From positions 124,001 through 188,000 of the forward strand of contig NZ_JROO01000006.1 of assembly GCF_000826685.1 (NCBI RefSeq): a DNA stretch of 64,000 nt. Direction: 5' to 3'. Source of the stretch: Streptomonospora alba (GTDB taxonomy: Bacteria; Actinomycetota; Actinomycetes; Streptosporangiales; Streptosporangiaceae). The stretch's first letter is position 1, and every line of letters begins with the position of its first letter. Below are positions 1-64,000 of this stretch, piece after piece. The notes under the pieces are model-generated. The model had not been told where the DNA came from. It made no database searches and saw only the letters and a program-made list of their open reading frames with translations. The position numbers and the translations under genes are program-made.

Positions 1-2
1 TG

Positions 3-24
3 ACCTTGAAGCCGACTCGAAGGT
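3..24 (+). promoter_or_regulatory. MerR-type operator/promoter
   Basis: ACCTT (3-7) and AAGGT (20-24) form the inverted ends of a dyad, the usual architecture of MerR-family operators. A -35 element would begin just outside the window (the first bases read TGACC), and a TCTACC-like -10 lies at 24-29 after the long 18-19 bp spacer typical of MerR promoters. It immediately precedes the MerR gene, so autoregulation is likely. It also makes a TTG start at position 6 implausible. Confidence 0.65.
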
Positions 25-47
25 CTACCGTCACAAGCGTGGACACC

Positions 48-845
48 ATGCGGATTTCGCAACTGGCCGAGCGCACCGGCGTCGCGGCCTCGACGCTGCG
101 CTACTACGACGACCAGGGGCTGCTGCCCGCCCGGCGCACCCGCGCGGGGTACCGCTTGTACGACACCGCCGACCTCGACCGCCTTCAGCTGATCCGCACC
201 GCCAAGCGGCTCGGGCTGCCGCTGGAGGAGATCGGCGAACTCCTCGACGTCTGGTCGAGGGGCGCCTGCACGCAGGTCAAACAGTCCCTGCGCCCGCGTC
301 TCGCGGCGCGGCTCGCCGCCGCGCAGGGCCGCGCCGCCGAGCTGGCCGCCTTCGTCGACACGCTGCGCGGGGCGCTCACGCACCTCGACGCGCTACCGGA
401 TGATCCCGAGCCCTGCGGTCCCGAGTGCGAGCTGCTCGACCTGACGGACGTCCTCGCCCGGGCCGCGCCACCGGAGTCCGCCAGGGACGCGAGCGCACCG
501 GCCGTCGCGTGCTCATTGCAGCCCGAGGACGCCGGCGACCGCATCGACCGGTGGCGCGCCGTATTGGCCGGTGCCCACCGCGAAGAGATCGCGGACGGCC
601 TGCGCGCGGTGGTCCCGGCGGACCGCGCCGCCGAGGTCGCCGAGCTGGCCGCCGCCGAACAGAGCTGCTGCCCGTTCTTCTCGTTCGCGCTGCACTTCGC
701 CCACGCGTCGATCAGCCTGGAGGTCCGGGCGCCGGCGCACGCAAAGCCGATGCTCGACGAGGTCTTCAGCTCCGCCGACTCCGGCACTCACTCCGACTCC
801 GACCCTGACTCCGATGACAGGGCGGCCCGGATCGGCGCCTGCTAA
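48..845 (+). CDS. MerR-family regulator, probably metal-responsive, with extra C-terminal domain
   Basis: The first ~70 residues are a MerR winged helix-turn-helix (LRYYDDQGLL, AGYRLY), followed by a coiled dimerisation helix. Cysteines at about 74, 123 and 127 (C-GPE-C) lie where metal-sensing MerR proteins place thiolate ligands. Residues ~155-240 form an additional domain with a CCPFF motif (Cys 207/208), which I recall from actinobacterial MerR proteins. ATG at 48 is chosen because the upstream TTG at 6 lies inside the operator dyad. The leader would be only about 10 nt. No metal transporter is adjacent within the window; a partner may lie upstream of position 1. Family call is firm; the metal is unknown. 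Confidence 0.85.
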   Translation: MRISQLAERTGVAASTLRYYDDQGLLPARRTRAGYRLYDTADLDRLQLIRTAKRLGLPLEEIGELLDVWSRGACTQVKQSLRPRLAARLAAAQGRAAELAAFVDTLRGALTHLDALPDDPEPCGPECELLDLTDVLARAAPPESARDASAPAVACSLQPEDAGDRIDRWRAVLAGAHREEIADGLRAVVPADRAAEVAELAAAEQSCCPFFSFALHFAHASISLEVRAPAHAKPMLDEVFSSADSGTHSDSDPDSDDRAARIGAC

Positions 846-943
846 GTCCTCGGCGGCGAGATCGTTCTGCAGGCACACTCGGTGTCGAAAGTGTCCGCAG
901 GGACACGCTCGGACATCGGAGGGCCCCGGCGCGGTCCGAGACC

Positions 944-1147
944 TCAGTCCGCGCGGTCCAGCATGGCGCCGAGTCGCCGCTGGATCTCCAGCGCGGTCTC
1001 GCGGACGCGCCCCAGCCAGAACACGCGGTCTTCGGTGGCCGCTACGAGTTCCTCCACCAGCTCCTGCAGCTCGGCGCGCTCGGCCCGGGTCAGTTCGAAC
1101 CCGTCCCGCTGCCGGGGGATCACGGACTCCGCATCGTTCGCGCTCAT
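944..1147 (-). CDS. Small hypothetical protein, helical
   Basis: A 67-residue product rich in Glu/Arg with predicted helices (ELTRAERAELQELVEELVAA). I do not recognise the family. It starts inside the stop of the upstream gene (4-bp ATGA overlap at 1144-1147), so the two are translationally coupled. The pair is divergent from a short GntR regulator. That arrangement suggests a small regulated cassette, but no function can be assigned from sequence. Confidence 0.65.
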   Translation of the reverse strand: MSANDAESVIPRQRDGFELTRAERAELQELVEELVAATEDRVFWLGRVRETALEIQRRLGAMLDRAD

Positions 1148-1437
1148 CGGCCCACCCCCGCGAACACACTTGCGGTGACGAAGTCGAACTCTTCGTGCCA
1201 GTCGGGGACGCCGATGCGGATGTGTGCCAGCGCGGACGCGGCGTAAGGCCGCACCCGGGAGGCGGCCCAAGACCGCGCGGCCGGGGTGCCACCAGCGACG
1301 GCGGACAGCGCGGGCGGCGGCACATATGCCCGCACCCGCGCGGTCACCCGCCGCACCGCCGAGGTGGATGGAGGAACGAGCACGCACATGCGCGCAGCGC
1401 CGACGCGCCGCAGCACACGCTCGATAAGGTCGGTCAT
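1144..1437 (-). CDS. Hypothetical protein, first gene of a coupled pair
   Basis: A 97-residue product starting at ATG 1437. It contains proline-rich stretches and a C-terminal WHEEFDFVTASVFAGVG segment. No signal peptide, membrane span or recognised catalytic motif is evident. An in-frame ATG lies further upstream, but 1437 is the more compact choice. It overlaps the following gene by 4 bp and is divergent from the GntR-type gene at 1592, which is therefore the likely regulator of the pair. The family is unknown to me. Confidence 0.6.
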   Translation of the reverse strand: MTDLIERVLRRVGAARMCVLVPPSTSAVRRVTARVRAYVPPPALSAVAGGTPAARSWAASRVRPYAASALAHIRIGVPDWHEEFDFVTASVFAGVGR

Positions 1438-1591
1438 GTCATCAGCTCCTGTGTAGCTGGTGGCCATGCCCTCGGGCCGTTGCCGCGGTCGCGAGGGCCT
1501 ACTTCTGTCTGACGCTACATCAACCTTGACACAGCAAGCTATGCGTTGTCCCGGTGCTCTTAGGCAAACCCTAGCCATCTAAAGTGATTCC

Positions 1592-1861
1592 ATGTCACGG
1601 CTTCCCCAGGGCTACGGTCCTGACAGCGAAATCGACCATGAAGCACCGGATCCCGTGTATCTCCAACTGTGCGCGATCCTGGTGGCCAGGATCGAAATCG
1701 GTCGGTATCCGCCCCAGCGGGTAGTGCCAGGCATCGAGCGCTTGGTACAGGAGTTCGGAGTCGCTCGCGGCACCGCCCGCAAGTCTCTGACGCTACTCGC
1801 GGAGCTGGGCTACCTGCGCATCGTGAACGGCAAGGGCGCCTACGTCACGGACCACGGCTGA
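1592..1861 (+). CDS. Short GntR-family transcriptional regulator
   Basis: 89 residues consisting almost only of a GntR winged helix: DPVYLQLCAILVARI, then RLVQEFGVARGTARKSLTLL and a wing ending NGKGAYV. There is no C-terminal effector domain, as in the small YtrA-like GntR proteins common in actinomycetes. No ribosome-binding site precedes the ATG. A TAAAGT -10 at 1580-1585 places transcription start at about 1592, so the mRNA is probably leaderless. It is divergent from the coupled pair at 944-1437 and probably regulates it or itself. Confidence 0.82.
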   Translation: MSRLPQGYGPDSEIDHEAPDPVYLQLCAILVARIEIGRYPPQRVVPGIERLVQEFGVARGTARKSLTLLAELGYLRIVNGKGAYVTDHG

Positions 1862-1930
1862 TCCACCGAGCGCACGCCGGGCTTCGAAGCCGGACCGCCC
1901 CCGGCACTCCCCCCAGCACCCTCCCCCACC

Positions 1931-1993
1931 CGTTGATCTTGTACCTACCGCAGCGGGTAAGCGCATTCCGTGTCCGTAGGTACAAGATCAACG
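1931..1993. repeat. 18-bp perfect inverted repeat, 27-nt loop
   Basis: Arms CGTTGATCTTGTACCTAC (1931-1948) and its exact complement (1976-1993) enclose 27 nt. The arms are much more AT-rich than the surrounding DNA and no T-tract follows. The repeat lies between the GntR gene and the orphan gene at 2042, about 50 bp upstream of the latter. It could be a terminator, an operator, or a small non-coding mobile palindrome; I see no second copy in this window. Confidence 0.75.
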
Positions 1994-2041
1994 CTGCTGT
2001 TCCGGTGACCACTCCCCTCTCCGGTCTCCTACTCTGGCCCT

Positions 2042-3562
2042 ATGTCCCCCAAGAAGCGCAGCAACAAGGGAAAGCGCGGCGGTGCCCAGGTGAGCGGGAA
2101 CCCGCAGAAGCGCGCGGAGCAGGCGGCAGAACGCGAAGCCCGCCCGCCGGTGTTCGACGGGGGCGACGAGCCGGCTCCGCCGATGCCCGACTGGGGCCTC
2201 GGCGTGGACTGGGCGTCGGGATCGGCCGACGCCCCGCCGACCCTCGGCCAAGCCCCCGTGGAGCCCCCGCACCCCGGGTGGGCGGAGTCCCACCACCGCG
2301 TGCTCGAACGCGCCCACGAGGCGGAGATCCCCGGCAGCCCACTGGCCCTCGACACCCTCACCTGCGAACTCGTCGGCCGCGCCTACGTGGAGGGTCTGAA
2401 GGAGGCCGACCGCGAGTTCGACCTCCTCATCGAGTCCGAAGAGGCGAAGGAAATCGACGAGTCCGAGCTGTTCGAGCGGGCCGAGCAGCTCAGCGGGTAC
2501 GACTCCGACCCCGTCGGATGGCTGGACCTGCTGGCCGAGTCCGCCGCACGCGAGATCACGGACGCGGCGAAGACGCCCCGCTGGGAAAGCCCCTGGATGC
2601 TGCTCCGCGGCATGATGGCCTGGGTCCCCTACGTCCCCGACTCCGAGAGCGGCAGCCCGCTCGAAGCCGCCTCCATGGCACTGATGGAGGCGGGCCAGCG
2701 GCTCCTCGACGACGGGGCGCTGCCCCGCCTGCCCGACCCGCTCCAGGATCTCCGGCCGCAGCCCACCGCCTGGCCGCTGGTCCTGCACGACGCCTACGGC
2801 AGCCGGGCCGCACTGATGGCGCCCTTCGCCTACGGCGACGAACGGCACGACCCGCACTGGTACTGCTGGGACATCGACCGGTGCGCCGGTGAGCTCGTGC
2901 TCAGCGCCGGGGTGTTCGGGTCCGCGGAGGAGGCGGCGGCCCAGTGGCGCACCGCCGTCGGCGACAGCGCTCCCGCCGACGCCGCGCCGCAGCGGTGCTC
3001 CGGCCAAGAGGCGGCCGACCTCTTGGAGATCGCGATGGACACCCATCTGCTCGCCGGGATGCGGATCGGCAACGAGGACGACGGACTCGTCGTCGAGCAG
3101 TTCCGCTCGGCCGCCCGCGCCGAGGAGGTGTCCATCAGCTTCGAAGACCGGCTGCCACTGCCCCAGGCGGGACCGGAGTCCGAATCCCACCACGGCGCCG
3201 AGGACTTCCGCGCGTGGTACACCGACCGCCACGGGACCGCTCCCGAGGCCGGCGCCGTCACGACGCTCGCCGAGGTCTGGGGGCCGGAAGGCGGGCCGGT
3301 CTCCCTGCGGTACGCCTGCTCCCCGCACCGGATCCGCAGCGCGGCGATGGTTCTCGGCGACTCCGACGATCCCGCCGAGGCTCAGCGCGTGCTCGGGCTG
3401 CTGCCCGACTGGGTGGAGTGGTGCCTGGACCACTCCGGCCTGACGGGCGAAGCGGCCGAGGCGGCCCGCACGCTCGCGCGCCGGATCGCCGACGAGGCGG
3501 GGCGGGACGCGTTCGATCCGCAGGCGCTGTTCGACCTCCCCTTCCGTCCCAAGGAGCTGTAG
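2042..3562 (+). CDS. Hypothetical protein, 506 aa, basic N-terminus
   Basis: The protein begins with a Lys/Arg-rich, probably disordered tail (MSPKKRSNKGKRGGAQ), then an acidic, mostly helical body without signal peptide or membrane spans. Trp-rich segments occur (about residues 52-58, and HWYCWDIDRC mid-protein). I recognise no domain. There is no ribosome-binding site. A TACTCT hexamer at 2030-2035 lies 7 nt upstream of the ATG, so a leaderless transcript is plausible. Codon usage matches the neighbours. It is monocistronic, flanked by the 18-bp inverted repeat and a terminator at its stop codon. Confidence 0.75.
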   Translation: MSPKKRSNKGKRGGAQVSGNPQKRAEQAAEREARPPVFDGGDEPAPPMPDWGLGVDWASGSADAPPTLGQAPVEPPHPGWAESHHRVLERAHEAEIPGSPLALDTLTCELVGRAYVEGLKEADREFDLLIESEEAKEIDESELFERAEQLSGYDSDPVGWLDLLAESAAREITDAAKTPRWESPWMLLRGMMAWVPYVPDSESGSPLEAASMALMEAGQRLLDDGALPRLPDPLQDLRPQPTAWPLVLHDAYGSRAALMAPFAYGDERHDPHWYCWDIDRCAGELVLSAGVFGSAEEAAAQWRTAVGDSAPADAAPQRCSGQEAADLLEIAMDTHLLAGMRIGNEDDGLVVEQFRSAARAEEVSISFEDRLPLPQAGPESESHHGAEDFRAWYTDRHGTAPEAGAVTTLAEVWGPEGGPVSLRYACSPHRIRSAAMVLGDSDDPAEAQRVLGLLPDWVEWCLDHSGLTGEAAEAARTLARRIADEAGRDAFDPQALFDLPFRPKEL

Positions 3563-3567
3563 CCCGG

Positions 3568-3589
3568 CGCCCCGGCATTGACCGGGGCG
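3568..3589. terminator. GC-rich terminator hairpin between convergent genes
   Basis: An 8-bp stem (CGCCCCGG / CCGGGGCG) with a 6-nt loop begins a few bases after the TAG of the 506-aa gene. It lies between convergent genes and may serve both. Confidence 0.5.
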
Positions 3590-3820
3590 GCGCCCTCAGC
3601 GGACGAGAATGACCTGCGGGAAGCGCCGGGACGGGGCAGTGCAGAGGGCTCCCGCGGGCCCTCTGCGCTGCGGTGCCACCGGATGCTCCCGGCACCTTCC
3701 CGGCCATCCCGCAGGTGGGCTGGTCATCCCGGCGGGAAAGCCGTCCGCGTGCCGACCGCGTGGATGTTCCTTCGCGTCCGCCGTCCGCCGTGTGTCTTCC
3801 GCGTGTCTTCCGCCGTGCAA

Positions 3821-4441
3821 CTACCGTTCCCGGACGGCGTAGGTCAGGTGCGTCACCCTCGGGGAGGGCTCTGCGCGGACCGGCTCCAAGGCCACGCGGC
3901 CCGCGTCCACGCCCTCGAACAGGCGTATTCCGGAGCCGAACAGCACGGGCGATAGCGCGATCGAGAACTCGTCGATCAAGCCGGCGTTCACGTATTCCAG
4001 GATCGTCGCGCCGCCGCCCGCGATGCGGACGTCGCGGTCGCCCGCGGCCTCGCGGGCTTGGTCGAGCGCGGCCTCGATGCCGTCGTTGACGAAGTGGAAG
4101 GTGGTCCCGCCCGGCCGTTCCCAGGGAGCACGCTTCTCGTGCGTCACGACGAAGACCGGTGTGTGGAACGGCGCCTCCTCGGGCCATGCTCGCTCGCCGG
4201 CGTCGAACATGCGCTTGCCCATGACGCTCGCGCCGGTGCGCTCGAACGTCTCCCGCACGATCTCGTTGTCGCGCCCTTCCTCACCGCCCTCGCCGAGCTT
4301 CAGGTTCTCCCTGAAGAACCGCTGCGGGAAGATCCACTGCTGCAGTTCCATCCACTGCCGCCCCATCAAGTCATCGAGGGACTCGGGCGCGATGAAACCG
4401 TCCAGCGACATCGAAACGCTGAAGAACACCGTGCCGGCCAT
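3821..4441 (-). CDS. Dihydrofolate reductase-like (RibD C-terminal domain) protein
   Basis: 206 residues. It opens with the VFFSVSMSLDGFIA signature of the DHFR/RibD_C superfamily and has VMGKRMFDAGE, the nucleotide-binding RIAGGGATILEYVNAGLIDEF and SPVLFGSGIRLFE in the order expected for such proteins. These are cytoplasmic NAD(P)H-dependent reductases of mostly unknown substrate; a true folate role is not implied. It is the last gene of an ArsR-SRPBCC-DHFR operon; its ATG overlaps the preceding stop by one base. ArsR/SRPBCC/RibD_C groupings recur in actinobacteria. Confidence 0.88.
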   Translation of the reverse strand: MAGTVFFSVSMSLDGFIAPESLDDLMGRQWMELQQWIFPQRFFRENLKLGEGGEEGRDNEIVRETFERTGASVMGKRMFDAGERAWPEEAPFHTPVFVVTHEKRAPWERPGGTTFHFVNDGIEAALDQAREAAGDRDVRIAGGGATILEYVNAGLIDEFSIALSPVLFGSGIRLFEGVDAGRVALEPVRAEPSPRVTHLTYAVRER

Positions 4442-4944
4442 CAGCCCTCCGCTCCTTGCTGAGTGATCTCGACGTAGGCAGCCAGGTTGCCCAGGGTCTG
4501 CCGACCGCCCTCGATCGCGTGGTACTTCTCGACCGCCTCGTCGCGCAGTTCCTTGGTCGGGAAGACCGTGCGCATCCGGATCCGGGTCGCCGCACCGTCG
4601 GGCTCGAACGTCAGGACCGACTCGAAGGCGTTCGGGTCGCCGCGGGACTCACCGTGGAGCAGCGCGATCCGCTCCGGCGGGGCGATCTCGGTCCAGGAGA
4701 TCCACTCGGTGTAGTCCGTCCCGTCCGGTCCGTGCATGACGAAGTTCCACTCCCCGCCGACGCGGAACTCGAACGACTGCGTGGTGGTGGTGAACCCCTC
4801 CGGTCCCCACCACTGCGATAGGTGCCGGACCTCGGTGAACGCCTCGAACACCAACTCCCGCGGGGCGTCGATGACCCGGGAGATGAAGACCTCGCGGTCG
4901 GCCGACGCGGACTGCGCCGAAGCTCCTCGTTCTGTCGCGCTCAT
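4441..4944 (-). CDS. SRPBCC (AHSA1-like) domain protein
   Basis: 167 residues with an activator-of-Hsp90-ATPase/START-like fold: a DREVFISRVIDAPRELVFEAFTE opening split over the first strand and helix, HLSQWWGPEG, and a FPTKELRDEAVEK C-terminal helix. Such proteins form a hydrophobic cavity for small ligands; the ligand is unknown. It sits 3 bp after the ArsR regulator and abuts the DHFR-like gene, so it is co-transcribed. Pairs of ArsR repressor and AHSA1 protein are common; the function of this pair is not established. Confidence 0.88.
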   Translation of the reverse strand: MSATERGASAQSASADREVFISRVIDAPRELVFEAFTEVRHLSQWWGPEGFTTTTQSFEFRVGGEWNFVMHGPDGTDYTEWISWTEIAPPERIALLHGESRGDPNAFESVLTFEPDGAATRIRMRTVFPTKELRDEAVEKYHAIEGGRQTLGNLAAYVEITQQGAEG

Positions 4945-4947
4945 CAG

Positions 4948-5289
4948 CTACTCCTCCGGCTTTTCCTGCTTCAGGTCCTGCACGTATGCGTCCAGCCGGT
5001 CCAAGCTCTCGCTCCAGAACCGCTCGAACCCGCCGGTCCACTCGTGGACCGGCCGCAGCCCGCGGGCGTCGAGACCGTACAGGCGCCGCTTGCCCGCCTT
5101 GCGGTCCCGCACCAGCCCGACCTCCCGGAGCACCCGCAGGTGCTTGGACGCGCGCGGCTGGTCGATCCCCAGCTCCCGCGCCAGCTCGGTCACCGGCCGC
5201 TCACCCGCCCGCAGCAGCACCAGGATCTCCCGGCGTCGCGGCTCGGCGATCGCGTTGAAGACGTCCGACGTCGTCGCTGCTCGTGCCAT
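4948..5289 (-). CDS. ArsR-family transcriptional repressor
   Basis: 113 residues with a winged helix: VFNAIAEPRRREILVLL, then VTELARELGIDQPRASKHLRVLREVGLV and the wing RKAGKRRLYGLD, ending in a long amphipathic helix. No metal-site cysteines are present, so this is the non-metal ArsR type usually paired with SRPBCC proteins. Start ATG 5289 is used; in-frame ATGs at 5298 and 5301 are possible. The dyad at 5300-5311 overlaps these upstream starts, which favours the internal ATG and suggests autoregulation of the three-gene operon. Confidence 0.9.
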   Translation of the reverse strand: MARAATTSDVFNAIAEPRRREILVLLRAGERPVTELARELGIDQPRASKHLRVLREVGLVRDRKAGKRRLYGLDARGLRPVHEWTGGFERFWSESLDRLDAYVQDLKQEKPEE

Positions 5290-5299
5290 GTGCGTCATC

Positions 5300-5311
5300 A
5301 TATGCTCATAT
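5300..5311. promoter_or_regulatory. Probable ArsR operator dyad
   Basis: ATATG-CT-CATAT is a short AT-rich dyad in a GC-rich region, directly upstream of the ArsR start and overlapping alternative start codons. Autorepression by ArsR proteins typically uses such a site. Confidence 0.45.
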
Positions 5312-5455
5312 CGGCATGCGTCAACGGAAGAAGCAGGCGGGTCGTGCCGGATGCTGGTCCTGGCCCGTGTCACCTGGCTCGACTCGCCGGCGCGCACCTC
5401 GTCAGGCGACCTGGGCCGGCGCGCCGCGCAGGTCAGGCGGGAGTGGGCCTTCGGC

Positions 5456-5830
5456 TCAGGGCGTGGGGCCGGCCCTTCTCCGTGCCGTGCGGTAACGCAT
5501 CGCGATGCGCACGAAGCGCGTGATGGACGAGCCGGTCGCGTCCTCGACGAACCCGGTGACCGCGAGCACGGCGACGCCGATGGTCGGATGGGCATCGATG
5601 GACTCGTGCCTGTGGTGGGAGATCGGCCGGGCGCGCAGGTCGTGCTCGGACAGCCGGAATGCTCTCCCCGATGCGCCAGGGCCGGCGGTGGGCACCGATC
5701 ACACACTCGGACGCAGGAGTGCGGACGTCGGCGGCGCCTCGCCGATGATGAACGACAGCCCGGCGTCCTCGATGCCTTCACGATTGGCCGCGGAGATCGT
5801 CCCGGCAGGCGACCACGGTGACCTCGGACG
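5456..5830 (-). pseudogene. Decayed IS1634-type (DDE) transposase remnant
   Basis: Three fragments on the minus strand align in order with IS1634-family transposases as I know them. VTVVA at ~5811-5825 shifts frame into AGTISAANREGIEDAGLSFIIG (split here only for description) at ~5740-5805. A stretch IGAHRRPWRIGES follows near 5655-5700 in another frame. Then comes SEHDLRARPISHH with SIDAHPTIGVAVLAVTGF and SITRFVRIAMRYRT, ending 5456. About 100 central residues and the whole N-terminus are missing, and at least two frameshifts occur. No terminal repeats were found. It is a dead relic of an old insertion. Confidence 0.75.
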
Positions 5831-5871
5831 CGTCGGCGGCTTGGGACCCGCGACCCCGCTGCGAGCGCGCG

Positions 5872-6345
5872 TCAGCTCCCCTGCTCGCTCGGCTCGGTGC
5901 GGTCCCAGTAGGTGCGGGGGACGCGGACGCGCTTGCCCGTGGCCGACTCCACCACGGTCGGGGCCTGCAGGCGGCGCATCAGGCCGAAGGCGATGACGGC
6001 GCCGGCCAGGGCCACGGCCGTCCAGCTCGCATACAGCGCCCAGTTCATGCCGGAGCCCGTGAGCAGCCGTCCCGTGTCCACGGCAGTGCCGACCACCGGT
6101 GCCGCCAGGACCGCGACCGCGTTGCGACCGAGGCTGTGGCGGTCGGGAGAGCGGTGGGCCAGGGCCGCGGCGACGACCGACAGGAAGTAGGCGGCGAACC
6201 CGATGCCGCCCAGCCACAGCAGCGCCCCGGTGAAGTCGCGGACGTGCTCGGCGGGAGCCAGCAGCTGGAAGGCGAGCGCTCCGACGTTGGTCAGCATGAA
6301 CCACACGACGGCGCCGATGACCCACGCCCGGATGAACTCCACCAT
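5872..6345 (-). CDS. Small integral membrane protein, unknown function
   Basis: 157 residues with about four hydrophobic helices (WVIGAVVWFMLTNVGALAF; ALLWLGGIGFAAYFLSVVAAAL; VAVLAAPVVGTAVD; ALYASWTAVALAGAVIAFGL) and a basic C-terminal tail ending PSEQGS. ATG 6345 is preceded by GGAGAGG at good spacing; a longer in-frame extension upstream is Arg/Gly-rich and unlikely. I do not recognise the family. It is monocistronic, downstream of the dpp operon terminator and next to the transposase relic. Confidence 0.7.
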   Translation of the reverse strand: MVEFIRAWVIGAVVWFMLTNVGALAFQLLAPAEHVRDFTGALLWLGGIGFAAYFLSVVAAALAHRSPDRHSLGRNAVAVLAAPVVGTAVDTGRLLTGSGMNWALYASWTAVALAGAVIAFGLMRRLQAPTVVESATGKRVRVPRTYWDRTEPSEQGS

Positions 6346-6746
6346 CGCCTCTCCGCAGATTGAGTCGGAAACGCACGCAGCGGCCGACTGCCGACCCGCC
6401 GCTCCCCCGCCGATGCCGCCACCGGCGGGGCCCGGCCAGCCGGCGCCGACCTGCCGGTCCCGCCGGCGCACCGCCGTGATCACCCACCGGCGTCGTGTGG
6501 ACGCGCGGTGCGGCCGCCCCGAGTCTAGACCCCGTCCCGCCGAGATCGGCAGTCTCCTCGGCCCCTGAGTGCCCTGCTCTCCCTACGGCGCGCTCGCCGC
6601 CCCGCTCCCCCGCCGCCGCGACGCTTCGCCTCCCGGCCCCGCACACAGCGCCGCCCCCGCCCAGCGAACTGGGCGGGGGCGGCGCTCGGGCCTGCGGACC
6701 GGTCGGTGTCCGCCTGCCCCGCTATCGGGCCGCGCGGCCGCGCGGC
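6346..6746. other. Intergenic region with dpp terminator
   Basis: A 400-bp non-coding stretch. Its right part carries the hairpin at 6647-6686; the rest is GC-rich sequence with a TCTAGA palindrome near 6523 and no convincing gene. Confidence 0.6.
6647..6686 (-). terminator. Strong terminator of the oligopeptide ABC operon
   Basis: An 18-bp perfect stem (left arm AGCGCCGCCCCCGCCCAG) closed by a CGAA tetraloop. It lies about 60 bp downstream of the substrate-binding-protein stop codon in the direction of transcription. Confidence 0.8.
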
Positions 6747-8462
6747 CTACTTCAGGTAGCCGATGTCCTCGTAGTCGGGGCTGGCCAGTCCGTAGGCACC
6801 CCAGTTGGCGATCTGGTTGTTCACCGCCTTGTGGCCGGGGCGCTGGAACAGCGGCACCGCCATTCCCTCCTCCCACAGCAGCCGGTCGATCTCGTTGGCC
6901 TTGGCGGCGTATTCCTCGTCGTCCTGGATCTTGGAGAGCTCGTCGAAGCCCTCGTTGATCTCGTCGGTGCTGTGGTTGTTGTTGTTATTGCCCCACTTGG
7001 GGTCGCCGTTTTCGTCCTCACCGACAGGACCGACGAAGTTCTCCGCGGAGTCCCCGGCGTAGGGGTTGGTGGCGATGTAGGAGAACGTGGTGGCGTCGTA
7101 GTTGCCCGGCACGATGTAGTCGGTGAAGTAGACGTTGGTCGGGACGGTGTCGACCTGGACACCGACGCCGATCTCCTCCAGCTGGGCCTTGGCGATCTCG
7201 GCCTCGTCGGCGCTGTTCTGGATGTCGGCGGGGAGCACCCACTTCAGCTGCAGCTTCTCGCCGTCCTTGGTGCGCACCTCGTCCTCGGAGTCCCGGGTCC
7301 AACCGGCCTCGTCCAGCAGCTCGCCGGCCTTCTCGGGGTCGAACTCGCCGTAGCCCTCGCCGTTGTACTGAAAGCCGGTCTGGCTGGAGATGATCAGCCG
7401 GTTGGCCGTGGGGTCGGTGGGCCAGTCGATGCCGTCGAGCGTCGCCGCGGCCATCTTGTCGCGGTCGATGGCGTGCACGATGGCGTTGCGCACCTTGACG
7501 TCCGCGGTCGGCCGGTCCTCGCCGCCGTTGAGGGTCAGGTGGCGGTAGGAGTTCTCCACGGCCTCGGCCAGCCGGACCCCCTCGACGTCCTTGAGCTGGT
7601 CGTAGGCGGCGGCGTCGTAGCTGAGGTCGTAGGCGTCGAGCTCACCGTTGGCCATGACCTTGCCGAGGGCGTCCTGGCCGTAGGAGCGGAAGACGAAGGT
7701 CTCCAGCTTCGCGGTGTCGCCCCACCAGTCCGGGTTGCGCGTGAAGGTGACGCTCTCGGAGGTCTTGTCGAACTCCGCGTCGCCGAACGGGCCCGCCGTG
7801 ACGGGGATCTGCTCCTGGTAGCCCTCGTTGAACTTCTTCGGATCCTCCATGTACTCGGCGGGGTAGAGGATGTCGAAGAGGCGGGGCCACTCGGAGAAGG
7901 GCGTGTCGAATTGGAGGATCGCCTCGAACTTGTCCTCGCCCTTCTCGACGTCGCCGATCCGCTCGTAGCCGGTGGTGTCGCCGACGTCGAACTTGTTGGC
8001 GTTGTCGCGGTGCCCTCCGGCGGTCTCGGCCTGGGCCTGGTAGTCCTTCCAGGTGATCGGCTCGCCGTTGGACCACACGGCGTCGGGGTTCAGCTCCAGG
8101 GTGACAGTGGAGCCGTCGTCGCTGGCCTCGCTGGAGAGGACGTAGTCCTCGTCCGGGTGCGGCTGGCCCTTCTCGTCGTAGTTGTGGGCGCGGGGCATGA
8201 CCGCGTTGAGGATGCGCGTCGCGTTCATCTCGTTGCCCTGCGTGTGGTTCGCCTGGTACTGGGAGGGGTAGCTGTTCAGCCCCCAGACGAACTGCCCGCC
8301 GTCCTTCAGCTCCGAGCGGTCCTTCTCGTTGATGTCGATGGCCGGGATGTCGGCGAGCGTTTCCTCGTTCTGATCGTCCTCGCCGCCACCGCCGCAGGCG
8401 CTGGCCGCCAGGACCAGGGCTGCAAGCGAGGCGCCGACCTTGGCGGCGCGCTTTATTCGCAC
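6747..8462 (-). CDS. Oligopeptide ABC transporter substrate-binding lipoprotein (family 5)
   Basis: 571 residues from GTG 8462, preceded by GAGGAGA. The signal peptide ends in a lipobox (LAASAC-GGGG), so the mature protein is a lipoprotein anchored outside the membrane. The body is a family-5 (SBP_bac_5) binding protein with WSNGEPITWKDY, TFTRNPDWWG and a C-terminal QRPGHKAVNN region. It delivers peptides or other solutes to the permeases encoded upstream and is the last gene of the operon B-C-(DF)-A. The ligand cannot be read from sequence; nickel or sugars are known for related proteins, but oligopeptides are the default. Confidence 0.92.
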   Translation of the reverse strand: MRIKRAAKVGASLAALVLAASACGGGGEDDQNEETLADIPAIDINEKDRSELKDGGQFVWGLNSYPSQYQANHTQGNEMNATRILNAVMPRAHNYDEKGQPHPDEDYVLSSEASDDGSTVTLELNPDAVWSNGEPITWKDYQAQAETAGGHRDNANKFDVGDTTGYERIGDVEKGEDKFEAILQFDTPFSEWPRLFDILYPAEYMEDPKKFNEGYQEQIPVTAGPFGDAEFDKTSESVTFTRNPDWWGDTAKLETFVFRSYGQDALGKVMANGELDAYDLSYDAAAYDQLKDVEGVRLAEAVENSYRHLTLNGGEDRPTADVKVRNAIVHAIDRDKMAAATLDGIDWPTDPTANRLIISSQTGFQYNGEGYGEFDPEKAGELLDEAGWTRDSEDEVRTKDGEKLQLKWVLPADIQNSADEAEIAKAQLEEIGVGVQVDTVPTNVYFTDYIVPGNYDATTFSYIATNPYAGDSAENFVGPVGEDENGDPKWGNNNNNHSTDEINEGFDELSKIQDDEEYAAKANEIDRLLWEEGMAVPLFQRPGHKAVNNQIANWGAYGLASPDYEDIGYLK

Positions 8463-8519
8463 GGGGTTCTCCTCACTGGTCTGTTCTCGGGGGGATCCGG
8501 TGGGTGGGTGCACGGACGG

Positions 8520-10667
8520 TCAAGACGACGCCTCCGTGTCCGCGTAGTGGCAGGCGGCGGCCTGGTCGGCCGCCCCCTCGACCCGGTGCCGCAGCTCCGG
8601 CTCGCGCTCCCGGCAGGTGGAGCGGTCCTCCTCGCTGAGGACCGCGAACTTCTGGCACCGGGTACGGAAGCGGCATCCGGACGGCGGGTCCGCCGGGTTG
8701 GGCAGATCGCCCTGGAGCACGACGTGCTCGCGCCGCCGCTCCTTCTCCGGGTCCGGCAGTGGGATGGCCGAGAGCAGCGCCTTGGTGTAAGGGTGCGTGG
8801 GCCGCCGGTAGATCGACTGCACGTCGCCGATCTCCACGATCTTGCCGAGGTACATCACCGCCACGCGGTCGGCGATGTGGCGCACCACCGACAGGTCGTG
8901 CGCCACGAACAGGTAGGAGAGCCCCAGCCGTGCCTTGAGCTCCTCCAGCAGGTTGATCACCCCGGCCTGGATGGACACGTCCAGCGCGGAGACCGGCTCG
9001 TCCAGCACGAGGAGCTTGGGCTCCAGCGCCAGCGCGCGGGCGATGCCGATGCGCTGCCGCTGGCCGCCGGAGAACTCCGCGGGCGAACGGGTGACCGCCG
9101 AGCGGTCCAGCCCGACCAGCTCCATCAGCTCCAGCACGCGGGAGCGCACCCGCTCCTTGGAGTAGCCGTGGGTGTGCAGCGGCTCGGCGATGATCTCGAA
9201 GACCCGCATGCGCGGGTCCAGCGAACTCATGGGGTCCTGGAAGACGACCTGGACGTCGCCCCGCACCTGCATGCGCTCGCGGTTGGACATCCGGCCCGAG
9301 CGCTTGCCCAGCACCTCCACGGTGCCCTGCTGCGGTTGGTCCAGGCTGAGGATCTCCATCAGGGTGCTGGACTTGCCGCACCCGGACTCCCCCACCAGCG
9401 CCAGCGTCTCGCCTTCGCGGACGTCGAAGGTCAGCCCGTCCACGGCGTAGACCGTGCCCACCCGGCGCTTGAACAGCGCGCCCCGCATCAGGGGGTGGTG
9501 CTTGGCCAGGTCGTCGACGCGCAGGACGGTCTCGCGGTCGGCGCGCGGAACCTGCGACACCGGGTTCCGCTCGATCTCGCTGACCGGGTAGACGTCTCGG
9601 GCGGTCCACGCGTTGGCCTCGATCTCGCCGGCGCGGATGCACGCCGCGCGGTGGCCTGCGCCGCCGACCCGCTCCAGCGGCGGCTCGGCGGCGTCGCACT
9701 CGGGGACCGCGATGGGGCAGCGCGGCGCGAACGGGCAGCCGGGCGGCATGTCGGTGAGGCTGGGCGGGTTCCCCTTGATCGGGATCAGGGGCGTCTTCTC
9801 GTCCTGGTCAAGACGCGGTACCGACCCGAGCAGGCCCATGGTGTAGGGCATGCGGGTGTTGTAGTAGACGTCGTCGACGGCGCCGGTCTCCACCAGCCGG
9901 CCCGCGTACATGACCTGCACACGGTCCACAAGGCCCGCGACCACCCCCAGGTCGTGGGTGATCATGACGATGGCGGCGCCGGTCTCGCGCTGGGCCGTCT
10001 TGAGCACTTCGAGGATCTGGGCCTGGATGGTGACGTCGAGCGCGGTGGTGGGCTCGTCGCAGATGATGACGTCGGGGTCGTTGGCGATGGCGATGGCGAT
10101 CATGACGCGCTGGCGCATGCCACCGGAGAACTCGTGCGGGAAGGACCGCCGGCGGCGCTCGGCGTCGGGGATGCCCACCAGGGTGAGCAGTTCGACGGCG
10201 CGCTTCTGGGCCGCCTCGCGGGAGGTCTGGGGGTTGTGCACCTGCACCGCCTCGGCGACCTGGTCGCCCACGGTGTAGACGGGCGTCAGCCCCGACAGCG
10301 GGTCCTGGAAGACCATGGAGACGGCCCGGCCGCGCTTCTTGGCCATGGTGCGGTCGTCGAGGCCGAGCAGCTCCTCGCCGTGCAGGCGGATGGAGCCCGA
10401 GACCCGCGCGTAGTCGGGCAGCAGCCCGATCGCGGCCAGGGAGGAGACCGACTTGCCCGACCCGGACTCGCCGACGATGCCCAGGATCTCGCCGCGGCGG
10501 ACTTCGTAGCTGACGCCGCGGACCGCGGTGACGTCGGCATTGCCCCGCCCGCCGGGGAAGGAGACCTCGAGGTCGCTGACTTCGAAGACCGCCGGCTCGG
10601 CGCGGTCGGGCCCGGGGCCCGCACCGGTCTGCTCCTGCTCGGCGGCGGTGCCGCTGGTTGCGGTCAT
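8520..10667 (-). CDS. Fused double ATPase of oligopeptide ABC transporter (DppD-DppF type)
   Basis: 715 residues carrying two complete ABC ATPase domains. Domain 1 has Walker A GESGSGKS (66-73), signature FSGGMRQR (~180-187) and Walker B CDEPTTALD, followed by an oligo_HPY cysteine region (PPGCPFAPRC). Domain 2 has Walker A GESGCGKS (426-433), FSGGQRQR and LDEPVSALD, and a second cysteine region. The four-cysteine C-terminal motifs often bind an Fe-S cluster in this family. Separate D and F proteins are usual; the fusion guarantees a 1:1 pair. It lies 19 bp after the permease gene. Confidence 0.95.
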   Translation of the reverse strand: MTATSGTAAEQEQTGAGPGPDRAEPAVFEVSDLEVSFPGGRGNADVTAVRGVSYEVRRGEILGIVGESGSGKSVSSLAAIGLLPDYARVSGSIRLHGEELLGLDDRTMAKKRGRAVSMVFQDPLSGLTPVYTVGDQVAEAVQVHNPQTSREAAQKRAVELLTLVGIPDAERRRRSFPHEFSGGMRQRVMIAIAIANDPDVIICDEPTTALDVTIQAQILEVLKTAQRETGAAIVMITHDLGVVAGLVDRVQVMYAGRLVETGAVDDVYYNTRMPYTMGLLGSVPRLDQDEKTPLIPIKGNPPSLTDMPPGCPFAPRCPIAVPECDAAEPPLERVGGAGHRAACIRAGEIEANAWTARDVYPVSEIERNPVSQVPRADRETVLRVDDLAKHHPLMRGALFKRRVGTVYAVDGLTFDVREGETLALVGESGCGKSSTLMEILSLDQPQQGTVEVLGKRSGRMSNRERMQVRGDVQVVFQDPMSSLDPRMRVFEIIAEPLHTHGYSKERVRSRVLELMELVGLDRSAVTRSPAEFSGGQRQRIGIARALALEPKLLVLDEPVSALDVSIQAGVINLLEELKARLGLSYLFVAHDLSVVRHIADRVAVMYLGKIVEIGDVQSIYRRPTHPYTKALLSAIPLPDPEKERRREHVVLQGDLPNPADPPSGCRFRTRCQKFAVLSEEDRSTCREREPELRHRVEGAADQAAACHYADTEASS

Positions 10668-10686
10668 TGCGGTTAGAATCCCCCTC

Positions 10687-11589
10687 TTAGGTCCTGCTCT
10701 TGGAGTGCGGGTCCAGGGCGTCGCGCAGCCCGTCGCCGACGAGGTTGACGGCGAGCACGAGCACGATGAGCAGCCCGGTGCAGAACCAGAACGTCCACGG
10801 GAAGGCCAGGGCCTGGCGCGCCCCCTCGGCGATCAGCGAGCCGAGGGTGACGTCCGGCGGCTGGATGCCGAATCCGAAGTAGGACAGCGCGGTCTCCAGG
10901 ATGATGGCGGAGCTGACGTTGATGGTGGCGTCCACGATCAGCAGCGAGGACATGTTCGGCAGGATGTGGCGCAGGATGATCCGAGCGTGGCTGACGCCCA
11001 TGTAGCGCGCCGCCAGTACGTACTCGCGCTCCTTGAGGGAGATGGTCATGCCGCGCACCATCTTGGCGGTGACCATCCACATCAGGCAGGCAAGCAGGAC
11101 GACGAACACCAGCCAGCCGCTGTCGCGCAGCAGCGGGTAGAGGATGGCCAGGATCAGAAACTGCGGCAGGACCAGGAAGAGGTCGGTCACCCACATCAGG
11201 CCGCGGTCGGCCAGACCGAGGAAGTAGCCGGCGAACGCACCCACCAGCGCGGCGATCACCGTGGTGAACAGCGCGGCGCACAGCCCGATGAGGATGGACT
11301 TCTGCAGGCCGACCATCGTCAGGTGGAACATGTCGCGCCCGGTGCTGCCGGTGCCGAACCAGTGGTCGGCGCTGGGCGGGCTGCGGAAGGCGCCGAAGTC
11401 GCGCTCGTCGAACTCCCACGGGCTGAGCAGCGGACCGATCCAGGCCATGGCGATCAGCCCGAGGATGATCACAAGCCCGATCATCACCCGCCGGGTGGCC
11501 AGCAGCTCTTTGACCAGGGACGACCACCGGCCGGAGATCGGCGTGGCGGCCTCGGGTGCGGTCGCCTCGCGCTCGACGGACAAGCTCAT
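10687..11589 (-). CDS. Oligopeptide ABC transporter permease (DppC type)
   Basis: 300 residues. A cytoplasmic N-terminal tail is followed by the first membrane helix (RRVMIGLVIILGLIAMAW), the periplasmic OppC_N region (DHWFGTGSTGRDMFHLTM) and five more helices. The EAA-type coupling loop is near KEREYVLAARYMGVSHARII. It forms the channel together with the DppB-type permease and starts 79 bp downstream of that gene. Confidence 0.93.
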   Translation of the reverse strand: MSLSVEREATAPEAATPISGRWSSLVKELLATRRVMIGLVIILGLIAMAWIGPLLSPWEFDERDFGAFRSPPSADHWFGTGSTGRDMFHLTMVGLQKSILIGLCAALFTTVIAALVGAFAGYFLGLADRGLMWVTDLFLVLPQFLILAILYPLLRDSGWLVFVVLLACLMWMVTAKMVRGMTISLKEREYVLAARYMGVSHARIILRHILPNMSSLLIVDATINVSSAIILETALSYFGFGIQPPDVTLGSLIAEGARQALAFPWTFWFCTGLLIVLVLAVNLVGDGLRDALDPHSKSRT

Positions 11590-11668
11590 GGGGTGTTCTC
11601 CAACACGGTGAGCGGGGACAGGCGGGACCGGGTCGGCGAAGTGCCGGAGAAGCGGATGCGGCTCACGG

Positions 11669-12652
11669 TCAGCTCACCCGCACCCGGGGGTCCAGCCATG
11701 CGTAGAGCACGTCGGACAGGAAGGACGCGGCCATGACGCAGACCGCCATGAAGAAGGTGACGGCCGCGACCGCGTTGACGTCCTGGGTGGCGATGGAGTC
11801 CACGACCCATGCGCCCATGCCGTGCCAGCCGAAGATCTTCTCGGTGAAGGTGGCGTTGGCGATCAGGATGCCGAACGTGAAGGTGAAGTAGGTGATGGTG
11901 GGGATCAGCGCGGTGCGCAGGGCGTGCTTGATCATGGCGGCGCGGCGTGTGAGGCCCTTGGCCATGGCGGTGCGCACGAAGTCCGATCCGAGCACGTCGA
12001 GCATCATGTTGCGCTGGTAGCGGCTGAACGCGGCGAACAGGGAGAGCGACAGGGCCAGGGTCGGCAGGATCGCGTGCTGGACGCGGTCGGCCAGCGTTCC
12101 CCAGAACCCGGCCTGCAGATTGGGGCTGTACTCGCCGCCGTACTCCAGTAAGCGCATGCCGCTGACGTCGTTCAGCCACACCGCCGAGACCTGCAGGATC
12201 ACGGCTACGACGACGGCCGGCACCGCCAGCAGGAAGAACGCGGCGACGGTGGTGACGCGGTCGAACCTGCCGTACTGGCGCACAGCGGCGTAGGCGCCCA
12301 TGGCCACGCCCAGGGTCGCGCCGATCAGGGTCCCGGCCACGATGAGTCGCAGCGAGACGCCGGCCTTGCGGGCGATGTTCTCGTTGACGCTCTGGTCCTT
12401 GATGGTGCGGCCGAAGTCGGCTGTGGCCACGCCGGTGGCCCAGGTGGCGTAGCGCTCCGCCAGCGGCGTCTCGTCGTTGAGATTGAGCTTGTTCAGCTCT
12501 TTCTCGATCGCCTGGTCGCTGGGGGGCGGCTGCATCTGCTCGAAGTGGCCCCGCGGATCGAGCGTGCTCGCTGCGATCAGGTAGGCGATGCTCGACGCCA
12601 GAAAGATCAGGACCAGGTAACTCAACAACCGCCTGATCAAGAACTTCGCCAA
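11669..12652 (-). CDS. Oligopeptide ABC transporter permease (DppB type)
   Basis: 327 residues, first gene of the operon, with a TTG start (MAKFLIRRLL) preceded by a GGTAGGGG-like ribosome-binding site. It has the N-terminal helix SYLVLIFLASSIAYLIAAS, a large external loop, and a binding-protein-dependent transport domain with the coupling sequence LGSDFVRTAMAKGLTRR. The external loop carries an insertion with GEYSPNLQAG. Control elements probably lie in the 570-bp upstream gap. Confidence 0.92.
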   Translation of the reverse strand: MAKFLIRRLLSYLVLIFLASSIAYLIAASTLDPRGHFEQMQPPPSDQAIEKELNKLNLNDETPLAERYATWATGVATADFGRTIKDQSVNENIARKAGVSLRLIVAGTLIGATLGVAMGAYAAVRQYGRFDRVTTVAAFFLLAVPAVVVAVILQVSAVWLNDVSGMRLLEYGGEYSPNLQAGFWGTLADRVQHAILPTLALSLSLFAAFSRYQRNMMLDVLGSDFVRTAMAKGLTRRAAMIKHALRTALIPTITYFTFTFGILIANATFTEKIFGWHGMGAWVVDSIATQDVNAVAAVTFFMAVCVMAASFLSDVLYAWLDPRVRVS

Positions 12653-13225
12653 CTGATGCCCCTACCTGTGGTCCGGACGGACGTGTCTCGGAACAACCGC
12701 GGTGAATCGTCGCGTATCCGCATGCCCGCCCGTATGCGACGTGGTCACACAGATGCAGTCGGCGCAAGAGAGGGGTGCCGGTTCGTGCCGGAGGGTCGGC
12801 TCTCGGCGGCGAACGCATCCCGCTTACATCCGATTCACGGTCAGTGATCCGAATTCACACGAGTTTGGGCTGTTTTCGGACACTGCAGGGTTACCGACGC
12901 ATCAAGAAAGCACAACGGGGAGTTGCTTTCCTCCCTAGCACCGCGCTGCCCGGGAGGATAGTAACTCCCCATGAAACGCTCGGTGATGGGAATGACACAG
13001 CGGGCAATCGACGCGACCGTGCGCCGCTCGCCGGCGCATGCCGCGGTTGCCACCGCGGGCCGGGCCGGGCGACCTGCCCATACGGGCTGCCGTCGCCCGA
13101 CGCGGCCCGCGGTAGCGGTTCTCGGGCCCCGCGTCCGACCGCCGACGCCTTCGCCGGCGCTCAACCGCAGCGAACGGCGAACCTGGCCACCGGGTGCGGT
13201 CTCGGCGCGCGAACGCGCAACCCGC
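12653..13225. other. Long intergenic region upstream of the dpp operon
   Basis: A 573-bp gap between the aldo/keto reductase stop and the dppB-type start, both on the minus strand. It contains the 19-bp inverted repeat described separately. Short reading frames here have Arg/Pro-rich composition and no ribosome-binding sites, so I call no gene. The dpp promoter should lie within the left 150 bp. Confidence 0.6.
12917..12970. repeat. 19-bp near-perfect inverted repeat
   Basis: GGGGAGTTGCTTTCCTCCC (12917-12935) and GGGAGGATAGTAACTCCCC (12952-12970) pair over 17 of 19 positions with a 16-nt loop. It lies 256 bp downstream of the aldo/keto reductase stop and 265 bp upstream of the dpp operon start. 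It may be a terminator for the former or an operator/attenuator for the latter; the absence of a T-tract leaves this open. Confidence 0.65.
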
Positions 13226-14317
13226 TCAGTGCTCGCTTGAGGGTTTCCAGATGTTGACCCCCAGATCCACCGCATACCTGTCGATCTCGGCCAACTCCGC
13301 ATCGGTCAGCGCCGGCGCGCGCACCGCCTCCAGGCTGTCCTCCAATTGCCCGACACTGCTGGCGCCGATCAGCGCCGAGGTCATCCGCCGATCCCGCAGC
13401 ACCCAGCTGATCGCCAGCTGAGCCAGCGTCTGTCCGCGCTGCCGCGCCACGTCGTCGAGCGCGCGCACGCGCTCCAGGTTGCCCTCGGCCAGCCACTCCC
13501 GCGAGAACGAGCCGGCGCGGCTGGCGCGCGAGCCCTCGGGCACGCCCTGCAGGTAGCGGCCGGTCAGCAGTCCCTGGGCCAGCGGCGAGAACACGATGCA
13601 GCCCGCGCCCTCGCTCTCCAGGGTGTCCAGCAGGGCCTGGTCCTCGATCCAGCGGTTGACCATCGAGTACGAGGGCTGGTGGATCAGCAGCGGCACGCCC
13701 ATCTGCCGCAGCAGCGCGGCGGCCTCGGCGGTGCGCTCGGCGGAGTAGGAGGAGATACCGGCATACAGCGCCCGGCCCGACTTCACGGCGGTGGCCAGCG
13801 CCCCCATCGTCTCTTCGAGCGGGGTGTGGGGGTCGAACCGGTGGCTGTAGAAGATGTCGACGTGGTCCAGGCCCATGCGCGCCAGCGACTGGTCCAGGCT
13901 GGCCAGCAGGTACTTCCGGGAGCCGCCGCCGCTGCCGTAGGGGCCGGGCCACATCTCGTAACCCGCCTTGGTGGAGATCACCAACTCGTCGCGGTAGGCG
14001 CGGAAGTCCTCGCGCAGGATCCGGCCGAAGTTCAGCTCGGCCGCACCCGGGGGCGGCCCGTAGTTGTTGGCCAGGTCGAAGTGGGTCACTCCGAGGTCGA
14101 AGGCGCGCCGCAGGATGGCGCGCTGCGTCTCCAGCGGGCGGTCGTCGCCGAAGTTCTGCCACAGGCCGAGCGAGACCTCGGGCAGGTCCAGGCCGCTGCG
14201 CCCGGTGCGCCGGTAGGGCATCCGCCCGTCGTAGCGCTCGGCTTCGGCCCTGTGGACACCGGAGCTGGGGACGTCGAGTCGGGGTATGTCGTTCTCTCGC
14301 ACCATGTGCCCCATCAT
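13226..14317 (-). CDS. Aldo/keto reductase (YghZ/AKR14-like)
   Basis: 363 residues with a TIM-barrel aldo/keto reductase fold: MPYRRTGRSGLDLPEVSLG, the catalytic FDLANNYGPPPGAAE (Asp and Tyr), VISTKAG (Lys), FYSHRFDPHTPLEET (His), and a C-terminal NADPH-binding SALIGASSVGQLEDS. The PGPYGSGGGSRKYLL segment is characteristic of the YghZ/KvAP-beta-like group that reduces aldehydes such as methylglyoxal. Start ATG 14317 is chosen because GGAGAG lies 10 nt upstream; ATG 14305 is an alternative. Monocistronic. Confidence 0.9.
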   Translation of the reverse strand: MMGHMVRENDIPRLDVPSSGVHRAEAERYDGRMPYRRTGRSGLDLPEVSLGLWQNFGDDRPLETQRAILRRAFDLGVTHFDLANNYGPPPGAAELNFGRILREDFRAYRDELVISTKAGYEMWPGPYGSGGGSRKYLLASLDQSLARMGLDHVDIFYSHRFDPHTPLEETMGALATAVKSGRALYAGISSYSAERTAEAAALLRQMGVPLLIHQPSYSMVNRWIEDQALLDTLESEGAGCIVFSPLAQGLLTGRYLQGVPEGSRASRAGSFSREWLAEGNLERVRALDDVARQRGQTLAQLAISWVLRDRRMTSALIGASSVGQLEDSLEAVRAPALTDAELAEIDRYAVDLGVNIWKPSSEH

Positions 14318-14468
14318 CCCACCGCCGCTCTCCCGCCGCGCCGATCCAGACGGATGCGCGCCCGGCGCCGCCCGGCCCCGCGCCCCGCACAGTCCGGCGG
14401 CCGATGCCCGCACCAGGGGCGGGCACCGGCCGCGGCGCGATCCGGTTCCGGCGGCGGCCGGGAACCCC

Positions 14469-16541
14469 TCAGCTGCCGATGTCCTTGCCGCGGCTGTGCC
14501 AGATCGACACCACCGAGGGGCGCGGAAAGCCGTTGTGGTCGGGCCAGGTGCTCTGCGGGTCGTCGTAGCTGCCCCCGTCACCGGGGTGCTGGGGAGCGAT
14601 GAACACCGTCTTCTGGTCCTCGGTGATCAGCGGGCCGCAGCACTCGGCGCCGTTGGGCACTCGGGCGAACATCTTCAGGTGGCCCTTGTGCTTGCCCTCC
14701 ATGGGAACGGCGAACAGCCCGTCGTTACCCCACGCCATGCCGTCGGTGGAGATCCACAGGTTGCCCTGCCGGTCGAAGGTCAGGTTGTCCGGCGAGGAGA
14801 TCGCCGTGACCTTGGACTTGTCGTAGCCGGCGAAGTAGGTGCCCTCGTCCTCGGGGTTGCCGCAGACGATCGGCACGTCCCAGCGGAACCTGGTGGCCGC
14901 CGCGTCGCCGTGCCGCTCGGTGATCTCCAGGATGTGGCCGTAGCGGTTGGGGCCGCGCGGGTTGGGCTCGTCGGCCTGGCCGGGCTCGCGGGCGCTGTTG
15001 TTGGTCAGCGCGCAGTAGATCTTGCCGGTGGCCGGGCTCGCCTCGATGTCCTCGGGACGGTCCATCTTCGTGGCGCCGGCCTTGTCGGCCGCCAGGCGGG
15101 TGTGCACGAGCACCTCGGCCACCGAGAAGCCCTCGACGAAGCTCTCGGAGTCGCTGCACAGCGGGATCCACTCGCCCCACCCGTCGAACGCGCCGTCGGA
15201 GGGCAGTTCGCCGGAGCCGTCGATCTCCTTCTCGGGGCTGTCGCCGCGGAATTTGGCGACGTACAGCGTGCCCGAGTCCAGCAGCCCGCTGTTTCCGCGC
15301 CGCGAGCCCTTGCGGTAGCGGCCCTTGCTGACGAACTTGTAGATGTAGTCGAACCGCTCGTCGTCGCCCAGGTAGACCGCGATGCGGCCGTCACGGGTGG
15401 TGCGGTGGTTGGCGCCCTCGTGCTTGAAGCGGCCGAGCATGGTGCGCTTCTTGGGCGTGGAGTCGGGGTCGTAGGGGTCGATCTCGACGACGTAGCCGAA
15501 GCGGTTGGCCTCGTTGGGGTGGCGGGAGAGGTCGAAGCGCTCCTCGACCCTGTCGAAGCGGCGGTTGCCCGAGCGGGTGTCGCCCTCGGTGGGGATGCCG
15601 TAGCGGGCCATGGCCGGCTTGGCGTCCTCGGGGGCCTCCTCGCCGCCGACGAAGTACTGGTGGAAGTTCTCCTCGCAGGTGAGGATCGTGCCCCAGGGAG
15701 TCATGCCGCCGGCGCAGTTGTTGAGCATGCCCAGCACGCGTGTGCCGTCGGGGTCGGCCTCGGTGCGCAGCAGTTCGTCGCCTGCTGCGGGGCCGGTCAG
15801 CTCCATGGGGGTGGAGGCGGTGATGCGGCGGTTGAAGCGGCGCCTGCCCTGGGAGAGCCGCCAGCCGCCGGTGCTCCTGCCGCGCCCGCGCCCGCGGCCC
15901 TCGTCCTCGCGGCGGATCTCCACGATCGAACCGCCGTGGGCGGCCATGGCGATGCTGATCTGCTCCGGGTCGGCGTCGTTGCCGTCGGTGTAGCCCGCGA
16001 ACATCAGGTTCTCGTTGGTGTACTCGTGGTTGACCCACAGCAGCCCGCGGTCGCGGTCCAGGGACTGGAAGCCGACGTAGTCGCAGTTGTAGCCGAACTG
16101 CTTGGCCTGGGCCTCGGCGGTCTGGGCGGTGAAATCGAACTCCGGGGCACCGGGCAGCACCGGGTCGCCCCAGCGGACGACGACGCGCTGCTTATAGCCG
16201 TTGGGGACCTCCACTGCATCGCCGGTTCCGGGCTCGATGCCCTCGAACTTCAGTCGGGGGTTGCCGCGGCCGCGGCCGTTTCCCGGCGCGGCGAGGGCCG
16301 GCGCCATGCCGCCCAGCCCTGCCGCGGCGGTCGCGCCGGCGCCCACGGCGCCCGCACGCAGGACGTTGCGGCGCGAGAGCGCGGCGGTGGCGACATCGCC
16401 GAAATAGGTGTTGTCACTGGTGTTGGGGGCCTGGTGGAAGCAGGCGTCCCCGCAGCGGAAGCGGCAGGTCTGGCGCGACCGGCCGCCGCCGACCGGTTCG
16501 ATCAGCGGCAGTGAACGGCGTCGGGGCGCGGATTGCGGCAC
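14469..16541 (-). CDS. phoX: PhoX-family (DUF839) alkaline phosphatase, Tat-exported
   Basis: 690 residues from GTG 16541, with GGAGG 5 nt upstream. A conserved N-terminal extension carries C-x3-C-x3-C (Cys 26, 30, 34) and NTSDN. A twin-arginine signal (SRRNVLRAG, Arg 57-58) follows, then a hydrophobic core ending APALAA. The body is a DUF839 beta-propeller with VNHEYTNEN, NNCAGGMTPWGTILTCEENFHQYF (split motif) and GNPEDEGTYF. PhoX enzymes are Ca/Fe-dependent phosphatases that release phosphate outside the cell. A PHO-box-like pair lies 139 bp upstream. Family membership is strong; phosphatase activity is inferred. Confidence 0.9.
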   Translation of the reverse strand: MPQSAPRRRSLPLIEPVGGGRSRQTCRFRCGDACFHQAPNTSDNTYFGDVATAALSRRNVLRAGAVGAGATAAAGLGGMAPALAAPGNGRGRGNPRLKFEGIEPGTGDAVEVPNGYKQRVVVRWGDPVLPGAPEFDFTAQTAEAQAKQFGYNCDYVGFQSLDRDRGLLWVNHEYTNENLMFAGYTDGNDADPEQISIAMAAHGGSIVEIRREDEGRGRGRGRSTGGWRLSQGRRRFNRRITASTPMELTGPAAGDELLRTEADPDGTRVLGMLNNCAGGMTPWGTILTCEENFHQYFVGGEEAPEDAKPAMARYGIPTEGDTRSGNRRFDRVEERFDLSRHPNEANRFGYVVEIDPYDPDSTPKKRTMLGRFKHEGANHRTTRDGRIAVYLGDDERFDYIYKFVSKGRYRKGSRRGNSGLLDSGTLYVAKFRGDSPEKEIDGSGELPSDGAFDGWGEWIPLCSDSESFVEGFSVAEVLVHTRLAADKAGATKMDRPEDIEASPATGKIYCALTNNSAREPGQADEPNPRGPNRYGHILEITERHGDAAATRFRWDVPIVCGNPEDEGTYFAGYDKSKVTAISSPDNLTFDRQGNLWISTDGMAWGNDGLFAVPMEGKHKGHLKMFARVPNGAECCGPLITEDQKTVFIAPQHPGDGGSYDDPQSTWPDHNGFPRPSVVSIWHSRGKDIGS

Positions 16542-17242
16542 TGGGTCCTCCTGTGGAGTGCGGGGATGACCGTCGGCTCGGCGCGCGGAGTGATCGCGGG
16601 CAGCGCACCGGACCGCGAAGGGTCGGCCGGACGGGCGGGTAGCGCCCGGCCTTGATGACCATGGCGAATGAGTCGATCAGCGGTGTGAATCCGTCGTGAA
16701 CGACCCGCCAACTCCTCGGCACAGCTGCGGCTGCCCGTGCCACGGGGCCCCGGTCGCATCGAGGCCTGCGGCGGGCGGCGAGGACCGTCGCGGGCACGGT
16801 CGTCAGGGCGGCTGCGCCGGGGCGGCGATCCTGCGCGGAGGTGCGGCGGGCCCGGGGCCGAGGTGCTTCGCATCGCGGGTTTTCTTACCCGCTTTCCGCC
16901 CGGAACCATCGCCCGAATCCCGGTCCGGTCGCGCCCTTCTGAGAACAGGGCGGAACAAGAGGCGCACGGAGCGTATCGAGGGACATACCACCCCCACCTG
17001 TCCCGCCGGGGACCGGCCCGCGTATTCTGGCGACGGACGTGACCTCAGAGGCTGTGAGGTTCGGCTCCACCGATCCCCGCACACCGCACGACAACGACCC
17101 GATGAGCGATCATCGCGCCCGTTTCCTGTGCGTCGTGACCCGTCGACGGGCACGAACGCTCGCGGCAGCAGGCGCCGCTCAACGTCACCGCGGCACGTTC
17201 GCGGCGTGGCGCGCCCCAACGCCCAAGGGGAGTGAGACCCGC
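16542..17242. other. 700-bp intergenic region between divergent phoX and ATPase genes
   Basis: It contains the PHO-box-like site at 16680-16701. Reading frames in the remainder are Arg/Pro-rich with no ribosome-binding sites; I see no convincing gene. A GGTTTTCTTACC-like AT-richer patch near 16880 may be promoter sequence. Confidence 0.5.
16680..16701 (-). promoter_or_regulatory. PHO-box-like direct repeat upstream of phoX
   Basis: On the minus strand, GTTCACGACGG (16701-16691) is followed directly by ATTCACACCGC (16690-16680). These are two 11-bp units sharing TTCAC, which matches the GTTCACC-type 11-bp direct repeats bound by PhoP in Streptomyces. It is about 139 bp upstream of the phoX start. 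Confidence 0.6.
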
Positions 17243-17818
17243 ATGCCCGACACCCCTACGGCGGGACCGCAAGGCCGAACAGGCCCGCGTACCCCGCCCG
17301 TCGAGGCGGGCAGAGACCGTCCGTCCACCGATACGGCCCAGACCATGGAAGAGCGTCAACCGCCATCCGCACCCGGGGCACGCGGCCCGCTCGCGCGGCG
17401 CCGGTTTCCCGGGCTCGCCAGTCAGATCCAGCATGCGCGGCGCTTCGTCGAGCGGATGCTGGGCCCGTCTCCCGAACTGACCACCGCCACCCTCCTCACC
17501 AGCGAGGTCGCCACCAACGCCGTCACGCACAGCGCGTCAGGGATGCCCGGCGGGAAGTTCGAGGTCACCGTGGATCTCGCGGCGGGGTGGGCACGGGTGG
17601 AGGTCCGCGACCTCGGCAGCCCCGAACATCCGCAGGCCCAGCACCGGGATCCCTACGACACCAGCGAGCACGGGCGCGGCCTGGATCTGGTCGACGCCCT
17701 CGCCGCCACGTGGGGCTCGGAGCCCCGGCCCGACGGACTGGGCCGACTGGTGTGGTTCGAGCTGGTATGGCACGAAGAAGACGCACCTGGGGGCGCGCCC
17801 GCGTCCCCGACCGAGTAA
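17243..17818 (+). CDS. Anti-sigma-type ATP-binding protein (RsbW/SpoIIAB-like HATPase)
   Basis: 191 residues from ATG 17243 with AAGGGGAG upstream. After a ~55-residue Pro/Thr-rich leader comes a single HATPase_c domain: FPGLASQIQHARRFVERML, the N-box TLLTSEVATNAVTHSAS, VRDLGSPEHP and the G-box EHGRGLDLVDALAATWG. Such stand-alone GHKL proteins in actinomycetes act as anti-sigma kinases or orphan regulators. No cognate sigma or anti-anti-sigma gene is adjacent; the 48-aa gene downstream is convergent. Partner unknown. Confidence 0.85.
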   Translation: MPDTPTAGPQGRTGPRTPPVEAGRDRPSTDTAQTMEERQPPSAPGARGPLARRRFPGLASQIQHARRFVERMLGPSPELTTATLLTSEVATNAVTHSASGMPGGKFEVTVDLAAGWARVEVRDLGSPEHPQAQHRDPYDTSEHGRGLDLVDALAATWGSEPRPDGLGRLVWFELVWHEEDAPGGAPASPTE

Positions 17819-18001
17819 GCGCCGCCCGGCGCCCGGCCTGAGGACCGTGCTCGAAAGTCGGACGCGCCCTCAGGCGACGCCCGGCCGCCGCCTTCTCTGC
17901 GGCCTGCCCGCACATGACGAAGGGCCTCCCGCTCGGGGAGACCCCGGTCGTCTGGAGCTCGGTCGGCAGGTCGGGCGACTGGCTGGGCGAAAGCCCATGA
18001 A

Positions 18002-18148
18002 CTAGGCGTCCTCCTCGGTTTCAGGAGGCGTGCTGGGCAGACGGTATTTCTCGTAGAGCTCGCGCGCGTAGTCCTTGGCTTCCTGGGACGGCTCATCGCC
18101 GAGTTCCTCGCGGACGAGCGCGTCGAGGTCGTTGTCCTTGCTTTCCAT
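18002..18148 (-). CDS. Small acidic protein, 48 aa
   Basis: A very short gene, ATG 18148 to TAG 18002, with AAAGG about 12 nt upstream. The product is acidic and helix-prone (MESKDNDLDALVREELGD; EAKDYARELYEKYRLPS) with an acidic tail ending ETEEDA. There is no signal peptide. It is convergent with the anti-sigma-type ATPase. I do not recognise the family; the composition and a codon pattern matching the neighbours support translation. Confidence 0.6.
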   Translation of the reverse strand: MESKDNDLDALVREELGDEPSQEAKDYARELYEKYRLPSTPPETEEDA

Positions 18149-18335
18149 GTCTGCAGCTTGCCTTTCGTGGGGGCTCGATCACAAATCAGCACTCCGGCCA
18201 CCGACAATACGCGTCCGGAAGGACGCCGGCTGAGGGTGGTCGCGGACGACGCCGGACGGACAGGCGGCGCGCAGCGCCCGAGTGGGGCCGGCAGGCGACG
18301 GGGCGGGCACACGGTACATCCTCTCCCCGAACGCG

Positions 18336-18368
18336 GCGGCCGCCGCGGGAAGCTCCCGCGGCGGCCGC
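18336..18368 (-). terminator. Terminator of the RND transporter gene
   Basis: A 15-bp perfect stem (GCGGCCGCCGCGGGA and complement) with a 3-nt loop, 27 bp downstream of the RND stop codon. Confidence 0.8.
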
Positions 18369-18394
18369 ACTGCACTCGGATGCCTGCTGAGGAC

Positions 18395-21300
18395 TCAGGC
18401 CGTGGAGCCGCCGCCCGCGTCGGCGCCGGACTCGGCCGGGGTGCGCTCCTGCTCGGCCTTCTGGCGGGCCTTCTCCAGCGCCGCCTCGCGCTTGGCCTGG
18501 CGCCGTGCCGCACGGCGCTCCTTGCGGCCCTCGGACATGGTGTAGAGGACCGGCACCAGTACCAGCGTGAGCAGCGTCGAGGTGATCAGACCGCCGATCA
18601 CCACGATGGCCAGCGGCTGGGAGATGAACGCCCCGCCGCCGGTGATCCCCAGCGCCATCGGTGTCAGGGCGCCGACGGTGGCGAGGGCGGTCATCAGGAT
18701 AGGCCGCAGCCGGTGCCGCGAGCCTTCGACGACCGCCTCGCGCAGGTCCATACCCTCGTCGCGGTACTGGTTGATCAGGTCGATCAGCACGATGGCGTTG
18801 GTGACGACGATGCCGATGAGCATCAGCATGCCGATCAGCGCCGCCAGTCCCATGGGCTGGCCGGTGAGCAGCAGCAGGCCGATGGAGCCGGTGGCCGCGA
18901 ACGGGATCGAGACCAGCAGGATCAGCGGCTGCATGAGGCTCTTGAAGGTCGCCACCATGATCAGGTACACGATGGCGATCGCGGCCAGCATGGCGATCGC
19001 CAGCTGGGTGAACGCCTCGGACTGGTCGGAGCTGACGCCGCCGATGTCGGCGGTGGCCCCCTGGGGCAGGTCCAGCCCGTCCAGCTTCTGGGTCAGTTCG
19101 GTCGTGACCGCGCCCAGGTCGTCGGCGGTGGGCGAGGCCGAGATGGTCGCGCTGCGCACACCGTCGGAGCGGGTCAGCTCCGGTGCCTGCATGACCTCCT
19201 CGACGTCGGCCACCTCACCGAGGTCGACGGTGCCGTCGGCGCCCGGAAGTTCCAGGTTCTCCAGGTCCGAGACGCTGGTCGGCTTGGAGACGTCGCGGAC
19301 CACGATGTCGTGGCGGGTGCCGTCGATGGTGGCGGATCCGACGTTGGAGCCGCGGAACGCCTGGGAGACGGCCTGGCCGATGGCGCCCTCGGTGAGGCCT
19401 TCCTCGGCGGCCTGTTCGCCGTTGACGTCGACCTCCAGCGCGGGCTTGGAGGCGGTGATGCTGTTCTCGACGTCGGCCGCACCGGGGATGTCGCGAACCG
19501 CGCCTTCGACGGTGTCGGCGGCTTCTTCCAGCGTCTCGCGGTCGTCGGCACGGACCTGGACCTCCAGCGCGCTTCCGCCCGCCGCACCGGCCGCGTTGAC
19601 GCGCAGCTCGGTGTCGGTCTCGACGTCGTCGAGGGCCTGGCGCAGGCGGTCCTCCAGCACCGTCTGGTCCTGGTCGGGGTCGGCGGTGATGGTGTAGCTG
19701 ATGCTGTCGGCGCTGCCGCCCATCATCGCGCCCATGCCGCCGGCGGCGCCGCCGCCGATGGAGGACTGGTAGGACTCCACCCACGACAGCCCTTCGAGGG
19801 CGTCCTCGACCTTCTTCGCCTCGTCGTCGGCCACCTGCAGCGAGGTGCCCTGCGGCAGCTCCTGGGTGACGGCGTAGGTGTTCTGCCCCTGATTGCCCAG
19901 GAAGTTGGTCTGCAGGAAGCCGCTGGCGAAAACCGTACCGACGAGGATGAGCAGCGAGGCCGCCAGCGTGGTGATGCGGTGCCGGGTCGACCAGCGGATG
20001 ACGGGCAGGTACATCCGCTGCAGCGGGGTGCGCAGTTCGCGCTGGTGCTCCTCGGCCTTGACCCGCTCCAATTCCTCGGGCGGGACCAGGCGCGGACGCA
20101 GGAACCAGTAGGCCAGCACCGGGATGATCGTCAGCGACACCAGCAGCGAGGCGCCGAGGGCGAGGCTGACGGTCATGGCGAAGGGCCGGAACAGCTCGCC
20201 GACCTGGCCGCCGACGAAGCCGATCGGCAGGAAGACCGCCATGGTGGTCAGCGTGGCCGAGGTGATGGCCGTGGCCACCTCCTTGACCCCGGTGTAGACG
20301 GCGGTGAACTTCTCCTCGCCGTAGGCCATGTGCCGCTTGATGTTCTCGAGTACGACGATGGAGTCGTCGACGACGCGCCCGACCGCGACGGTGAGCGCGC
20401 CCAGGGTCAGCAGGTTGAGCGAGTACCCGAACGCCTGCACGCCCAGCATGGCCACAAGCAGCGAGACCGGGATGGACACGGCCGTGACCAGCGTCGAGCG
20501 GATCGACAGCAGGAACACCAGGATCACGGCGACGGCGAAGAGCAGGCCCAGCCCGCCTTCCTCGGCCATCGCGACGATGGAGTCGTTGATGAAGGGCGCC
20601 TGGTCGAAGACCACGGTGATCTCGGCGTTCTCCCCGAGCATCGGCTCGATCTCGTCGATCGAGCCCTGCACGGACTCGGAGATGTCGACGGTGTTGCCGT
20701 CCGGGGTCTTGGTGATCATCACGCCGAGGCTGGGCTTGCCGTCGGTGCGGGTGATGCTGGAGGCCTCGTCCATGCGCTTCTCGACGTCGGCCACCTCGCT
20801 CAGGCGCACCGGGTCGGGGGCGGCCTGGGCGCCGGCCATGCCCGCGCCGGCTCCGGCACCGGCACCGGCTCCGCCGGACGCGGCGGCCCCGCCGGCTCCG
20901 GCTCCGCCCTGGGAGGCACCGCCTCCGCCGGGCGTGACCCAGACGTCCTCGACTTCCTCGACCGACTGCAGCTTGCCGCCGGTCGTGACGGTCAGCGACT
21001 CGCCGTCCTGGGCGATGTCGCCGCCGGGGGTGAGGTTGCCGCTGGCCTCCAGCGCGCCGCTGATGTCGCCGACGCTCAGCCCCTCGTCCTCCAAGGCGTC
21101 GTCGTCGGGGGTGACGACGACCGAGGACTCGCGTACGCCGGTGACCTGGGCGGCACGCACGCCGTCGATGGACTCCAGCTCGGGAACGACCTGCTCCTCA
21201 AGCGGGTCGGCCAGGGCCTGCGCATCGCCGTCGCCGGCTCCGGCGGCCAGCATCACGACGGGGATGTCGTCGGTGCCGAAGGCCATGACGGAGGGGTCGA

Positions 21301-21670
21301 CGTCGTCGGGCAGCATGGCTTCGGCCTGGTCGACGGCCTGCTGCACGTCGCGCACGACGGCGTCGCTTTCGTCGCCGTAGTCGAACTCGGCGGTGACCTG
21401 CACCGATCCGGTCTGGGAGGTGGAGGTGTAGCTGACGACGCCGGGGACGCCCTGAACCGCCTGCTCCAGCGGCTCGGCGACCTCGCTCTCGACGACCTCG
21501 GGGGAGGCGCCCTGGTACTGGGCGTTGACCATCACCATCGGGACGTCCAGGGCGGGCATCAGCGCGCGCTGGGTGTTGAGCGCCGCGAGCGTGCCGAAAA
21601 CCACGGCAGCCAGGGTGATGAGCAGGATCAGCGCCCGGTTGCCGAGGGAAAGCCGTGCTAGCCGGTTCAC
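18395..21670 (-). CDS. RND-superfamily efflux transporter (HAE1/SwrC-like)
   Basis: 1091 residues from GTG 21670 with a strong TTAGGAGGG ribosome-binding site. Twelve membrane helices in two halves, with porter domains between TM1/2 and TM7/8. TM4 carries the proton-relay aspartates in GRVVDDSIVV (435-436). A Gly/Ala-rich low-complexity insertion (~248-284) lies in the first porter domain. No membrane-fusion or outer-membrane partner is adjacent, as expected for Gram-positive HAE1-type pumps such as SwrC/YerP. Likely exports amphiphilic drugs or lipids. An 11-bp-period triple repeat lies 300 bp upstream. Confidence 0.92.
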   Translation of the reverse strand: MNRLARLSLGNRALILLITLAAVVFGTLAALNTQRALMPALDVPMVMVNAQYQGASPEVVESEVAEPLEQAVQGVPGVVSYTSTSQTGSVQVTAEFDYGDESDAVVRDVQQAVDQAEAMLPDDVDPSVMAFGTDDIPVVMLAAGAGDGDAQALADPLEEQVVPELESIDGVRAAQVTGVRESSVVVTPDDDALEDEGLSVGDISGALEASGNLTPGGDIAQDGESLTVTTGGKLQSVEEVEDVWVTPGGGGASQGGAGAGGAAASGGAGAGAGAGAGMAGAQAAPDPVRLSEVADVEKRMDEASSITRTDGKPSLGVMITKTPDGNTVDISESVQGSIDEIEPMLGENAEITVVFDQAPFINDSIVAMAEEGGLGLLFAVAVILVFLLSIRSTLVTAVSIPVSLLVAMLGVQAFGYSLNLLTLGALTVAVGRVVDDSIVVLENIKRHMAYGEEKFTAVYTGVKEVATAITSATLTTMAVFLPIGFVGGQVGELFRPFAMTVSLALGASLLVSLTIIPVLAYWFLRPRLVPPEELERVKAEEHQRELRTPLQRMYLPVIRWSTRHRITTLAASLLILVGTVFASGFLQTNFLGNQGQNTYAVTQELPQGTSLQVADDEAKKVEDALEGLSWVESYQSSIGGGAAGGMGAMMGGSADSISYTITADPDQDQTVLEDRLRQALDDVETDTELRVNAAGAAGGSALEVQVRADDRETLEEAADTVEGAVRDIPGAADVENSITASKPALEVDVNGEQAAEEGLTEGAIGQAVSQAFRGSNVGSATIDGTRHDIVVRDVSKPTSVSDLENLELPGADGTVDLGEVADVEEVMQAPELTRSDGVRSATISASPTADDLGAVTTELTQKLDGLDLPQGATADIGGVSSDQSEAFTQLAIAMLAAIAIVYLIMVATFKSLMQPLILLVSIPFAATGSIGLLLLTGQPMGLAALIGMLMLIGIVVTNAIVLIDLINQYRDEGMDLREAVVEGSRHRLRPILMTALATVGALTPMALGITGGGAFISQPLAIVVIGGLITSTLLTLVLVPVLYTMSEGRKERRAARRQAKREAALEKARQKAEQERTPAESGADAGGGSTA

Positions 21671-22190
21671 GCCGCCCTCCTAACCCGCTGCGCGCCCGTT
21701 CGTGGGGAAAGGCCGGATGGGACGCCAAGAGCGCACTTGGCTGATTCGGACATGAGAGTCGTTACTCCTCGGGAATGGCTTCTCGCGCTGCAAACGGCAC
21801 CGCGTCGGCTTCGACGAGCGGCGGACGGTGCGATGAGTATTTGGCCCTGAAAGGCCGTGTGCCGTGCGGTCTTCGGCACGGGATCCGCACGGGTGTTGGC
21901 GGGCACGCGAGATCCACGATACGTCGCGACTTAGGCCGAATTCACCGTGAGTGAGTCAACATCAGGTGGCTGTCAGGGATCTGTCAGGGGCTTGTCAGGG
22001 TCTCCCCGACCCGCCTGAGCGGGGAGGGCGTCAGCGGAGGGCGGCACCGACGGGCGGCGCGGAAGCACACGGGCCGCTATCGGCCAACCCGCGGTGGAAC
22101 CGGCGGGGGCACGCTGCGCGACGGAGCCGGCGGACGGCGGCGGAGACGCGCGGCCGGGGATCTGGGCGGCCCGCGGGGGCGGCCCGGTGA
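21671..22190. other. Intergenic region between ArsR and RND genes
   Basis: A 520-bp gap, both flanking genes on the minus strand. It holds the three-fold 11-bp repeat at 21970-22002 and presumably the RND promoter. No credible reading frame was found. Confidence 0.55.
21970..22002. promoter_or_regulatory. Three 11-bp direct repeats, GTCAGGG core
   Basis: CTGTCAGGGAT, CTGTCAGGGGC and TTGTCAGGGTC are consecutive; GTCAGGG begins at 21972, 21983 and 21994. An exact 11-bp period of half-sites on one DNA face is the pattern bound by OmpR/PhoB-type response regulators. The core differs from the PHO-box. Nearest downstream target is the RND pump (start 21670). Confidence 0.6.
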
Positions 22191-22529
22191 TCAGCCGGCG
22201 GGGACCGGAGTGCTCTCGCCCGGGGGCACGTGCTCGTCGGCCACGCCCCACACCACGCGCAGCAGGTCGTCGAGGGCGTGGACGAGCGATTCGTCGACCA
22301 GTTCGTAACTGACCTGGCGGCCGCGCGCGGAGGTGGTCACCAGTCCGCACTCGCGCAGGCAGGCGAGGTGGTTGGAGACGTTCTGGCGGGTCAGGCCGAG
22401 TTGGTCGGCGAGCCGGGCCGGGTAGTCGGGGCCGTCGAGGAGAGCGAGCAGGAGGCGGCAGCGGGTGGGGTCGGCCAGCGCCCGGCCCAGGCGCTGGATC
22501 GCGGCGAGACGCTGCTCGGAGGTCAACAT
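22191..22529 (-). CDS. ArsR-family metal-responsive repressor
   Basis: 112 residues from ATG 22529 (an upstream in-frame ATG at 22538 is possible). Winged helix: RLGRALADPTRCRLLLALLDG, RLADQLGLTRQNVSNHLACLRECGLV, TSARGRQVSYELVD. A Cys in DPTRC and the Cys in LACLREC resemble CmtR/NmtR-like sensors. It is divergent from a cation-diffusion-facilitator gene, the standard metal-sensor/exporter pair, and a TACAGCA-GT-TGCTGTA palindrome lies between them. Metal probably Zn, Cd or Co; not determinable here. Confidence 0.9.
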   Translation of the reverse strand: MLTSEQRLAAIQRLGRALADPTRCRLLLALLDGPDYPARLADQLGLTRQNVSNHLACLRECGLVTTSARGRQVSYELVDESLVHALDDLLRVVWGVADEHVPPGESTPVPAG

Positions 22530-22540
22530 GAAAACCATTT

Positions 22541-22581
22541 TACAGCAGTTGCTGTATCGAAAGCCTAGACTGTATAAACAG
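22541..22581. promoter_or_regulatory. ArsR operator(s) between sensor and CDF exporter
   Basis: TACAGCA-GT-TGCTGTA (22541-22556) is a perfect 7-2-7 palindrome just upstream of the ArsR start. A second dyad, CTGT-ATAA-ACAG (22570-22581), contains a TATAAA-like -10. Both lie in the divergent promoter region and are AT-rich relative to their surroundings. Confidence 0.65.
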
Positions 22582-22671
22582 TGAGGGCTGAACAGTCGGC
22601 GCGCCGGGCCGCACCGGCGGGCACTGAAGCACCGTGCGCAGCAGTCGAGTACCGGGGGGACGGACAGGGGC

Positions 22672-23595
22672 ATGGTCCACGGACACAGCCACGGCCACGG
22701 TCACGGCCGCACCACCGCCGCCACCGCCAACCGCGGCCGCCTGACGATCGCGCTGGCGCTGATGGTCTCGGTGGCCGTGGTGCAGCTGATCGGTGCCGCC
22801 TTCTCGGGCAGCCTGGCGCTGCTCGCCGACGCCGGCCATACCGTCACCGACTCCTTCGGAGTCGTGCTGGCGCTGTCGGCCATCTGGATCGCCAACCGCC
22901 CGGCCAGCGCCGAGCGCACGTTCGGGATGCAGCGGGCCGAGATCCTGGCCGCCGCCGTCAACGCCCTGGCCCTGTTCGCGCTGTGCGGCTTCATCGCCTA
23001 CGAGGCGGTGCGTCGCCTGTTCGATCCGCACCCGGTGGCGGGCCCGTGGGTGATGGCCGTGGCGGGACTGGGCCTGGCTGCCAACATCGTCGCGCTGCTG
23101 GTGCTGCGCGCCGGACAGGGTCAGAGCCTCAACGTGCGCGGCGCCTACCTGGAGGTGATGGGCGACGCGCTCGCCTCCATCGGGGTGCTCGTCGGCGGCG
23201 CCGTCATCTGGATTACCGGCTGGGAGCACGTCGACTCGCTGATCTCGCTGGGCATCGCCGCGGTGATCGTGCCCCGCGCCTGGGCGCTGCTGCGCGAGGC
23301 GGTGCACGTGCTGCTGGAGTCCACCCCGCGGCACGTGGATCTGGAAGAGGTGCGCGACCACCTGATGCGCCAGTCCGGAGTCATCGACGTCCACGATCTG
23401 CACGCCTGGACGATCACCTCGGGCATTCCGGTCATGTCGGCGCACGTGGTGGTCGAGGAGCGGCTGCTCGCCGACGCCGGCCGCGTCCTCGACGACCTCC
23501 ACGCGTGTCTGTCCGGACATTTCGACGTCGAGCACTCCACACTGCAACTGGAGCCCGCCGGACACGTCGACCACGAGGGAGCACGCCACGCGTGA
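22672..23595 (+). CDS. Cation diffusion facilitator (CzcD-like) metal exporter
   Basis: 307 residues with a His-rich N-terminus (VHGHSHGHGHG), six membrane helices and a C-terminal cytoplasmic domain. The metal site of TM2 is LADAGHTVTD (H56-x3-D60) and that of TM5 includes GDALAS. The H-x3-D signature is typical of zinc-transporting CDF proteins (inference). The C-terminal domain ends with a DLHAWTITSGIPVMSAHVVV strand-helix-strand, split here for reference. Exports divalent cations by proton antiport. Divergent from the ArsR sensor. Confidence 0.93.
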   Translation: MVHGHSHGHGHGRTTAATANRGRLTIALALMVSVAVVQLIGAAFSGSLALLADAGHTVTDSFGVVLALSAIWIANRPASAERTFGMQRAEILAAAVNALALFALCGFIAYEAVRRLFDPHPVAGPWVMAVAGLGLAANIVALLVLRAGQGQSLNVRGAYLEVMGDALASIGVLVGGAVIWITGWEHVDSLISLGIAAVIVPRAWALLREAVHVLLESTPRHVDLEEVRDHLMRQSGVIDVHDLHAWTITSGIPVMSAHVVVEERLLADAGRVLDDLHACLSGHFDVEHSTLQLEPAGHVDHEGARHA

Positions 23596-23851
23596 TGCAC
23601 ATCACCGGATGGGTGGCCGAGTGCTGGTGAGGTACCGCCGCGGACCTTCGCGAAAACGACTCAACAGCTTCTGACCTGGACAAAGCGCCCGAATATCTGG
23701 CAAAGTCAGCGCTCGGGCTCAGGCGATCTCGGTCGTGCGCCCCAGGGCTTCACATCGTCGGCCGCGCACCGCACAGCGCGCCGGGCCCGCGGTCGGCGAT
23801 ACGAGACGGCGTACGAAAGGTGCGAGCCAGCCTGTGGGGGAGACACGACAC

Positions 23852-25096
23852 ATGCCCGACCGCCTGCGGAGAATCGGCGACTCCCTGCGCGAGGACGTCG
23901 TCAGCGGGTTCCTCCTCATCGCCGGCGCAGTCGTCGCACTCGTCTGGGTGAACTCCCCCTGGAGCCACTCCTACGAAGCCATCCGCGTCTTCGCCTTCGG
24001 CCCCGAGAGCCTCCACCTGCACCTGTCCCTGGAGCAGTGGGCCGCCGACGGGCTGCTGGCGATCTTCTTCTTCGTCGTCGGCAACGAGCTCAAGCAGGAG
24101 TTCGTCCACGGCGAGCTGCGCAACCCGCGCCGCGCGATGCTGCCCATCGTCGCCGCGCTGTGCGGCATGGTCGTGCCCGCCGCGATCTACGCCGCGATCA
24201 ACTTCGGCCAGGGTGACGCGCTGCGCGGCTGGGGCATCCCGATGGCCACCGACATCGCCTTCGCCGTGGCCATCCTGGCGGTGGTCGGGCGCTTCCTGCC
24301 GCCCGCGCTGCGTACGTTCCTGCTGACGCTGGCGATCGTCGACGATCTGGGAGCCATCGTCGTCATCGCCGTCTTCTACACCGACCACCTCTCCTTTCCG
24401 CCGCTGCTGGCGGCCGTCGCGCTGCTGGCCGTCTTCGGCTACCTGCAGCGCGGCCGCGGCGCCGCGGCCGCGCTGAACCGCTCACAGCTGCCCAACTGGG
24501 TGATCTACGTCCCGCTGGCGTTCGCCATCTGGGCGCTGATGCACGCCAGCGGCATCCACGCCACCATCGCCGGCGTCGCCATGGGCATGCTCATGCGCAC
24601 CACGGAGGGGCCCGGCGAGCACCACTCCCCCAGCCACGGCACCGAGCACATCGTCCGGCCCTGGTCCAACAGCCTGGTGCTCCCGATCTTCGCGCTGATG
24701 TCGGCGGGCGTGGCCTTCCCCGGACTCGGCACGATCTTCACCGACAGCGCGGCCGTGGGCATCATCGCCGGCCTGGTCGGCGGCAAGCTGCTGGGCATCT
24801 TCGGCGGAGCCTGGGTCACCACCAAGATCACCAGCGCCGAGCTGAACCCCTCCCTCAGCTGGATCGACATCTGCGGCATGGCGCTGCTGGCCGGCATCGG
24901 CTTCACCGTGTCGCTGCTGATCACCGAGCTGTCCTTCGCCGATCACCCGCACGTGCTGGAGGACGCCAAGGCCGGCGTGCTGCTGGCCTCGTTCCTGGCG
25001 ACGGTGCTGGCCGCCTGCGTGCTGGGGGTGCGCAGCGCGCACTACCGCAGACGCGCCGCAGACGCCCCGAGCCGGACCGGCTCGGCCGGCCACTAG
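23852..25096 (+). CDS. nhaA: NhaA-type Na+/H+ antiporter
   Basis: 414 residues from ATG 23852 with GGGGGAG upstream. Hallmarks are FFFVVGNELKQEFVHGEL, MATDIAFAVAIL (TDIAFA 133-138), the ion-binding aspartates in AIVDDLGAIVV (D164, D165) and the C-terminal ADICGMALLAGIGFTVSLLI-like segment (here WIDICGMALLAGIGFTV). About 12 membrane helices; length is standard. It extrudes sodium for protons and helps pH and salt tolerance. A monocistronic layout, followed 170 bp later by a potassium-uptake operon. Confidence 0.95.
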   Translation: MPDRLRRIGDSLREDVVSGFLLIAGAVVALVWVNSPWSHSYEAIRVFAFGPESLHLHLSLEQWAADGLLAIFFFVVGNELKQEFVHGELRNPRRAMLPIVAALCGMVVPAAIYAAINFGQGDALRGWGIPMATDIAFAVAILAVVGRFLPPALRTFLLTLAIVDDLGAIVVIAVFYTDHLSFPPLLAAVALLAVFGYLQRGRGAAAALNRSQLPNWVIYVPLAFAIWALMHASGIHATIAGVAMGMLMRTTEGPGEHHSPSHGTEHIVRPWSNSLVLPIFALMSAGVAFPGLGTIFTDSAAVGIIAGLVGGKLLGIFGGAWVTTKITSAELNPSLSWIDICGMALLAGIGFTVSLLITELSFADHPHVLEDAKAGVLLASFLATVLAACVLGVRSAHYRRRAADAPSRTGSAGH

Positions 25097-25265
25097 GATC
25101 GGCGCGGGTGCGACACGCCGCGTTCGGTCGGCATAGGCCGCCGCGCCGGCGAGGCGGTTACATGGGACGCGGCACGAAGCTCCGCACAGCGCACCCCCGT
25201 CCCGCACCGGCCGCGGCCGGATCCCCCACCACCCAGCGGCTCCGAGGCGTTACAACAGGACGACG

Positions 25266-26696
25266 ATGAACGCGAACTCGACGCCCGCGCTCGGACCGCG
25301 CGTGCGCAGCCTGCTGGCTCGGCGGATGCGCCGCCTGTCCCGCCCGCGGATGCCCGACGACCTGCGCAGGGCCTTGGCCTCCAGCCCCGCGCGGTTGTTC
25401 GTCGTGCTGTTCGTCGTGGTGGACCTGGCGGGCGCCGCCGTGCTGCTGCTGCCCGCCGCCCACGCCGAGGGCGACGGCCTGACCTTCGTCGAGGCGCTGT
25501 TCACCTCGACCACCGCGCTGGCGGTGTGCGGCCTGAGCGTCATCGGGATCGGCTCGGAGCTGACGGTCTTCGGCGAGATCGTGGTGGCGGTACTCATCCA
25601 GATCGGCGGCATCGGCATCATGACCGCGGCCTCGGTACTGGGCGTGGTGGTGATCCACCGCTTCGGGCTGCGTATGCAGCTGGGAGTGCAGGCCGAAACC
25701 CGCAGCCTGCGGGTCGGCGACGTCCGCGGCATCGTCGGCAGGGTCGTGCGCGCCAGTCTGGTGTGCGAGGCCGTGCTCGCGCTGATCCTGGTGCCGCGGA
25801 TGTGGCTGGGCCACGGCATCGATCCGCTTGAGGCCCTCTACAGCGGGCTCTTCCACGCGGTCTCGGCGTTCAACAACGCCGGGCTCTCGCTCTACGACCA
25901 GAGCATGACGCGGTTCTCCGGCGACCCCGTCATCCTGCTGCCGGTCGCGCTGGCCACGATCCTGGGCGGCCTGGGCTTCCCCGTGCTCCTGGAACTGGCC
26001 CGCCACCTGCCGCGTCCGCGCGCCTGGACGCTGCACACCAAGCTCACCGTGACCACCACCCTGCTGCTGTTCGTCGCCGGCATCGTGGCGGTCACGGCCC
26101 TGGAATGGGGCAACCCCGCGACGCTGGGCCCGATGACCGCCTGGGAGAAGCTCGCCAACGGCGCGTTCCACGGCATCATGCCGCGCAGCGGCGGGTTCAA
26201 CACCCTGGACGTAGGGGCGATGGACCAGTCGACGCTGCTGGTCACCGTGATGCTGATGTTCGTCGGCAACGGCAGCGCGGGTACGGCCGGCGGGATCAAG
26301 GTGGCGACGCTCGCCGTGATCTTCCTGGTCGTGTGGGCGGAGATCCGCGGCCATCCCAGCGTGCACGTCTTCGGCCGCCGGCTGTCGAGGGGCGTGATCC
26401 GCCAGTCGCTGAGCCTGCTGTTCCTGTCGATGACGGTGGTGGTGGCCTCGACCGTCGCGCTCCTGGTGGCCACGGAGTTCCGCCTCGATCGGGTGCTCTT
26501 CGAGGTAGTCTCGGCTTCCGGGGTTGTGGGGCTGTCGGCGGGGATCACCGCCGATCTGCCCTCGGCGGCCCAGTTGTGGCTCGTGGTGCTCATGCTGGCC
26601 GGGCGCATCGGTCCGATCACCTTCGCCTCCGCGCTGGCACTGCGCGAGCACACGCGGCGCTACGACCTCCCGGAGTCGCGGCCGATCATCGGCTAA
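25266..26696 (+). CDS. Trk/Ktr-type potassium uptake channel subunit (TrkH/KtrB)
   Basis: 476 residues. Four repeated M1-P-M2 units carry the selectivity-filter loops TSTTALAVCGLS, FHAVSAFNNAGLS, FHGIMPRSGGFNT and VSASGVVGLSAGI. The N-terminal tail is basic. Transports K+ (or Na+/K+) inward under control of the cytoplasmic gating subunit encoded 44 bp downstream. Start ATG 25266 has a weak AGGA site. The pair follows an Na+/H+ antiporter, giving a local monovalent-cation block. Confidence 0.93.
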   Translation: MNANSTPALGPRVRSLLARRMRRLSRPRMPDDLRRALASSPARLFVVLFVVVDLAGAAVLLLPAAHAEGDGLTFVEALFTSTTALAVCGLSVIGIGSELTVFGEIVVAVLIQIGGIGIMTAASVLGVVVIHRFGLRMQLGVQAETRSLRVGDVRGIVGRVVRASLVCEAVLALILVPRMWLGHGIDPLEALYSGLFHAVSAFNNAGLSLYDQSMTRFSGDPVILLPVALATILGGLGFPVLLELARHLPRPRAWTLHTKLTVTTTLLLFVAGIVAVTALEWGNPATLGPMTAWEKLANGAFHGIMPRSGGFNTLDVGAMDQSTLLVTVMLMFVGNGSAGTAGGIKVATLAVIFLVVWAEIRGHPSVHVFGRRLSRGVIRQSLSLLFLSMTVVVASTVALLVATEFRLDRVLFEVVSASGVVGLSAGITADLPSAAQLWLVVLMLAGRIGPITFASALALREHTRRYDLPESRPIIG

Positions 26697-26740
26697 GGCG
26701 GTCTCGCACCGCGGGGGCCGCAGACGAGGAGACGGAGAAC

Positions 26741-27412
26741 ATGGTGCAGCGCAGCAGGCCCCACGACAAGCGAGTCCTGGTCATCGGGCTGGGGCGGTTC
26801 GGCAGCTCCCTGTCGCTGGAGCTGGTCGCCCACGGCTGGGAGGTCCTGGGCATGGACTCCAACCCCCGACTGGTTCAGGCCTTCTCGGAATCGCTGACCC
26901 ACACCGTGGTCGCCGACGCCACCGACGACGAGGCGCTGCGCCAGATCGGCGCACACGAGTTCACCCGCGCGGTGGTGGGCATCGGGACCCACCTGGAGGA
27001 GAGCATCCTGGCGGCGTCCCTCCTGGTGGACATGGGTGTGCCGCACATCTGGGCCAAGGCCACGAGCCGCCGGCACGGGCGCATCCTCCAGCAGATCGGG
27101 GCCCACCACGTGGTGCTGCCCGAGCACGACATGGGCGAGCGCGTGGCGCACCTGGTCTCGGGGCGGATGCTCGACTACGTCGAGATCGAGGAGGACTTCG
27201 CCCTGGGCAAGACCCGCGCGCCGCGCGAGCTGCTCGGGCGCCCGCTCGGCGAGACCAAGGTGCGCACCAAGCACGGCATCACCGTGGTGTGCATCAAGCG
27301 CCACGGCGAGCAGTTCACCTACGCCACCGCCGACACCGTCCCGCAGAAGGGCGACGTCATCGTGGTAGCGGGCAAGACCGACGACGTCGAGAAGTTCGCC
27401 GAGTTCACCTGA
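26741..27412 (+). CDS. Trk/Ktr potassium uptake regulatory subunit (TrkA/KtrA)
   Basis: 223 residues with GAGGAGACGGAG upstream. An N-terminal RCK/Rossmann domain (VLVIGLGRFGSSLSLEL, GLGRFG at 16-21) with MDSN at the end of beta-2 and VADATDDEAL is followed by a TrkA_C domain (residues ~140-223). It binds NAD(H), ATP or ADP and gates the membrane subunit encoded upstream. Single RCK_N/RCK_C organisation is of the KtrA type rather than duplicated TrkA. Confidence 0.94.
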   Translation: MVQRSRPHDKRVLVIGLGRFGSSLSLELVAHGWEVLGMDSNPRLVQAFSESLTHTVVADATDDEALRQIGAHEFTRAVVGIGTHLEESILAASLLVDMGVPHIWAKATSRRHGRILQQIGAHHVVLPEHDMGERVAHLVSGRMLDYVEIEEDFALGKTRAPRELLGRPLGETKVRTKHGITVVCIKRHGEQFTYATADTVPQKGDVIVVAGKTDDVEKFAEFT

Positions 27413-27450
27413 GGACGCCGCACGCGCCGCCACCACTGCCGGCCGAGCCG

Positions 27451-27483
27451 CCGAGTGGCGCGTCCGCCGCACGCGCCACTCGG
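27451..27483 (+). terminator. Terminator of the Trk operon
   Basis: CCGAGTGGCGCG and its exact complement form a 12-bp stem with a 9-nt loop, 38 bp after the TrkA stop codon and just upstream of the zinc-regulated promoter. Confidence 0.75.
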
Positions 27484-27517
27484 ACATGCCACGCGTATCC
27501 CCCGATAACCCCCTGAA

Positions 27518-27546
27518 TTGACAACCATTTTCATTTTCCTCATGAT
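27518..27546 (+). promoter_or_regulatory. Zur-like box overlapping a consensus promoter
   Basis: TGACAAC-C-ATTTTCA (27519-27533) resembles the actinobacterial Zur box TGAAAAT-N-ATTTTCA (one perfect arm, the other with two mismatches). It overlaps a perfect -35 TTGACA (27518-27523). With a 17-bp spacer the -10 is CATGAT (27541-27546), putting transcription start at about the ATG (27553). Repression by zinc-loaded Zur and a leaderless transcript are inferred. Confidence 0.68.
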
Positions 27547-27552
27547 GAGCCC

Positions 27553-28611
27553 ATGGGACGACGGAGTTGTGTCAAGGCGGCCGCGCTGTGCGCGGTCGGG
27601 GTACTGGCGGCCTCGGGCTGCGCAGGGGGCGGCCAGGACGACGAGGGCGGCGGTGGCGACCGGCTGAGCGTGGCCACCGGCGCCTATCCGCTGCAATGGC
27701 TGACCGAGCAGGTGGGCGGCGACCGCGTCGAGGTCCAGAACCTGGCGGATCCGGGCACCGACCCGCACGAGCTGGAGCTCAGCCCGCGCCAGATCGGCAC
27801 CGTGAGCAGCGCCGACATCGCCTTCTACATCGGCGGCCTGCAGCCGGCCGTAGACGACGCCGTCGCCGACCAAGGGGGCGGCAACGGCCTCGACGTCGCC
27901 GAGCTGGTCGAGCTGCGCACCCTGGAGGAGAACGCCGAGTCGGGCGGTCACGAACACGGCGGCGATGGCGAGGGCCACGAGGACGGCCACGGCGGCGAAG
28001 GCGACAGCCACGACGACGACCACGGAAGCGGTGGGGACGAGGCCGCGAACGAGAGCGGCGACGCCCACGACCACGGTCACGACGCCGGCGAACCGGATCC
28101 GCACATGTGGCTCGACACCGAGCGCTTCGCCCGAGCCGCCGAGGGCCTCGCGGACCGGCTGGGCGAGGTGGACCCCGAACACGCCTCCGACTACGCCGAC
28201 AACGCCGAGACGGTCACCGGCCTGCTCGACGAGATCGACACCGAGTACTCCACGGGCCTGGCCGAGTGCGAGAGCCGCGACATCGTCGTCAGCCACAGCG
28301 CGTTCGGCTACCTGGCCGCGCGCTACGACCTCCACCAGATCAGCCCCGCCGGGCTGGACTCCCACTCCGAGCCCTCCCCCGGGCGCCTGGCCGAGATCGC
28401 CGAGACCGTACGCGAGGAGGACATCACCACGGTCTTCACCGAGCCGCTGAGCGACTCCGGCGCCGCCGAAACCATCGCCGAGGAGGCCGGGGCCGAGACC
28501 GCGGTGCTCGATCCCATCGAGGGCGTCGCCGACGCATCGGCGGGCGACGACTACCCCTCCCTCATGCGCGCCAACCTCGACACCCTCAGCGAGGCGCTGC
28601 GCTGTTCCTGA
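27553..28611 (+). CDS. Zinc ABC transporter substrate-binding lipoprotein (ZnuA/TroA-like), orphan
   Basis: 352 residues with a lipoprotein signal (LAASGC). Cluster A-I metal-binding protein: the ligand region GTDPHELEL, a His/Asp/Glu-rich flexible loop (~133-180, many HG/HD/HE pairs), PHMWLD, SHSAFGYLA and a final TEPLSDSG segment. The His-rich loop is typical of zinc chaperone-like binding proteins. It has a Zur-like box and a terminator of its own, with no permease or ATPase genes adjacent, so the membrane components must be encoded elsewhere. Confidence 0.9.
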   Translation: MGRRSCVKAAALCAVGVLAASGCAGGGQDDEGGGGDRLSVATGAYPLQWLTEQVGGDRVEVQNLADPGTDPHELELSPRQIGTVSSADIAFYIGGLQPAVDDAVADQGGGNGLDVAELVELRTLEENAESGGHEHGGDGEGHEDGHGGEGDSHDDDHGSGGDEAANESGDAHDHGHDAGEPDPHMWLDTERFARAAEGLADRLGEVDPEHASDYADNAETVTGLLDEIDTEYSTGLAECESRDIVVSHSAFGYLAARYDLHQISPAGLDSHSEPSPGRLAEIAETVREEDITTVFTEPLSDSGAAETIAEEAGAETAVLDPIEGVADASAGDDYPSLMRANLDTLSEALRCS

Positions 28612-28640
28612 CGCCTCCGCCGCGACGGCGGTCGATGGGA

Positions 28641-28683
28641 CTGAGGCCCGGATCCCCGCACTGGCGGGGGATCCGGGCCTCAG
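28641..28683. terminator. Terminator after the zinc-binding lipoprotein gene
   Basis: A 17-bp perfect stem (CTGAGGCCCGGATCCCC and complement) with a 9-nt loop, 29 bp after the stop codon. Confidence 0.82.
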
Positions 28684-28739
28684 CCGTTCCGAACAGCCGG
28701 TGACCACGAGAAACCTGTGCCAAGGGGGCGGACAGGGAG

Positions 28740-28817
28740 ATGCACGTGCGCTATCCTGCTCAAAGTACGGTGCTAATGCACGTGCATCGGTCAGTGCATC
28801 GGCCTGTGCATCGAATC
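28740..28817. promoter_or_regulatory. GTGCAT operator array upstream of DUF397 gene
   Basis: ATGCACGTGCGC at 28740-28751 is a near copy and ATGCACGTGCAT at 28776-28787 a perfect 12-bp palindrome. From 28782 the unit GTGCATCG repeats three times with an exact 12-bp period (28782, 28794, 28806). Candidate -10 elements TATCCT (28752-28757) and TACGGT (28766-28771) lie between the palindromes. The identical 12-mer occurs upstream of the HATPase gene (30947-30958), so a common regulator is likely. Confidence 0.7.
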
Positions 28818-28842
28818 GCTCCCCACAGAACCAGGAGTCTCC

Positions 28843-29076
28843 ATGAGCGCCTACAACGGCATCGCGGCCACCGAGCTCCACGACGCCACCTGGCAGAAGA
28901 GCCGGCGCAGCAACTCGCAGGGGGCCTGCGTCGAAATGGCGCGGCTGACCGACGGCTCCATCGCGATGCGCAATTCGCGCTTCCCGGACGGCCCCGCCCT
29001 CGTTTACACGCAGGCCGAGATCGACGCTCTCATCCACGGTGCCAAGGACGGCGACTTCGACAACCTGATCGGCTGA
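28843..29076 (+). CDS. DUF397 domain protein
   Basis: 77 residues, nearly all DUF397: ATWQKSRRSNSQGACVEMA, then SIAMRNSRFPDGPALVYTQAEIDALI (split motif). AGGAG lies 8 nt upstream. DUF397 proteins are small actinobacterial partners of XRE-DUF5753 regulators (the WhiJ system of Streptomyces) and are thought to antagonise them. Here it is convergent with such an XRE gene and has a GTGCAT operator array upstream. Confidence 0.92.
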   Translation: MSAYNGIAATELHDATWQKSRRSNSQGACVEMARLTDGSIAMRNSRFPDGPALVYTQAEIDALIHGAKDGDFDNLIG

Positions 29077-29145
29077 GGACCTCCTGCCGGTCCGGCCCGG
29101 CGCCCCCGACACCCACTCGGCGGACGGCACCGGCCCCTGACATTC

Positions 29146-29196
29146 CGGAGCCCCGTGGCCCACCGGTCGTTCCGGTCGGCGTACTGCGGGGCTCCG
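29146..29196. terminator. Bidirectional terminator between DUF397 and XRE genes
   Basis: CGGAGCCCCG (29146-29155) pairs with CGGGGCTCCG (29187-29196), with a nested ACCGG/CCGGT stem in the loop. It lies between the two convergent stop codons. Confidence 0.6.
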
Positions 29197-29212
29197 CGCA
29201 TTCCGACGACGC

Positions 29213-30088
29213 CTACTTGAGGTCGTCGATCATGTCCTTGAGGATCTCCGTGGTGTTGTTGGGCGGCTCGGCGATGACGCTCAGCCGCTCCATGGCCATG
29301 GTGTAGGCGTCGATCTCCGAGCGGCGGTCCAGGCACATCGAGCCGGTGAGCTGCTCCAGATAGATGATGTCGGACAGCCCGAAGTCGGGATAGCGCAGGA
29401 TCGTGAACGACCCGGCCTCGGCGGCGTGCGCGCCGGCGCTGAAGGGCACGACCTGCACGGTGATGTTGCGGCGCTCGCTCAACTTGATCAGCCGCTCAAG
29501 CTGGCCGCGCATGATGTCGGGGCCGCCGACGGGACGGCGCACCGCGGCCTCGTCGATGATGGCCCACAGTTTGCAGCCGGTGGCGTCGTCCTCGATGTGG
29601 CGCTGGCGCCGCATGCGTACCGCGACCCGGTCTTCAAGCAGCTCCTCGGAGATGGGGCGCCCTGCCGAGATGACGGCGCGGGCGTAGTCCTCGGTCTGCA
29701 GCATTCCGGGAACGAACTGCGCCTCGTAGACGCGGATCCGGGTGGCGGCCTCCTCCAGGCCGACGTATACCTGGAACCAGTTGGGCAGGGCATCGCCGTA
29801 CTCCTGCCACCAGCCCGGTTTCTTGGAGTCGCGCGCCAGCTTGACCATGGTCTGGACGCGGTCCTTGTCCGTGACGCCGTATAACTTCAGCAGGTCCTCG
29901 ACGTCGCGGACCTTGAAGCCCACGCGCCCCAGTTCCATCCGGCTGATCTTGGACTCCGAACCGCGGATGTAGTGGCCGGCCTCGCCGCGGGTGAGCCCGC
30001 GGACCTCGCGGTACTTGCGGAGTTCGGACCCGAGCAGCATACGGCGCACCGTGGGACCGCTCCCCCGCTTCAGACGAGCTATGTCCAC
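29213..30088 (-). CDS. XRE-family regulator with DUF5753 domain (WhiJ-like)
   Basis: 291 residues from GTG 30088 with GGGAGG 8 nt upstream; longer versions are Arg/Ser-rich and unlikely. The first ~80 residues hold an XRE helix-turn-helix (LGSELRKYREVRGLTRGEAG; GSESKISRMELGR). The DUF5753 effector domain (~100-280) includes WFQVYVGLEEAATRIRVYE, FVPGMLQTEDYAR and EAAVRRPVGG, with an aromatic/acidic pattern usual for the family. Members partner DUF397 proteins to control differentiation and antibiotic genes. The neighbours on both sides complete the trio. Confidence 0.92.
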   Translation of the reverse strand: MDIARLKRGSGPTVRRMLLGSELRKYREVRGLTRGEAGHYIRGSESKISRMELGRVGFKVRDVEDLLKLYGVTDKDRVQTMVKLARDSKKPGWWQEYGDALPNWFQVYVGLEEAATRIRVYEAQFVPGMLQTEDYARAVISAGRPISEELLEDRVAVRMRRQRHIEDDATGCKLWAIIDEAAVRRPVGGPDIMRGQLERLIKLSERRNITVQVVPFSAGAHAAEAGSFTILRYPDFGLSDIIYLEQLTGSMCLDRRSEIDAYTMAMERLSVIAEPPNNTTEILKDMIDDLK

Positions 30089-30295
30089 AGCCGCTGCCTC
30101 CCTACTCGTCGCTCCCCGCGGCCCAGACGGTGTCCGGGGGCCGCTGCGCCACGCGGAACGTCCGCGCTCTGCCCACGATATCGCCGATCCCGCCGACAAC
30201 TCGATGGGCCGCAACGGGAATCCGCGAGGAATGCGCGCGAGTTCGCCCGTGTGACCACCGCACGCCCGGAGCACGGGACTCGCAAAGAGGACACA

Positions 30296-30856
30296 TCAGA
30301 AGAAGCGAGCCCAGACATGCTTTCCAGAGGGCAAAACGGGCAGAACCCCCCACCCACTGCAAAATGAGGCGACAAGGTGCAGACCGCGCCCGCTTTCGAA
30401 CTGGAAGTCGGGATCGCGCCGCTCGGGCATCCGGTCACTGCGGTCGCCTACGGCGCAGACGAGTTCGGGGCCGCGCCGGAGCATACTGACCTGTACCGGG
30501 TCATGGCGGTCGGCGGCGCCGGTCACGGGGTGGAGCCGGCGACCGTGCCGCAGGGCGTTGGTGACGAGCTCGGAGACGACCAGCTCGACGTCGGCGGCCC
30601 GCTCGGCCATCTTCCATCGGCGGAGGACTCCGCCGCAGAGTCCACGGGCGCGGGCCGCCGCTCCCGAGTCTGCCGCTAGAGTCCAGGCGAGCGCGTCGGC
30701 GCCGGCGCCGGCGGTGTACGGGTCCGCCGGTGCCTCCAGCGATCCGCTCAGCAGAGCGGAGGTCCACCACGCTCTGGGTGAGGGAGCCGAGACGGATCCC
30801 GGACACTCTCCGTTTCCGAGTCTTCCCATTGATTCGCGGGCTGGCTGTCCGGTCAC
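30296..30856 (-). CDS. HATPase anti-sigma-type regulator of the WhiJ-like cluster
   Basis: 186 residues from GTG 30856, preceded by GAGGGG. A GHKL ATPase fold with N-box ADVELVVSELVTNALRHG and G-box FESGRGLHLVASFCSGWGV, and no kinase dimerisation domain. A Trp/Ser-rich leader precedes it. Longer frames run through the ATGCACGTGCAT operator and would place it in the coding region, so the downstream GTG is preferred. It is in the same orientation as the XRE gene (207 bp apart) and may be co-regulated with the DUF397 gene through the shared palindrome. Confidence 0.85.
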   Translation of the reverse strand: MTGQPARESMGRLGNGECPGSVSAPSPRAWWTSALLSGSLEAPADPYTAGAGADALAWTLAADSGAAARARGLCGGVLRRWKMAERAADVELVVSELVTNALRHGRRLHPVTGAADRHDPVQVSMLRRGPELVCAVGDRSDRMPERRDPDFQFESGRGLHLVASFCSGWGVLPVLPSGKHVWARFF

Positions 30857-31170
30857 CGCGATCCCCTCGCAGTCGTGTGTATCGGGTCCCGCGAGCCGGG
30901 GCGCCGGCGTACGGACCCTCCTTGCGTGCGCACGCGCATGAGTCATATGCACGTGCATTCTCCGCTTGCACGCATCCTAGGACACCGATGGCCGCCACAG
31001 CAGAGAAAGCGGGGACTTCGGCACAGTCTTTTCTCAGGCGGATTCGGAGCACGGCTCGCACCTGCGCAAACGCTGGGGAGAAACATCCCCGGCGGCGTGT
31101 GTGCCGCGCCGTGCGGTACGGGGAAACGGGGCTGCGCGGGGCCGGAGCGGGGTCCCGGCGCCGCGGCGGC
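30857..31170. other. Intergenic region with GTGCAT-type operator
   Basis: 314 bp between the amidohydrolase stop and the HATPase start. It contains the palindrome at 30947-30958, a GTGCGCAC dyad near 30926-30933, and a GTGCA half-site near 30965. No gene was recognised. Confidence 0.55.
30947..30958. promoter_or_regulatory. ATGCACGTGCAT palindrome upstream of HATPase gene
   Basis: A perfect 12-bp palindrome identical to that at 28776-28787. It lies about 90 bp upstream of the HATPase GTG. Nearby GTGCGCAC and TGCACGC elements extend the array. Confidence 0.65.
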
Positions 31171-31932
31171 TCACCGCCGACCGGAGGCGGGCAGGCCGTA
31201 GAAGTCGCGCGCGTTGTTCGCGAAGGCGGCTTCGGCCTGCGCGGGGGTCAGGCTGTCGGAGACCAGGTCCAGGTCGGCGGGATCGAACGGGCGCGGGGCC
31301 CGGGTGCAGGGCAGGTCGGTGCCTGCCATCAGCGCTGCCGGGTTCTTGTCGGCGACGGCGCGCAGGGCGGCGGGGACGTCGAGATCGCCGCGGCCGAATC
31401 CTGTCGCCTTGACCCGCGCACCCGAGCCCACCAGCGCCAGAAGTGCAGGCAGTCCCTCCCGGAAGAGTCCGAGGTGGTCGATGCTGACCCGCGGGAGCGG
31501 AGCGATGCGCGGCGCCAATGCGCGCAGCTCGCGGGAGTCGACGTAGAACTCGGTGGGCCAGTTGAGCAGTTCGGCCGCGCGCCGTCCGAGCTGGACCAGG
31601 GAGTCGAAGTCGTCGACGGTGCCCCGGTAGAGGTTGATCCGCAGGGCGCGCACGCCGGCCGCGTGCAGGTCGCGCAGGTGGGAGTCGGAGGTGTCGGGGG
31701 GCAGTTGCGCCACGCCGATGAACGACGGCCCCAGCTCGCGCAGCGCCGCGACCAGGTGCTCCTGACCGGACCCGGAGTAGGAGCCGGCCACGACGGCACC
31801 ACCGGTGATACCCAGGCCGCGGACCCGCTCGCGGTAGTCGGCCACGGTGAAGGGATCGGGCCGGTACCCCGCGTTGCCGGGATGGGCGAAGCGGGGGTCG
31901 ATGATGTGGAGGTGGGCGTCGAACAACGCCAT
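31171..31932 (-). CDS. Amidohydrolase-family (PF04909-type) metal-dependent hydrolase
   Basis: 253 residues from ATG 31932 with GAGGG upstream. A TIM-barrel opening FDAHLHIIDPRF (H7, H9), GSYSGSGQEHLVAAL, LRINLYRG, VSIDHLGLF and the C-terminal MAGTDLPCTR aspartate. This is the amidohydrolase-2 group that includes lactone hydrolases and decarboxylases such as ACMSD-like enzymes; the substrate is unknown. It is divergent from an SDR/acyl-CoA-dehydrogenase operon and could share its regulator through the palindrome at 32136-32155. Confidence 0.85.
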   Translation of the reverse strand: MALFDAHLHIIDPRFAHPGNAGYRPDPFTVADYRERVRGLGITGGAVVAGSYSGSGQEHLVAALRELGPSFIGVAQLPPDTSDSHLRDLHAAGVRALRINLYRGTVDDFDSLVQLGRRAAELLNWPTEFYVDSRELRALAPRIAPLPRVSIDHLGLFREGLPALLALVGSGARVKATGFGRGDLDVPAALRAVADKNPAALMAGTDLPCTRAPRPFDPADLDLVSDSLTPAQAEAAFANNARDFYGLPASGRR

Positions 31933-32135
31933 TGCCCTCGATTCGGCCGGGAGCAGGGTCTTCCGCACAGGTGGGGGTCGGGCCGGAGCACACTGTGCGG
32001 TCCGCTCGGCCCGGCGACCACGCTAGTACCTCCCGCGCGCGGCGGCGTCAGGGCCGTCGGGTCTCGGTCGCCGCCCGCGGTCGGCCCGCGGCTGCGCTGG
32101 GCCGCGCCGCGCCGTTCTACCTGCATGCAGGCCCA

Positions 32136-32155
32136 CATACCACCCGGTCGGTATG
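32136..32155. promoter_or_regulatory. TetR-type operator upstream of SDR operon
   Basis: CATACC-N2-CCGG-N2-GGTATG is a 20-bp palindrome with mismatches only at the N2 positions. It overlaps the likely -35 of a TAGGAT -10 (32163-32168). Such dyads are bound by TetR/AcrR repressors of fatty-acid and acyl-CoA genes. No TetR gene occurs in this window. Confidence 0.55.
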
Positions 32156-32207
32156 AAGCGGATAGGATCTGGTCGATGTGTCCCGGACCACCGACTCGGA
32201 GGTAGCC

Positions 32208-32966
32208 ATGTCTCAGACCCAACGTGTCGCGATCGTCACCGGTGCCGCTCGCGGCATCGGCGCGGCGACCGCGCGCAGGCAGGCCGCGGACGGCCGCGCC
32301 GTCGCCGTCATCGACCTCAAGGAGGGCGACGCGCAGGCCACCGTCGACCAGATCACCGCCGAGGGCGGCACAGCCGTCGCGGTCGGCGCCGACGTCAGCG
32401 ACGCCGACCAGGTCTCGGCCGCCGTCTCCCAGGTGGCCGAGCGCCTCGGGCCGCCGCAGATCCTGGTGAACAACGCCGGCGTCATCCGGGACAACATGCT
32501 GTACAAGATGACCGAGGACGACTGGGACACGGTCATGAACGTGCACCTGCGCGGCAGCTTTTTGATGTCGCGCGCCGCCCAGGAGCACATGACCTCCCAG
32601 GGGTGGGGCCGCATCGTCTCCCTGTCGAGCACCTCGGCCCTGGGCAACCGCGGCCAGGCCAACTACTCCACCGCCAAGGCGGGCCTGCAGGGGCTCACCA
32701 AGACGCTGGCCATCGAACTGGGCAAGTACGGGGTCACCGCCAACGCCGTTGCGCCGGGCTTCATCGAGACCGACATGACCAAGGCCACCGCCGAGCGCGT
32801 CGGGATGGACTTCGAGGAGTTCAAGGCCGCAGCCGCCGCGCAGATCCCGGTACGCCGCCCCGGGCGGCCCGAGGACATCGCCTCCACCGTCTCCTTCCTC
32901 GCCGGCGAGGACGCCGGATTCGTCTCCGGCCAGGTCATCTACGTCGCCGGCGGCCCGCGCGACTGA
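32208..32966 (+). CDS. SDR-family oxidoreductase (FabG-like 3-oxoacyl reductase)
   Basis: 252 residues from ATG 32208 with GGAGG upstream. Cofactor motif TGAARGIGAA (11-20), NNAG (89-92), and catalytic N111, S140/141, Y153 and K157 (YSTAK). The acidic residue after beta-2 (VIDL) favours NAD over NADP. The C-terminus matches beta-ketoacyl-ACP or 3-hydroxyacyl-CoA dehydrogenases. It is followed by two acyl-CoA dehydrogenases, so a role in acyl-CoA oxidation is more likely than in fatty-acid synthesis. Confidence 0.92.
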   Translation: MSQTQRVAIVTGAARGIGAATARRQAADGRAVAVIDLKEGDAQATVDQITAEGGTAVAVGADVSDADQVSAAVSQVAERLGPPQILVNNAGVIRDNMLYKMTEDDWDTVMNVHLRGSFLMSRAAQEHMTSQGWGRIVSLSSTSALGNRGQANYSTAKAGLQGLTKTLAIELGKYGVTANAVAPGFIETDMTKATAERVGMDFEEFKAAAAAQIPVRRPGRPEDIASTVSFLAGEDAGFVSGQVIYVAGGPRD

Positions 32967-33002
32967 CACCCCACCCGATACCGGCTCCATCACGGAGGTT
33001 CC

Positions 33003-34208
33003 ATGACAACGGCTCCGGCGGGGGCGTCGCTCGACGCGTCCGCACTGCGCCAGCGGGTCGCCGACTTCGTCGCCGAGTACGACCCCGAGACCACCGACCA
33101 GCGCGATTTCCTGGCAGCGCGCTTCGACGCCGGCCTGGCGTGGGTGCACTTCCCCGAGGGCGAGGGCGGCCTGGGCGCCCCCCGCGCCCTGCAGCCCGTC
33201 GTCGACGAAGAGTTCGAGCGCCTGGGCTACACCCCCGTCGGCCGCGAAGGGCTGGTCATCGGCCTGGGCATGGCCGCACCCACCATCCTCGCCTTCGGCA
33301 CCCCCGAGCAGCGTGCCCGCTACCTCAAGCCGCTCTACACCGGCGAGGAGATCTGGTGCCAGCTGTTCAGCGAACCCGGCGCCGGCTCCGACCTGGCGGC
33401 CCTGGGCACCCGCGCGGTGCGCGAGGGCGACGCCTGGACGGTCAGCGGCCAGAAGGTGTGGACCTCGCTGGCCCACCGCGCCCGGTTCGCCATCCTCGTC
33501 GCACGCACCGATCCCGACGTGCCCAAGCACAAGGGCATCACCTACTTCATCTGCGACATGTCCGCCGAGGGCGTGGACGTGCGCGCGCTGCGCCAGATCA
33601 CCGGCGAGGCGGAGTTCAACGAGGTCTACCTCAACGACGTGCGCATCCCCGACTCCCAGCGCCTCGGCGGTGAGGGCGAGGGCTGGCGCGTCGCCCAGAC
33701 CACGCTGATGAACGAGCGCGTCTCCATCGGCGGCCACCCCGAGCCGCGCGAGGGCGGGCTCATCAGCCTCGTCTCGCAGCTCTGGCGCGAGCGCCCCGAC
33801 CTGCGCACACCCGGCCTGCACGACCAGCTGCTGCGGCTGTGGGTGGACGCCGAGGCGGCGCGGTTGACCAAGGAGCGGCTGCGCCAGCAGCTCGCGATCG
33901 GCCAACCCGGCCCCGAGGGGTCGGCGGCGAAGTACTCCTTCTCCCGCCTCAACCAGGAGATCTCCGGCCTGGAGTTGGAGATGCTCGGTGCCGAGGGCAT
34001 GACCTACGACGACTGGACGTTCCGCCGTCCCGAGGGCGTCGAGTTCACCAAGCGCTCGCCGGGCTTCCACTATCTGCGCAGCAAGGGCAACTCCATCGAG
34101 GGCGGCACCACCGAGATCCTGCGCAACATCATCGCCGAGCGGGTCCTGGGCCTTCCGTCCGAACCCCGCACGGACAAGGACGTGGCATGGAAGGACCTGC
34201 CCAAGTGA
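33003..34208 (+). CDS. Acyl-CoA dehydrogenase, large partner
   Basis: 401 residues, GGAGG 5 nt upstream. N-terminal helical domain, middle beta-domain (WCQLFSEPGAGSDLA, QKVWTSLAH), and a C-terminal helical domain ending EGGTTEILRNIIAERVLGLP. FAD-binding residues of the ACAD fold are in place. It is followed 64 bp later by a second, more divergent ACAD. Such adjacent pairs often form alpha2-beta2 heterotetramers in actinobacterial steroid and branched-chain degradation. The acyl substrate is unknown. Confidence 0.93.
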   Translation: MTTAPAGASLDASALRQRVADFVAEYDPETTDQRDFLAARFDAGLAWVHFPEGEGGLGAPRALQPVVDEEFERLGYTPVGREGLVIGLGMAAPTILAFGTPEQRARYLKPLYTGEEIWCQLFSEPGAGSDLAALGTRAVREGDAWTVSGQKVWTSLAHRARFAILVARTDPDVPKHKGITYFICDMSAEGVDVRALRQITGEAEFNEVYLNDVRIPDSQRLGGEGEGWRVAQTTLMNERVSIGGHPEPREGGLISLVSQLWRERPDLRTPGLHDQLLRLWVDAEAARLTKERLRQQLAIGQPGPEGSAAKYSFSRLNQEISGLELEMLGAEGMTYDDWTFRRPEGVEFTKRSPGFHYLRSKGNSIEGGTTEILRNIIAERVLGLPSEPRTDKDVAWKDLPK

Positions 34209-34272
34209 GCGGCGGGACGGACGGCAGGCACAGGACGGCGGCGCGCCGGGCGCGCACGGATCGGGGAGCGCG

Positions 34273-35415
34273 ATGAGCGAGAAGCGGCTCGACCTGCTCT
34301 ACAGCGAGGTCGAAGAGGAGCTGCGGGCGAGTGTCCGCTCGCTGCTGGAGGACAAGAGCCCGCCCGAGTCGGTACTCGCGCGGGTCGAGGACGACCGGAT
34401 CACCGACACGGCGCTGTGGAAGGAGCTCGCCGAGATCGGGGTCGCCGGCCTGCCCGTGTCCGAGGAGCTGGGCGGCGCCGGGGCGAGCCTGCGCGAGAGC
34501 GCGGTGGTCGCCGAGGAGCTGGGGCGCGGCGTGGCGCCGGTGCCCTTCATGGGCAGCGCGGTGCTGGCCACGACCGCCCTGCTGGAGTCCGGCGACGCGG
34601 CGACCCAGGAGCTGGAGGCGCTGGCCGGCGGTGAGTCGACGGGCACGCTGGTGGTCGGGTTCGCGCGCGCGCCGGGATCGGGGTTTCCGGAAGCGGTGCA
34701 GGAGAACGGCGGCAAGCTGCGAGGGAACGTGGGCGGCGTGGTCGACGCGCTGACCGCCGACGTCCTGGTCGTGCCGGCCGTGGGTGATTCGGGACCGGGA
34801 CTGTACGTGGTCCCGGCTTCCGAGGCGACGGTCACGCCGGTGGTCAGTCTGGACCTGACGCGGCCGCTGGCCGACGTCTCGCTGGAGGGCGCGGCCGGTC
34901 GGCGGGTGGCCTCGGGCGCCGACGCCGAACGGGCGCTGCGGCACGCGCTGGTGACCGGCGCGGCGCTGCTGTCGGCCGAACAGCTGGGCGTGGCCCAGTG
35001 GGCGCTGGACGCCACAGTCGACTACGCCAAGACCCGGACCCAGTTCGGCCGCCCGATCGGCTCGTTCCAGGCGGTCAAGCACCGGCTGGCCGACCTGTGG
35101 ATCTCGGTGTCCCAGGCGCGGGCGGTGGTGCGCAGCGCGGCGAGTGCGGCCGCGACCCTGCGGGAGCCGGGCGCCGGCGCCGAAGCGGCCGAGGCCGAGA
35201 TCAACGCCTCCCTCGCCCAGGCGTTCGTGTCCTCAGTGGCGGTCAAGGCCGCCGAGGAGGCGCTGCAGCTGCACGGCGGCATCGGCTTCACCTGGGAGCA
35301 TCCCCTGCACCTGTTCCTCAAGCGCGCCAAGAGCGACGCGCTCGCGCTGGGCACGGCCGATCGGCACCGGCTGGCGCTGTCGGGCAGGGTCGATCTGCCC
35401 GCGCCGAGCGCCTGA
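34273..35415 (+). CDS. Acyl-CoA dehydrogenase, second partner
   Basis: 380 residues with GGGAG before the ATG. The N-terminal domain is typical (LWKELAEIGVAGLPVSEELGG), but the middle domain is divergent and lacks the EPGAGSD-type motif seen in the first dehydrogenase. The C-terminal domain has GRPIGSFQAVKHRLADLWI and LQLHGGIGFTWEHPLHLF. This divergence resembles FadE27/FadE29-type subunits that function only with a partner dehydrogenase, here the gene 64 bp upstream. A terminator follows. Confidence 0.92.
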   Translation: MSEKRLDLLYSEVEEELRASVRSLLEDKSPPESVLARVEDDRITDTALWKELAEIGVAGLPVSEELGGAGASLRESAVVAEELGRGVAPVPFMGSAVLATTALLESGDAATQELEALAGGESTGTLVVGFARAPGSGFPEAVQENGGKLRGNVGGVVDALTADVLVVPAVGDSGPGLYVVPASEATVTPVVSLDLTRPLADVSLEGAAGRRVASGADAERALRHALVTGAALLSAEQLGVAQWALDATVDYAKTRTQFGRPIGSFQAVKHRLADLWISVSQARAVVRSAASAAATLREPGAGAEAAEAEINASLAQAFVSSVAVKAAEEALQLHGGIGFTWEHPLHLFLKRAKSDALALGTADRHRLALSGRVDLPAPSA

Positions 35416-35431
35416 GGCGCCGGGTACGGGA

Positions 35432-35470
35432 CCTCGGGTGCCGGCGGGCAGCACCGCCCGGCGCCCGAGG
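35432..35470 (+). terminator. Terminator of the SDR/acyl-CoA dehydrogenase operon
   Basis: A 16-bp stem with one bulge (CCTCGGGTGCCGGCGG pairing to CCGCCCGGCGCCCGAGG) and a 6-nt loop, 17 bp after the stop codon. Confidence 0.65.
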
Positions 35471-35555
35471 TGACGCGACGGGCCGCGCGGGACCGCCTCG
35501 GCGGCGGGCCGCGTTCCTGGAAGGGCGGGGCCGCCGGTACGGCTGCGGTCGCCGC

Positions 35556-36566
35556 TCAGGCGGCGGCCGCGGCCTTGGCGATGCGTTCGGCCGCGGCGTC
35601 GACGTCCTTGTCGGACAGGTCCAGATGGACGACAAGGCGCAGCCGGTCCGCGCCCATCGGCACGCAGCCCACGCCCTCGCCCGCGAACAGGTCGGCGAAC
35701 TCCTGCGCGTGGTCGGCGGGGGTGGTGACCAGGACCATGTTGGTGCGCGCCTCGGCGGCCAGCGGCGGGGTCTGCGCGATGCGCTCGGCGAGCCGGTGCG
35801 CGCGCTCGTGGTCCTCGGCGAGCCGGTCGATGTGGTTGCGCAGCGCGTACAGCGCACCTGCGGCGACGATCCCCGCCTGGCGCATGCCGCCGCCCAGCAG
35901 CTTGCGGGCCCGCCGCGCCTCGGCGACGGTCTGCGCGTCGCCGACCAGCGCCGATCCCACGGGCGCGCCCAGGCCCTTGGAGAAGCACACCGAGACCGTG
36001 TCGGCGCCCTCGGCCACGCGCGCGGGCGCCTCGTCGAGCGCTACCGCCGCGTTCCACAGCCGGGCGCCGTCCAGGTGCAGCAGCATGCCGCGGTCGTGGG
36101 CGAAGGCGGAGATCCGCTCCTGCTCGGCCGGGGGCAGGACCAGGCCGGAGAAGGTGTTCTCCACGCAGACCAGCCGCGGCCGCGCGCGGTGCACGTCGTC
36201 GGCGCCGCGGGCCCACTCCTCCAGCAGCGCGGCGTCGGGGTAGCCCGACGCGGAGTCGTGGACGCGGGGCAGCACCCGCGCCAGCACCGAGGAGGCGCCC
36301 TGCTCGTTGGCGGCCACGTGGCCGCGGCGGTGGGTCCAGACCTCGTCGCCGGAGCGGGTCTGCACGTAGAGCGCGATCTGGTTGGACATGTGCCCCGAAG
36401 GCACGTACAGCGCCGCCTCCTTGCCCAGCAGCGCGGCCGTCTCCTCCTCCAGCGCCCGGACGGTGGGGTCCTCGCCGAACACGTCGTCGCCCACGTCGGC
36501 TTCGGCCATGGCCCGCCGCATCGCGGCAGTGGGCCGAGTGACGGTGTCCGAGCGAAGATCGATCAT
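35556..36566 (-). CDS. Low-specificity L-threonine aldolase
   Basis: 336 residues of fold-type I PLP enzyme. [13 protein letters not shown] at the N-terminus, [10 protein letters not shown] with the PLP-stacking His (~83), LDGARLWN (D166) and the Schiff-base lysine in [12 protein letters not shown] (K197) are family hallmarks. Cleaves L-threonine and L-allo-threonine to glycine and acetaldehyde in the cytoplasm. Length is normal. It is convergent with the acyl-CoA dehydrogenase operon and divergent from the phosphotriesterase-family gene, so it appears monocistronic. Confidence 0.93.
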
Positions 36567-36850
36567 CCGGGGGCGCTCCGTTCTAGCCGATGCCTGCAGC
36601 CGAGACCGGCCCCTACTCTAGCCCCGCCCAGCCGCAGGCCCTCGCTGGCCGCCGGTTCGCGCCGAACCGCGCGCCCCGCGCTTGGCCGAATCGGCCGAAT
36701 CGGTTCCCGCCGGCACGGCATAACAGGCCGCCGACGGGTACATTCGCCGGCGACCCCGGCGCCCGTCCGCGATCGGCGCCGGCCGAGCGGTTGCGGCCGG
36801 ACCGGCGACGCGGACGGCGCCAAGCTCAACGACAGAGAGCGGCACAGCCA

Positions 36851-37810
36851 ATGCCCCAGGTCCCCACTCTCCACGGCCCCGTCGAGTCCACCGAACTGGG
36901 CCGGACCTACGTGCACGAGCACATCTTCACCCTCACGGCCGACGTGCAGCAGAACCACCCCGGCGAATGGGGCGACGAGGAGGAGCGGATCGCCGACGCC
37001 GCCGAACGCCTGAGCGCGTTGGCCGCCCAGGGCGTGCGCACCGTCGTCGACCCCACCGTCATCGGCCTGGGTCGCTACATCCCCCGCATCCAGCGCGTGG
37101 CCGAACGGGTGCCCGAACTCAACATCGTCGTCGCCACGGGCGTCTACACCTACGACAGCGTCCCCGCTTACTTCCGGTACCGCGGGCCGGCGGTCGGCCG
37201 GCCCGATCCCATGGTCGACATGTTCACCGCCGACATCACCGACGGCATCGGCGGCACCGGCGTGCGCGCGGGCATGCTCAAGTGCGCGATCGACGAACCG
37301 GGGCCCACACCCGACGTCGAGCGGATCATGCGGGCCGTGGCCGCCGCCCACCACCGCACGGGGGTGCCCATCACCGTGCACACCCACCCCGGTTCGGGGA
37401 GCGGGCTGGAGGCCAAGCGCGTGCTGTGCGACGAGGAGGGCGTCGATCCGCGCCGCGTCGTCCTGGGCCACAGCGGCGACACCACCGACACCGACCACCT
37501 GAGCGAACTGGCCGAGGCCGGGTTCGTGCTGGGCATGGACCGTTTCGGCCTCAACGTCGAGACCACGTTCGAGGCCCGCGCCGACACGCTCGTCGAGATG
37601 TGCCGGCGCGGCTTCGCCGAGAGCATGGTGCTGTCGCAGGACGCGTCGTGCTACATCGACTGGATCGACCCGGAGGTGCTGCCGCTGATGCCGCAGTGGA
37701 ACTACCTGCACATCGGCGAAGAGGTGCTGCCCTACGTGCGCGAGCGCGGCGTGTCCGAGGAGCAGATCAACACGATGCTCGTGGACGTCCCCCGGCGGCT
37801 GTGGGAATGA
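36851..37810 (+). CDS. Phosphotriesterase-family metal-dependent hydrolase (PTE/PLL-like)
   Basis: 319 residues. Binuclear metal site of the PTE family: H22 and H24 (YVHEHIF), the carbamylated lysine K144 (AGMLKCAID), H177/H179 (VHTHPG), H207 (LGHSGDT) and D264 (SQDASC). All ligands are present, so it should be catalytically active. Close relatives are often lactonases rather than phosphotriesterases; which applies here cannot be judged. A tandem GGCCGAATC repeat (36684-36701) lies in the upstream region. Confidence 0.92.
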   Translation: MPQVPTLHGPVESTELGRTYVHEHIFTLTADVQQNHPGEWGDEEERIADAAERLSALAAQGVRTVVDPTVIGLGRYIPRIQRVAERVPELNIVVATGVYTYDSVPAYFRYRGPAVGRPDPMVDMFTADITDGIGGTGVRAGMLKCAIDEPGPTPDVERIMRAVAAAHHRTGVPITVHTHPGSGSGLEAKRVLCDEEGVDPRRVVLGHSGDTTDTDHLSELAEAGFVLGMDRFGLNVETTFEARADTLVEMCRRGFAESMVLSQDASCYIDWIDPEVLPLMPQWNYLHIGEEVLPYVRERGVSEEQINTMLVDVPRRLWE

Positions 37811-37946
37811 GAGGCGCCGTCCGCGCTACCGCGGTGCGCGTTCTCCGGTACCGGATGCGAACGGTCGCCTACCCGAGGAGGGCTGCGGCGACGCCACCGG
37901 TACCGACCGCCGCGGCCGCCACCCGCCGCCGGCCTCGCCGCCCTCT

Positions 37947-39254
37947 TCAGGACAGGAACCGGGCCAGTTCTTCGACGACCAGGGTGGCGGCCTCCTCCGC
38001 GGCGGCGACTCCCGTGCCGTAGTCGGGCTGGTCGTCGGTGAGGACCGCGGCCAGGTACGCGCGGCCGTCGCGCTCGATGCGGCCGGTGCTGTGCACGTTC
38101 CACGGGCCGCCGCGGCCGGGGGCGGGCGCCCAGCCGTTCTTCAGCTCGGTGGAGCCGGTGGAGTCGGCGTCGGCTGCCGCGCTGATGCCCCAGGCTTGTT
38201 CCGGCGCCACCGAGGCCATCAGCGAACGCACGTATGCGCGGCTGCGCTCGTTCAGCGGGCTGGCGTCGGTGAACACCGCACGCAGCAGCCGGAGCCGGTC
38301 GGCGGCGGTGCTCGTGCCCATGCCCCAGGCGCCGCCCTCGTGCGGGCGGGTGTCCAGGAGGCCCAGGCGGGCGGTGGCCTCGGTGAACCCGGGTGTGAAG
38401 CCGTTGTACTGGTAGGCGTCGTCGGCGGCGTCGTTCTCGCTGTAGCGGAGCATCCTCTCGGCCAGGTCCGTCTCGCGGTCGGTGAGGAAGCGGCCGCTCT
38501 CCTGTGCGTTCATCAGCATGTGCACGACGAGATCCAGTTTGACGACGCTGGCGACCCGGAACTCGGCGTCGGCGGCGTAACCGAAGGTGGCCCCGGTGCG
38601 CAGGTCCTGCACAGATACAGCCACGCGCCCGGGGCGGCCGGAGAAGCGGTCGTCGAGCAGGGCGGTGATGCGGGCGCGCTCCTGGGGCCCCAGCGCGGCG
38701 GCCGTCTCGATCGGGGCGCCGGTGTCGCTCGGAGCGGGCGGGGGCACGGTGCCGCCGGCGCGGGGGTGGCCCGGGGTGACGGCGGCCAGCACGGTTGCCA
38801 GCAGCACGGGGGCCAGCACGGCGGCGAGGACGCCCCATCGGCCCGGCCGAGCGGCGGGCGGGCCGGGGAACAGGCGGACGATGGCGCCGCGCCGCGGCGG
38901 CAGGATCGGCGGCAGCGAGCGCGCCCAGCGGCGCAGGCGAGTGCGCCGGGGCCGCCTCTCCGACCTCTCCGACGCGGCGGCCGCCGCACCACCGGTTCGG
39001 TCGCCCGCGGGCGCGCCGTGCTCCGCTGCGTGCCGCGGGTGCGGGAGGGCCGCGCGGGCCTGCGGGACCTCCGGCGCCCGGGGGCCGAACCGGGCGCCGC
39101 GGGCGCTCCATCGGCGCCGGAACCTCAGCGGGAGAGGCGACCACGCCCTCAGCCGTCGCCGGAGACCGCCGTGCTCCGGCGGGGCTTTCGCGTCGCCGGC
39201 CGCGCCGTCGCCGGGCAGGGCTGTGGCCCGGGTGCCGGTGGGCCGCCGTCGCAC
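37947..39254 (-). CDS. Class A beta-lactamase-like serine hydrolase, membrane-anchored
   Basis: 435 residues from GTG 39254, with GGAGG 7 nt upstream supporting this long version. An Arg/Pro/Ala-rich cytoplasmic tail of ~135 residues precedes a membrane helix (RWGVLAAVLAPVLLATVLAAV) and an extracellular beta-lactamase2 domain. Catalytic motifs are S236-VV-K239, YSEN (SDN equivalent, S272/N274) and KNGW (KTG position, K372). Conserved Glu166-type deacylation was not located, so it may be a D,D-peptidase-like or resistance-unrelated enzyme. Convergent with the PTE gene. Confidence 0.8.
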   Translation of the reverse strand: MRRRPTGTRATALPGDGAAGDAKAPPEHGGLRRRLRAWSPLPLRFRRRWSARGARFGPRAPEVPQARAALPHPRHAAEHGAPAGDRTGGAAAAASERSERRPRRTRLRRWARSLPPILPPRRGAIVRLFPGPPAARPGRWGVLAAVLAPVLLATVLAAVTPGHPRAGGTVPPPAPSDTGAPIETAAALGPQERARITALLDDRFSGRPGRVAVSVQDLRTGATFGYAADAEFRVASVVKLDLVVHMLMNAQESGRFLTDRETDLAERMLRYSENDAADDAYQYNGFTPGFTEATARLGLLDTRPHEGGAWGMGTSTAADRLRLLRAVFTDASPLNERSRAYVRSLMASVAPEQAWGISAAADADSTGSTELKNGWAPAPGRGGPWNVHSTGRIERDGRAYLAAVLTDDQPDYGTGVAAAEEAATLVVEELARFLS

Positions 39255-39402
39255 CGCTCGTCCTCCACCGTCGCTGAGCGCCGCGCGCCCTCGGAGCGAC
39301 CGCGGTGGATCCGCCTACCGCGGAGAGGACCGCTCCGGGCGCCTGGGATGCCTCGAATATGCCATTCGCCGGGTCTCTGCGCTAGAGCGATTCGGTTGCG
39401 GT

Positions 39403-40011
39403 TCAGTCGATTCCGCGCGCGGTAAGGGCCTCGCCCAGCGCGTCGGCCGAACGCAGCAGTCCCACGATCACCGGCACCACCATCGCGTCGGGGCGGCCAC
39501 GCAGGCCGCGGGCGAGGTAGGCCTCGCGCGAGGTCCGCCATGCGGAGGCGACCATCGGGATGCAGCGGATCGTCATGGCGAGCACCAGGGACACCCGCCG
39601 CGGGTCGGCGCCCAGCCGCGCGAGCGGGCGCGCCAGGCGCTCGAACAGATCCAGCATCTCGCTGACGCGTGTGGAGGCCGTGACCATGGTCGCCAGTAGC
39701 GCGGCCGCCATCAGCTGCCCGCACACCCGCACCGCCGCCGTCCAGTCGCCGGCCAGCCACTGGAACAGCACGATGACGGCAAGGAACGGCGCCAGCGCCC
39801 GCAGCGTGCGCAGCGCCGGGCGCACCCCCAGCCCGCACAGGGGGTGCAGCAGCGCGGCGACGGCCGCCGCGGCCACGGCGACATAGGCGTTCGCGGAGGC
39901 CACCACGGCGGCCACGGCCAGCAGGAGGACCGAGAGCTTGGTGCCGGCCGACAGCCGGTGCAGCACCGCACGGCGCGAGCGCGGCGGGACGTAGAGGCCG
40001 ACCATGCTCAT
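39403..40011 (-). CDS. bioN: Biotin ECF transporter T-component (BioN)
   Basis: 202 residues with about four to five membrane helices and the EcfT/CbiQ-type cytoplasmic coupling region containing SREAYLARGLRGRP, which carries the Ala-Arg-Gly coupling motif. Last gene of a bioY-bioM-bioN operon; its start overlaps the bioM stop by 4 bp (40008-40011). It couples ATP hydrolysis to the BioY substrate component. Confidence 0.88.
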   Translation of the reverse strand: MSMVGLYVPPRSRRAVLHRLSAGTKLSVLLLAVAAVVASANAYVAVAAAAVAALLHPLCGLGVRPALRTLRALAPFLAVIVLFQWLAGDWTAAVRVCGQLMAAALLATMVTASTRVSEMLDLFERLARPLARLGADPRRVSLVLAMTIRCIPMVASAWRTSREAYLARGLRGRPDAMVVPVIVGLLRSADALGEALTARGID

Positions 40012-40802
40012 GGCCGGAGTCCGCCTCCCGAAGCGCGCGGGCCGGCTTCGGCTCCCGGATCCGGCTGCGCGCCGGCCGCGTCGGGGCGAGGACCTCCCGA
40101 AGCCGTGTGGCCGGTGTCCGCATCCGGCCGCATGAGCGCGGTGTAGTAGGCGATCGCCTCGGCCGGGGCGCCGTCGAACACGACGCGCCCCTCGTCCATC
40201 ACCAGCACGCGGTCGAAGGCGGTCAGCGCATCGAGGTGGTGGGTGAGCAGCACGACCTGCTGGGGCAGCGCGCGCAGCGTCTCCTCGATGACTGCCGTGT
40301 TGCGCAGGTCCAGCAGTGTGGTGGGTTCGTCGCACACCAGCACTTCGGGCCGGGTGACCAGCACCGACGCCAACGCGAGCATCTGGCGCTGCCCGCCGGA
40401 GAGCAGGTGCGCGGGATGGTCGCGGTGGCCGGCCAGGCCGTGGCGCTCCAGTACGGCGTCCACGCGCGCCCGCTGCTCGTCGGCGCTGAGCCCGCTGCGG
40501 CGCAGGCCGATGGCGACGTCCTCGGCCACCGTGGGCATGACGATCTGCGCCGAGGCGTCGGAGAAGACGAAGCCCACGCGGCGCCGGATCTCGCGGGCGT
40601 GGCGGCGGGTGTTCAGGCCGTCCAGCAGCACGCGCCCGGAGTCGGGCAGTACCAGGCCGTTGAGGGTGCGGGCCAGCGTCGACTTTCCGGAGCCGTTGGC
40701 GCCGATGACGCCGATGCGGTGCTCGCTCAGCTCCAGGTCGACGTCGCGCAGCACCGCACGCCCGTCGTAGGCGTGGGAGACGCCCTCCAGGCGCAGCGTC
40801 AT
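40008..40802 (-). CDS. bioM: Biotin ECF transporter ATPase (BioM)
   Basis: 264 residues, a single ABC ATPase: Walker A GANGSGKST (34-42), signature LLSGGQRQM, Walker B VLVCDEPTTLLD and the switch histidine in LLTHHLDAL. The C-terminus is a Gly/Pro/Ala-rich tail. It overlaps bioY by 4 bp at the start and bioN by 4 bp at the end, indicating translational coupling of the three-gene operon. Confidence 0.92.
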   Translation of the reverse strand: MTLRLEGVSHAYDGRAVLRDVDLELSEHRIGVIGANGSGKSTLARTLNGLVLPDSGRVLLDGLNTRRHAREIRRRVGFVFSDASAQIVMPTVAEDVAIGLRRSGLSADEQRARVDAVLERHGLAGHRDHPAHLLSGGQRQMLALASVLVTRPEVLVCDEPTTLLDLRNTAVIEETLRALPQQVVLLTHHLDALTAFDRVLVMDEGRVVFDGAPAEAIAYYTALMRPDADTGHTASGGPRPDAAGAQPDPGAEAGPRASGGGLRP

Positions 40803-41482
40803 TCCGTGCGGTCCGTGGAGCCGGCGGGTCCGGTGCCGCCGTCGGTGCCGGCGGTGTCGGTGAAGGTGTCGGCGGCGTTGTCGGCGGTTTCCTCCCCGAC
40901 CGGGCGGCCGGCGGGCGGCACGGGGTAGGCCCGGTGTACGGCCGCGGCGATGCCCGCGGCCAGCGCGGCCTTGGCGAGGTCGCCGGGCAGGAACACACCC
41001 GCCGCGGTGATCGTGGCCAGCAGTTCGTCGCCGAGGGCGACCGCGCTCCAGGGCACTCCGATGAGGTAGACGACGCCGATGCCGCCGACGATGTTGGCGC
41101 CCAGCCCCGGCCAGAACCGGTAGCGCGGCAGCATGAGGTGCACCAGCAGCCCGATGACCAGCGCGCCGAGCACCCAGCCGAGCATGTAGCCCCCGGTGGG
41201 TCCCACGAAGGGCGTCGGCCCGCCGCGCCCGCCCGGCAGCAGCGGCAGCCCCGCCACCACCAGGGCCAGGAAGGTCAGTACGACCAGCGTGCCGCGCTTG
41301 GCGCCGAGCAGACTGGGGGCGAGCATCACCCCGAGCGTCTGCAGCGTGATCGGCACGGGGCCGACGTTGATGGCCGCGGACATGCTGAGCACGGCCAGCA
41401 GTGCCGCGAACACCCCGATGAGGGCGATGTCGCGGGCGGTCAGTCCGCGGCGGCGAACCCGGCTGTGGGATGCCTGGGGCAT
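40799..41482 (-). CDS. bioY: Biotin transporter substrate-binding component (BioY)
   Basis: 227 residues, six membrane helices. PVPITLQTLGVMLAPSLLG with the following VAGLPLLPGG and PTGGYMLGWVLG is the BioY signature. High-affinity biotin binding within the ECF complex. The C-terminus carries an acidic, Thr/Gly-rich tail not essential for the fold. First gene of the operon; a 24-bp imperfect palindrome 47 bp upstream probably controls it. Confidence 0.95.
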   Translation of the reverse strand: MPQASHSRVRRRGLTARDIALIGVFAALLAVLSMSAAINVGPVPITLQTLGVMLAPSLLGAKRGTLVVLTFLALVVAGLPLLPGGRGGPTPFVGPTGGYMLGWVLGALVIGLLVHLMLPRYRFWPGLGANIVGGIGVVYLIGVPWSAVALGDELLATITAAGVFLPGDLAKAALAAGIAAAVHRAYPVPPAGRPVGEETADNAADTFTDTAGTDGGTGPAGSTDRTE

Positions 41483-41528
41483 GGGGGTCCCGTCCTCTCC
41501 TGCACGTCGTGGTGGCGCCTGCCATCCC

Positions 41529-41552
41529 CATTGTCCGTTATGCCGAACAATG
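41529..41552. promoter_or_regulatory. Palindrome in the bioY promoter
   Basis: On the minus strand CATTGTTCG-GCATAA-CGGACAATG forms 9-bp arms with one mismatch, about 47 bp upstream of the bioY ATG. It overlaps candidate promoter hexamers (GACAAT, CATAAC). It is a plausible biotin-responsive repressor site, but it does not match the BioQ motif I know. Confidence 0.5.
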
Positions 41553-41704
41553 CCAGGCGCCTCGCCCCGTCCTCGCCGGGTCGGTGAACGCCGACCGGTG
41601 CGGCGCGGACCGGCCGCCGACCCACCGGAACGCCTCCCGGTGATCGGCGGCCTATCGGGCGAAGACGCGTGCCGGATGCGGACTCAGCGGACCGCCCGTC
41701 GGGA

Positions 41705-42826
41705 TCAGTGGTCCAGCGAAGGATCCGAGAAGCGCAGGGTCGCGCCGATGCCTTCCTCGACCGTGATCTCACGCTGAGGAACAAGGACGAGGTGGGCCGA
41801 GGTCGCGGCCGCCGCCCGCAGCACAGCGGGACCGGCCGGCTCCTCGACCGGCTCGTCCACGCCCATCTCGCGGAGCTCCTGCTTGTCGAGGGCGATCTGC
41901 TCGCCGGAGGGCCCGATCCACACTCGCCTGTCGGACTCGGCCGCTCCGAGCGACCACAGCAGTGTGTCCACCTGGCCGCGCTGGAGTGCGCGCACCACTG
42001 CGGCGAAGCCCTCCACCGTCCGGTCGCGGTTGGCGCGGCCCTGCTCGAAGGACTCCTGCACCTCGACGACCCGCGCCCGGTCGCGCTCCTCCAGGTGGCC
42101 GCGCAGTTCCTCCTCCAGCGGTGAGGCCTCCGACCCGGCCGCGCGCGAACCCGACTCCAGGTCCAAGGCCCGCGGCTCCAGCCAGTCGGGCAGCCGATCA
42201 CGCAGCTCGCCGCGCACCTGGACGTCGCCGGCGATCGCCACCACCTCGGCGCCGCTGCGCTTGGCCTCCTCGGCCGCGGCCCCGGCCACCCGGCCGGCGT
42301 TCTCGGCGACCTGGTGGTCGACGTTGCGCTGCATCTGCTTGTGGTGGTAACCGCCCTCGCGGACCTTGTGGACGGGCCAGTCGTCGCCCTCGACGCGATG
42401 ATGCGCCGTGCGCCCGTCGCCGTACACGGTGCGGACGTCGCCGCCGAGGCTGTCGACTACGGCGAGCACGTAGGGGGTCTGCGTGCGCTGGCTGCGGATG
42501 TACAGCAGCGGGTCCGCAAGCTGTCCGACGCGGGCCAGGTGGTCCTGCGGCGGCTCGGATACCACGGTGTCGAGCAGGATTTCGCCGCCGGCGGCGAAGA
42601 CCACCTGACCGTGCGGCCCGGCCACGCTGCCCGTCTGCCCCACGACGGCGTCCATGGCGCTGAGCGTGGGCTCGTCGGCTCCCTGAGCCCGCAGGTCCTC
42701 ACGCGCCTTCTGCCACCGGACGTGGACCTCGTGGTCGGTGTCCTCGGCATCGCGCGAGGTGTTGATGGCCAGCGAGGCCACCGGCCCGGTCGTGTTGTTG
42801 AGAGATGCGAGAAAGCTGAGGTCCAT
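41705..42826 (-). CDS. Rv2629/Vms1-like release-factor homologue (baeRF family)
   Basis: 373 residues. The protein resembles the Rv2629 group of bacterial archaeo-eukaryotic release-factor-like proteins: N-terminal VASLAINTSRDAED, DTVVSEPPQDHLARVGQLADPL (split), a VREGGYHHKQMQRNVDHQVAENAG core with the Gln-bearing loop, and C-terminal QVDTLLWS, QREITVEEGIGATLRF. Family members are implicated in ribosome rescue and stress or dormancy. DUF2267 lies upstream in the same direction, 92 bp away. Function in this organism is inference. Confidence 0.82.
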   Translation of the reverse strand: MDLSFLASLNNTTGPVASLAINTSRDAEDTDHEVHVRWQKAREDLRAQGADEPTLSAMDAVVGQTGSVAGPHGQVVFAAGGEILLDTVVSEPPQDHLARVGQLADPLLYIRSQRTQTPYVLAVVDSLGGDVRTVYGDGRTAHHRVEGDDWPVHKVREGGYHHKQMQRNVDHQVAENAGRVAGAAAEEAKRSGAEVVAIAGDVQVRGELRDRLPDWLEPRALDLESGSRAAGSEASPLEEELRGHLEERDRARVVEVQESFEQGRANRDRTVEGFAAVVRALQRGQVDTLLWSLGAAESDRRVWIGPSGEQIALDKQELREMGVDEPVEEPAGPAVLRAAAATSAHLVLVPQREITVEEGIGATLRFSDPSLDH

Positions 42827-42918
42827 GGTCGTCGACTCCGCTCCAGGGGTGGTTGGCGGGATTCCCGGGCCCGTTCGCCCGGTCGGCGGCGGGAAGATCG
42901 CGGCGCGCCTTCCCGGCG

Positions 42919-43335
42919 TCAGCCCCGCGGCGTACCGGAGGCACCGGTGAACAGCGCGGACAGCTCCTTTGGTAGCTGGGAGAGGGTGTCTTCGGTCTCC
43001 TCGCGGGGAAGCCGTTCGCGGACGGTGTTGAGCACCGCGCTCACCCCCCGTTCGACCTCTGCGGGATCGACTGTCGAGACTCCCCCGCTGACCTTGTCCA
43101 GGAACGCCCCCTTGTCGAAGGCGACGGCCTGTTCGGACGCTTCGTGCTCGGGCTGCAGTGCGGGAGGCAGATTGCCTGCCAGGTCGTTGAACTGCCCGCC
43201 GCTGAGGCTGCGCTGCAGCGCGGCCAACGTCGCCGCGGTCAGGCGCCGCGCCTCCTCGCGGGAGTCGAGCCCGGCGTGCTCCTGCACGCGGGCGAGGAAT
43301 GCGTCGCCGGCGTCGCCGGTCTCCGGCTGTACCAC
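42919..43335 (-). CDS. DUF2267 domain protein
   Basis: 138 residues from GTG 43335 with CGGAGG upstream. An all-helical protein with DAFLARVQEHAGLDSREEARRLTAATLAAL (split motif) and a C-terminal RLPREETEDTLSQLPKELSALF, matching DUF2267. Members occur in stress-associated loci; the biochemical role is unknown. It precedes the Rv2629/Vms1-like gene and is probably co-transcribed with it. Confidence 0.85.
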   Translation of the reverse strand: MVQPETGDAGDAFLARVQEHAGLDSREEARRLTAATLAALQRSLSGGQFNDLAGNLPPALQPEHEASEQAVAFDKGAFLDKVSGGVSTVDPAEVERGVSAVLNTVRERLPREETEDTLSQLPKELSALFTGASGTPRG

Positions 43336-43574
43336 GAGTTGCCTCCGTGTGATGTCGGAAAGCGTCTACGGGCCCACTAGTCACATACGGACACCGGTAA
43401 ACGTCTGCCCTCGCCTCAAGGGTGTGACCTGAAGCGATTCGTCGGGAGCCGGCCCGAGCGATCGGCTCAGGCGGGACACCGAAGCGCCCTCCGGCGGCGC
43501 GGTCCTCCGCCCCCGCCTGTTCGTCGGGCACGGAGTCGGCGGATCCGGTCCGCGCCAACGGCGAGCGGGGCGAA

Positions 43575-44651
43575 CTAGACCGGCAGGACGCAGGCCGGGT
43601 CGGACACGGACAGGCGGTGGCCGGTGTCCTCCGGTACGCCCTCGTCGTTCAGGCGCAGCGACGACAGTTCGGCGGACTTCTGATTGGCGACGACGATGTG
43701 GCCGTCGGTCAGGGCGAAATGGCGGGGCCACGCCCCGCCGCAGGGGATCTCGGCGATGCGGCGCAGTCCGGTGCCGCCGCCGGTGATCTCGAAAGCGGCG
43801 ATGGTGTCGGCGCCGCGGTTGGAGACGTAGACGCGCTCGCCGTCCGGCGACAGCGCGATCTCGCCGGGGTGGTTGGGGCCGTCGTGGCCGCTTGCGGCCG
43901 CGTCGGCGACCGGCACCGCGCGGGCCTGTTCGGCGTCCCAGGACAGCACGTGCACGCGCGAGTCCAGCTCGCCGGCGATGTAGACGTGCCCGTTGGGGTG
44001 GACGGCCATGTGGCGCGGCCCCGCACCCGGGGTGAGGTGGGCGGCGACGGACAGCGGCCCCACCGGGCCGACCGGCCGGGAGGCGGCGGGTTCGAAGGCG
44101 TGGCAGCGCAGCTCGTCGGTACCGAGGTCGGCGATCAGAATGTGGCGGCCGCCGGGGGCGATCGCCGCGGAATGGGCGTGCGGACCCTCCTGGCGCGCGG
44201 GATTGGGGCCCTGGCCGGTGTGCTCCAGCACCACCTCCGCCTCCCGGGGTGCGCCCGAGTCCGCCAGGCGGTGCACGCTGACCTTGCCGTCGGCGTAGTT
44301 CGCGGTGACGACGTGGCGGCCGCCGGGGTGGGCGACCACGTGACAGGGGGCGGACCCGCCGGTGGGCGCGCCGCCGATCGCGGTCAGGGCGGGAGCGCCG
44401 CCGTCCTGCCCGCCCGGTCGGACGGCGAAGGCCTCGACCCTGCCCCGGTCGACCTCGTTGACCGCGTACACCACACCGCCCTGCGGATGCGCCGCCAGGA
44501 ACGACGGGCCTGTCGTGCGCGCCGCCGCCTCGCCGCCGTGCAGCGCGCCGGTGCCGGGGTCCAGCCACGCGCGGTGGATGCCCTCTCCGGCGGCGTCGGG
44601 GTCGGAGTCGGGGGTGTAGGTCCCGATCCACAGCAGGCGGGGTGCGCTCAT
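43575..44651 (-). CDS. 6-phosphogluconolactonase-like seven-bladed propeller (YbhE/Pgl)
   Basis: 358 residues with repeats of the lactonase beta-propeller: LLWIGTYTPDSDP, NEVDRGRVEAF, GQGPNPARQEGPHAHSAA, GAGPRHMAVHPNG and GGAWPRHFALTDG. It lacks a signal peptide. YbhE-type enzymes hydrolyse 6-phosphogluconolactone; many propeller relatives have other sugar-lactone substrates. AAAGGG precedes the ATG. It follows hrpA on the same strand but is separated by a terminator-like hairpin. Confidence 0.88.
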   Translation of the reverse strand: MSAPRLLWIGTYTPDSDPDAAGEGIHRAWLDPGTGALHGGEAAARTTGPSFLAAHPQGGVVYAVNEVDRGRVEAFAVRPGGQDGGAPALTAIGGAPTGGSAPCHVVAHPGGRHVVTANYADGKVSVHRLADSGAPREAEVVLEHTGQGPNPARQEGPHAHSAAIAPGGRHILIADLGTDELRCHAFEPAASRPVGPVGPLSVAAHLTPGAGPRHMAVHPNGHVYIAGELDSRVHVLSWDAEQARAVPVADAAASGHDGPNHPGEIALSPDGERVYVSNRGADTIAAFEITGGGTGLRRIAEIPCGGAWPRHFALTDGHIVVANQKSAELSSLRLNDEGVPEDTGHRLSVSDPACVLPV

Positions 44652-44740
44652 CAGTGCCCTTTCGTCGGTTGCGGGTGCCGGTGCGGAAGGAGCCCGGCGG
44701 AGTCGCCGGCGTCCCGGGCGGTGCCCGGCGGTCGTCGGCC

Positions 44741-44757
44741 GGGCCGGAGGCCGGCCC
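44741..44757 (-). terminator. Terminator-like hairpin after hrpA
   Basis: GGGCCGG-AGG-CCGGCCC, a 7-bp stem 60 bp downstream of the hrpA stop codon. Confidence 0.45.
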
Positions 44758-44817
44758 CGGCTGCCGCAGTCGCCGCCGGTACCCGACCGCCGAACCGGGC
44801 GCGCCCGGCCCGCGGTC

Positions 44818-47800
44818 TCAGTCCTTGGCCGCCTCGATCGCCTTGAGGATCCGTTTCTCCGAGACGGGATAGGCCGCGCCGATCTCCTGCGCGAAGAGGC
44901 TGACGCGGAACTCCTCCAGCATCCAGCCGATCTCGCGCACGTCGGCGTCCTGATCGCGTCCGGGCGGAAGCTCGCCGAGGAGCTTGTCGCGAGCTTGGCG
45001 CATCTGCTCGATCTTGGACATGTTGACCTGGTCGCGGCGCGGGTTGTCGGCCAGCTTGGTCAGGCGGTACTCCGCCGCCTTGAGGTAGCGGTGCAGGTCG
45101 GGCAGGCGCGCCAGCCCGGCCTCGGTGACGAAGCCCGGATGCACCAGGCCGGCGATCTGGCCCTGGACGTCGTTCAGCGACGGCAGTACCGCCAGGCTGG
45201 TGGTGCCCTTGAGCTTGCGGCCCAGCTCGTGGGCGGTCTGCAGGATGCGGGCCGCGCCGGTCACCGCCTCCTCCACGGTGTCGGCGAGCTCGGCGCGCAC
45301 GTGCTCGCGCAGCCGCTCGAACGCCGCGGGGTCCCACTGGTCGCCGCCGGAGGAGGTGAGGGCCTCCAGCCCGCCGCGGGCGGCGATCAGCGCGTCGGCG
45401 GCGCAGTCCAGGCAGTCGTCGAAGAGCGCCGACACACTGCCGTGCGGATTGTTGCTCAGCGCCAGCTTGGTGCCGTTGTCCAGGCCGCGCTGGATGACCG
45501 CCGCGGGCGAGGGCACCTGCAGCAGAAGCATCCGCCGGACGCCGCGCCACATGGCGTGGTGCTGCTCGGCGCCGGTGTCGAAGAGGCGCACGGCGACGCT
45601 GCCGCCCTCGTCGACCAGCGCCGGGTAGCCCTTCACGGTGGGGCCGGCCGACTTGCGCTCGAAGATCCGCGGGAGCGGCCCGAAGTCCCACTCCTGCACG
45701 CCGGAGCGCTCGATGCCGCGGGCCTCGGCGGAGATGGCCTTCTGCAGCCGCGGCTTGAGCCGGGACCGCAGGGCCGGCAGGTCCTTCTCCTCGGCCAGCG
45801 TGTGCTGCTGGTCGTCGACGGCGCGGAAGGTGATCCGCAGGTGGTCGGGCACCCGCGCCCAGTCGAAGTCGCCGGGGGCGATCCGCTCGCCGCTCATGGC
45901 GCCCAGCGCGCGGGCGAGCGCCGCGGTCAGCGGCTCGGCGTAGGCGGTCATCCGCCCCAGCACCGTGCGGGCGGTGTCGGGCACCGGAACGAAGTTGCGG
46001 CGCAGCGGCTTGGGCAGCGACCGGATCAGCGCGGTGACCAGCTCCTCGCGCAAGCCCGGGATCTGCCAGTCGAAGCCCTCCTCCGACACCTGGTTGAGCA
46101 CGGCCAGCGGGATGATCGCGGTGACGCCGTCGGCGTCGGTTCCGGGTTCGAACTGGTAGCTCAGGGCGAAGGCGAGCTCGCCCTGGCGCCACTGGTCGGG
46201 GTAGTCCTGCTCGCTGACTCCTGCCGTGCCCTCGTTGATGAGCATCGACTTCTCGAAGTTCAGCAGGTCGGGCTGCCGGCGCCGCACCCGCTTCCACCAG
46301 GTGTCGAAGTGCGCCGCGGAGACGACCTCGGCGCCGATGCGCTCGTCGTAGAACTGGAAGAGCGTTTCGTCGTCGACCAGGATGTCGCGCCGGCGCGCGC
46401 GGTGCTCCAGGTCCTCGACCTCCTCCAGCAGCTGCCGGTTCTCGTGGAAGAAGCGGTGCTGGGTGTTCCAGTCGCCCTCGACCAGCGCGTGGCGGATGAA
46501 CAGCTCGCGGGAGACCTCGGGGTCGATGGAGCCGTAGGCGACCTTGCGCTGGGCGACCAGGGGGACCCCGTAGAGGGTGACCCGCTCGTAGGCCATCACC
46601 GCGCCCTGCTTCTTCTCCCAGTGGGGTTCGCTGTAGAAGCGCTTGACCAGGTGAGTGCCGAGCCGCTCGGCCCATTCGGGCTCGATGCGCGCGACCATGC
46701 GCCCCCACAGCCGCGAGGTCTCGACCAGCTCGGCGGCCATGACGTAGCGGGGCTGCTTCTTGAACAGCGAGGAGCCCGGGAAGATCCCGAAGCGGGCGCC
46801 GCGCCCGCCCAGGTACTCGTTCTTCTCGGGGTCCTTGAGCCCGACGTGGGACAGCAGCCCCGACAGCAGCGAGGTGTGGATCTCGCGCGGCTTGGGCTCA
46901 CTGGAGTTGAGGGTGGCGCCCTCGGCCTTGGCGACCTGCTTGAGCTGGCTGTAGATGTCCTGCCACTCGCGCACCCGCAGGTAGTTGAGGTACTCGTTGC
47001 GGCACATGCGGCGGAACTGGTTGCCCGACAGCACCTTCTGCTGCTCCTGCAGGTAGTTCCACAGGTTCACGAAGGCCAGGAAGTCCGACTCCTTGTCGGC
47101 GAAGCGGGCATGCTGCTCGTCCGCGGCCTGCTGCTTGTCGGCGGGGCGCTCGCGCGGGTCCTGGATCGACAGCGCGGCCGCGATGATCATGACCTCGCGC
47201 AGGCAGCCGTTGTCCTCGGCCTCCAGCACCATGCGGCCCAGCCGCGGGTCGACGGGCAGCTGGGCGAGTCGGCGGCCGACCGAGGTGAGGCTCTTGCCGG
47301 GATCGGGCTCGCCGGGGTGCAGCGCGCCCAGCTCCTGCAGCAGCTGCACGCCGTCGGAGATCTGGCGGCGGTCGGGCCCCTCCACGAACGGGAAGGCGGC
47401 GACGTCGCCCAGGCCCAGCGAGGCCATCTGCAGGATGACCGAGGCGAGGTTGGTGCGCAGGATCTCGGGATCGGTGAACTCCGGCCGGGAGAGGAAGTCC
47501 TCCTCGGAGTAGAGCCGGATGCAGACGCCCTCGGCCACACGGCCGCAGCGGCCCTTGCGCTGGTTGGCCGAGGCCTGGGAGATCCGCTCGATCGGCAGCC
47601 GCTGCACCTTGGTGCGGTGGCTGTAGCGGGAGATGCGCGCGGTACCGGGGTCGATGACGTAGCGGATGCCCGGCACGGTCAGCGAGGTCTCGGCGACGTT
47701 GGTCGCCAGCACGATGCGCCGCCCGCGGTGCGGCGCGAACACGCGCTGCTGCTCGGCGGCGGACAATCGCGCGAACAGCGGCACGATCTCGGTCTCGGGC

Positions 47801-48777
47801 AGCTTCTGCTTCTGCAAGGCGTCGGCGGTGTCGCGGATCTCGCGCTCGCCGCTGAGGAACACCAGGATGTCGCCGGGGCCCTCGCCCCGCAGTTCGTCGA
47901 CGGCCGCGCAGACGGCCTGGGTCTGGTCCTCCTGCTCGCCCTCCTCGTCCTCGTCCGCGGGGCGGTAGCGGACCTCCACCGGGTAGGTGCGCCCGGACAC
48001 CTCCACGATCGGAGCGTCGCCGAAGTGGCGGGAGAAGCGCTCGGGGTCGATGGTGGCCGAGGTGATGATGACCTTGAGATCGGGCCGGCGCGGCAGCAGC
48101 TGCTTGATGTAGCCCAGCAGGAAGTCGATGTTGAGGCTGCGCTCGTGTGCCTCGTCGATGATGAGGGTGTCGTAGCGGCGCAGCATGCGGTCCTGCTGGA
48201 TCTCGGCCAGCAGGATGCCGTCGGTCATCACCTTGACGAGGGTGTCGTCGCCGGAGCGGTCGGTGAAGCGGACCTTGTAGCCCACCGCCTCGCCGAGCGG
48301 GGTGTCCAGCTCCTCGGCGATGCGCTCGGAGACCGTACGCGCCGCCAGCCGCCGCGGCTGGGTGTGGCCCACGGCGCCGTGCACGCCGCGCCCCAGCTCC
48401 ATGCAGATCTTGGGCAGCTGGGTGGTCTTGCCCGAACCCGTCTCACCGGCGACGATGACGACCTGGTTGTCGCGTACGGCCGCGGCGATGTCGTCCTTGC
48501 GCGCGCTGACCGGCAGCTGCTCGGGGTAGTCGATCGTGGGCACAGCCGAAGCGCGGCGCTCGACGCGGGCCTGGGCGGAGTCGATCTCCGCGGAGATCTC
48601 GGCGGCGATGCCGGCGCGCTTGCTCTCGGTGCGGACCTTCTGGAGCCCGTCGATACGGCGGCGCAGCCGGTGCCGGTCGGCCAGCATCAAGGGGGACAGG
48701 CGACCGCGGAGTTCGCGGATGTCGCGGTGTTCGGAGCCGGAACGGGCCCCGGAGGGGGCGGCAGACGACGTTTTCAT
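44818..48777 (-). CDS. hrpA: ATP-dependent RNA helicase HrpA
   Basis: 1319 residues, close to the usual ~1300. DEAH-box core: Walker A GETGSGKT (111-118), DEAH (208-211), SATID, and motif VI QRKGRCGRV. Helicase-associated and OB-fold domains follow, and then a C-terminal DUF3418 region ending in helical EEFRVSLFAQEIG. The start ATG 48777 is used; the long frame upstream is Arg-rich and lacks a ribosome-binding site. HrpA is a 3'-to-5' RNA helicase implicated in resolving stalled or collided ribosomes. Monocistronic. Confidence 0.95.
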   Translation of the reverse strand: MKTSSAAPSGARSGSEHRDIRELRGRLSPLMLADRHRLRRRIDGLQKVRTESKRAGIAAEISAEIDSAQARVERRASAVPTIDYPEQLPVSARKDDIAAAVRDNQVVIVAGETGSGKTTQLPKICMELGRGVHGAVGHTQPRRLAARTVSERIAEELDTPLGEAVGYKVRFTDRSGDDTLVKVMTDGILLAEIQQDRMLRRYDTLIIDEAHERSLNIDFLLGYIKQLLPRRPDLKVIITSATIDPERFSRHFGDAPIVEVSGRTYPVEVRYRPADEDEEGEQEDQTQAVCAAVDELRGEGPGDILVFLSGEREIRDTADALQKQKLPETEIVPLFARLSAAEQQRVFAPHRGRRIVLATNVAETSLTVPGIRYVIDPGTARISRYSHRTKVQRLPIERISQASANQRKGRCGRVAEGVCIRLYSEEDFLSRPEFTDPEILRTNLASVILQMASLGLGDVAAFPFVEGPDRRQISDGVQLLQELGALHPGEPDPGKSLTSVGRRLAQLPVDPRLGRMVLEAEDNGCLREVMIIAAALSIQDPRERPADKQQAADEQHARFADKESDFLAFVNLWNYLQEQQKVLSGNQFRRMCRNEYLNYLRVREWQDIYSQLKQVAKAEGATLNSSEPKPREIHTSLLSGLLSHVGLKDPEKNEYLGGRGARFGIFPGSSLFKKQPRYVMAAELVETSRLWGRMVARIEPEWAERLGTHLVKRFYSEPHWEKKQGAVMAYERVTLYGVPLVAQRKVAYGSIDPEVSRELFIRHALVEGDWNTQHRFFHENRQLLEEVEDLEHRARRRDILVDDETLFQFYDERIGAEVVSAAHFDTWWKRVRRRQPDLLNFEKSMLINEGTAGVSEQDYPDQWRQGELAFALSYQFEPGTDADGVTAIIPLAVLNQVSEEGFDWQIPGLREELVTALIRSLPKPLRRNFVPVPDTARTVLGRMTAYAEPLTAALARALGAMSGERIAPGDFDWARVPDHLRITFRAVDDQQHTLAEEKDLPALRSRLKPRLQKAISAEARGIERSGVQEWDFGPLPRIFERKSAGPTVKGYPALVDEGGSVAVRLFDTGAEQHHAMWRGVRRMLLLQVPSPAAVIQRGLDNGTKLALSNNPHGSVSALFDDCLDCAADALIAARGGLEALTSSGGDQWDPAAFERLREHVRAELADTVEEAVTGAARILQTAHELGRKLKGTTSLAVLPSLNDVQGQIAGLVHPGFVTEAGLARLPDLHRYLKAAEYRLTKLADNPRRDQVNMSKIEQMRQARDKLLGELPPGRDQDADVREIGWMLEEFRVSLFAQEIGAAYPVSEKRILKAIEAAKD

Positions 48778-48997
48778 ACCGCGGTCCAGGATATGCGGAA
48801 GCGCCAAAGCTTTTTCCGCCCGCCTCCCCCAGCTCGAAGCGCTCCGCGCCACCCGCCTACAACCCGGCCGCCACCCCGCCCCGTCCCAGACGCCGCGCGC
48901 CATCGCCGGGAGCCCGGAACCGTGCGCGGACAACCGCCGCAGAGGTCGCGGCGCCCCCGTGCAGACGGCTGCCGAGAGGGTCCTCTGCGCTCCGGGC

Positions 48998-49405
48998 TCA
49001 GGCCTGGAACTTGGGCTGCCCGCGCGCGTCGCGGGCAGCCTCGGCGACCGCGGCGAGGTCGGCGCCGGTGGAGGCGGTGACGGCCGCGGCCACGGCGCCC
49101 TCGACGAACGGCGCGTCCACGAGCACGACGTCCTGGCGCGAGTCGTCCTCCAGCACCATCCGGGCCGTGAGCACCGCGCTTCCGATGTCGGGCAGCACGA
49201 CCACGCCGGCGCCGGAGTCGGCCTCGGCGACGGCCGCGGCGATCCGCTCGTACGAGGTGCCGATCCCGCCCTCGTCGGTACCGCCGGCGCGGAAGACGCA
49301 CCCGCCCGCAGATCCGAGCTGGCCGATCAGCTCGCCCAGACCTTCGGCGAGTTTCCCGCTGTGCGACACGAGCACGATTCCGACAGTGGCGCCATCGTTT
49401 TCCAT
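48998..49405 (-). CDS. dhaM: DhaM, PTS-type phosphoryl donor of dihydroxyacetone kinase (single domain)
   Basis: 135 residues, only the EIIA-man-like N-terminal domain of E. coli DhaM: VGIVLVSHSGKLAEG with the phosphorylated histidine (H15) and VVLPDIGSAVLTARM. The HPr and EI-like domains of E. coli DhaM are absent. It must therefore receive phosphate from the general PTS. Divergent from dhaK, sharing a 74-bp intergenic region with a TTCCCGGGAA palindrome. No ribosome-binding site is evident; a near-leaderless start is possible. Confidence 0.9.
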   Translation of the reverse strand: MENDGATVGIVLVSHSGKLAEGLGELIGQLGSAGGCVFRAGGTDEGGIGTSYERIAAAVAEADSGAGVVVLPDIGSAVLTARMVLEDDSRQDVVLVDAPFVEGAVAAAVTASTGADLAAVAEAARDARGQPKFQA

Positions 49406-49420
49406 GGGGATCTAGGCTAC

Positions 49421-49430
49421 TTCCCGGGAA
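49421..49430. promoter_or_regulatory. TTCCCGGGAA palindrome between dhaM and dhaK
   Basis: A 10-bp perfect palindrome in the divergent 74-bp spacer, just upstream of a TAGCCT-like -10 for dhaM. It could bind a regulator of both genes. Confidence 0.35.
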
Positions 49431-49479
49431 GCGCCCCAGGGCGCACGTCACCGCCGAGGCCACCGCGGGAGCGAGCCGT

Positions 49480-50478
49480 ATGAAGAAGTTCCTCAACACC
49501 GCCGACACCTACCTCACCGACGCGCTGGCCGGTTTCGCGGCCGCACACCCCGAACTGTCCGTCAACCTGGAGTCCAAGGTGGTCACGCGCGCCCGCGGGC
49601 CCGTGGCAGGCAAGGTCGGGCTGGTCTCCGGGGGCGGCTCGGGCCACGAGCCGCTGCACACCGGGTTCGTCGGCGAAGGCATGCTCGACGCCGCCTGCCC
49701 CGGAGAGATCTTCACCTCGCCCGTGCCCGACCAGGCCACCGAGGCGGTGCGTGCGGTCGACAGCGGCGAGGGCACCGTGCTGGTGGTGAAGAACTACACC
49801 GGCGACGTGATGAACTTCGAGATGGCCGCCGAGCTCCTCGGCGAGGAGGGCCTGCAGGTCGAGACGGTGCTGGTCAACGACGACGTGGCGGTGGAGGACT
49901 CCACGTTCACGGCGGGCCGGCGCGGCACCGGCGCCACGCTGCTGGTGGAGAAGATCGCCGGAGCCTCGGCGGCGCGCGGCGACGCGCTTTCGGAGGTCGC
50001 CGAGGTGGGCCGCCGCGTCAACGCCGCATCGCGCTCGTTCGCTGTGGCACTGACGGCCTGCACCACGCCCTCGGCCGGGCGCCCCGGCTTCGAGCTTCCC
50101 GAGGACGAGATCGAAGTGGGCGTCGGCATCCACGGCGAGCCCGGCCGGCGCCGCGAGAAGCTGCGCTCGGCCGGCGAGATCGTCTCGGACATGGTCGACG
50201 CGATCCTCGACGACCGCCCGCTGGAGAGCGGCGCGGAGGCGATCGTCGTGGTCAACGGGATGGGCGGCACCCCGCTCAGTGAGCTGTACCTGGTCTACGG
50301 CGAGGTGGCCGCGCTGCTGGAGGAGCGCGGGGTCTCCATCGTCCGCAGCGCTGTCGGCGACTACGTGACCAGCCTGGACATGGCCGGCTGCTCGATCACG
50401 GTGTGCGAGGCGCAGGAGGACTTCCTCCCCCTGTGGGACGCCCCGGTCAACACCCCGGGACTGCGGTGGGGAGTCTGA
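49480..50478 (+). CDS. dhaK: Dihydroxyacetone kinase substrate-binding subunit DhaK
   Basis: 332 residues. GGGSGHEPLHTGFVG (H56) and the covalent substrate-binding histidine H218 in VGIHGEPG occupy the same positions as in E. coli DhaK. It binds Dha as a hemiaminal for phosphorylation by the DhaL-ADP complex. GGGAG precedes the ATG. It is divergent from dhaM. Unusually, a strong terminator and 375 bp separate it from dhaL. Confidence 0.95.
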   Translation: MKKFLNTADTYLTDALAGFAAAHPELSVNLESKVVTRARGPVAGKVGLVSGGGSGHEPLHTGFVGEGMLDAACPGEIFTSPVPDQATEAVRAVDSGEGTVLVVKNYTGDVMNFEMAAELLGEEGLQVETVLVNDDVAVEDSTFTAGRRGTGATLLVEKIAGASAARGDALSEVAEVGRRVNAASRSFAVALTACTTPSAGRPGFELPEDEIEVGVGIHGEPGRRREKLRSAGEIVSDMVDAILDDRPLESGAEAIVVVNGMGGTPLSELYLVYGEVAALLEERGVSIVRSAVGDYVTSLDMAGCSITVCEAQEDFLPLWDAPVNTPGLRWGV

Positions 50479-50500
50479 GCGGCCCTCGAAAGCAGGCCTA

Positions 50501-50533
50501 GCTCCGGGCGGCGGAGGCCCCGCCGCCCGGAGC
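50501..50533 (+). terminator. Terminator after dhaK
   Basis: A 14-bp perfect stem (GCTCCGGGCGGCGG and complement) with a 5-nt loop, 22 bp after the stop codon. It lies between dhaK and dhaL. Confidence 0.8.
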
Positions 50534-50908
50534 GCGTCCGCGTAACCGACATCCCCGGTACGGGGGTGCTCCCCATATCCGCTGTACTGGACGCGGTTCC
50601 AGCGCGCCCGTTCCGTGGCCGCGGCATAGTGGCTGTATCGGCCCGGGTCCTGCGCACCCGTTCCGGCCCTCGCAGCCGTCGGCGAACGAGGAACCCCGAA
50701 AGTTCGGATCAGACCGGATCCGTTCCTCTGCAGCGACGCGACCGGGAGTTTCGCGAGGTGTCTGCCTGGTGACCGCATGCGGACGCAGGAGACCTGCGGA
50801 TCGTTCGCGCGCCTGGCGAGAGGGCTGTCCGTGGCGCCACGCCGCCGCAGCGGGGCATGCTGTGCTGGGTAGGGACACGGCAGAGGCCATGAGGATCGGG
50901 AGGCACCG
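50534..50908. other. Intergenic region between dhaK and dhaL
   Basis: 375 bp with a CTGGA/TCCAG dyad near 50588-50603 and a TAGTGG-like -10 at ~50629, followed by a further candidate TAGGGA near 50871. Reading frames have no ribosome-binding site. An independent dhaL promoter is likely here. Confidence 0.45.
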
Positions 50909-51535
50909 GTGGATATCGAACTCGCCCGCGCCTGGGTGCGGGGCATCGACGCGGCCGTCGAGCGGGAACGGGAGCGGCTGGGCGAGCTGGACGCCGCCGT
51001 CGGCGACGGCGACCACGGCGAGAATCTGCGGCGCGGGTTCTCCTCTGCGGTGGAGGCCGTGGAGGCGATGGACCCCGACTCGGTCGGCGCGGTGCTCACC
51101 AAGACCGGCACCACCCTGGTCTCGCGGGTCGGCGGCGCCTCCGGTCCCCTCTACGGCTCGGCCTTCCGCGCCGCGGGCAAGCGGCTGGCCGCCGAGCGTG
51201 TCGAGCCTGAGGACGTGGGCGCCGCACTGAGCGCCGCGCTGGAGGAGGTGCGCCGCCTGGGCGGCGCGCAGACCGGCGACAAGACGATGGTCGACGCCTT
51301 GGCACCCGCCGTGGACGCCTTCCTCAAGGCGGTGGACTCCGGAGGAGGGCTGAGCGAGGCGGCGCGCGCGGCCGCCGACGCGGCCGAGGAGGGCGCGCGT
51401 GCCACCGAGCCGCTGCAGGCGCGCAAGGGCCGCGCGTCCTACCTCGGCGAACGCAGTATCGGCCACCTGGACCCGGGTGCGGTCTCCACGGCACTGGTGC
51501 TGCGCGCCCTGGCCGAGGCGGCTGCACAGGGCTGA
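50909..51535 (+). CDS. dhaL: Dihydroxyacetone kinase ADP-binding subunit DhaL
   Basis: 208 residues from GTG 50909 with GGGAGG upstream. A helical barrel: the Mg/ADP-binding aspartates lie in DAAVGDGDHGENLRRGF, and VGGASGPLYGSAF and RRLGGAQTGDKTMVDAL follow. It holds a tightly bound nucleotide that is phosphorylated by DhaM and passes phosphate to Dha. Convergent with the LCP gene 18 bp away. Confidence 0.95.
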   Translation: MDIELARAWVRGIDAAVERERERLGELDAAVGDGDHGENLRRGFSSAVEAVEAMDPDSVGAVLTKTGTTLVSRVGGASGPLYGSAFRAAGKRLAAERVEPEDVGAALSAALEEVRRLGGAQTGDKTMVDALAPAVDAFLKAVDSGGGLSEAARAAADAAEEGARATEPLQARKGRASYLGERSIGHLDPGAVSTALVLRALAEAAAQG

Positions 51536-51553
51536 CACGCGGCTCCGCCGGGC

Positions 51554-52570
51554 TCAGCCCAGCCTCTCGGCGTCGCTGGCCAGTTCGTGCTCGTCGATGT
51601 AGGCCTGGAGGCGGTCCTGCTCCAGCGCCTCGAACAGGCCGTCGTTGACCGACGTGTCCAGCCGCAGCACGTTCTTCCCGTCGATCCATGCGGGCTTGTC
51701 GACCGCCAGGGTGACGAAGACGGCGTTCTCCGGTCCGACGTCGAGCAGTCGCGCCGCAGCCGCCTGCATCGTGGCGGCGGTGACTCTGTCGTCGACGGCC
51801 AGCGACTCGCTGGCGGCCTGCAGGAACGCGTCGAGCCGCTGCGGATCGGAGGCCAGGCCGGAGTTCGCCGCCTTCTCGGCCATCGCGTTGAGGAACACAT
51901 GCTGGCGCTCGACCCTGTCGATGTCGCTTCCGGAGAGGCCCTTGCGCTCGCGGACGAACCGCAGCGCCTCCTCGCCGTCCATGTGGTTTTCGCCCTGCGG
52001 CCAGTGCCAGCCGTTGGTGGGATCGTGGATCGCGTGCGGCAGGTCGAGCGTGACGCCGCCCAGCGCGTCGACCATCCGCTCGAAGCCGCGGAAGTCCAGC
52101 GCCGCGAAGTGGTCGATCGCGACGCCGCTGAGGCGCTCGACAGTGCTCACCAGCAGCCGGGGACCGCCCTGGCGGTAGGCCTCGTTGATCTTGTCCCGGC
52201 CGTGCCCGGGAATCTCCACCCAGGAGTCGCGCGGAAACGAGATGGCGAACGCGCGCTGGGCGCCCTCGGGCATGTGCACCAGGATGATCACGTCGGAGCC
52301 CGACTTGCCGCTGCGCCACTTGCCGGTGGTGGCGTCGCCGCGCAGGTCCGAACCCACCAGCAGCCAGTTCTCGCCGGGGTCGGCCTCGGCGGAGGCGCGA
52401 TCGGTGGGCAAGGCGCCGGAGATGCGGTCGACGTTGCTGTCGTAGACGCCGACGCGCCACAGCACGGTTCCGGCGGCGGCCGCGATCACCACGAGCACGG
52501 CGGTGAACGCGGAGGCGAGCACACGCCGCGCCCGCCGGCTCCCCCGGTGCCTGGTGTGCGAATCGACCAT
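51554..52570 (-). CDS. LytR-CpsA-Psr (LCP) family wall-polymer ligase
   Basis: 338 residues. An N-terminal membrane helix (VLASAFTAVLVVIAAAAGTVLW) is followed by an extracellular LCP domain: NWLLVGSDLRG, the Arg-bearing SFPRDSWVEIPGHGRDKINEAY and ALDFRGFERMVDALGGV. LCP enzymes transfer lipid-linked anionic polymers (teichoic acids, arabinogalactan) to peptidoglycan. A GTAGTACTAC palindrome (52596-52605) lies in the promoter region. No other wall-polymer gene is adjacent. Confidence 0.92.
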   Translation of the reverse strand: MVDSHTRHRGSRRARRVLASAFTAVLVVIAAAAGTVLWRVGVYDSNVDRISGALPTDRASAEADPGENWLLVGSDLRGDATTGKWRSGKSGSDVIILVHMPEGAQRAFAISFPRDSWVEIPGHGRDKINEAYRQGGPRLLVSTVERLSGVAIDHFAALDFRGFERMVDALGGVTLDLPHAIHDPTNGWHWPQGENHMDGEEALRFVRERKGLSGSDIDRVERQHVFLNAMAEKAANSGLASDPQRLDAFLQAASESLAVDDRVTAATMQAAAARLLDVGPENAVFVTLAVDKPAWIDGKNVLRLDTSVNDGLFEALEQDRLQAYIDEHELASDAERLG

Positions 52571-52758
52571 GACGCCGTCCCGATCGCGTCGGTACGTAGT
52601 ACTACGCCTTGATTGTCAGCTTTCCCGGTGACGCGCGGTCCTCACCCTCCGCGGACCCGCTTTCGGCGACGGGAACGGGCGGACGCCGCCGCGCCCGGCC
52701 GCGCGCCGCCGCATTCGGCGACCGTTCGCGCGGGGGTCGATCCCGCCCGCACGAACGC

Positions 52759-53634
52759 TCACCTGCACAGCACGGGCTCCGGCGCCTCGTCCGGCAGCCG
52801 GTGCCCGCGCTCGCCGCCGGCCGCACGCACCGGCACCGGTTCGGGCTCCGGCTGCCCGCCGGGACCGCTGAACCAGGTGCGCAGCGCCCGGCTCCACGGG
52901 TTGGCGCGCATGCCCGGGTAGAGCACGCCGACCGCCAGGCAGTACTTGCTGATGCGCACGGGGTGAGCGCTCAGGGCGCGCAGGATGCGATCGGCCTCGC
53001 CGCGGCCGTCGGCGGACTTGCACTCCACGACCGCCCACCCGTCGTCGGCCTTCGCCACCGCACCGTCCGCGCTGCACACCAGCCCGGTGTCGCAGGTGAT
53101 CCGTTCCGCTCCGGACAGCCGCACCAGGGTGCGGCGCCAGTACGCCGTCTCGACCCGCGGCGCGAGCCCGGCGGGCGGCAGCATCCCGTAGGCCTCGGTC
53201 AGCACCGGTACCAGGAAGGACCGCGCCTGAGCGGTCAGCTCGCGGCGGCGGTCGGCGGGATGGTCGATGCGCCGCTTGACGGTGGCCTCGCGCGCACCCT
53301 CCAGCTTCACCTCGAAGGAGCAGCCGCCGGTGTCGAGGTAGCTGCGGGTGCGGATCTTGAAGCGGCGGCGCCTGCCTTGCCGGTGCAGGCGGAAGGTGAG
53401 CAGGTCGGGGGTGTCGAAGTAGGTCGAGGAGTAGCGGAAGCCGCGCGCGCCGCCGATCTGCAGCACCGCCCAGTCGCGCCGCTCGGCCAGCGCGTCGACG
53501 AGGCGCAGGAGGTCCGAGCGGCGGACGAGGTGCTTGCGGTCCTGGCGGGTCAGCAGCTCCGCGCGGTCGGCGGCCTCGTCCAGCCCGATCCCGGGGAGCC
53601 GCCCGACGGCGGCGGTCTCGGCACCCGGGCTCAC
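52759..53634 (-). CDS. VTC-domain polyphosphate polymerase-like protein (CYTH superfamily)
   Basis: 291 residues from GTG 53634. Tunnel-fold residues of VTC domains: DRKHLVRRSDL, FRYSSTYFDTPDL, a RRRRFKIRTRSY basic strand, CSFEVKLEG, ERITCDTGLVC, WAVVECKSADG and ISKYCLAVG. The Lys/Arg/Glu pattern for binding phosphate chains is retained. Yeast VTC makes polyphosphate from ATP; bacterial members are mostly uncharacterised. Its start overlaps the DUF4956 stop by 4 bp (53631-53634), so both are made together. Confidence 0.88.
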   Translation of the reverse strand: MSPGAETAAVGRLPGIGLDEAADRAELLTRQDRKHLVRRSDLLRLVDALAERRDWAVLQIGGARGFRYSSTYFDTPDLLTFRLHRQGRRRRFKIRTRSYLDTGGCSFEVKLEGAREATVKRRIDHPADRRRELTAQARSFLVPVLTEAYGMLPPAGLAPRVETAYWRRTLVRLSGAERITCDTGLVCSADGAVAKADDGWAVVECKSADGRGEADRILRALSAHPVRISKYCLAVGVLYPGMRANPWSRALRTWFSGPGGQPEPEPVPVRAAGGERGHRLPDEAPEPVLCR

Positions 53635-54242
53635 CGCAGCACCTCCGGCCGGGCCGCCGGGCGGCCGGCGGTGCCCGGGCGCGCGGACCCCTGCGGGTCG
53701 CTCGCGCGGTAGCGCACGTCCACGACCATGGTCTCGCGCACGTAGTCGACCCTCTCGACCACCATCCGGCGCACCGGCGCCCGCAGTCTCCGCTCCAGGT
53801 CGGCGCGCAGAGCCGTGTCGTCCTCATGCACCACGTCGAGCACGATGACGCGCCGCCGGGCGCGACCGGTCAGCGCCGGGTGGTCGGCGGCGTACATCGT
53901 GCCGAGCAGCAGCAGGTCCAGCCCCGCCATGACGAGCAGCGAGTCCGCGCCGAGGGCGTTGACCAGTCCCAGTGCCAGGGCGATGAAGTAGTAGCCCACC
54001 TCGCGCTGGCTGATCTCGTCGGAGCGCAGCCGGATGATCGACAGCACCCCGAACAGCCCGAAGCCCAGCGCCAAGCCGGCCTGCTGGGCCATCAGCAGGG
54101 TGCAGACGGCGAAGATCCCGGTGTTGAGCGCGATGTAGGCGAACATCAGGTCGGCGCGGCGGTGCCGGCGGTAGTAGATCGCGCAGGCCAGGACGACGAT
54201 GGCGACCACGTCGACGGCGAGTGCCAAAAGGACGGTGTTCAC
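53631..54242 (-). CDS. DUF4956 membrane protein coupled to VTC domain
   Basis: 203 residues from GTG 54242 (GAGGTGCGC before it). Four to five membrane helices (VNTVLLALAVDVVAIVVLA; FAYIALNTGIFAVCTLLM; GLALGFGLFGVLSIIRLRS; YYFIALALGLVNALG) and then a soluble ferredoxin-like DUF4956 C-terminal region. The loop LRSDEISQREVGYYF is the family signature. A longer start at 54317 would run almost into the PHO-box-like repeat and is not preferred. DUF4956 and VTC genes co-occur widely and may form a membrane polyphosphate synthase. Confidence 0.85.
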   Translation of the reverse strand: MNTVLLALAVDVVAIVVLACAIYYRRHRRADLMFAYIALNTGIFAVCTLLMAQQAGLALGFGLFGVLSIIRLRSDEISQREVGYYFIALALGLVNALGADSLLVMAGLDLLLLGTMYAADHPALTGRARRRVIVLDVVHEDDTALRADLERRLRAPVRRMVVERVDYVRETMVVDVRYRASDPQGSARPGTAGRPAARPEVLR

Positions 54243-54325
54243 GCGCACCTCGGCTTCGAGAAGTGGTGGGGCTCGATACGGGCGACCGCTCCCGTGGGAG
54301 GGGGCGCCGGCATCCACTCTGCGAA

Positions 54326-54358
54326 GCCGTCATGAACCGGCGGTGAGCGAATCATGAG
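54326..54358 (-). promoter_or_regulatory. PHO-box-like triple 11-bp repeat upstream of DUF4956-VTC
   Basis: On the minus strand three consecutive 11-mers CTCATGATTCG, CTCACCGCCGG and TTCATGACGGC share TCA at the same position. This resembles Streptomyces PhoP PHO boxes. It lies about 85-115 bp upstream of the preferred DUF4956 start. A further TCATGA occurs at 54366. Confidence 0.58.
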
Positions 54359-54513
54359 GAAAGCTTCATGATGCGCTGCGCTGCGGCCGAGCGGGCTCGG
54401 TCCGACCGCAGCGAGACCTCAGGGGCACGGCGGCGGCGCACCGGGACACTCTCGCCGGGGGGCCGCGCCCCCGAGGACGCGCCTGGGGGCGGAAGCCCCG
54501 CCGCCGTTGCGGG

Positions 54514-54831
54514 TCAGCCCGCGAGCAGCTGGGGCTCGCGCCCGTGCGCGCTCCACAGCGCACCGGCCAGCGCCTCGTCGAGTTCGCTGACGGTCGCCGC
54601 GGCGGACACCGGGACCGGCCCCGAGCCGCGGACGCCGTCGGCCACCCGGGCGGTGGCGGTGCGCAGGCGCTCCAGCCGGAGGCCGATCTCGGCGGAGTCG
54701 CCGCCGAGGGCCTCCTCATAGGCCTTCAGCGCGTGCAGCAGGTCGAGCAGCCTCAGATGGGCGGCGTCGGTTTTGGCGCCGCGCAGGGCGTGCTCGGCTG
54801 CGGCGCGGGTCTTGCGAAGTGTGGTGTTCAT
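54514..54831 (-). CDS. Hypothetical helical protein, 105 aa
   Basis: 105 residues from ATG 54831 with AAAGGAGG upstream. Predicted all-helical: LRKTRAAAEHALRGAK, HLRLLDLLHALKAYEEAL, GLRLERLRTATARVADGV. No domain is recognised. It is on the same strand as, and 136 bp downstream of, the Hsp20 gene, so it may be co-expressed in stress. Confidence 0.6.
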   Translation of the reverse strand: MNTTLRKTRAAAEHALRGAKTDAAHLRLLDLLHALKAYEEALGGDSAEIGLRLERLRTATARVADGVRGSGPVPVSAAATVSELDEALAGALWSAHGREPQLLAG

Positions 54832-54967
54832 CGGGCTCAGCCCTCCTTTCCATCGCAGCGGGGACGCCGCGACAGGATCCACGAATCGGAGTGCGGGGCG
54901 GACGAACGCGTCGGGCAGGGCCGTGCGCGGCGGCCCTGCCCTCGCGGCTGCCCCGGCGTGGCGGGTC

Positions 54968-55393
54968 TTACGCGTCGATCTGGCGCGCCTGGCTGCCTCC
55001 GCTGACGTTGATCTTGCGGGGCTTCGCCTTTTCGGCGACCGGGACGCGCAGCGTAAGAACGCCGTCGGTGTACTCGGCGGAGATGTTGTCGGCGTCCAGC
55101 GTCTCGCCGAGGAACAGCTGCCGGGAGAACGTGCCCGAGGGGCGCTCGGCCACGACCATCTCCCGCCCTTCCCGGGCGGTGTCGGCCCGATCGGCCCTGA
55201 CGGTCAGCACGTTGCGCTCGACCTCCAGGTCGATGGACTCGGGCCGGACACCGGGCAGGTCGAAGTGGACCACGAACGAGTCGCCGTCCCGGTAGGCGTC
55301 CATCGGCATACCGACGGGCTGGCCTCCGTCGCCGAGCAGGCGCTGGGTGATCCGGTCGAAGTCCCGGAAGGGGTCTGTACGCATCAGCATCAT
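54968..55393 (-). CDS. Small heat-shock protein, Hsp20/alpha-crystallin family
   Basis: 141 residues from ATG 55393, GGAGG 5 nt upstream. Alpha-crystallin domain (~35-130): [25 protein letters not shown] (split), [31 protein letters not shown] (the final segment contains the G-V-L-T-L motif). The N-terminus has [15 protein letters not shown] and the C-terminus RQIDA. An ATP-independent holdase. It is divergent from an operon with an HspR-like regulator. Upstream is an AT-rich promoter (TATAAA about 60 bp from the ATG). Confidence 0.95.
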
Positions 55394-55512
55394 GGTCACC
55401 TCCAAAGTCGCTCACATAACCTGATGCGAGGAGACGCAGGTTTTATACCACGAACCCGAGAGAATAAACATCACGGACGCTGAGAAAGTTTCAATCCTGG
55501 GCAGGAGGAAAC

Positions 55513-55776
55513 ATGGCCTCCGCAGAGGGCCCCGAGGGGGTTCGCGGCACGGACCGCTCGACGGCCCGCGAGGAGACCACAGCCACGACCGCCCCCGGTA
55601 CGCTGCCGGAAAGCTCCGCGTGCGGGCGGTCCGTGGCCGCCCGCACCGCCGCCGGCGCCCTGCCGCACGGCGTGACCGTGAACGGGCCCGCCGAGCCGCC
55701 GGTCCCCGCCCGGCGCGCCGCGCTGGAACGGCTGGGCGGCGCGCTGCCCCCGCCGCGGAAGGACCCCCGCCGATGA
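55513..55776 (+). CDS. Small Pro/Ala-rich protein coupled to HspR-like regulator
   Basis: 87 residues. AGGAGG directly upstream of ATG 55513 (4 nt spacing) is a strong ribosome-binding site. The product is Pro/Ala/Arg/Thr-rich and probably disordered, with no recognised domain. Its stop overlaps the next ATG by 4 bp (55773-55776), so it is coupled to the MerR/HspR-like gene. Divergent from hsp20. Possibly an auxiliary of the regulator; that is inference. Confidence 0.65.
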   Translation: MASAEGPEGVRGTDRSTAREETTATTAPGTLPESSACGRSVAARTAAGALPHGVTVNGPAEPPVPARRAALERLGGALPPPRKDPRR

Positions 55777-56063
55777 CCGCAGACGGCCGCCCCGAGCCGG
55801 ACCGGGCCCTGTACACCATCTCGGTGGCAGCCGAACTCGCCGGGATCTCGCCGCAGGCGCTGCGCCTCTACGAGCAGCGCGGGCTGCTCAGCCCCGCGCG
55901 CACCGGCGGCGGCACACGCCTGTACAGCGACAACGACATCGCCCGGCTGCGCCGCATCAGCAGCCTGGCCGAGGAGGGCGTCAACCTCGCCGGCATCTCC
56001 CGCATCCTCGATCTGCAGGAGGAGAACACCCGGTTGCGCAGCAGCGGAGCCGAGGAGGGCTGA
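55773..56063 (+). CDS. HspR-like MerR-family regulator
   Basis: 96 residues. YTISVAAELAGISPQALRLYEQRGLL, then TRLYSDNDIARLRRISSLAEEGVNLAGI (split motifs) match HspR, the repressor that acts on HAIR sequences in actinobacterial heat-shock operons. Usually hspR sits in the dnaK operon; here it is divergent from hsp20, so it likely controls that gene and itself. A canonical HAIR element (CTTGAGT-N7-ACTCAAG) was not found in the intergenic region. Confidence 0.88.
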   Translation: MTADGRPEPDRALYTISVAAELAGISPQALRLYEQRGLLSPARTGGGTRLYSDNDIARLRRISSLAEEGVNLAGISRILDLQEENTRLRSSGAEEG

Positions 56064-56138
56064 GCACGGTCGCGGGCCCGGCCCGCCCGCGAGCGCACGG
56101 TAGGCCGGGACGCGGACGCGCGGCTACCTCGAATCCTC

Positions 56139-57515
56139 CTACTCTTGGGCTGGGGAGTCGGCCTGCCCGGTCGGCGCGGCCTGACCGCGTTGCGGTCTGC
56201 GGGCGAAGGGGGCCGCTACGGCGATCAGCCCCGGCAGCACCGCCAGAGCGAGCACGGGCGGCAGGTAGGAGCCGGCCAGCTCGTGGCCCAGCGAGAGCAG
56301 CAGCGGGGCCACCGCGGTGGAGGAGACCGCCACCGACTGGGTCAGCCCGCGCAGCGTGCCCAGGCTCGCGGTGCCGTAGTAGTACGGGAACGCCGCCGCC
56401 TCCACGGAGCGCGCCCCCGCGGCGCCGGCGCCCAGGGCCATTCCGTAGACGATTGCGGTCACTCCCGGTGCCACGATCGGCAGCATGCACAGCGCCGCGG
56501 CCTGCATCGCCATGCAGCCCATGATCAGCAGCTTCGGGGAGAAGCGGTCGGTGGCGGCGCTGAAGCCGAACGACGCCAGCAGCCCGGCCGCGGTCTGCGG
56601 CAGGAAGTTGGCCGCCGCCTGGGTGGGGGTCAGCCCCTGCTCGCCGAGGACGGAGACCTGGTGGAAGAACACCGCCGTGGTCACCAGGCCGCTTGCGGCC
56701 ACGGCGCCGGTGATCAGCCAGAACATCGAGGTACGTATGATCGAGCGAAGCGGCCAGGCGGTTTCGGCCGCGCCGCTGCCGCCGCCGTCCGCCCCCTGCG
56801 TGCCGGTGCCGCCCTTGCCCCCGCGCACGCCGCGCAGGCCCCAGATCGCGATCGGCAGCACGACCGCCCACACCACCAGCGCCTCGCCGAAGACGGCCGC
56901 GCGCCAGCCGATCTCGGTGATGACGCGCTCGGTGGCGACGGGAACCAGCGAGATCCCCGCCGTGCCGACCGCGGTGGTGATCCCGACGGCGGTGCCGCGC
57001 TTGCGGGTCACGGCGATGGCCACGGCGGTGGTGGCCACCAGGGTCATCCCGCCCTGGCCCATCGCGCGGGCGCCCACGAAGGCCACCGTCAGCCCGACGA
57101 GCCCTTCGACCAGCGACAGCAGCGTCAGGAAGCTGCCGAAGGTCAGCGCGACCACCGCCAGGACGGGCCGCACGCCGAACCGGTCCACGGCACGGCCGAT
57201 CCAGGGCAGCGCCACCGCGCCGCACAGAGTGCCGATCATGTAGGCGGTGGAGACGGCCGAGCGGCTGACGTCCAGGTCGCGGATGAAGTGGTCGATCAGC
57301 ACCGACATGCCGGCGGTCTGGCCGGGCCCGCTCAGCGCGAGGACGATCCCGCACAGTGCGACGGCCACGGCCGGGCGCCGGGCACCGCCGGCGCCGGCAG
57401 CCGCTCCGGGACCGGAGCCGGACGGAGGATCGGCCGGGGAATCGGTTGCGGACTCGTCGCCGGTCTCAGGGCGTGCGGACAGCGCGGACACCTGCTTTCG
57501 GCATACGGCGGGCAC
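56139..57515 (-). CDS. Major facilitator superfamily transporter
   Basis: 458 residues with about 12 membrane helices and a long hydrophilic N-terminus. The conserved loop 2-3 motif is WIGRAVDRFGVRPVLAVV, and a Gly/Thr-rich central loop (GVRGGKGGTGTQGADGGG) separates the halves. The N-terminal 45 residues are Pro/Gly/Ala-rich. The helix pattern and SATDRFSPKLLIMGC resemble monocarboxylate/OFA-type permeases of the MFS_1 group; no substrate can be assigned. GTG 57515 is the first in-frame start. Confidence 0.85.
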   Translation of the reverse strand: MPAVCRKQVSALSARPETGDESATDSPADPPSGSGPGAAAGAGGARRPAVAVALCGIVLALSGPGQTAGMSVLIDHFIRDLDVSRSAVSTAYMIGTLCGAVALPWIGRAVDRFGVRPVLAVVALTFGSFLTLLSLVEGLVGLTVAFVGARAMGQGGMTLVATTAVAIAVTRKRGTAVGITTAVGTAGISLVPVATERVITEIGWRAAVFGEALVVWAVVLPIAIWGLRGVRGGKGGTGTQGADGGGSGAAETAWPLRSIIRTSMFWLITGAVAASGLVTTAVFFHQVSVLGEQGLTPTQAAANFLPQTAAGLLASFGFSAATDRFSPKLLIMGCMAMQAAALCMLPIVAPGVTAIVYGMALGAGAAGARSVEAAAFPYYYGTASLGTLRGLTQSVAVSSTAVAPLLLSLGHELAGSYLPPVLALAVLPGLIAVAAPFARRPQRGQAAPTGQADSPAQE

Positions 57516-57738
57516 CGGACGGGGCGGGACATGAGGCGGGATGCGGGATGATCATCGGATGTCTGCGAGAGGGCGGGGCACCGCGTTCACGGCGCCGCCC
57601 CCGTGCGGCCACACTGCGGCATCCGACACGTCACCCTGGGATCACAGTGGAACACGGTATCCGACCGCCCGCGCGAGACCGCGCCCGCCCCCGCACGCAG
57701 CGGATGACCGCTCCGGCGGGGGCGGCGCCGATCGGGGG

Positions 57739-58275
57739 TCAGGGCATCAGGCCGACGTGGGCCAGCGCCTGGCGAAGCAGCACGCCCTGGCCGCCGCTCA
57801 TCTCCTGCTGCACGTTCTCGCCTGCCGCCTCCTCCGGTGAGAACCACACCAGGTCCAGCGCGTCCTGGCGGGGCCGGCAGTCGCCCGTGACCGGCACGAC
57901 GTAGGCCAGCGACACCGCGTGCTGCCGGGGATCGTGGAAGGGTGTGACGCCCGGCGTGGGAAAGTACTCCGCAACGGTGAAAGGCTGCGGCGAGGCCGGT
58001 ACGTGCGGCAGCGCGACCGGCCCCAGGTCCTTCTCCAGGTTGCGCAGCAGGGCGTCGCGGATCCGCTCGTGGTAGAGCACCCGGCCCGAGACCAGCGAGC
58101 GGCTGAAGGTCTGGTCGGGGGCCACACCCAGCAGCAGCCCGACGCTGGTCACCGCACCGGAGCCGTCCACGCGCACGGGGACGGCGTTGACGTAGACGAT
58201 GGGCAGGCGTCCGCGCGCGTCCTCGATCTCGGTGCGGGAGAGCCAACCGGGCGAGGTGTCCGTCGTATCTGTCAT
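57739..58275 (-). CDS. DUF4916 (Nudix-related) protein
   Basis: 178 residues. GWLSRTEIEDARGRLPIVYVNAVPVRVD, split, with GLLLGVAPDQTFSRSLVSGRVLYHE and a C-terminal LDLVWFSPEEA match the actinobacterial DUF4916 family, related to Nudix hydrolases. The classical Nudix box is degenerate, so hydrolase activity is uncertain. Divergent from the MscR gene (252 bp). Confidence 0.82.
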   Translation of the reverse strand: MTDTTDTSPGWLSRTEIEDARGRLPIVYVNAVPVRVDGSGAVTSVGLLLGVAPDQTFSRSLVSGRVLYHERIRDALLRNLEKDLGPVALPHVPASPQPFTVAEYFPTPGVTPFHDPRQHAVSLAYVVPVTGDCRPRQDALDLVWFSPEEAAGENVQQEMSGGQGVLLRQALAHVGLMP

Positions 58276-58527
58276 GGCACCGTCCTACCCCGTCGGCCCC
58301 GCGGACACCGACGGGTGTCACGGCTCACATCCGCCTCGGCCGGGTGCGCCCGCCACGCGTCAGGACCGGCGCTCCGGGGCCGATCGGGCGACGCGGTTCC
58401 CGTTCAACGAAACAGGTAGTGGACGCGGCCCCGGCGACTGGCCACCATGGCCCCACGGAGCGGTCCGCGTCACATGTCGCGGGCCACCGCTCCCCCGGCC
58501 ACAGGGCGGCAACGAAAAGAGGGCCAT

Positions 58528-59613
58528 ATGACCCAGGAAGTGCGCGGGGTCGTCGCGCGGACCAAGAACGCACCCGTCGAGATGGAGACCGTCCTCATCC
58601 CCGACCCCGGCCCCGGAGAGGCCGTGGTGCGCGTGCAGGCGTGCGGGGTGTGCCACACCGACCTGCACTACAAGCTGGGCGGTATCAGCGACGACTTCCC
58701 CTTCCTGCTCGGACACGAGGCCGCAGGCGTCGTGGAGTCGGTGGGCTCGGGAGTCACCGACGTCGCCCCCGGCGACTTCGTGGTCCTCAACTGGCGAGCC
58801 GTGTGCGGGCAGTGCCGCGCCTGCAAGCGCGGCCGCCCCTGGTACTGCTTCGACACCCACAACGCCGAACAGCCGATGACGCTGACCGACGGCACGCCCC
58901 TCTCCCCCGCCCTGGGCATCGGCGCATTCAGCGACAAGACCCTGGTCGCGGCGGGCCAGTGCACCAAGGTCGACCCCCAGGCCGCGCCCAGCGCCGTCGG
59001 GCTGCTGGGCTGCGGCGTGATGGCCGGAATCGGCGCCGCCATCAACACCGGCGCGGTGGGGCGCGGCGACAGTGTCGCGGTCATCGGGTGCGGCGGGGTC
59101 GGCTCGGCCGCGGTCGCCGGCGCCCGCCTGGCCGGGGCCGCCAAGATCATCGCCGTGGATCTCGACCGGCGCAAGCTGGACTCCGCGCGCGGCATGGGTG
59201 CGACCCACACCGTCGACGCCCGGGAGAACGACCCCGTGGAGGCCGTGCGCGAGCTGACCGGCGGGTTCGGAGCCGACGTCGTCATCGAGGCCGTGGGCCG
59301 ACCCGAGACCTACCGCCAGGCGTTCTACGCCCGCGACCTGGCGGGCACGGTGGTGCTGGTGGGCGTGCCCACCCCGGAGATGACGCTGGAACTGCCGTTC
59401 CTGGACGTCTTCGCCCGCGGCGGCGCGCTGAAGTCGTCCTGGTACGGCGACTGCCTGCCCAGCCGCGACTTCCCGATGCTCACCGACCTCTACCGGCAGG
59501 GGCGGCTGGACCTGGACGCGTTCGTCTCCGAGACCGTTCCGCTGGACGGGGTCGAGGGTGCGTTCGCGAAGATGGAGCACGGCGACGTGCTGCGTTCGGT
59601 CGTTCTGATGTAA
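58528..59613 (+). CDS. mscR: S-(hydroxymethyl)mycothiol dehydrogenase (MscR)
   Basis: 361 residues, the expected length. A zinc-dependent alcohol dehydrogenase: catalytic-zinc Cys39 and GHE (H63-E64), structural-zinc cysteines at 93, 96, 99 and 107 ([15 protein letters not shown]), NAD-binding [10 protein letters not shown]. The [15 protein letters not shown] opening and [15 protein letters not shown] are as in mycothiol-dependent formaldehyde dehydrogenase. Oxidises the mycothiol adduct of formaldehyde; supports actinobacterial origin. Start ATG 58528 after AAAGAGGG. Confidence 0.95.
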
Positions 59614-59648
59614 GGCCCCTGGCCCTCACTTGGGGCGGGCGCCGGGGC

Positions 59649-60833
59649 TCAGGCGGAGCGCTCGGCGCCCGCCCGCGCCCCCGTCGCCATCCTGGTCACC
59701 AGCTCGCGCAGCACCGGCCGCGGCGTGGCGAAGTTGAGCCGGGCGAACCCGCGCCCGGGCTCGCCGCAGTCGGGGCCGTCGACGAGCACGGTCCCGGAGC
59801 GCTCGTGCAGCACGTGCCCGGGGTTGTCGCCCAGTCCCAGGCCGCGGAAGTCCAGCCAGGCCAGGTAGGTCCCCTCGGGCGGGGTGTAACCCACCTCGGG
59901 CAGGTGCTCGCCCAGCAGCCCGGAGAGCTCGTGCCGGTTGCCGTCGAGGTAGGCGAGCACCTCGTCCAGCCAGTCGCCGCCCGCGGTATAGGCGGCGGTG
60001 GCGGCGGCCACGCCGAGGTTGCCGGCGCCGTGGGAGAGCACCGGGCCGATCCCGGCCAGGACCGCTGCGTCGGCGCTGTTGCTGACGATCAGCTGCGCGC
60101 ATTTGAGGCCGGGGACGTTCCAGGCCTTGGAGGCCGAGGTGGCGGTGAGCGTGTGGCCGGCGGCCTCGGGCGAGACCGAGGCATAGGGCACGTGCCGGTG
60201 CCCGGGGTAGGTCAGGGGCGCGTGGATCTCGTCGGCGAATACGCGTCCGCCGTGCCGCTCGACGACCTCGCTCAGCCCGGCCAGTTCCTCGGCGGTGAAG
60301 ACCCGGCCCAACGGGTTGTAGGGGTTGCACAGGGTCAGCAGGTGACCGCCCGAGCGGAACGCCCGCGCGATCGCGTCGAGGTCGAAGACGTGGCGGGTGC
60401 CGTCGAAGGCCATGGGGACCTCGATGATGTCGCGGCCCAGGCTGCGCGGCACCTTCAGAAACGGCATGTAGGCGGGCGTGGGCAGGATGACGGGGCTGCG
60501 CGGGCGGGAGAAGTGCTCGATGGCGGCTTCGAAGCCCTTGACCACGTCGGCGATGGGGTGGACGTCGGCGGGCTCGACGTCCCAGCCGTAGCGGTCGCGC
60601 TGCCACTGTGCGCAGGCGCCGCTCATCGCGGCGGCGGCGCGCGGCGGCAGGTAGCCGAAATCCCTCCGCTCCACAGCGGCGTGCAGGGCCTCGGTGATCG
60701 GCGGGGCCGTGCCGAAGTCCATCTCGGCGATGAACGCACCGATCGTGTCCTCGCCGTGCAGCGTCCACTTGATGCCGCCGCGCGAGCGGAGGTCCTCCAT
60801 CGTCACCGCGTCGAACGCGCTCGCCAGGCTCAC
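59649..60833 (-). CDS. MalY/PatB-type aminotransferase / C-S beta-lyase
   Basis: 394 residues from GTG 60833, AAAGGA upstream. Fold-type I PLP enzyme: PTPAYMPFLKVP, CNPYNPLGRVFT, ADEIHAPLTYPGHRHVPYAS and the Schiff-base lysine K236 in SASKAWNVPGLKCAQ. The DEIHAPL/GHRH segment marks the MalY/PatB group (cystathionine beta-lyase-like) rather than ordinary aspartate aminotransferases. Convergent with mscR, 35 bp apart. Confidence 0.92.
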   Translation of the reverse strand: MSLASAFDAVTMEDLRSRGGIKWTLHGEDTIGAFIAEMDFGTAPPITEALHAAVERRDFGYLPPRAAAAMSGACAQWQRDRYGWDVEPADVHPIADVVKGFEAAIEHFSRPRSPVILPTPAYMPFLKVPRSLGRDIIEVPMAFDGTRHVFDLDAIARAFRSGGHLLTLCNPYNPLGRVFTAEELAGLSEVVERHGGRVFADEIHAPLTYPGHRHVPYASVSPEAAGHTLTATSASKAWNVPGLKCAQLIVSNSADAAVLAGIGPVLSHGAGNLGVAAATAAYTAGGDWLDEVLAYLDGNRHELSGLLGEHLPEVGYTPPEGTYLAWLDFRGLGLGDNPGHVLHERSGTVLVDGPDCGEPGRGFARLNFATPRPVLRELVTRMATGARAGAERSA

Positions 60834-61023
60834 CGGCCGTCCTTTCCGGGCGTGGTCGCCCGCGGCAGGGGCCCGCCCGTCGGCGTGCGGCGCGCCGGGC
60901 GGGGCCGCGGGAGGTGGACACGGCTGAGGGCGGCACCGCGTGGATGCCGCCCGTCGCCTTCGCCCACTGTAGGCCGCCCGGTCGGGGCCGGCGCGGGCCG
61001 GTCGCGTCCCTCGCGCGTACGCA

Positions 61024-61050
61024 GGCGCCGACCCGGCGCGGCTCGGCGCC
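61024..61050 (-). terminator. Terminator of the sulfotransferase/GT4 operon
   Basis: GGCGCCGA (61024-61031) pairs with TCGGCGCC (61043-61050), an 8-bp stem, about 10 bp after the GT4 stop codon. Confidence 0.5.
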
Positions 61051-61059
61051 CCGTTTCGG

Positions 61060-62262
61060 TCAGGCGGCCGCCGTGGCGCTCTTTCCGGACGTGCGCACCA
61101 GGTCGGTGAAGAGCTCCTCCCACATCATGTGGACGTGCTCGGGGGCGTAGCTCTGCGCGGTCTTGAGCGCCTCGGCGCCCATGGTGTCGCGGAGTTCCCG
61201 GTCGTCCATCATCTTCGAGATGGCCTCGGCCAGCGCGTCGACGTTCTTGGGCGGGATCAGCATCCCGTCCTTGCCGTCGGTGATGACGTCGGCGGGGCCG
61301 GTGGGGCAGTCGAAGCTGATGACCGGCAGGGCGTGGGTCATCGCCTCGATGACGACCATCGGCAGCCCCTCGAAGCGGGAGCTGAGGATGTAGAAGGAGG
61401 ACTTGGTGAGCTCGTCCTCCATTTCGTCGGTGTGGCCCATCAGGAAGACGTGGTTGTAGAGGTGGTGCTTCTCGATGAGCGCCCGGAGCTCCTTCTTCTT
61501 CTTGCCGGTCCCGAAGATGCGCAACTGCCAGTCGGGGTGGCGCTCGACGACCTTCTTGAAGGCCGGGATCAGCATGTCGAAGCCCTTCTGCGGGGCCAGC
61601 CGGCCCGCGGCGAGGGCGATCTTGTTGGTGTGGTCGGACTGCTCCTGCTCCATCGAGTGCACCGCGTTGGGGATTCGCACGAGGCGGGTTCCCGGCAGCA
61701 GCTTCTCGTAGTCCTCGCGGTCGCGGTTGGTGAGCACGGCGACCGCGTCGAAGCGCGGGTAGTAGTGGGCGATCGCCCGCTGCACGTCCTTGCGGTGGGT
61801 ACCCAGGTTCATGTGCTCCTGGGCGACGCGGATCAGCCGCGAGTCGGCGTAGCGCGCGGCGAGGATGTTCAGCGCAGGGCGGGTCGTCACGAGGATGCCG
61901 TCGGTGACGCTCTTGAGATAGCGGATGACCTCGCGCTCGACATGGCGGTTGAACGCCTCGTAGCCGAACTCCCCGGGCGGGACGATCCGGCCGCCGCGCT
62001 GGCGCAGCCGCTCCCGCCGGGCGGCGCGGTAGCGCGCGACAAGGCCGGGCGCGGGCGCGTCCGCCTTGGGCTCGCGCACGTCGACGATGGAGCTGAGCCG
62101 CACCCGCTCGTCGAGATCGAAGTTGGGCTTGTCCTTGTGCTGGACGGTGCTGATGATCTCGACGTCGTGCCCCAGCCCGGCCATGGTGGTGGCCTGGGTG
62201 AACACGGTGCGGATGGTGCCGCCTGTGCCGTAGGCGTTCAGCAGCAGGTAGCGGATCCTCAT
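61060..62262 (-). CDS. Glycosyltransferase family 4
   Basis: 400 residues, two Rossmann halves of the GT-B fold. N-terminal GTGGTIRTVFTQATTMAGLGHDVEII, split, and C-terminal AAGRLAPQKGFDMLIPAF. The conserved E-x7-E (SSRFEGLPMVVIEAM, E298 and E306) is present. It transfers a sugar from a nucleotide-sugar donor, probably to a cell-surface polymer or lipid. Its start overlaps the preceding gene by 4 bp. Related proteins act in teichoic-acid or capsule assembly. Confidence 0.9.
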   Translation of the reverse strand: MRIRYLLLNAYGTGGTIRTVFTQATTMAGLGHDVEIISTVQHKDKPNFDLDERVRLSSIVDVREPKADAPAPGLVARYRAARRERLRQRGGRIVPPGEFGYEAFNRHVEREVIRYLKSVTDGILVTTRPALNILAARYADSRLIRVAQEHMNLGTHRKDVQRAIAHYYPRFDAVAVLTNRDREDYEKLLPGTRLVRIPNAVHSMEQEQSDHTNKIALAAGRLAPQKGFDMLIPAFKKVVERHPDWQLRIFGTGKKKKELRALIEKHHLYNHVFLMGHTDEMEDELTKSSFYILSSRFEGLPMVVIEAMTHALPVISFDCPTGPADVITDGKDGMLIPPKNVDALAEAISKMMDDRELRDTMGAEALKTAQSYAPEHVHMMWEELFTDLVRTSGKSATAAA

Positions 62263-62765
62263 GGCGATTCCTTGCCGGGTGAGCCGGACGTGCCGGGCGT
62301 GCAGTCGATCGAAAGGTCTTCGTGGACGGTGTAGACGGGCCGCACCGTCATCCGCACGCCGTCGTCCTCGGCTTCCTGGGCGGGGAAGACCATGATCTTC
62401 CTCTTGTTGCGGATGTCGTCCAGCCGGCGCCCCAACCGCAGCCGGCCGTCGGCGCCCTGGTCGAGGCGGTCATCGCGGACCACGTAGAGGTCCCACTTCA
62501 GTCCGTCGTCGCCGACCGGCGAGGGATCGGGGCCGCGGGGGACGAAGTCCTCCAGCGGCACCGAGACCTCGAAACGGCTGCCTTCGACCTTGAGTTCGTG
62601 CTGCATCCGGATGTCGGTGCCGCGCACCTCGGACACCAGGTGCCAGCGGCCGGGGTCGGAGTCGGAGTCGGTGCCGCCGTGGAAGTCGCCCACGATCCGG
62701 ACGCGGCCGTCGCGCGGCCAGATCTCGGCGACCTCCGCGCGGAGTTCGGGGGGTTGCGCGTTCAC
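62259..62765 (-). CDS. Hypothetical protein of the sulfotransferase operon
   Basis: 168 residues from GTG 62765. Mixed beta sequence with VRIVGDFHGG, RWHLVSEVRG, LKWDLYVVRDDRL and RPVYTVHEDLSI; it resembles the beta-sandwich accessory domains of some teichoic-acid glycerophosphotransferases, but I do not recognise a named family. It overlaps both neighbours by 4 bp, indicating an obligate operon with the sulfotransferase and GT4. Confidence 0.65.
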   Translation of the reverse strand: MNAQPPELRAEVAEIWPRDGRVRIVGDFHGGTDSDSDPGRWHLVSEVRGTDIRMQHELKVEGSRFEVSVPLEDFVPRGPDPSPVGDDGLKWDLYVVRDDRLDQGADGRLRLGRRLDDIRNKRKIMVFPAQEAEDDGVRMTVRPVYTVHEDLSIDCTPGTSGSPGKESP

Positions 62766-63733
62766 GTCGCGGCCACCCCTTCGCGCTCTCCGGAGCCGGC
62801 GGCACCGGTGTCCTCGTCGTCGAGGTAGCCCCACTTGCGGCAGATGCTGCGCAGCGCCTCGGGGACCTCGTCGGCCGTGGGAAGGTCGCGGCCCGGCTGC
62901 ACGCTGCCGGAGCGGATCTTGTCCTTCCAGTCGCCCAGGCCCTTGGTGAAGTCGCCCTTGGTGGTGTCGCCGTACTCCAGCATCCGCGGCTCGAACTCCA
63001 GGCCCAGGTAGTCGCAGATGCGCTGCAGCTCGCCGGCGGGGTCGGCCGTCAGCTCCTCGTAGTACACGGTGTGGGTGTCGGTGAGGCCCTCGCGCGCCCG
63101 CTGCGTGGCGTTCATGTAGCGCAGCGCGTCCTTTGCCGCCTCGTCGGCGTCGCGCTTCTCGGGGTCGGCCTCGTGCCAGGACTTGGCGATGGAGACCGGG
63201 TGGCGCAGCAGGCAGATGAAGCGGGCGTCGGGCCAGCAGGCGGCGAGGCGGTCCCAGACGAAGGCGTTGCTCGGTGTCTTCTCGACCACGAAGTCCTTGC
63301 CGGAGCGCGTGAGCTCGCGGTGCAGCACGCGGTCCCAGAGCAGGTGCTCGATGTCGCCGCGCTCCAGGCCGCAGGCCTCCATCGCGCGCTCGGAGAGCTT
63401 GGTGCGGAAGTGCACTTCCAGGCGGCGGATGTGCAGCTCGTGCGGCGCGTGCAGCTGCGAGTGGGCGTTGAGCAGCAGGCGGAGCAGGGTCGATCCAGAG
63501 CGCACCGGCGAGATGACGAAGACCGGGCGGTCCAGCAGGCGGTCCAGCTCCGGATTCTCCGGAGGGCGGAAGGGGACCTTCTCCTTCGGCGGCTTCTTGG
63601 CGCTCGCCGAGGCGGGGGCCGGCTCGGCCTTGGCGGCAGCGGACGCCTGCTTCTTCTTCGGGGCCCGGCGCAGCTCGACGCCCACGGTCGCACGGAGCGC
63701 CGAGTTCATCTTGCGTGGAAGATCCATGCTCAT
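62762..63733 (-). CDS. Sulfotransferase-family protein (PAPS-dependent)
   Basis: 323 residues. After a Lys/Ala-rich tail (~25-52) lies a sulfotransferase_3-type domain. The 5'-phosphosulfate loop is SPVRSGSTLLRLL (75-84 region) and the 3'-phosphate motif is LLRHPVSIAKSW. A catalytic His/Asp candidate is in ELHIRRLEVHF. It transfers sulfate from PAPS to a carbohydrate or lipid. First gene of a coupled operon with an unknown protein and GT4, suggesting modification of a surface glycan. ATG 63733 has a weak ribosome-binding site. Confidence 0.88.
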   Translation of the reverse strand: MSMDLPRKMNSALRATVGVELRRAPKKKQASAAAKAEPAPASASAKKPPKEKVPFRPPENPELDRLLDRPVFVISPVRSGSTLLRLLLNAHSQLHAPHELHIRRLEVHFRTKLSERAMEACGLERGDIEHLLWDRVLHRELTRSGKDFVVEKTPSNAFVWDRLAACWPDARFICLLRHPVSIAKSWHEADPEKRDADEAAKDALRYMNATQRAREGLTDTHTVYYEELTADPAGELQRICDYLGLEFEPRMLEYGDTTKGDFTKGLGDWKDKIRSGSVQPGRDLPTADEVPEALRSICRKWGYLDDEDTGAAGSGEREGVAAT

Positions 63734-64000
63734 GGAACTTATGGCTCTTTTCGACTGGGAGCAAAGGGAACGGACTCAGTTGGTTGGCGCCGCGACCGAC
63801 CGGCCACCGGGGTTTCGCCCCTGGTCAGGAGCGCTCCTGACGAATGGCGCTCAGCGGCGGCCACCGCGCGGCCATGCCACACACGCGAAGGCCCCGCACG
63901 CAGCCACACCCGGAAACCTCGACGGGCGAAGCCGTGGAGGCTGAGCACCGACGACCGCGGTAGGCGGGCCGGCGCCCGCCTCGGTCGTGGTGGCCGCCGG

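Follow-up and report, generated by a model that had tools for sequence, protein, structure and literature searches.

The triple repeat that precedes a DUF4956-VTC gene pair is very probably, as judged from sequence comparisons, the operator of an autoregulated two-component system (TCS) of the OmpR family that is largely dedicated to switching on this operon. The repeats look like the landing site of a dedicated signalling system, and not like a general phosphate-starvation switch. The window, that is, the whole stretch of 64,000 nucleotides analysed here, corresponds to G000:C68:124001-188000 in a draft genome of 5.9 Mb, whose closest named relatives, going by DUF4956 similarity, are Streptomonospora species. 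It contains the following features of the pair and its promoter:

52759-53634, minus strand: VTC-domain protein, probable polyphosphate polymerase (291 aa; PF09359, 83 bits)
53631-54242, minus strand: DUF4956 membrane protein (203 aa, GTG start; PF16316, 195 bits, above the Pfam cut-off)
54316-54321, minus strand: -10-like element CAGAGT, 9 bp past the 41-bp operator
54331-54371, minus strand: 41-bp operator TCATGAAGCTTTCCTCATGATTCGCTCACCGCCGGTTCATG, ATGA-N7-YTCAY-N6-YTCA-N7-YTCAT, proposed site of the regulator encoded at G000:C44:21620-22279
54332-54358, minus strand: three 11-bp TCA units CTCATGATTCGCTCACCGCCGGTTCAT, the sole exact match to YTCAY-N6-YTCAY-N6-YTCAY in the genome
54366-54369, minus strand: upstream ATGA element of the operator, invariant in a six-species alignment

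The gene pair and its promoter repeat

The initial annotation described a DUF4956 gene whose stop overlaps a VTC gene by 4 bp, and took the VTC product for a polyphosphate-type protein; the first was borne out, and the second is supported. The two Pfam models score above their cut-offs, and the genes overlap at positions 53631-53634, an arrangement that looks like a single operon. An alignment of 19 sequences (A1) places the conserved start of DUF4956 at the GTG at 54242, and not at the beginning of a longer open frame from 54317. The VTC domain, which is the only Pfam match of its protein, scores 83 bits against a gathering score of 23. Searched with Foldseek, the predicted model of this protein (pLDDT 80.7) best matched 8i6v_E (E=1.2e-10) and 3g3q_A (E=2.5e-10), with TM-scores by query length of 0.56 and 0.55 and rmsd values of 6.3 and 6.6, respectively; ranks 1 to 11 were all occupied by structures of the VTC complex or of eukaryotic polyphosphate polymerases, indicating a Vtc4-like tunnel (TTM) fold for the predicted model. 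These VTC structures were found by the fold search only, since a sequence-profile search of the PDB with the VTC protein retrieved no chain at E<=1. Residues R95, R97 and E204 do not vary across 20 homologues and may be the equivalents of Vtc4 R264, R266 and E426, which were changed to inactivate the enzyme according to a passage of PMC9911596.

The predicted model of DUF4956 is of low confidence (mean pLDDT 67.7, pTM 0.42) and consists of five long helices followed by a C-terminal beta-alpha-beta-beta domain. Its fold search gave no PDB match at E<=0.001, and three PDB sequence-profile matches at E values of 0.74-1.5 were taken as chance.

From their predicted products, the DUF4956-VTC pair probably makes polyphosphate at the cell membrane. 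An alternative would keep the control by a TCS as proposed and have the VTC protein bind or degrade polyphosphate or another triphosphate, as befits a tunnel metalloenzyme fold. Among the lower-ranked fold matches there are indeed further tunnel metalloenzymes (for example, ygiF and thiamine triphosphatases), a polyphosphate kinase is already available in the form of PPK1, and the passages found in the open-access literature that was searched contain no experimental test of a bacterial VTC enzyme. Nevertheless, structures of the VTC complex or of polyphosphate polymerases from eukaryotes take all of the first eleven places in the fold search, VTC is the only Pfam match, and basic and acidic residues that possibly line the tunnel are invariant in the 20 homologues, which makes this alternative quite unlikely.

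Genome-wide searches found one VTC match and one PPK1 match, so the VTC protein need not be the main source of polyphosphate. PPK1 is the main bacterial polyphosphate enzyme, as stated in a passage of a 2023 review (PMC10657179).

The three TCA units reported upstream of DUF4956 are real (YTCAY with an 11-bp spacing, 54332-54358, minus strand), and alignments of relatives confirm that they belong to a conserved promoter element. The strict triple occurs once in the 5.9-Mb genome, and not at all in a reversed-pattern control. Among congeneric genomes, it is present at the DUF4956 promoter of G002, G003 and G004, with two more, overlapping copies elsewhere in G003, and it is absent from G001 and G005, which also lack DUF4956. 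On its own, the triple shows less specificity when 60 genomes are searched: 42 of them contain a total of 101 matches, most of which lie away from DUF4956, and the reversed control yields 12.

The repeat is longer than first described, because an upstream ATGA and a -10-like element accompany it at fixed spacing. In ungapped comparisons with three relatives, 31-33 of the 41 operator bases are identical, versus 17-19 among the 60 bases that precede the operator and 24-31 among the 50 that follow it. The six-species alignment contains 27 invariant columns, which include ATGA, all three TCA units and two positions in the -10 element. The operator also holds a palindrome, ATCATGA-N8-TCATGAT, both arms of which are perfect in the window; it could be the site of a TetR-type repressor, with the direct repeats as a secondary feature. 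In locus L009 a TetR-like gene (by eye) lies directly upstream of DUF4956, and a homologue occupies the same place in L017. We consider this explanation very improbable, however, as the two arms do not match perfectly in S. mangrovi and N. trehalosi, whereas ATGA and all three TCA units are invariant; furthermore, the 41-bp operator is found again at unrelated genes next to the TCS, and none of the nine neighbouring frames scanned matched the TetR family.

A two-component system encoded on contig C44

None of the nine neighbouring frames scanned encodes a regulator beside the pair, and the window contains not one of the genome's 24 Trans_reg_C matches (that on contig C68 is at 232615); a regulator was thus sought elsewhere in the genome. 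In genomes G008 and G031, the end of a gene for an OmpR-family regulator lies directly upstream of DUF4956 (in the latter, as a 58-aa piece at a contig end). Its orthologue in our genome is C44:21620-22279, with 67% identity, as compared to 42% for the next regulator, and it comes third in what appears to be an operon:

G000:C44:19835-22279: apparent three-gene TCS operon, in the order exported protein, histidine kinase, regulator

The first product, of 101 aa, has an N-terminal hydrophobic stretch (by eye) and an Asp-rich C-terminal end, DDDDDDVGEDDDDDDDADGDDD. A small protein with such a poly-Asp tail opens the TCS operon in 14 of the 15 genomes inspected, from a total of 17 with the regulator (G038 and G039 were left out); in the remaining one, G013, none precedes the regulator. 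The kinase shows a HAMP-HisKA-HATPase architecture (PF00672, PF00512 and PF02518) and the regulator a receiver plus Trans_reg_C (PF00072 and PF00486), so that by domains and shared operon this is a TCS of the OmpR/PhoB family. The best NCBIfam matches, TIGR01387 for the regulator (214 bits; cut-off 279.2) and TIGR01386 for the kinase (210 bits; cut-off 292.55), both fall below the curated cut-offs, and the system is therefore not assigned to the CzcRS/CopRS heavy-metal TCSs.

The genome contains two exact copies of the operator core, ATGA-N7-YTCAY-N6-YTCA, one in the DUF4956 promoter and the other at C44:19773-19798, within an operator at C44:19771-19811 before the TCS operon. A direct-repeat operator next to a -10 element is thus found also at the TCS's own promoter. 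Allowing one mismatch added a single site, and the reversed control then yielded three; this own-genome search was done by pattern, and weaker sites may exist. Across the 60 genomes, the exact core produced 61 matches in 30 genomes, versus three in the reversed control.

Similar repeats adjoin orthologous regulators in other genera, where they precede quite different genes. We built a 41-bp operator matrix from eight non-DUF4956 sites beside regulator orthologues, chosen by eye in the DNA 3' of 17 regulator loci (nine with a site and eight without; the DUF4956 promoter of G008 was left out). Over the window, this matrix ranked 54331-54371 first, with 30.8 bits, the next independent site reaching 6.5 bits (127,920 positions), and it gave 27.9 bits to our genome's own TCS promoter, which was outside the training set. 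Reciprocally, with a matrix trained on eight DUF4956 promoters, 9 of the 17 loci had their best match on the 3' side of the regulator and no further than 382 bp from it (15.2-33.3 bits), one of the nine being the G008 DUF4956 promoter, which was not used in training. The DUF4956-trained matrix gave only 13.9 bits for the own TCS promoter, the same score as for the unrelated own locus L042.

With a threshold of E<=1e-70, the regulator is present in 17 genomes, in 15 of which the exact core lies 125-2059 bp upstream of it; the other two have inexact sites, of 5.1 bits in G021 and 26.7 bits in G030. The exact core is also found just 3' of the regulator in four genomes, and at the DUF4956 promoter in seven. 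Of the 61 exact matches, 35 are neither beside the regulator nor at DUF4956, and several of these score low and are probably due to chance. In two of the 19 loci viewed, L155 and L178, the core precedes a small Asp-rich exported protein, like that opening the TCS operon; further matches in G002, G003 and G013 precede kinase-like operons (by eye), and others in G002 and G013 a DUF1611-like gene.

Co-occurrence was evaluated in 14 genomes whose DUF4956 neighbour matches the VTC protein of the window; 4 of 18 genomes, with a more distant DUF4956 only, were left out. The operator was present at DUF4956 in all nine genomes having this window-type pair and the regulator (for G031, the regulator is the 58-aa contig-edge fragment), and in none of the five with the pair and no regulator at E<=1e-70 (G011, G015, G017, G035 and G054). 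The one-sided probability of this association is 0.0005, a value that ignores kinship, related genomes not being independent. The TCS is directly upstream of, or around 2 kb from, DUF4956 in G008, G031 and G030.

Genome G054 contains the pair without the operator and yet carries exact operator sites elsewhere, one of them before an Asp-rich exported protein. The link between regulator and pair is hence not universal, and the class of genomes lacking the regulator depends on the E-value limit.

Where genomes lack the window-type pair, the sites lying 3' of the regulator precede an Asp-rich protein in G021, G032 and G033 (as they do in G014, which has the pair); a DUF1611-like protein in G001, G012 and G026 (with a Pfam match below cut-off in G026); and a sodium:sulfate/DASS-type symporter in G009. 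The Asp-rich protein of G014 shows a weak match to the GVDTG sorting domain (23.6 bits; cut-off 29). In related genera, what follows the operator is either the DUF4956-VTC operon or a long Asp-rich protein whose C terminus is of the sorting type. Polyphosphate and poly-Asp are both polyanions, and the TCS may control a surface polyanion. According to this possibility, which is read solely from gene content and which we hold to be unlikely, the TCS would be a surface-polyanion switch in which DUF4956-VTC would synthesise and export surface polyphosphate against an envelope or cation signal, with the poly-Asp protein as an exchangeable output, and would not be a phosphorus store.

Comparison with the PHO box

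The initial annotation considered the triple repeat a PHO-box-like element, and this did not hold when the promoter was scored with a PHO matrix. In Streptomyces coelicolor, the most conserved motif of the PHO box is GTTCACC, within direct repeat units of 11 nucleotides, as described in a passage of PMC4415409, and the pstS promoters of the closest relatives of our strain carry GTTCAYYCTnC twice. A matrix built from 16 pstS promoters of relatives, with the own genome held out, scored 10.8-35.0 bits on its 16 sites in leave-one-out analyses and 33.8 bits on the own pstS, versus a best score of -1.0 bits at the DUF4956 promoter, which ranked 34 among 127,958 window positions. By this score, the promoter lacks the adjacent 11-bp units resembling GTTCACC, at least two in number, that a PHO box requires. 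The site thus shares with the Pho regulon the use of 11-nucleotide direct repeats, but fails the PHO matrix.

The window also includes a PhoX gene, for which a similar site had been claimed:

14469-16541, minus strand: PhoX gene
16680-16701, minus strand: site upstream of PhoX, a weak PHO-like match (3.9 bits, rank 12 of 127,958)

The gene is genuine, whereas the site, a weak PHO-like match, is a motif different from that of the DUF4956 promoter.

The phosphate-type regulator of the genome is that of locus L043 (contig C61), whose nearest PDB entry is RegX3, with 353 bits. The pstS-linked regulator L041 was considered as PhoP and rejected, as its receiver, which we take to be GlnR-like, is atypical and L043 is the RegX3-type regulator. 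A search for a PHO-type site at the PPK1 locus found none (best score, 1.0 bits).

These results bear on the possibility that the repeat is a PHO box through which PhoP (RegX3 type) would activate the pair under phosphate limitation. The 11-bp phasing of the TCA units and their distance to the -10 do resemble a PHO box, the window has the PhoX gene with its weak PHO-like site, and the DUF4956-trained operator matrix gives 11.0 bits to the pstS locus of a relative (L074), right over its PHO box, suggesting that both motifs are related in kind. On the other hand, the other 29 of 30 pstS loci do not exceed 7.4 bits with the operator matrix, the PHO matrix separates the DUF4956 promoter from the held-out own pstS box, the operator core recurs at the promoter of another TCS, on C44, and the RegX3-type regulator is a different gene from the operator-linked regulator. 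We therefore regard direct control by PhoP as extremely improbable. Since the operator matches a non-phosphate TCS, phosphate storage as the purpose of the pair is unproven.

Proposed mechanism, a second system and known relatives

Considering the operator as a target of the C44 system, its position suggests how it might work. In the tabulated DUF4956 and other target promoters, the -10 element is at a fixed offset, with A in 18 of 19 and T in all 19. The repeat units extend towards the -10 and end at a constant distance from it, which is the layout of class II activators, and from this we infer activation. In the 13 TCS promoters tabulated, the -10 is shifted or less clear, and the third unit (YTCA) is missing in all.

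We propose that an extracytoplasmic signal would activate the kinase, and that the phosphorylated regulator would occupy the 11-bp units in head-to-tail fashion, adjoining the -10, and recruit RNA polymerase by class II activation. DUF4956 would anchor the VTC polymerase at the membrane, and the two proteins would use ATP to make polyphosphate, which might be threaded through the membrane in the manner of the eukaryotic VTC complex. This response would be separate from the Pho regulon. The nearest named subfamily of the kinase is CzcS/CopS-like (below cut-off), which favours an envelope or cation signal as our leading guess.

The same DUF4956-VTC pair appears to be under two different TCSs in different lineages, judging from a set of 12 loci that includes nine Glycomyces species, Allosalinactinospora, a Nocardiopsaceae isolate and one metagenome genome. 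In all 12, the DUF4956 promoter contains instead TTA-N8-TTA-N8-TTAAC, and the pair is convergent to another OmpR-family TCS, whose regulators are 33-38% identical to the C44-type regulator (with Pfam domains checked in L003 only). In each of the 11 loci that include the regulator region (L006 ends before it), leave-one-out TTA matrices located the best site outside the DUF4956 promoter just upstream of the regulator (4.2-23.6 bits). In 10 of these 11, a small divergent gene begins at the TTA site; these genes belong to a single family, and their products look exported by eye. The location of two different TCSs next to or upstream of this pair, depending on the lineage, hints at an envelope response rather than at phosphate homeostasis.

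In the eukaryotic VTC complex, the catalytic domain works with membrane subunits. Synthesis is coupled there to translocation through a membrane channel, as presented in a passage of PMC9911596. The window protein resembles the eukaryotic Vtc4/Vtc3/Vtc1 complex in having a VTC domain with a tunnel fold, but VTC is the only domain found in it, its neighbour is DUF4956 and not Vtc1, and its proposed control is transcriptional, by a TCS.

DUF4956 is found next to a poly-phosphate polymerase, together with CotH, in streptococcal, clostridial and bifidobacterial Pel loci, according to a section of PMC7112168. These genes are an accessory group of an exopolysaccharide locus in the Gram-positive Pel clusters, whereas here they form a two-gene operon with a separate regulator; CotH was not found among the 19 window reading frames scanned. 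In Bacteroides thetaiotaomicron, BT3498-99 (DUF4956 and DUF2490) appear in the iron stimulon table of PMC10434189, and the accompanying passage gives neither a regulator nor a site for them. As is proposed for the window, a DUF4956 gene is there under environmental control; unlike in the window, it is associated with DUF2490 and not with VTC, and the evidence is a table from a transcriptome.

PolS-PolR, from Microlunatus phosphovorus, is an actinobacterial TCS controlling polyphosphate genes. PolR recognises GTTCACnnnnnGTTCaC, a PHO-box-like sequence, and binds at ppk, ppgk, pstS and pit, as reported in PMC6754071. The system proposed here differs from it in its operator, ATGA-N7-YTCAY-N6-YTCA, and in its target, VTC; indeed, the PolR site GTTCAC-N5-GTTCAC is absent, by eye, from the DUF4956 promoter, in keeping with the low PHO-type score there. 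The CzcR/CopR- and PmrA-type OmpR regulators are the best NCBIfam matches, from which the C44 system is set apart by its poly-Asp exported protein and its proposed VTC target. Among the matches listed from the open-access subset of the literature, none describes a regulator for a bacterial VTC-DUF4956 pair.

If a TCS has just two exact sites genome-wide, the physiological signal behind a bacterial VTC protein would become directly findable: whatever activates the kinase would be the condition in which the cell wants the polymer. In all, the operator and its TCS would offer a precise, testable lead on the purpose of bacterial VTC polyphosphate enzymes.

Surroundings of the DUF4956-VTC pair

Upstream of the pair in the window, and on the same strand, lie two reading frames, the first of which had no match in a Pfam scan:

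54514-54882, minus strand, small open frame
54968-55405, minus strand, HSP20 gene

Immediately upstream of DUF4956 in Nocardiopsis potens is a gene judged TetR-like by eye (L009, 4129-4833), and N. suaedae carries its homologue in the equivalent position (L017, 3983-4822). In Streptomonospora sp. PA3, the DUF4956 gene is shared between two frames (L015, 5001-5509; G004:C21:140524-141026), with a VTC gene and an operator, the proposed response-regulator site, that appear intact beside it; the split is either a real break or an assembly error.

The PhoX gene of the window

With the PHO matrix, a weak PHO-like site was found about 140 bp upstream of the PhoX open frame, scoring 3.9 bits and ranking 12th among 127,958 window positions:

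14469-16541, minus strand, PhoX alkaline phosphatase gene
16680-16701, minus strand, weak PHO-like site, GTTCACGACGGATTCACACCGC

Other genes at the operator and beside the two-component systems

The operator is repeatedly adjoined by a gene for a DUF1611-like P-loop protein (L130, 2352-3431; L131, L133, L196 and L198). An additional operon, kinase-like by eye, bears the operator in genomes G002, G003 and G013 (L196, L197 and L198), and in G002 and G013 it is followed by the DUF1611-like gene with an operator of its own.

The other two-component system, that of the Glycomyces-type loci, is divergent to a gene for a small, apparently exported protein (L003, 9108-9650, and its Glycomyces counterparts), and the TTA repeats sit between the two. 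As for the TCS operon, which encodes a histidine kinase and an OmpR-family regulator, its first gene specifies a small protein with a poly-Asp tail (for instance L143, 3336-3641); that of S. alba itself matched nothing in Pfam or NCBIfam, and such a protein opens the operon in 14 of the 15 genomes inspected.
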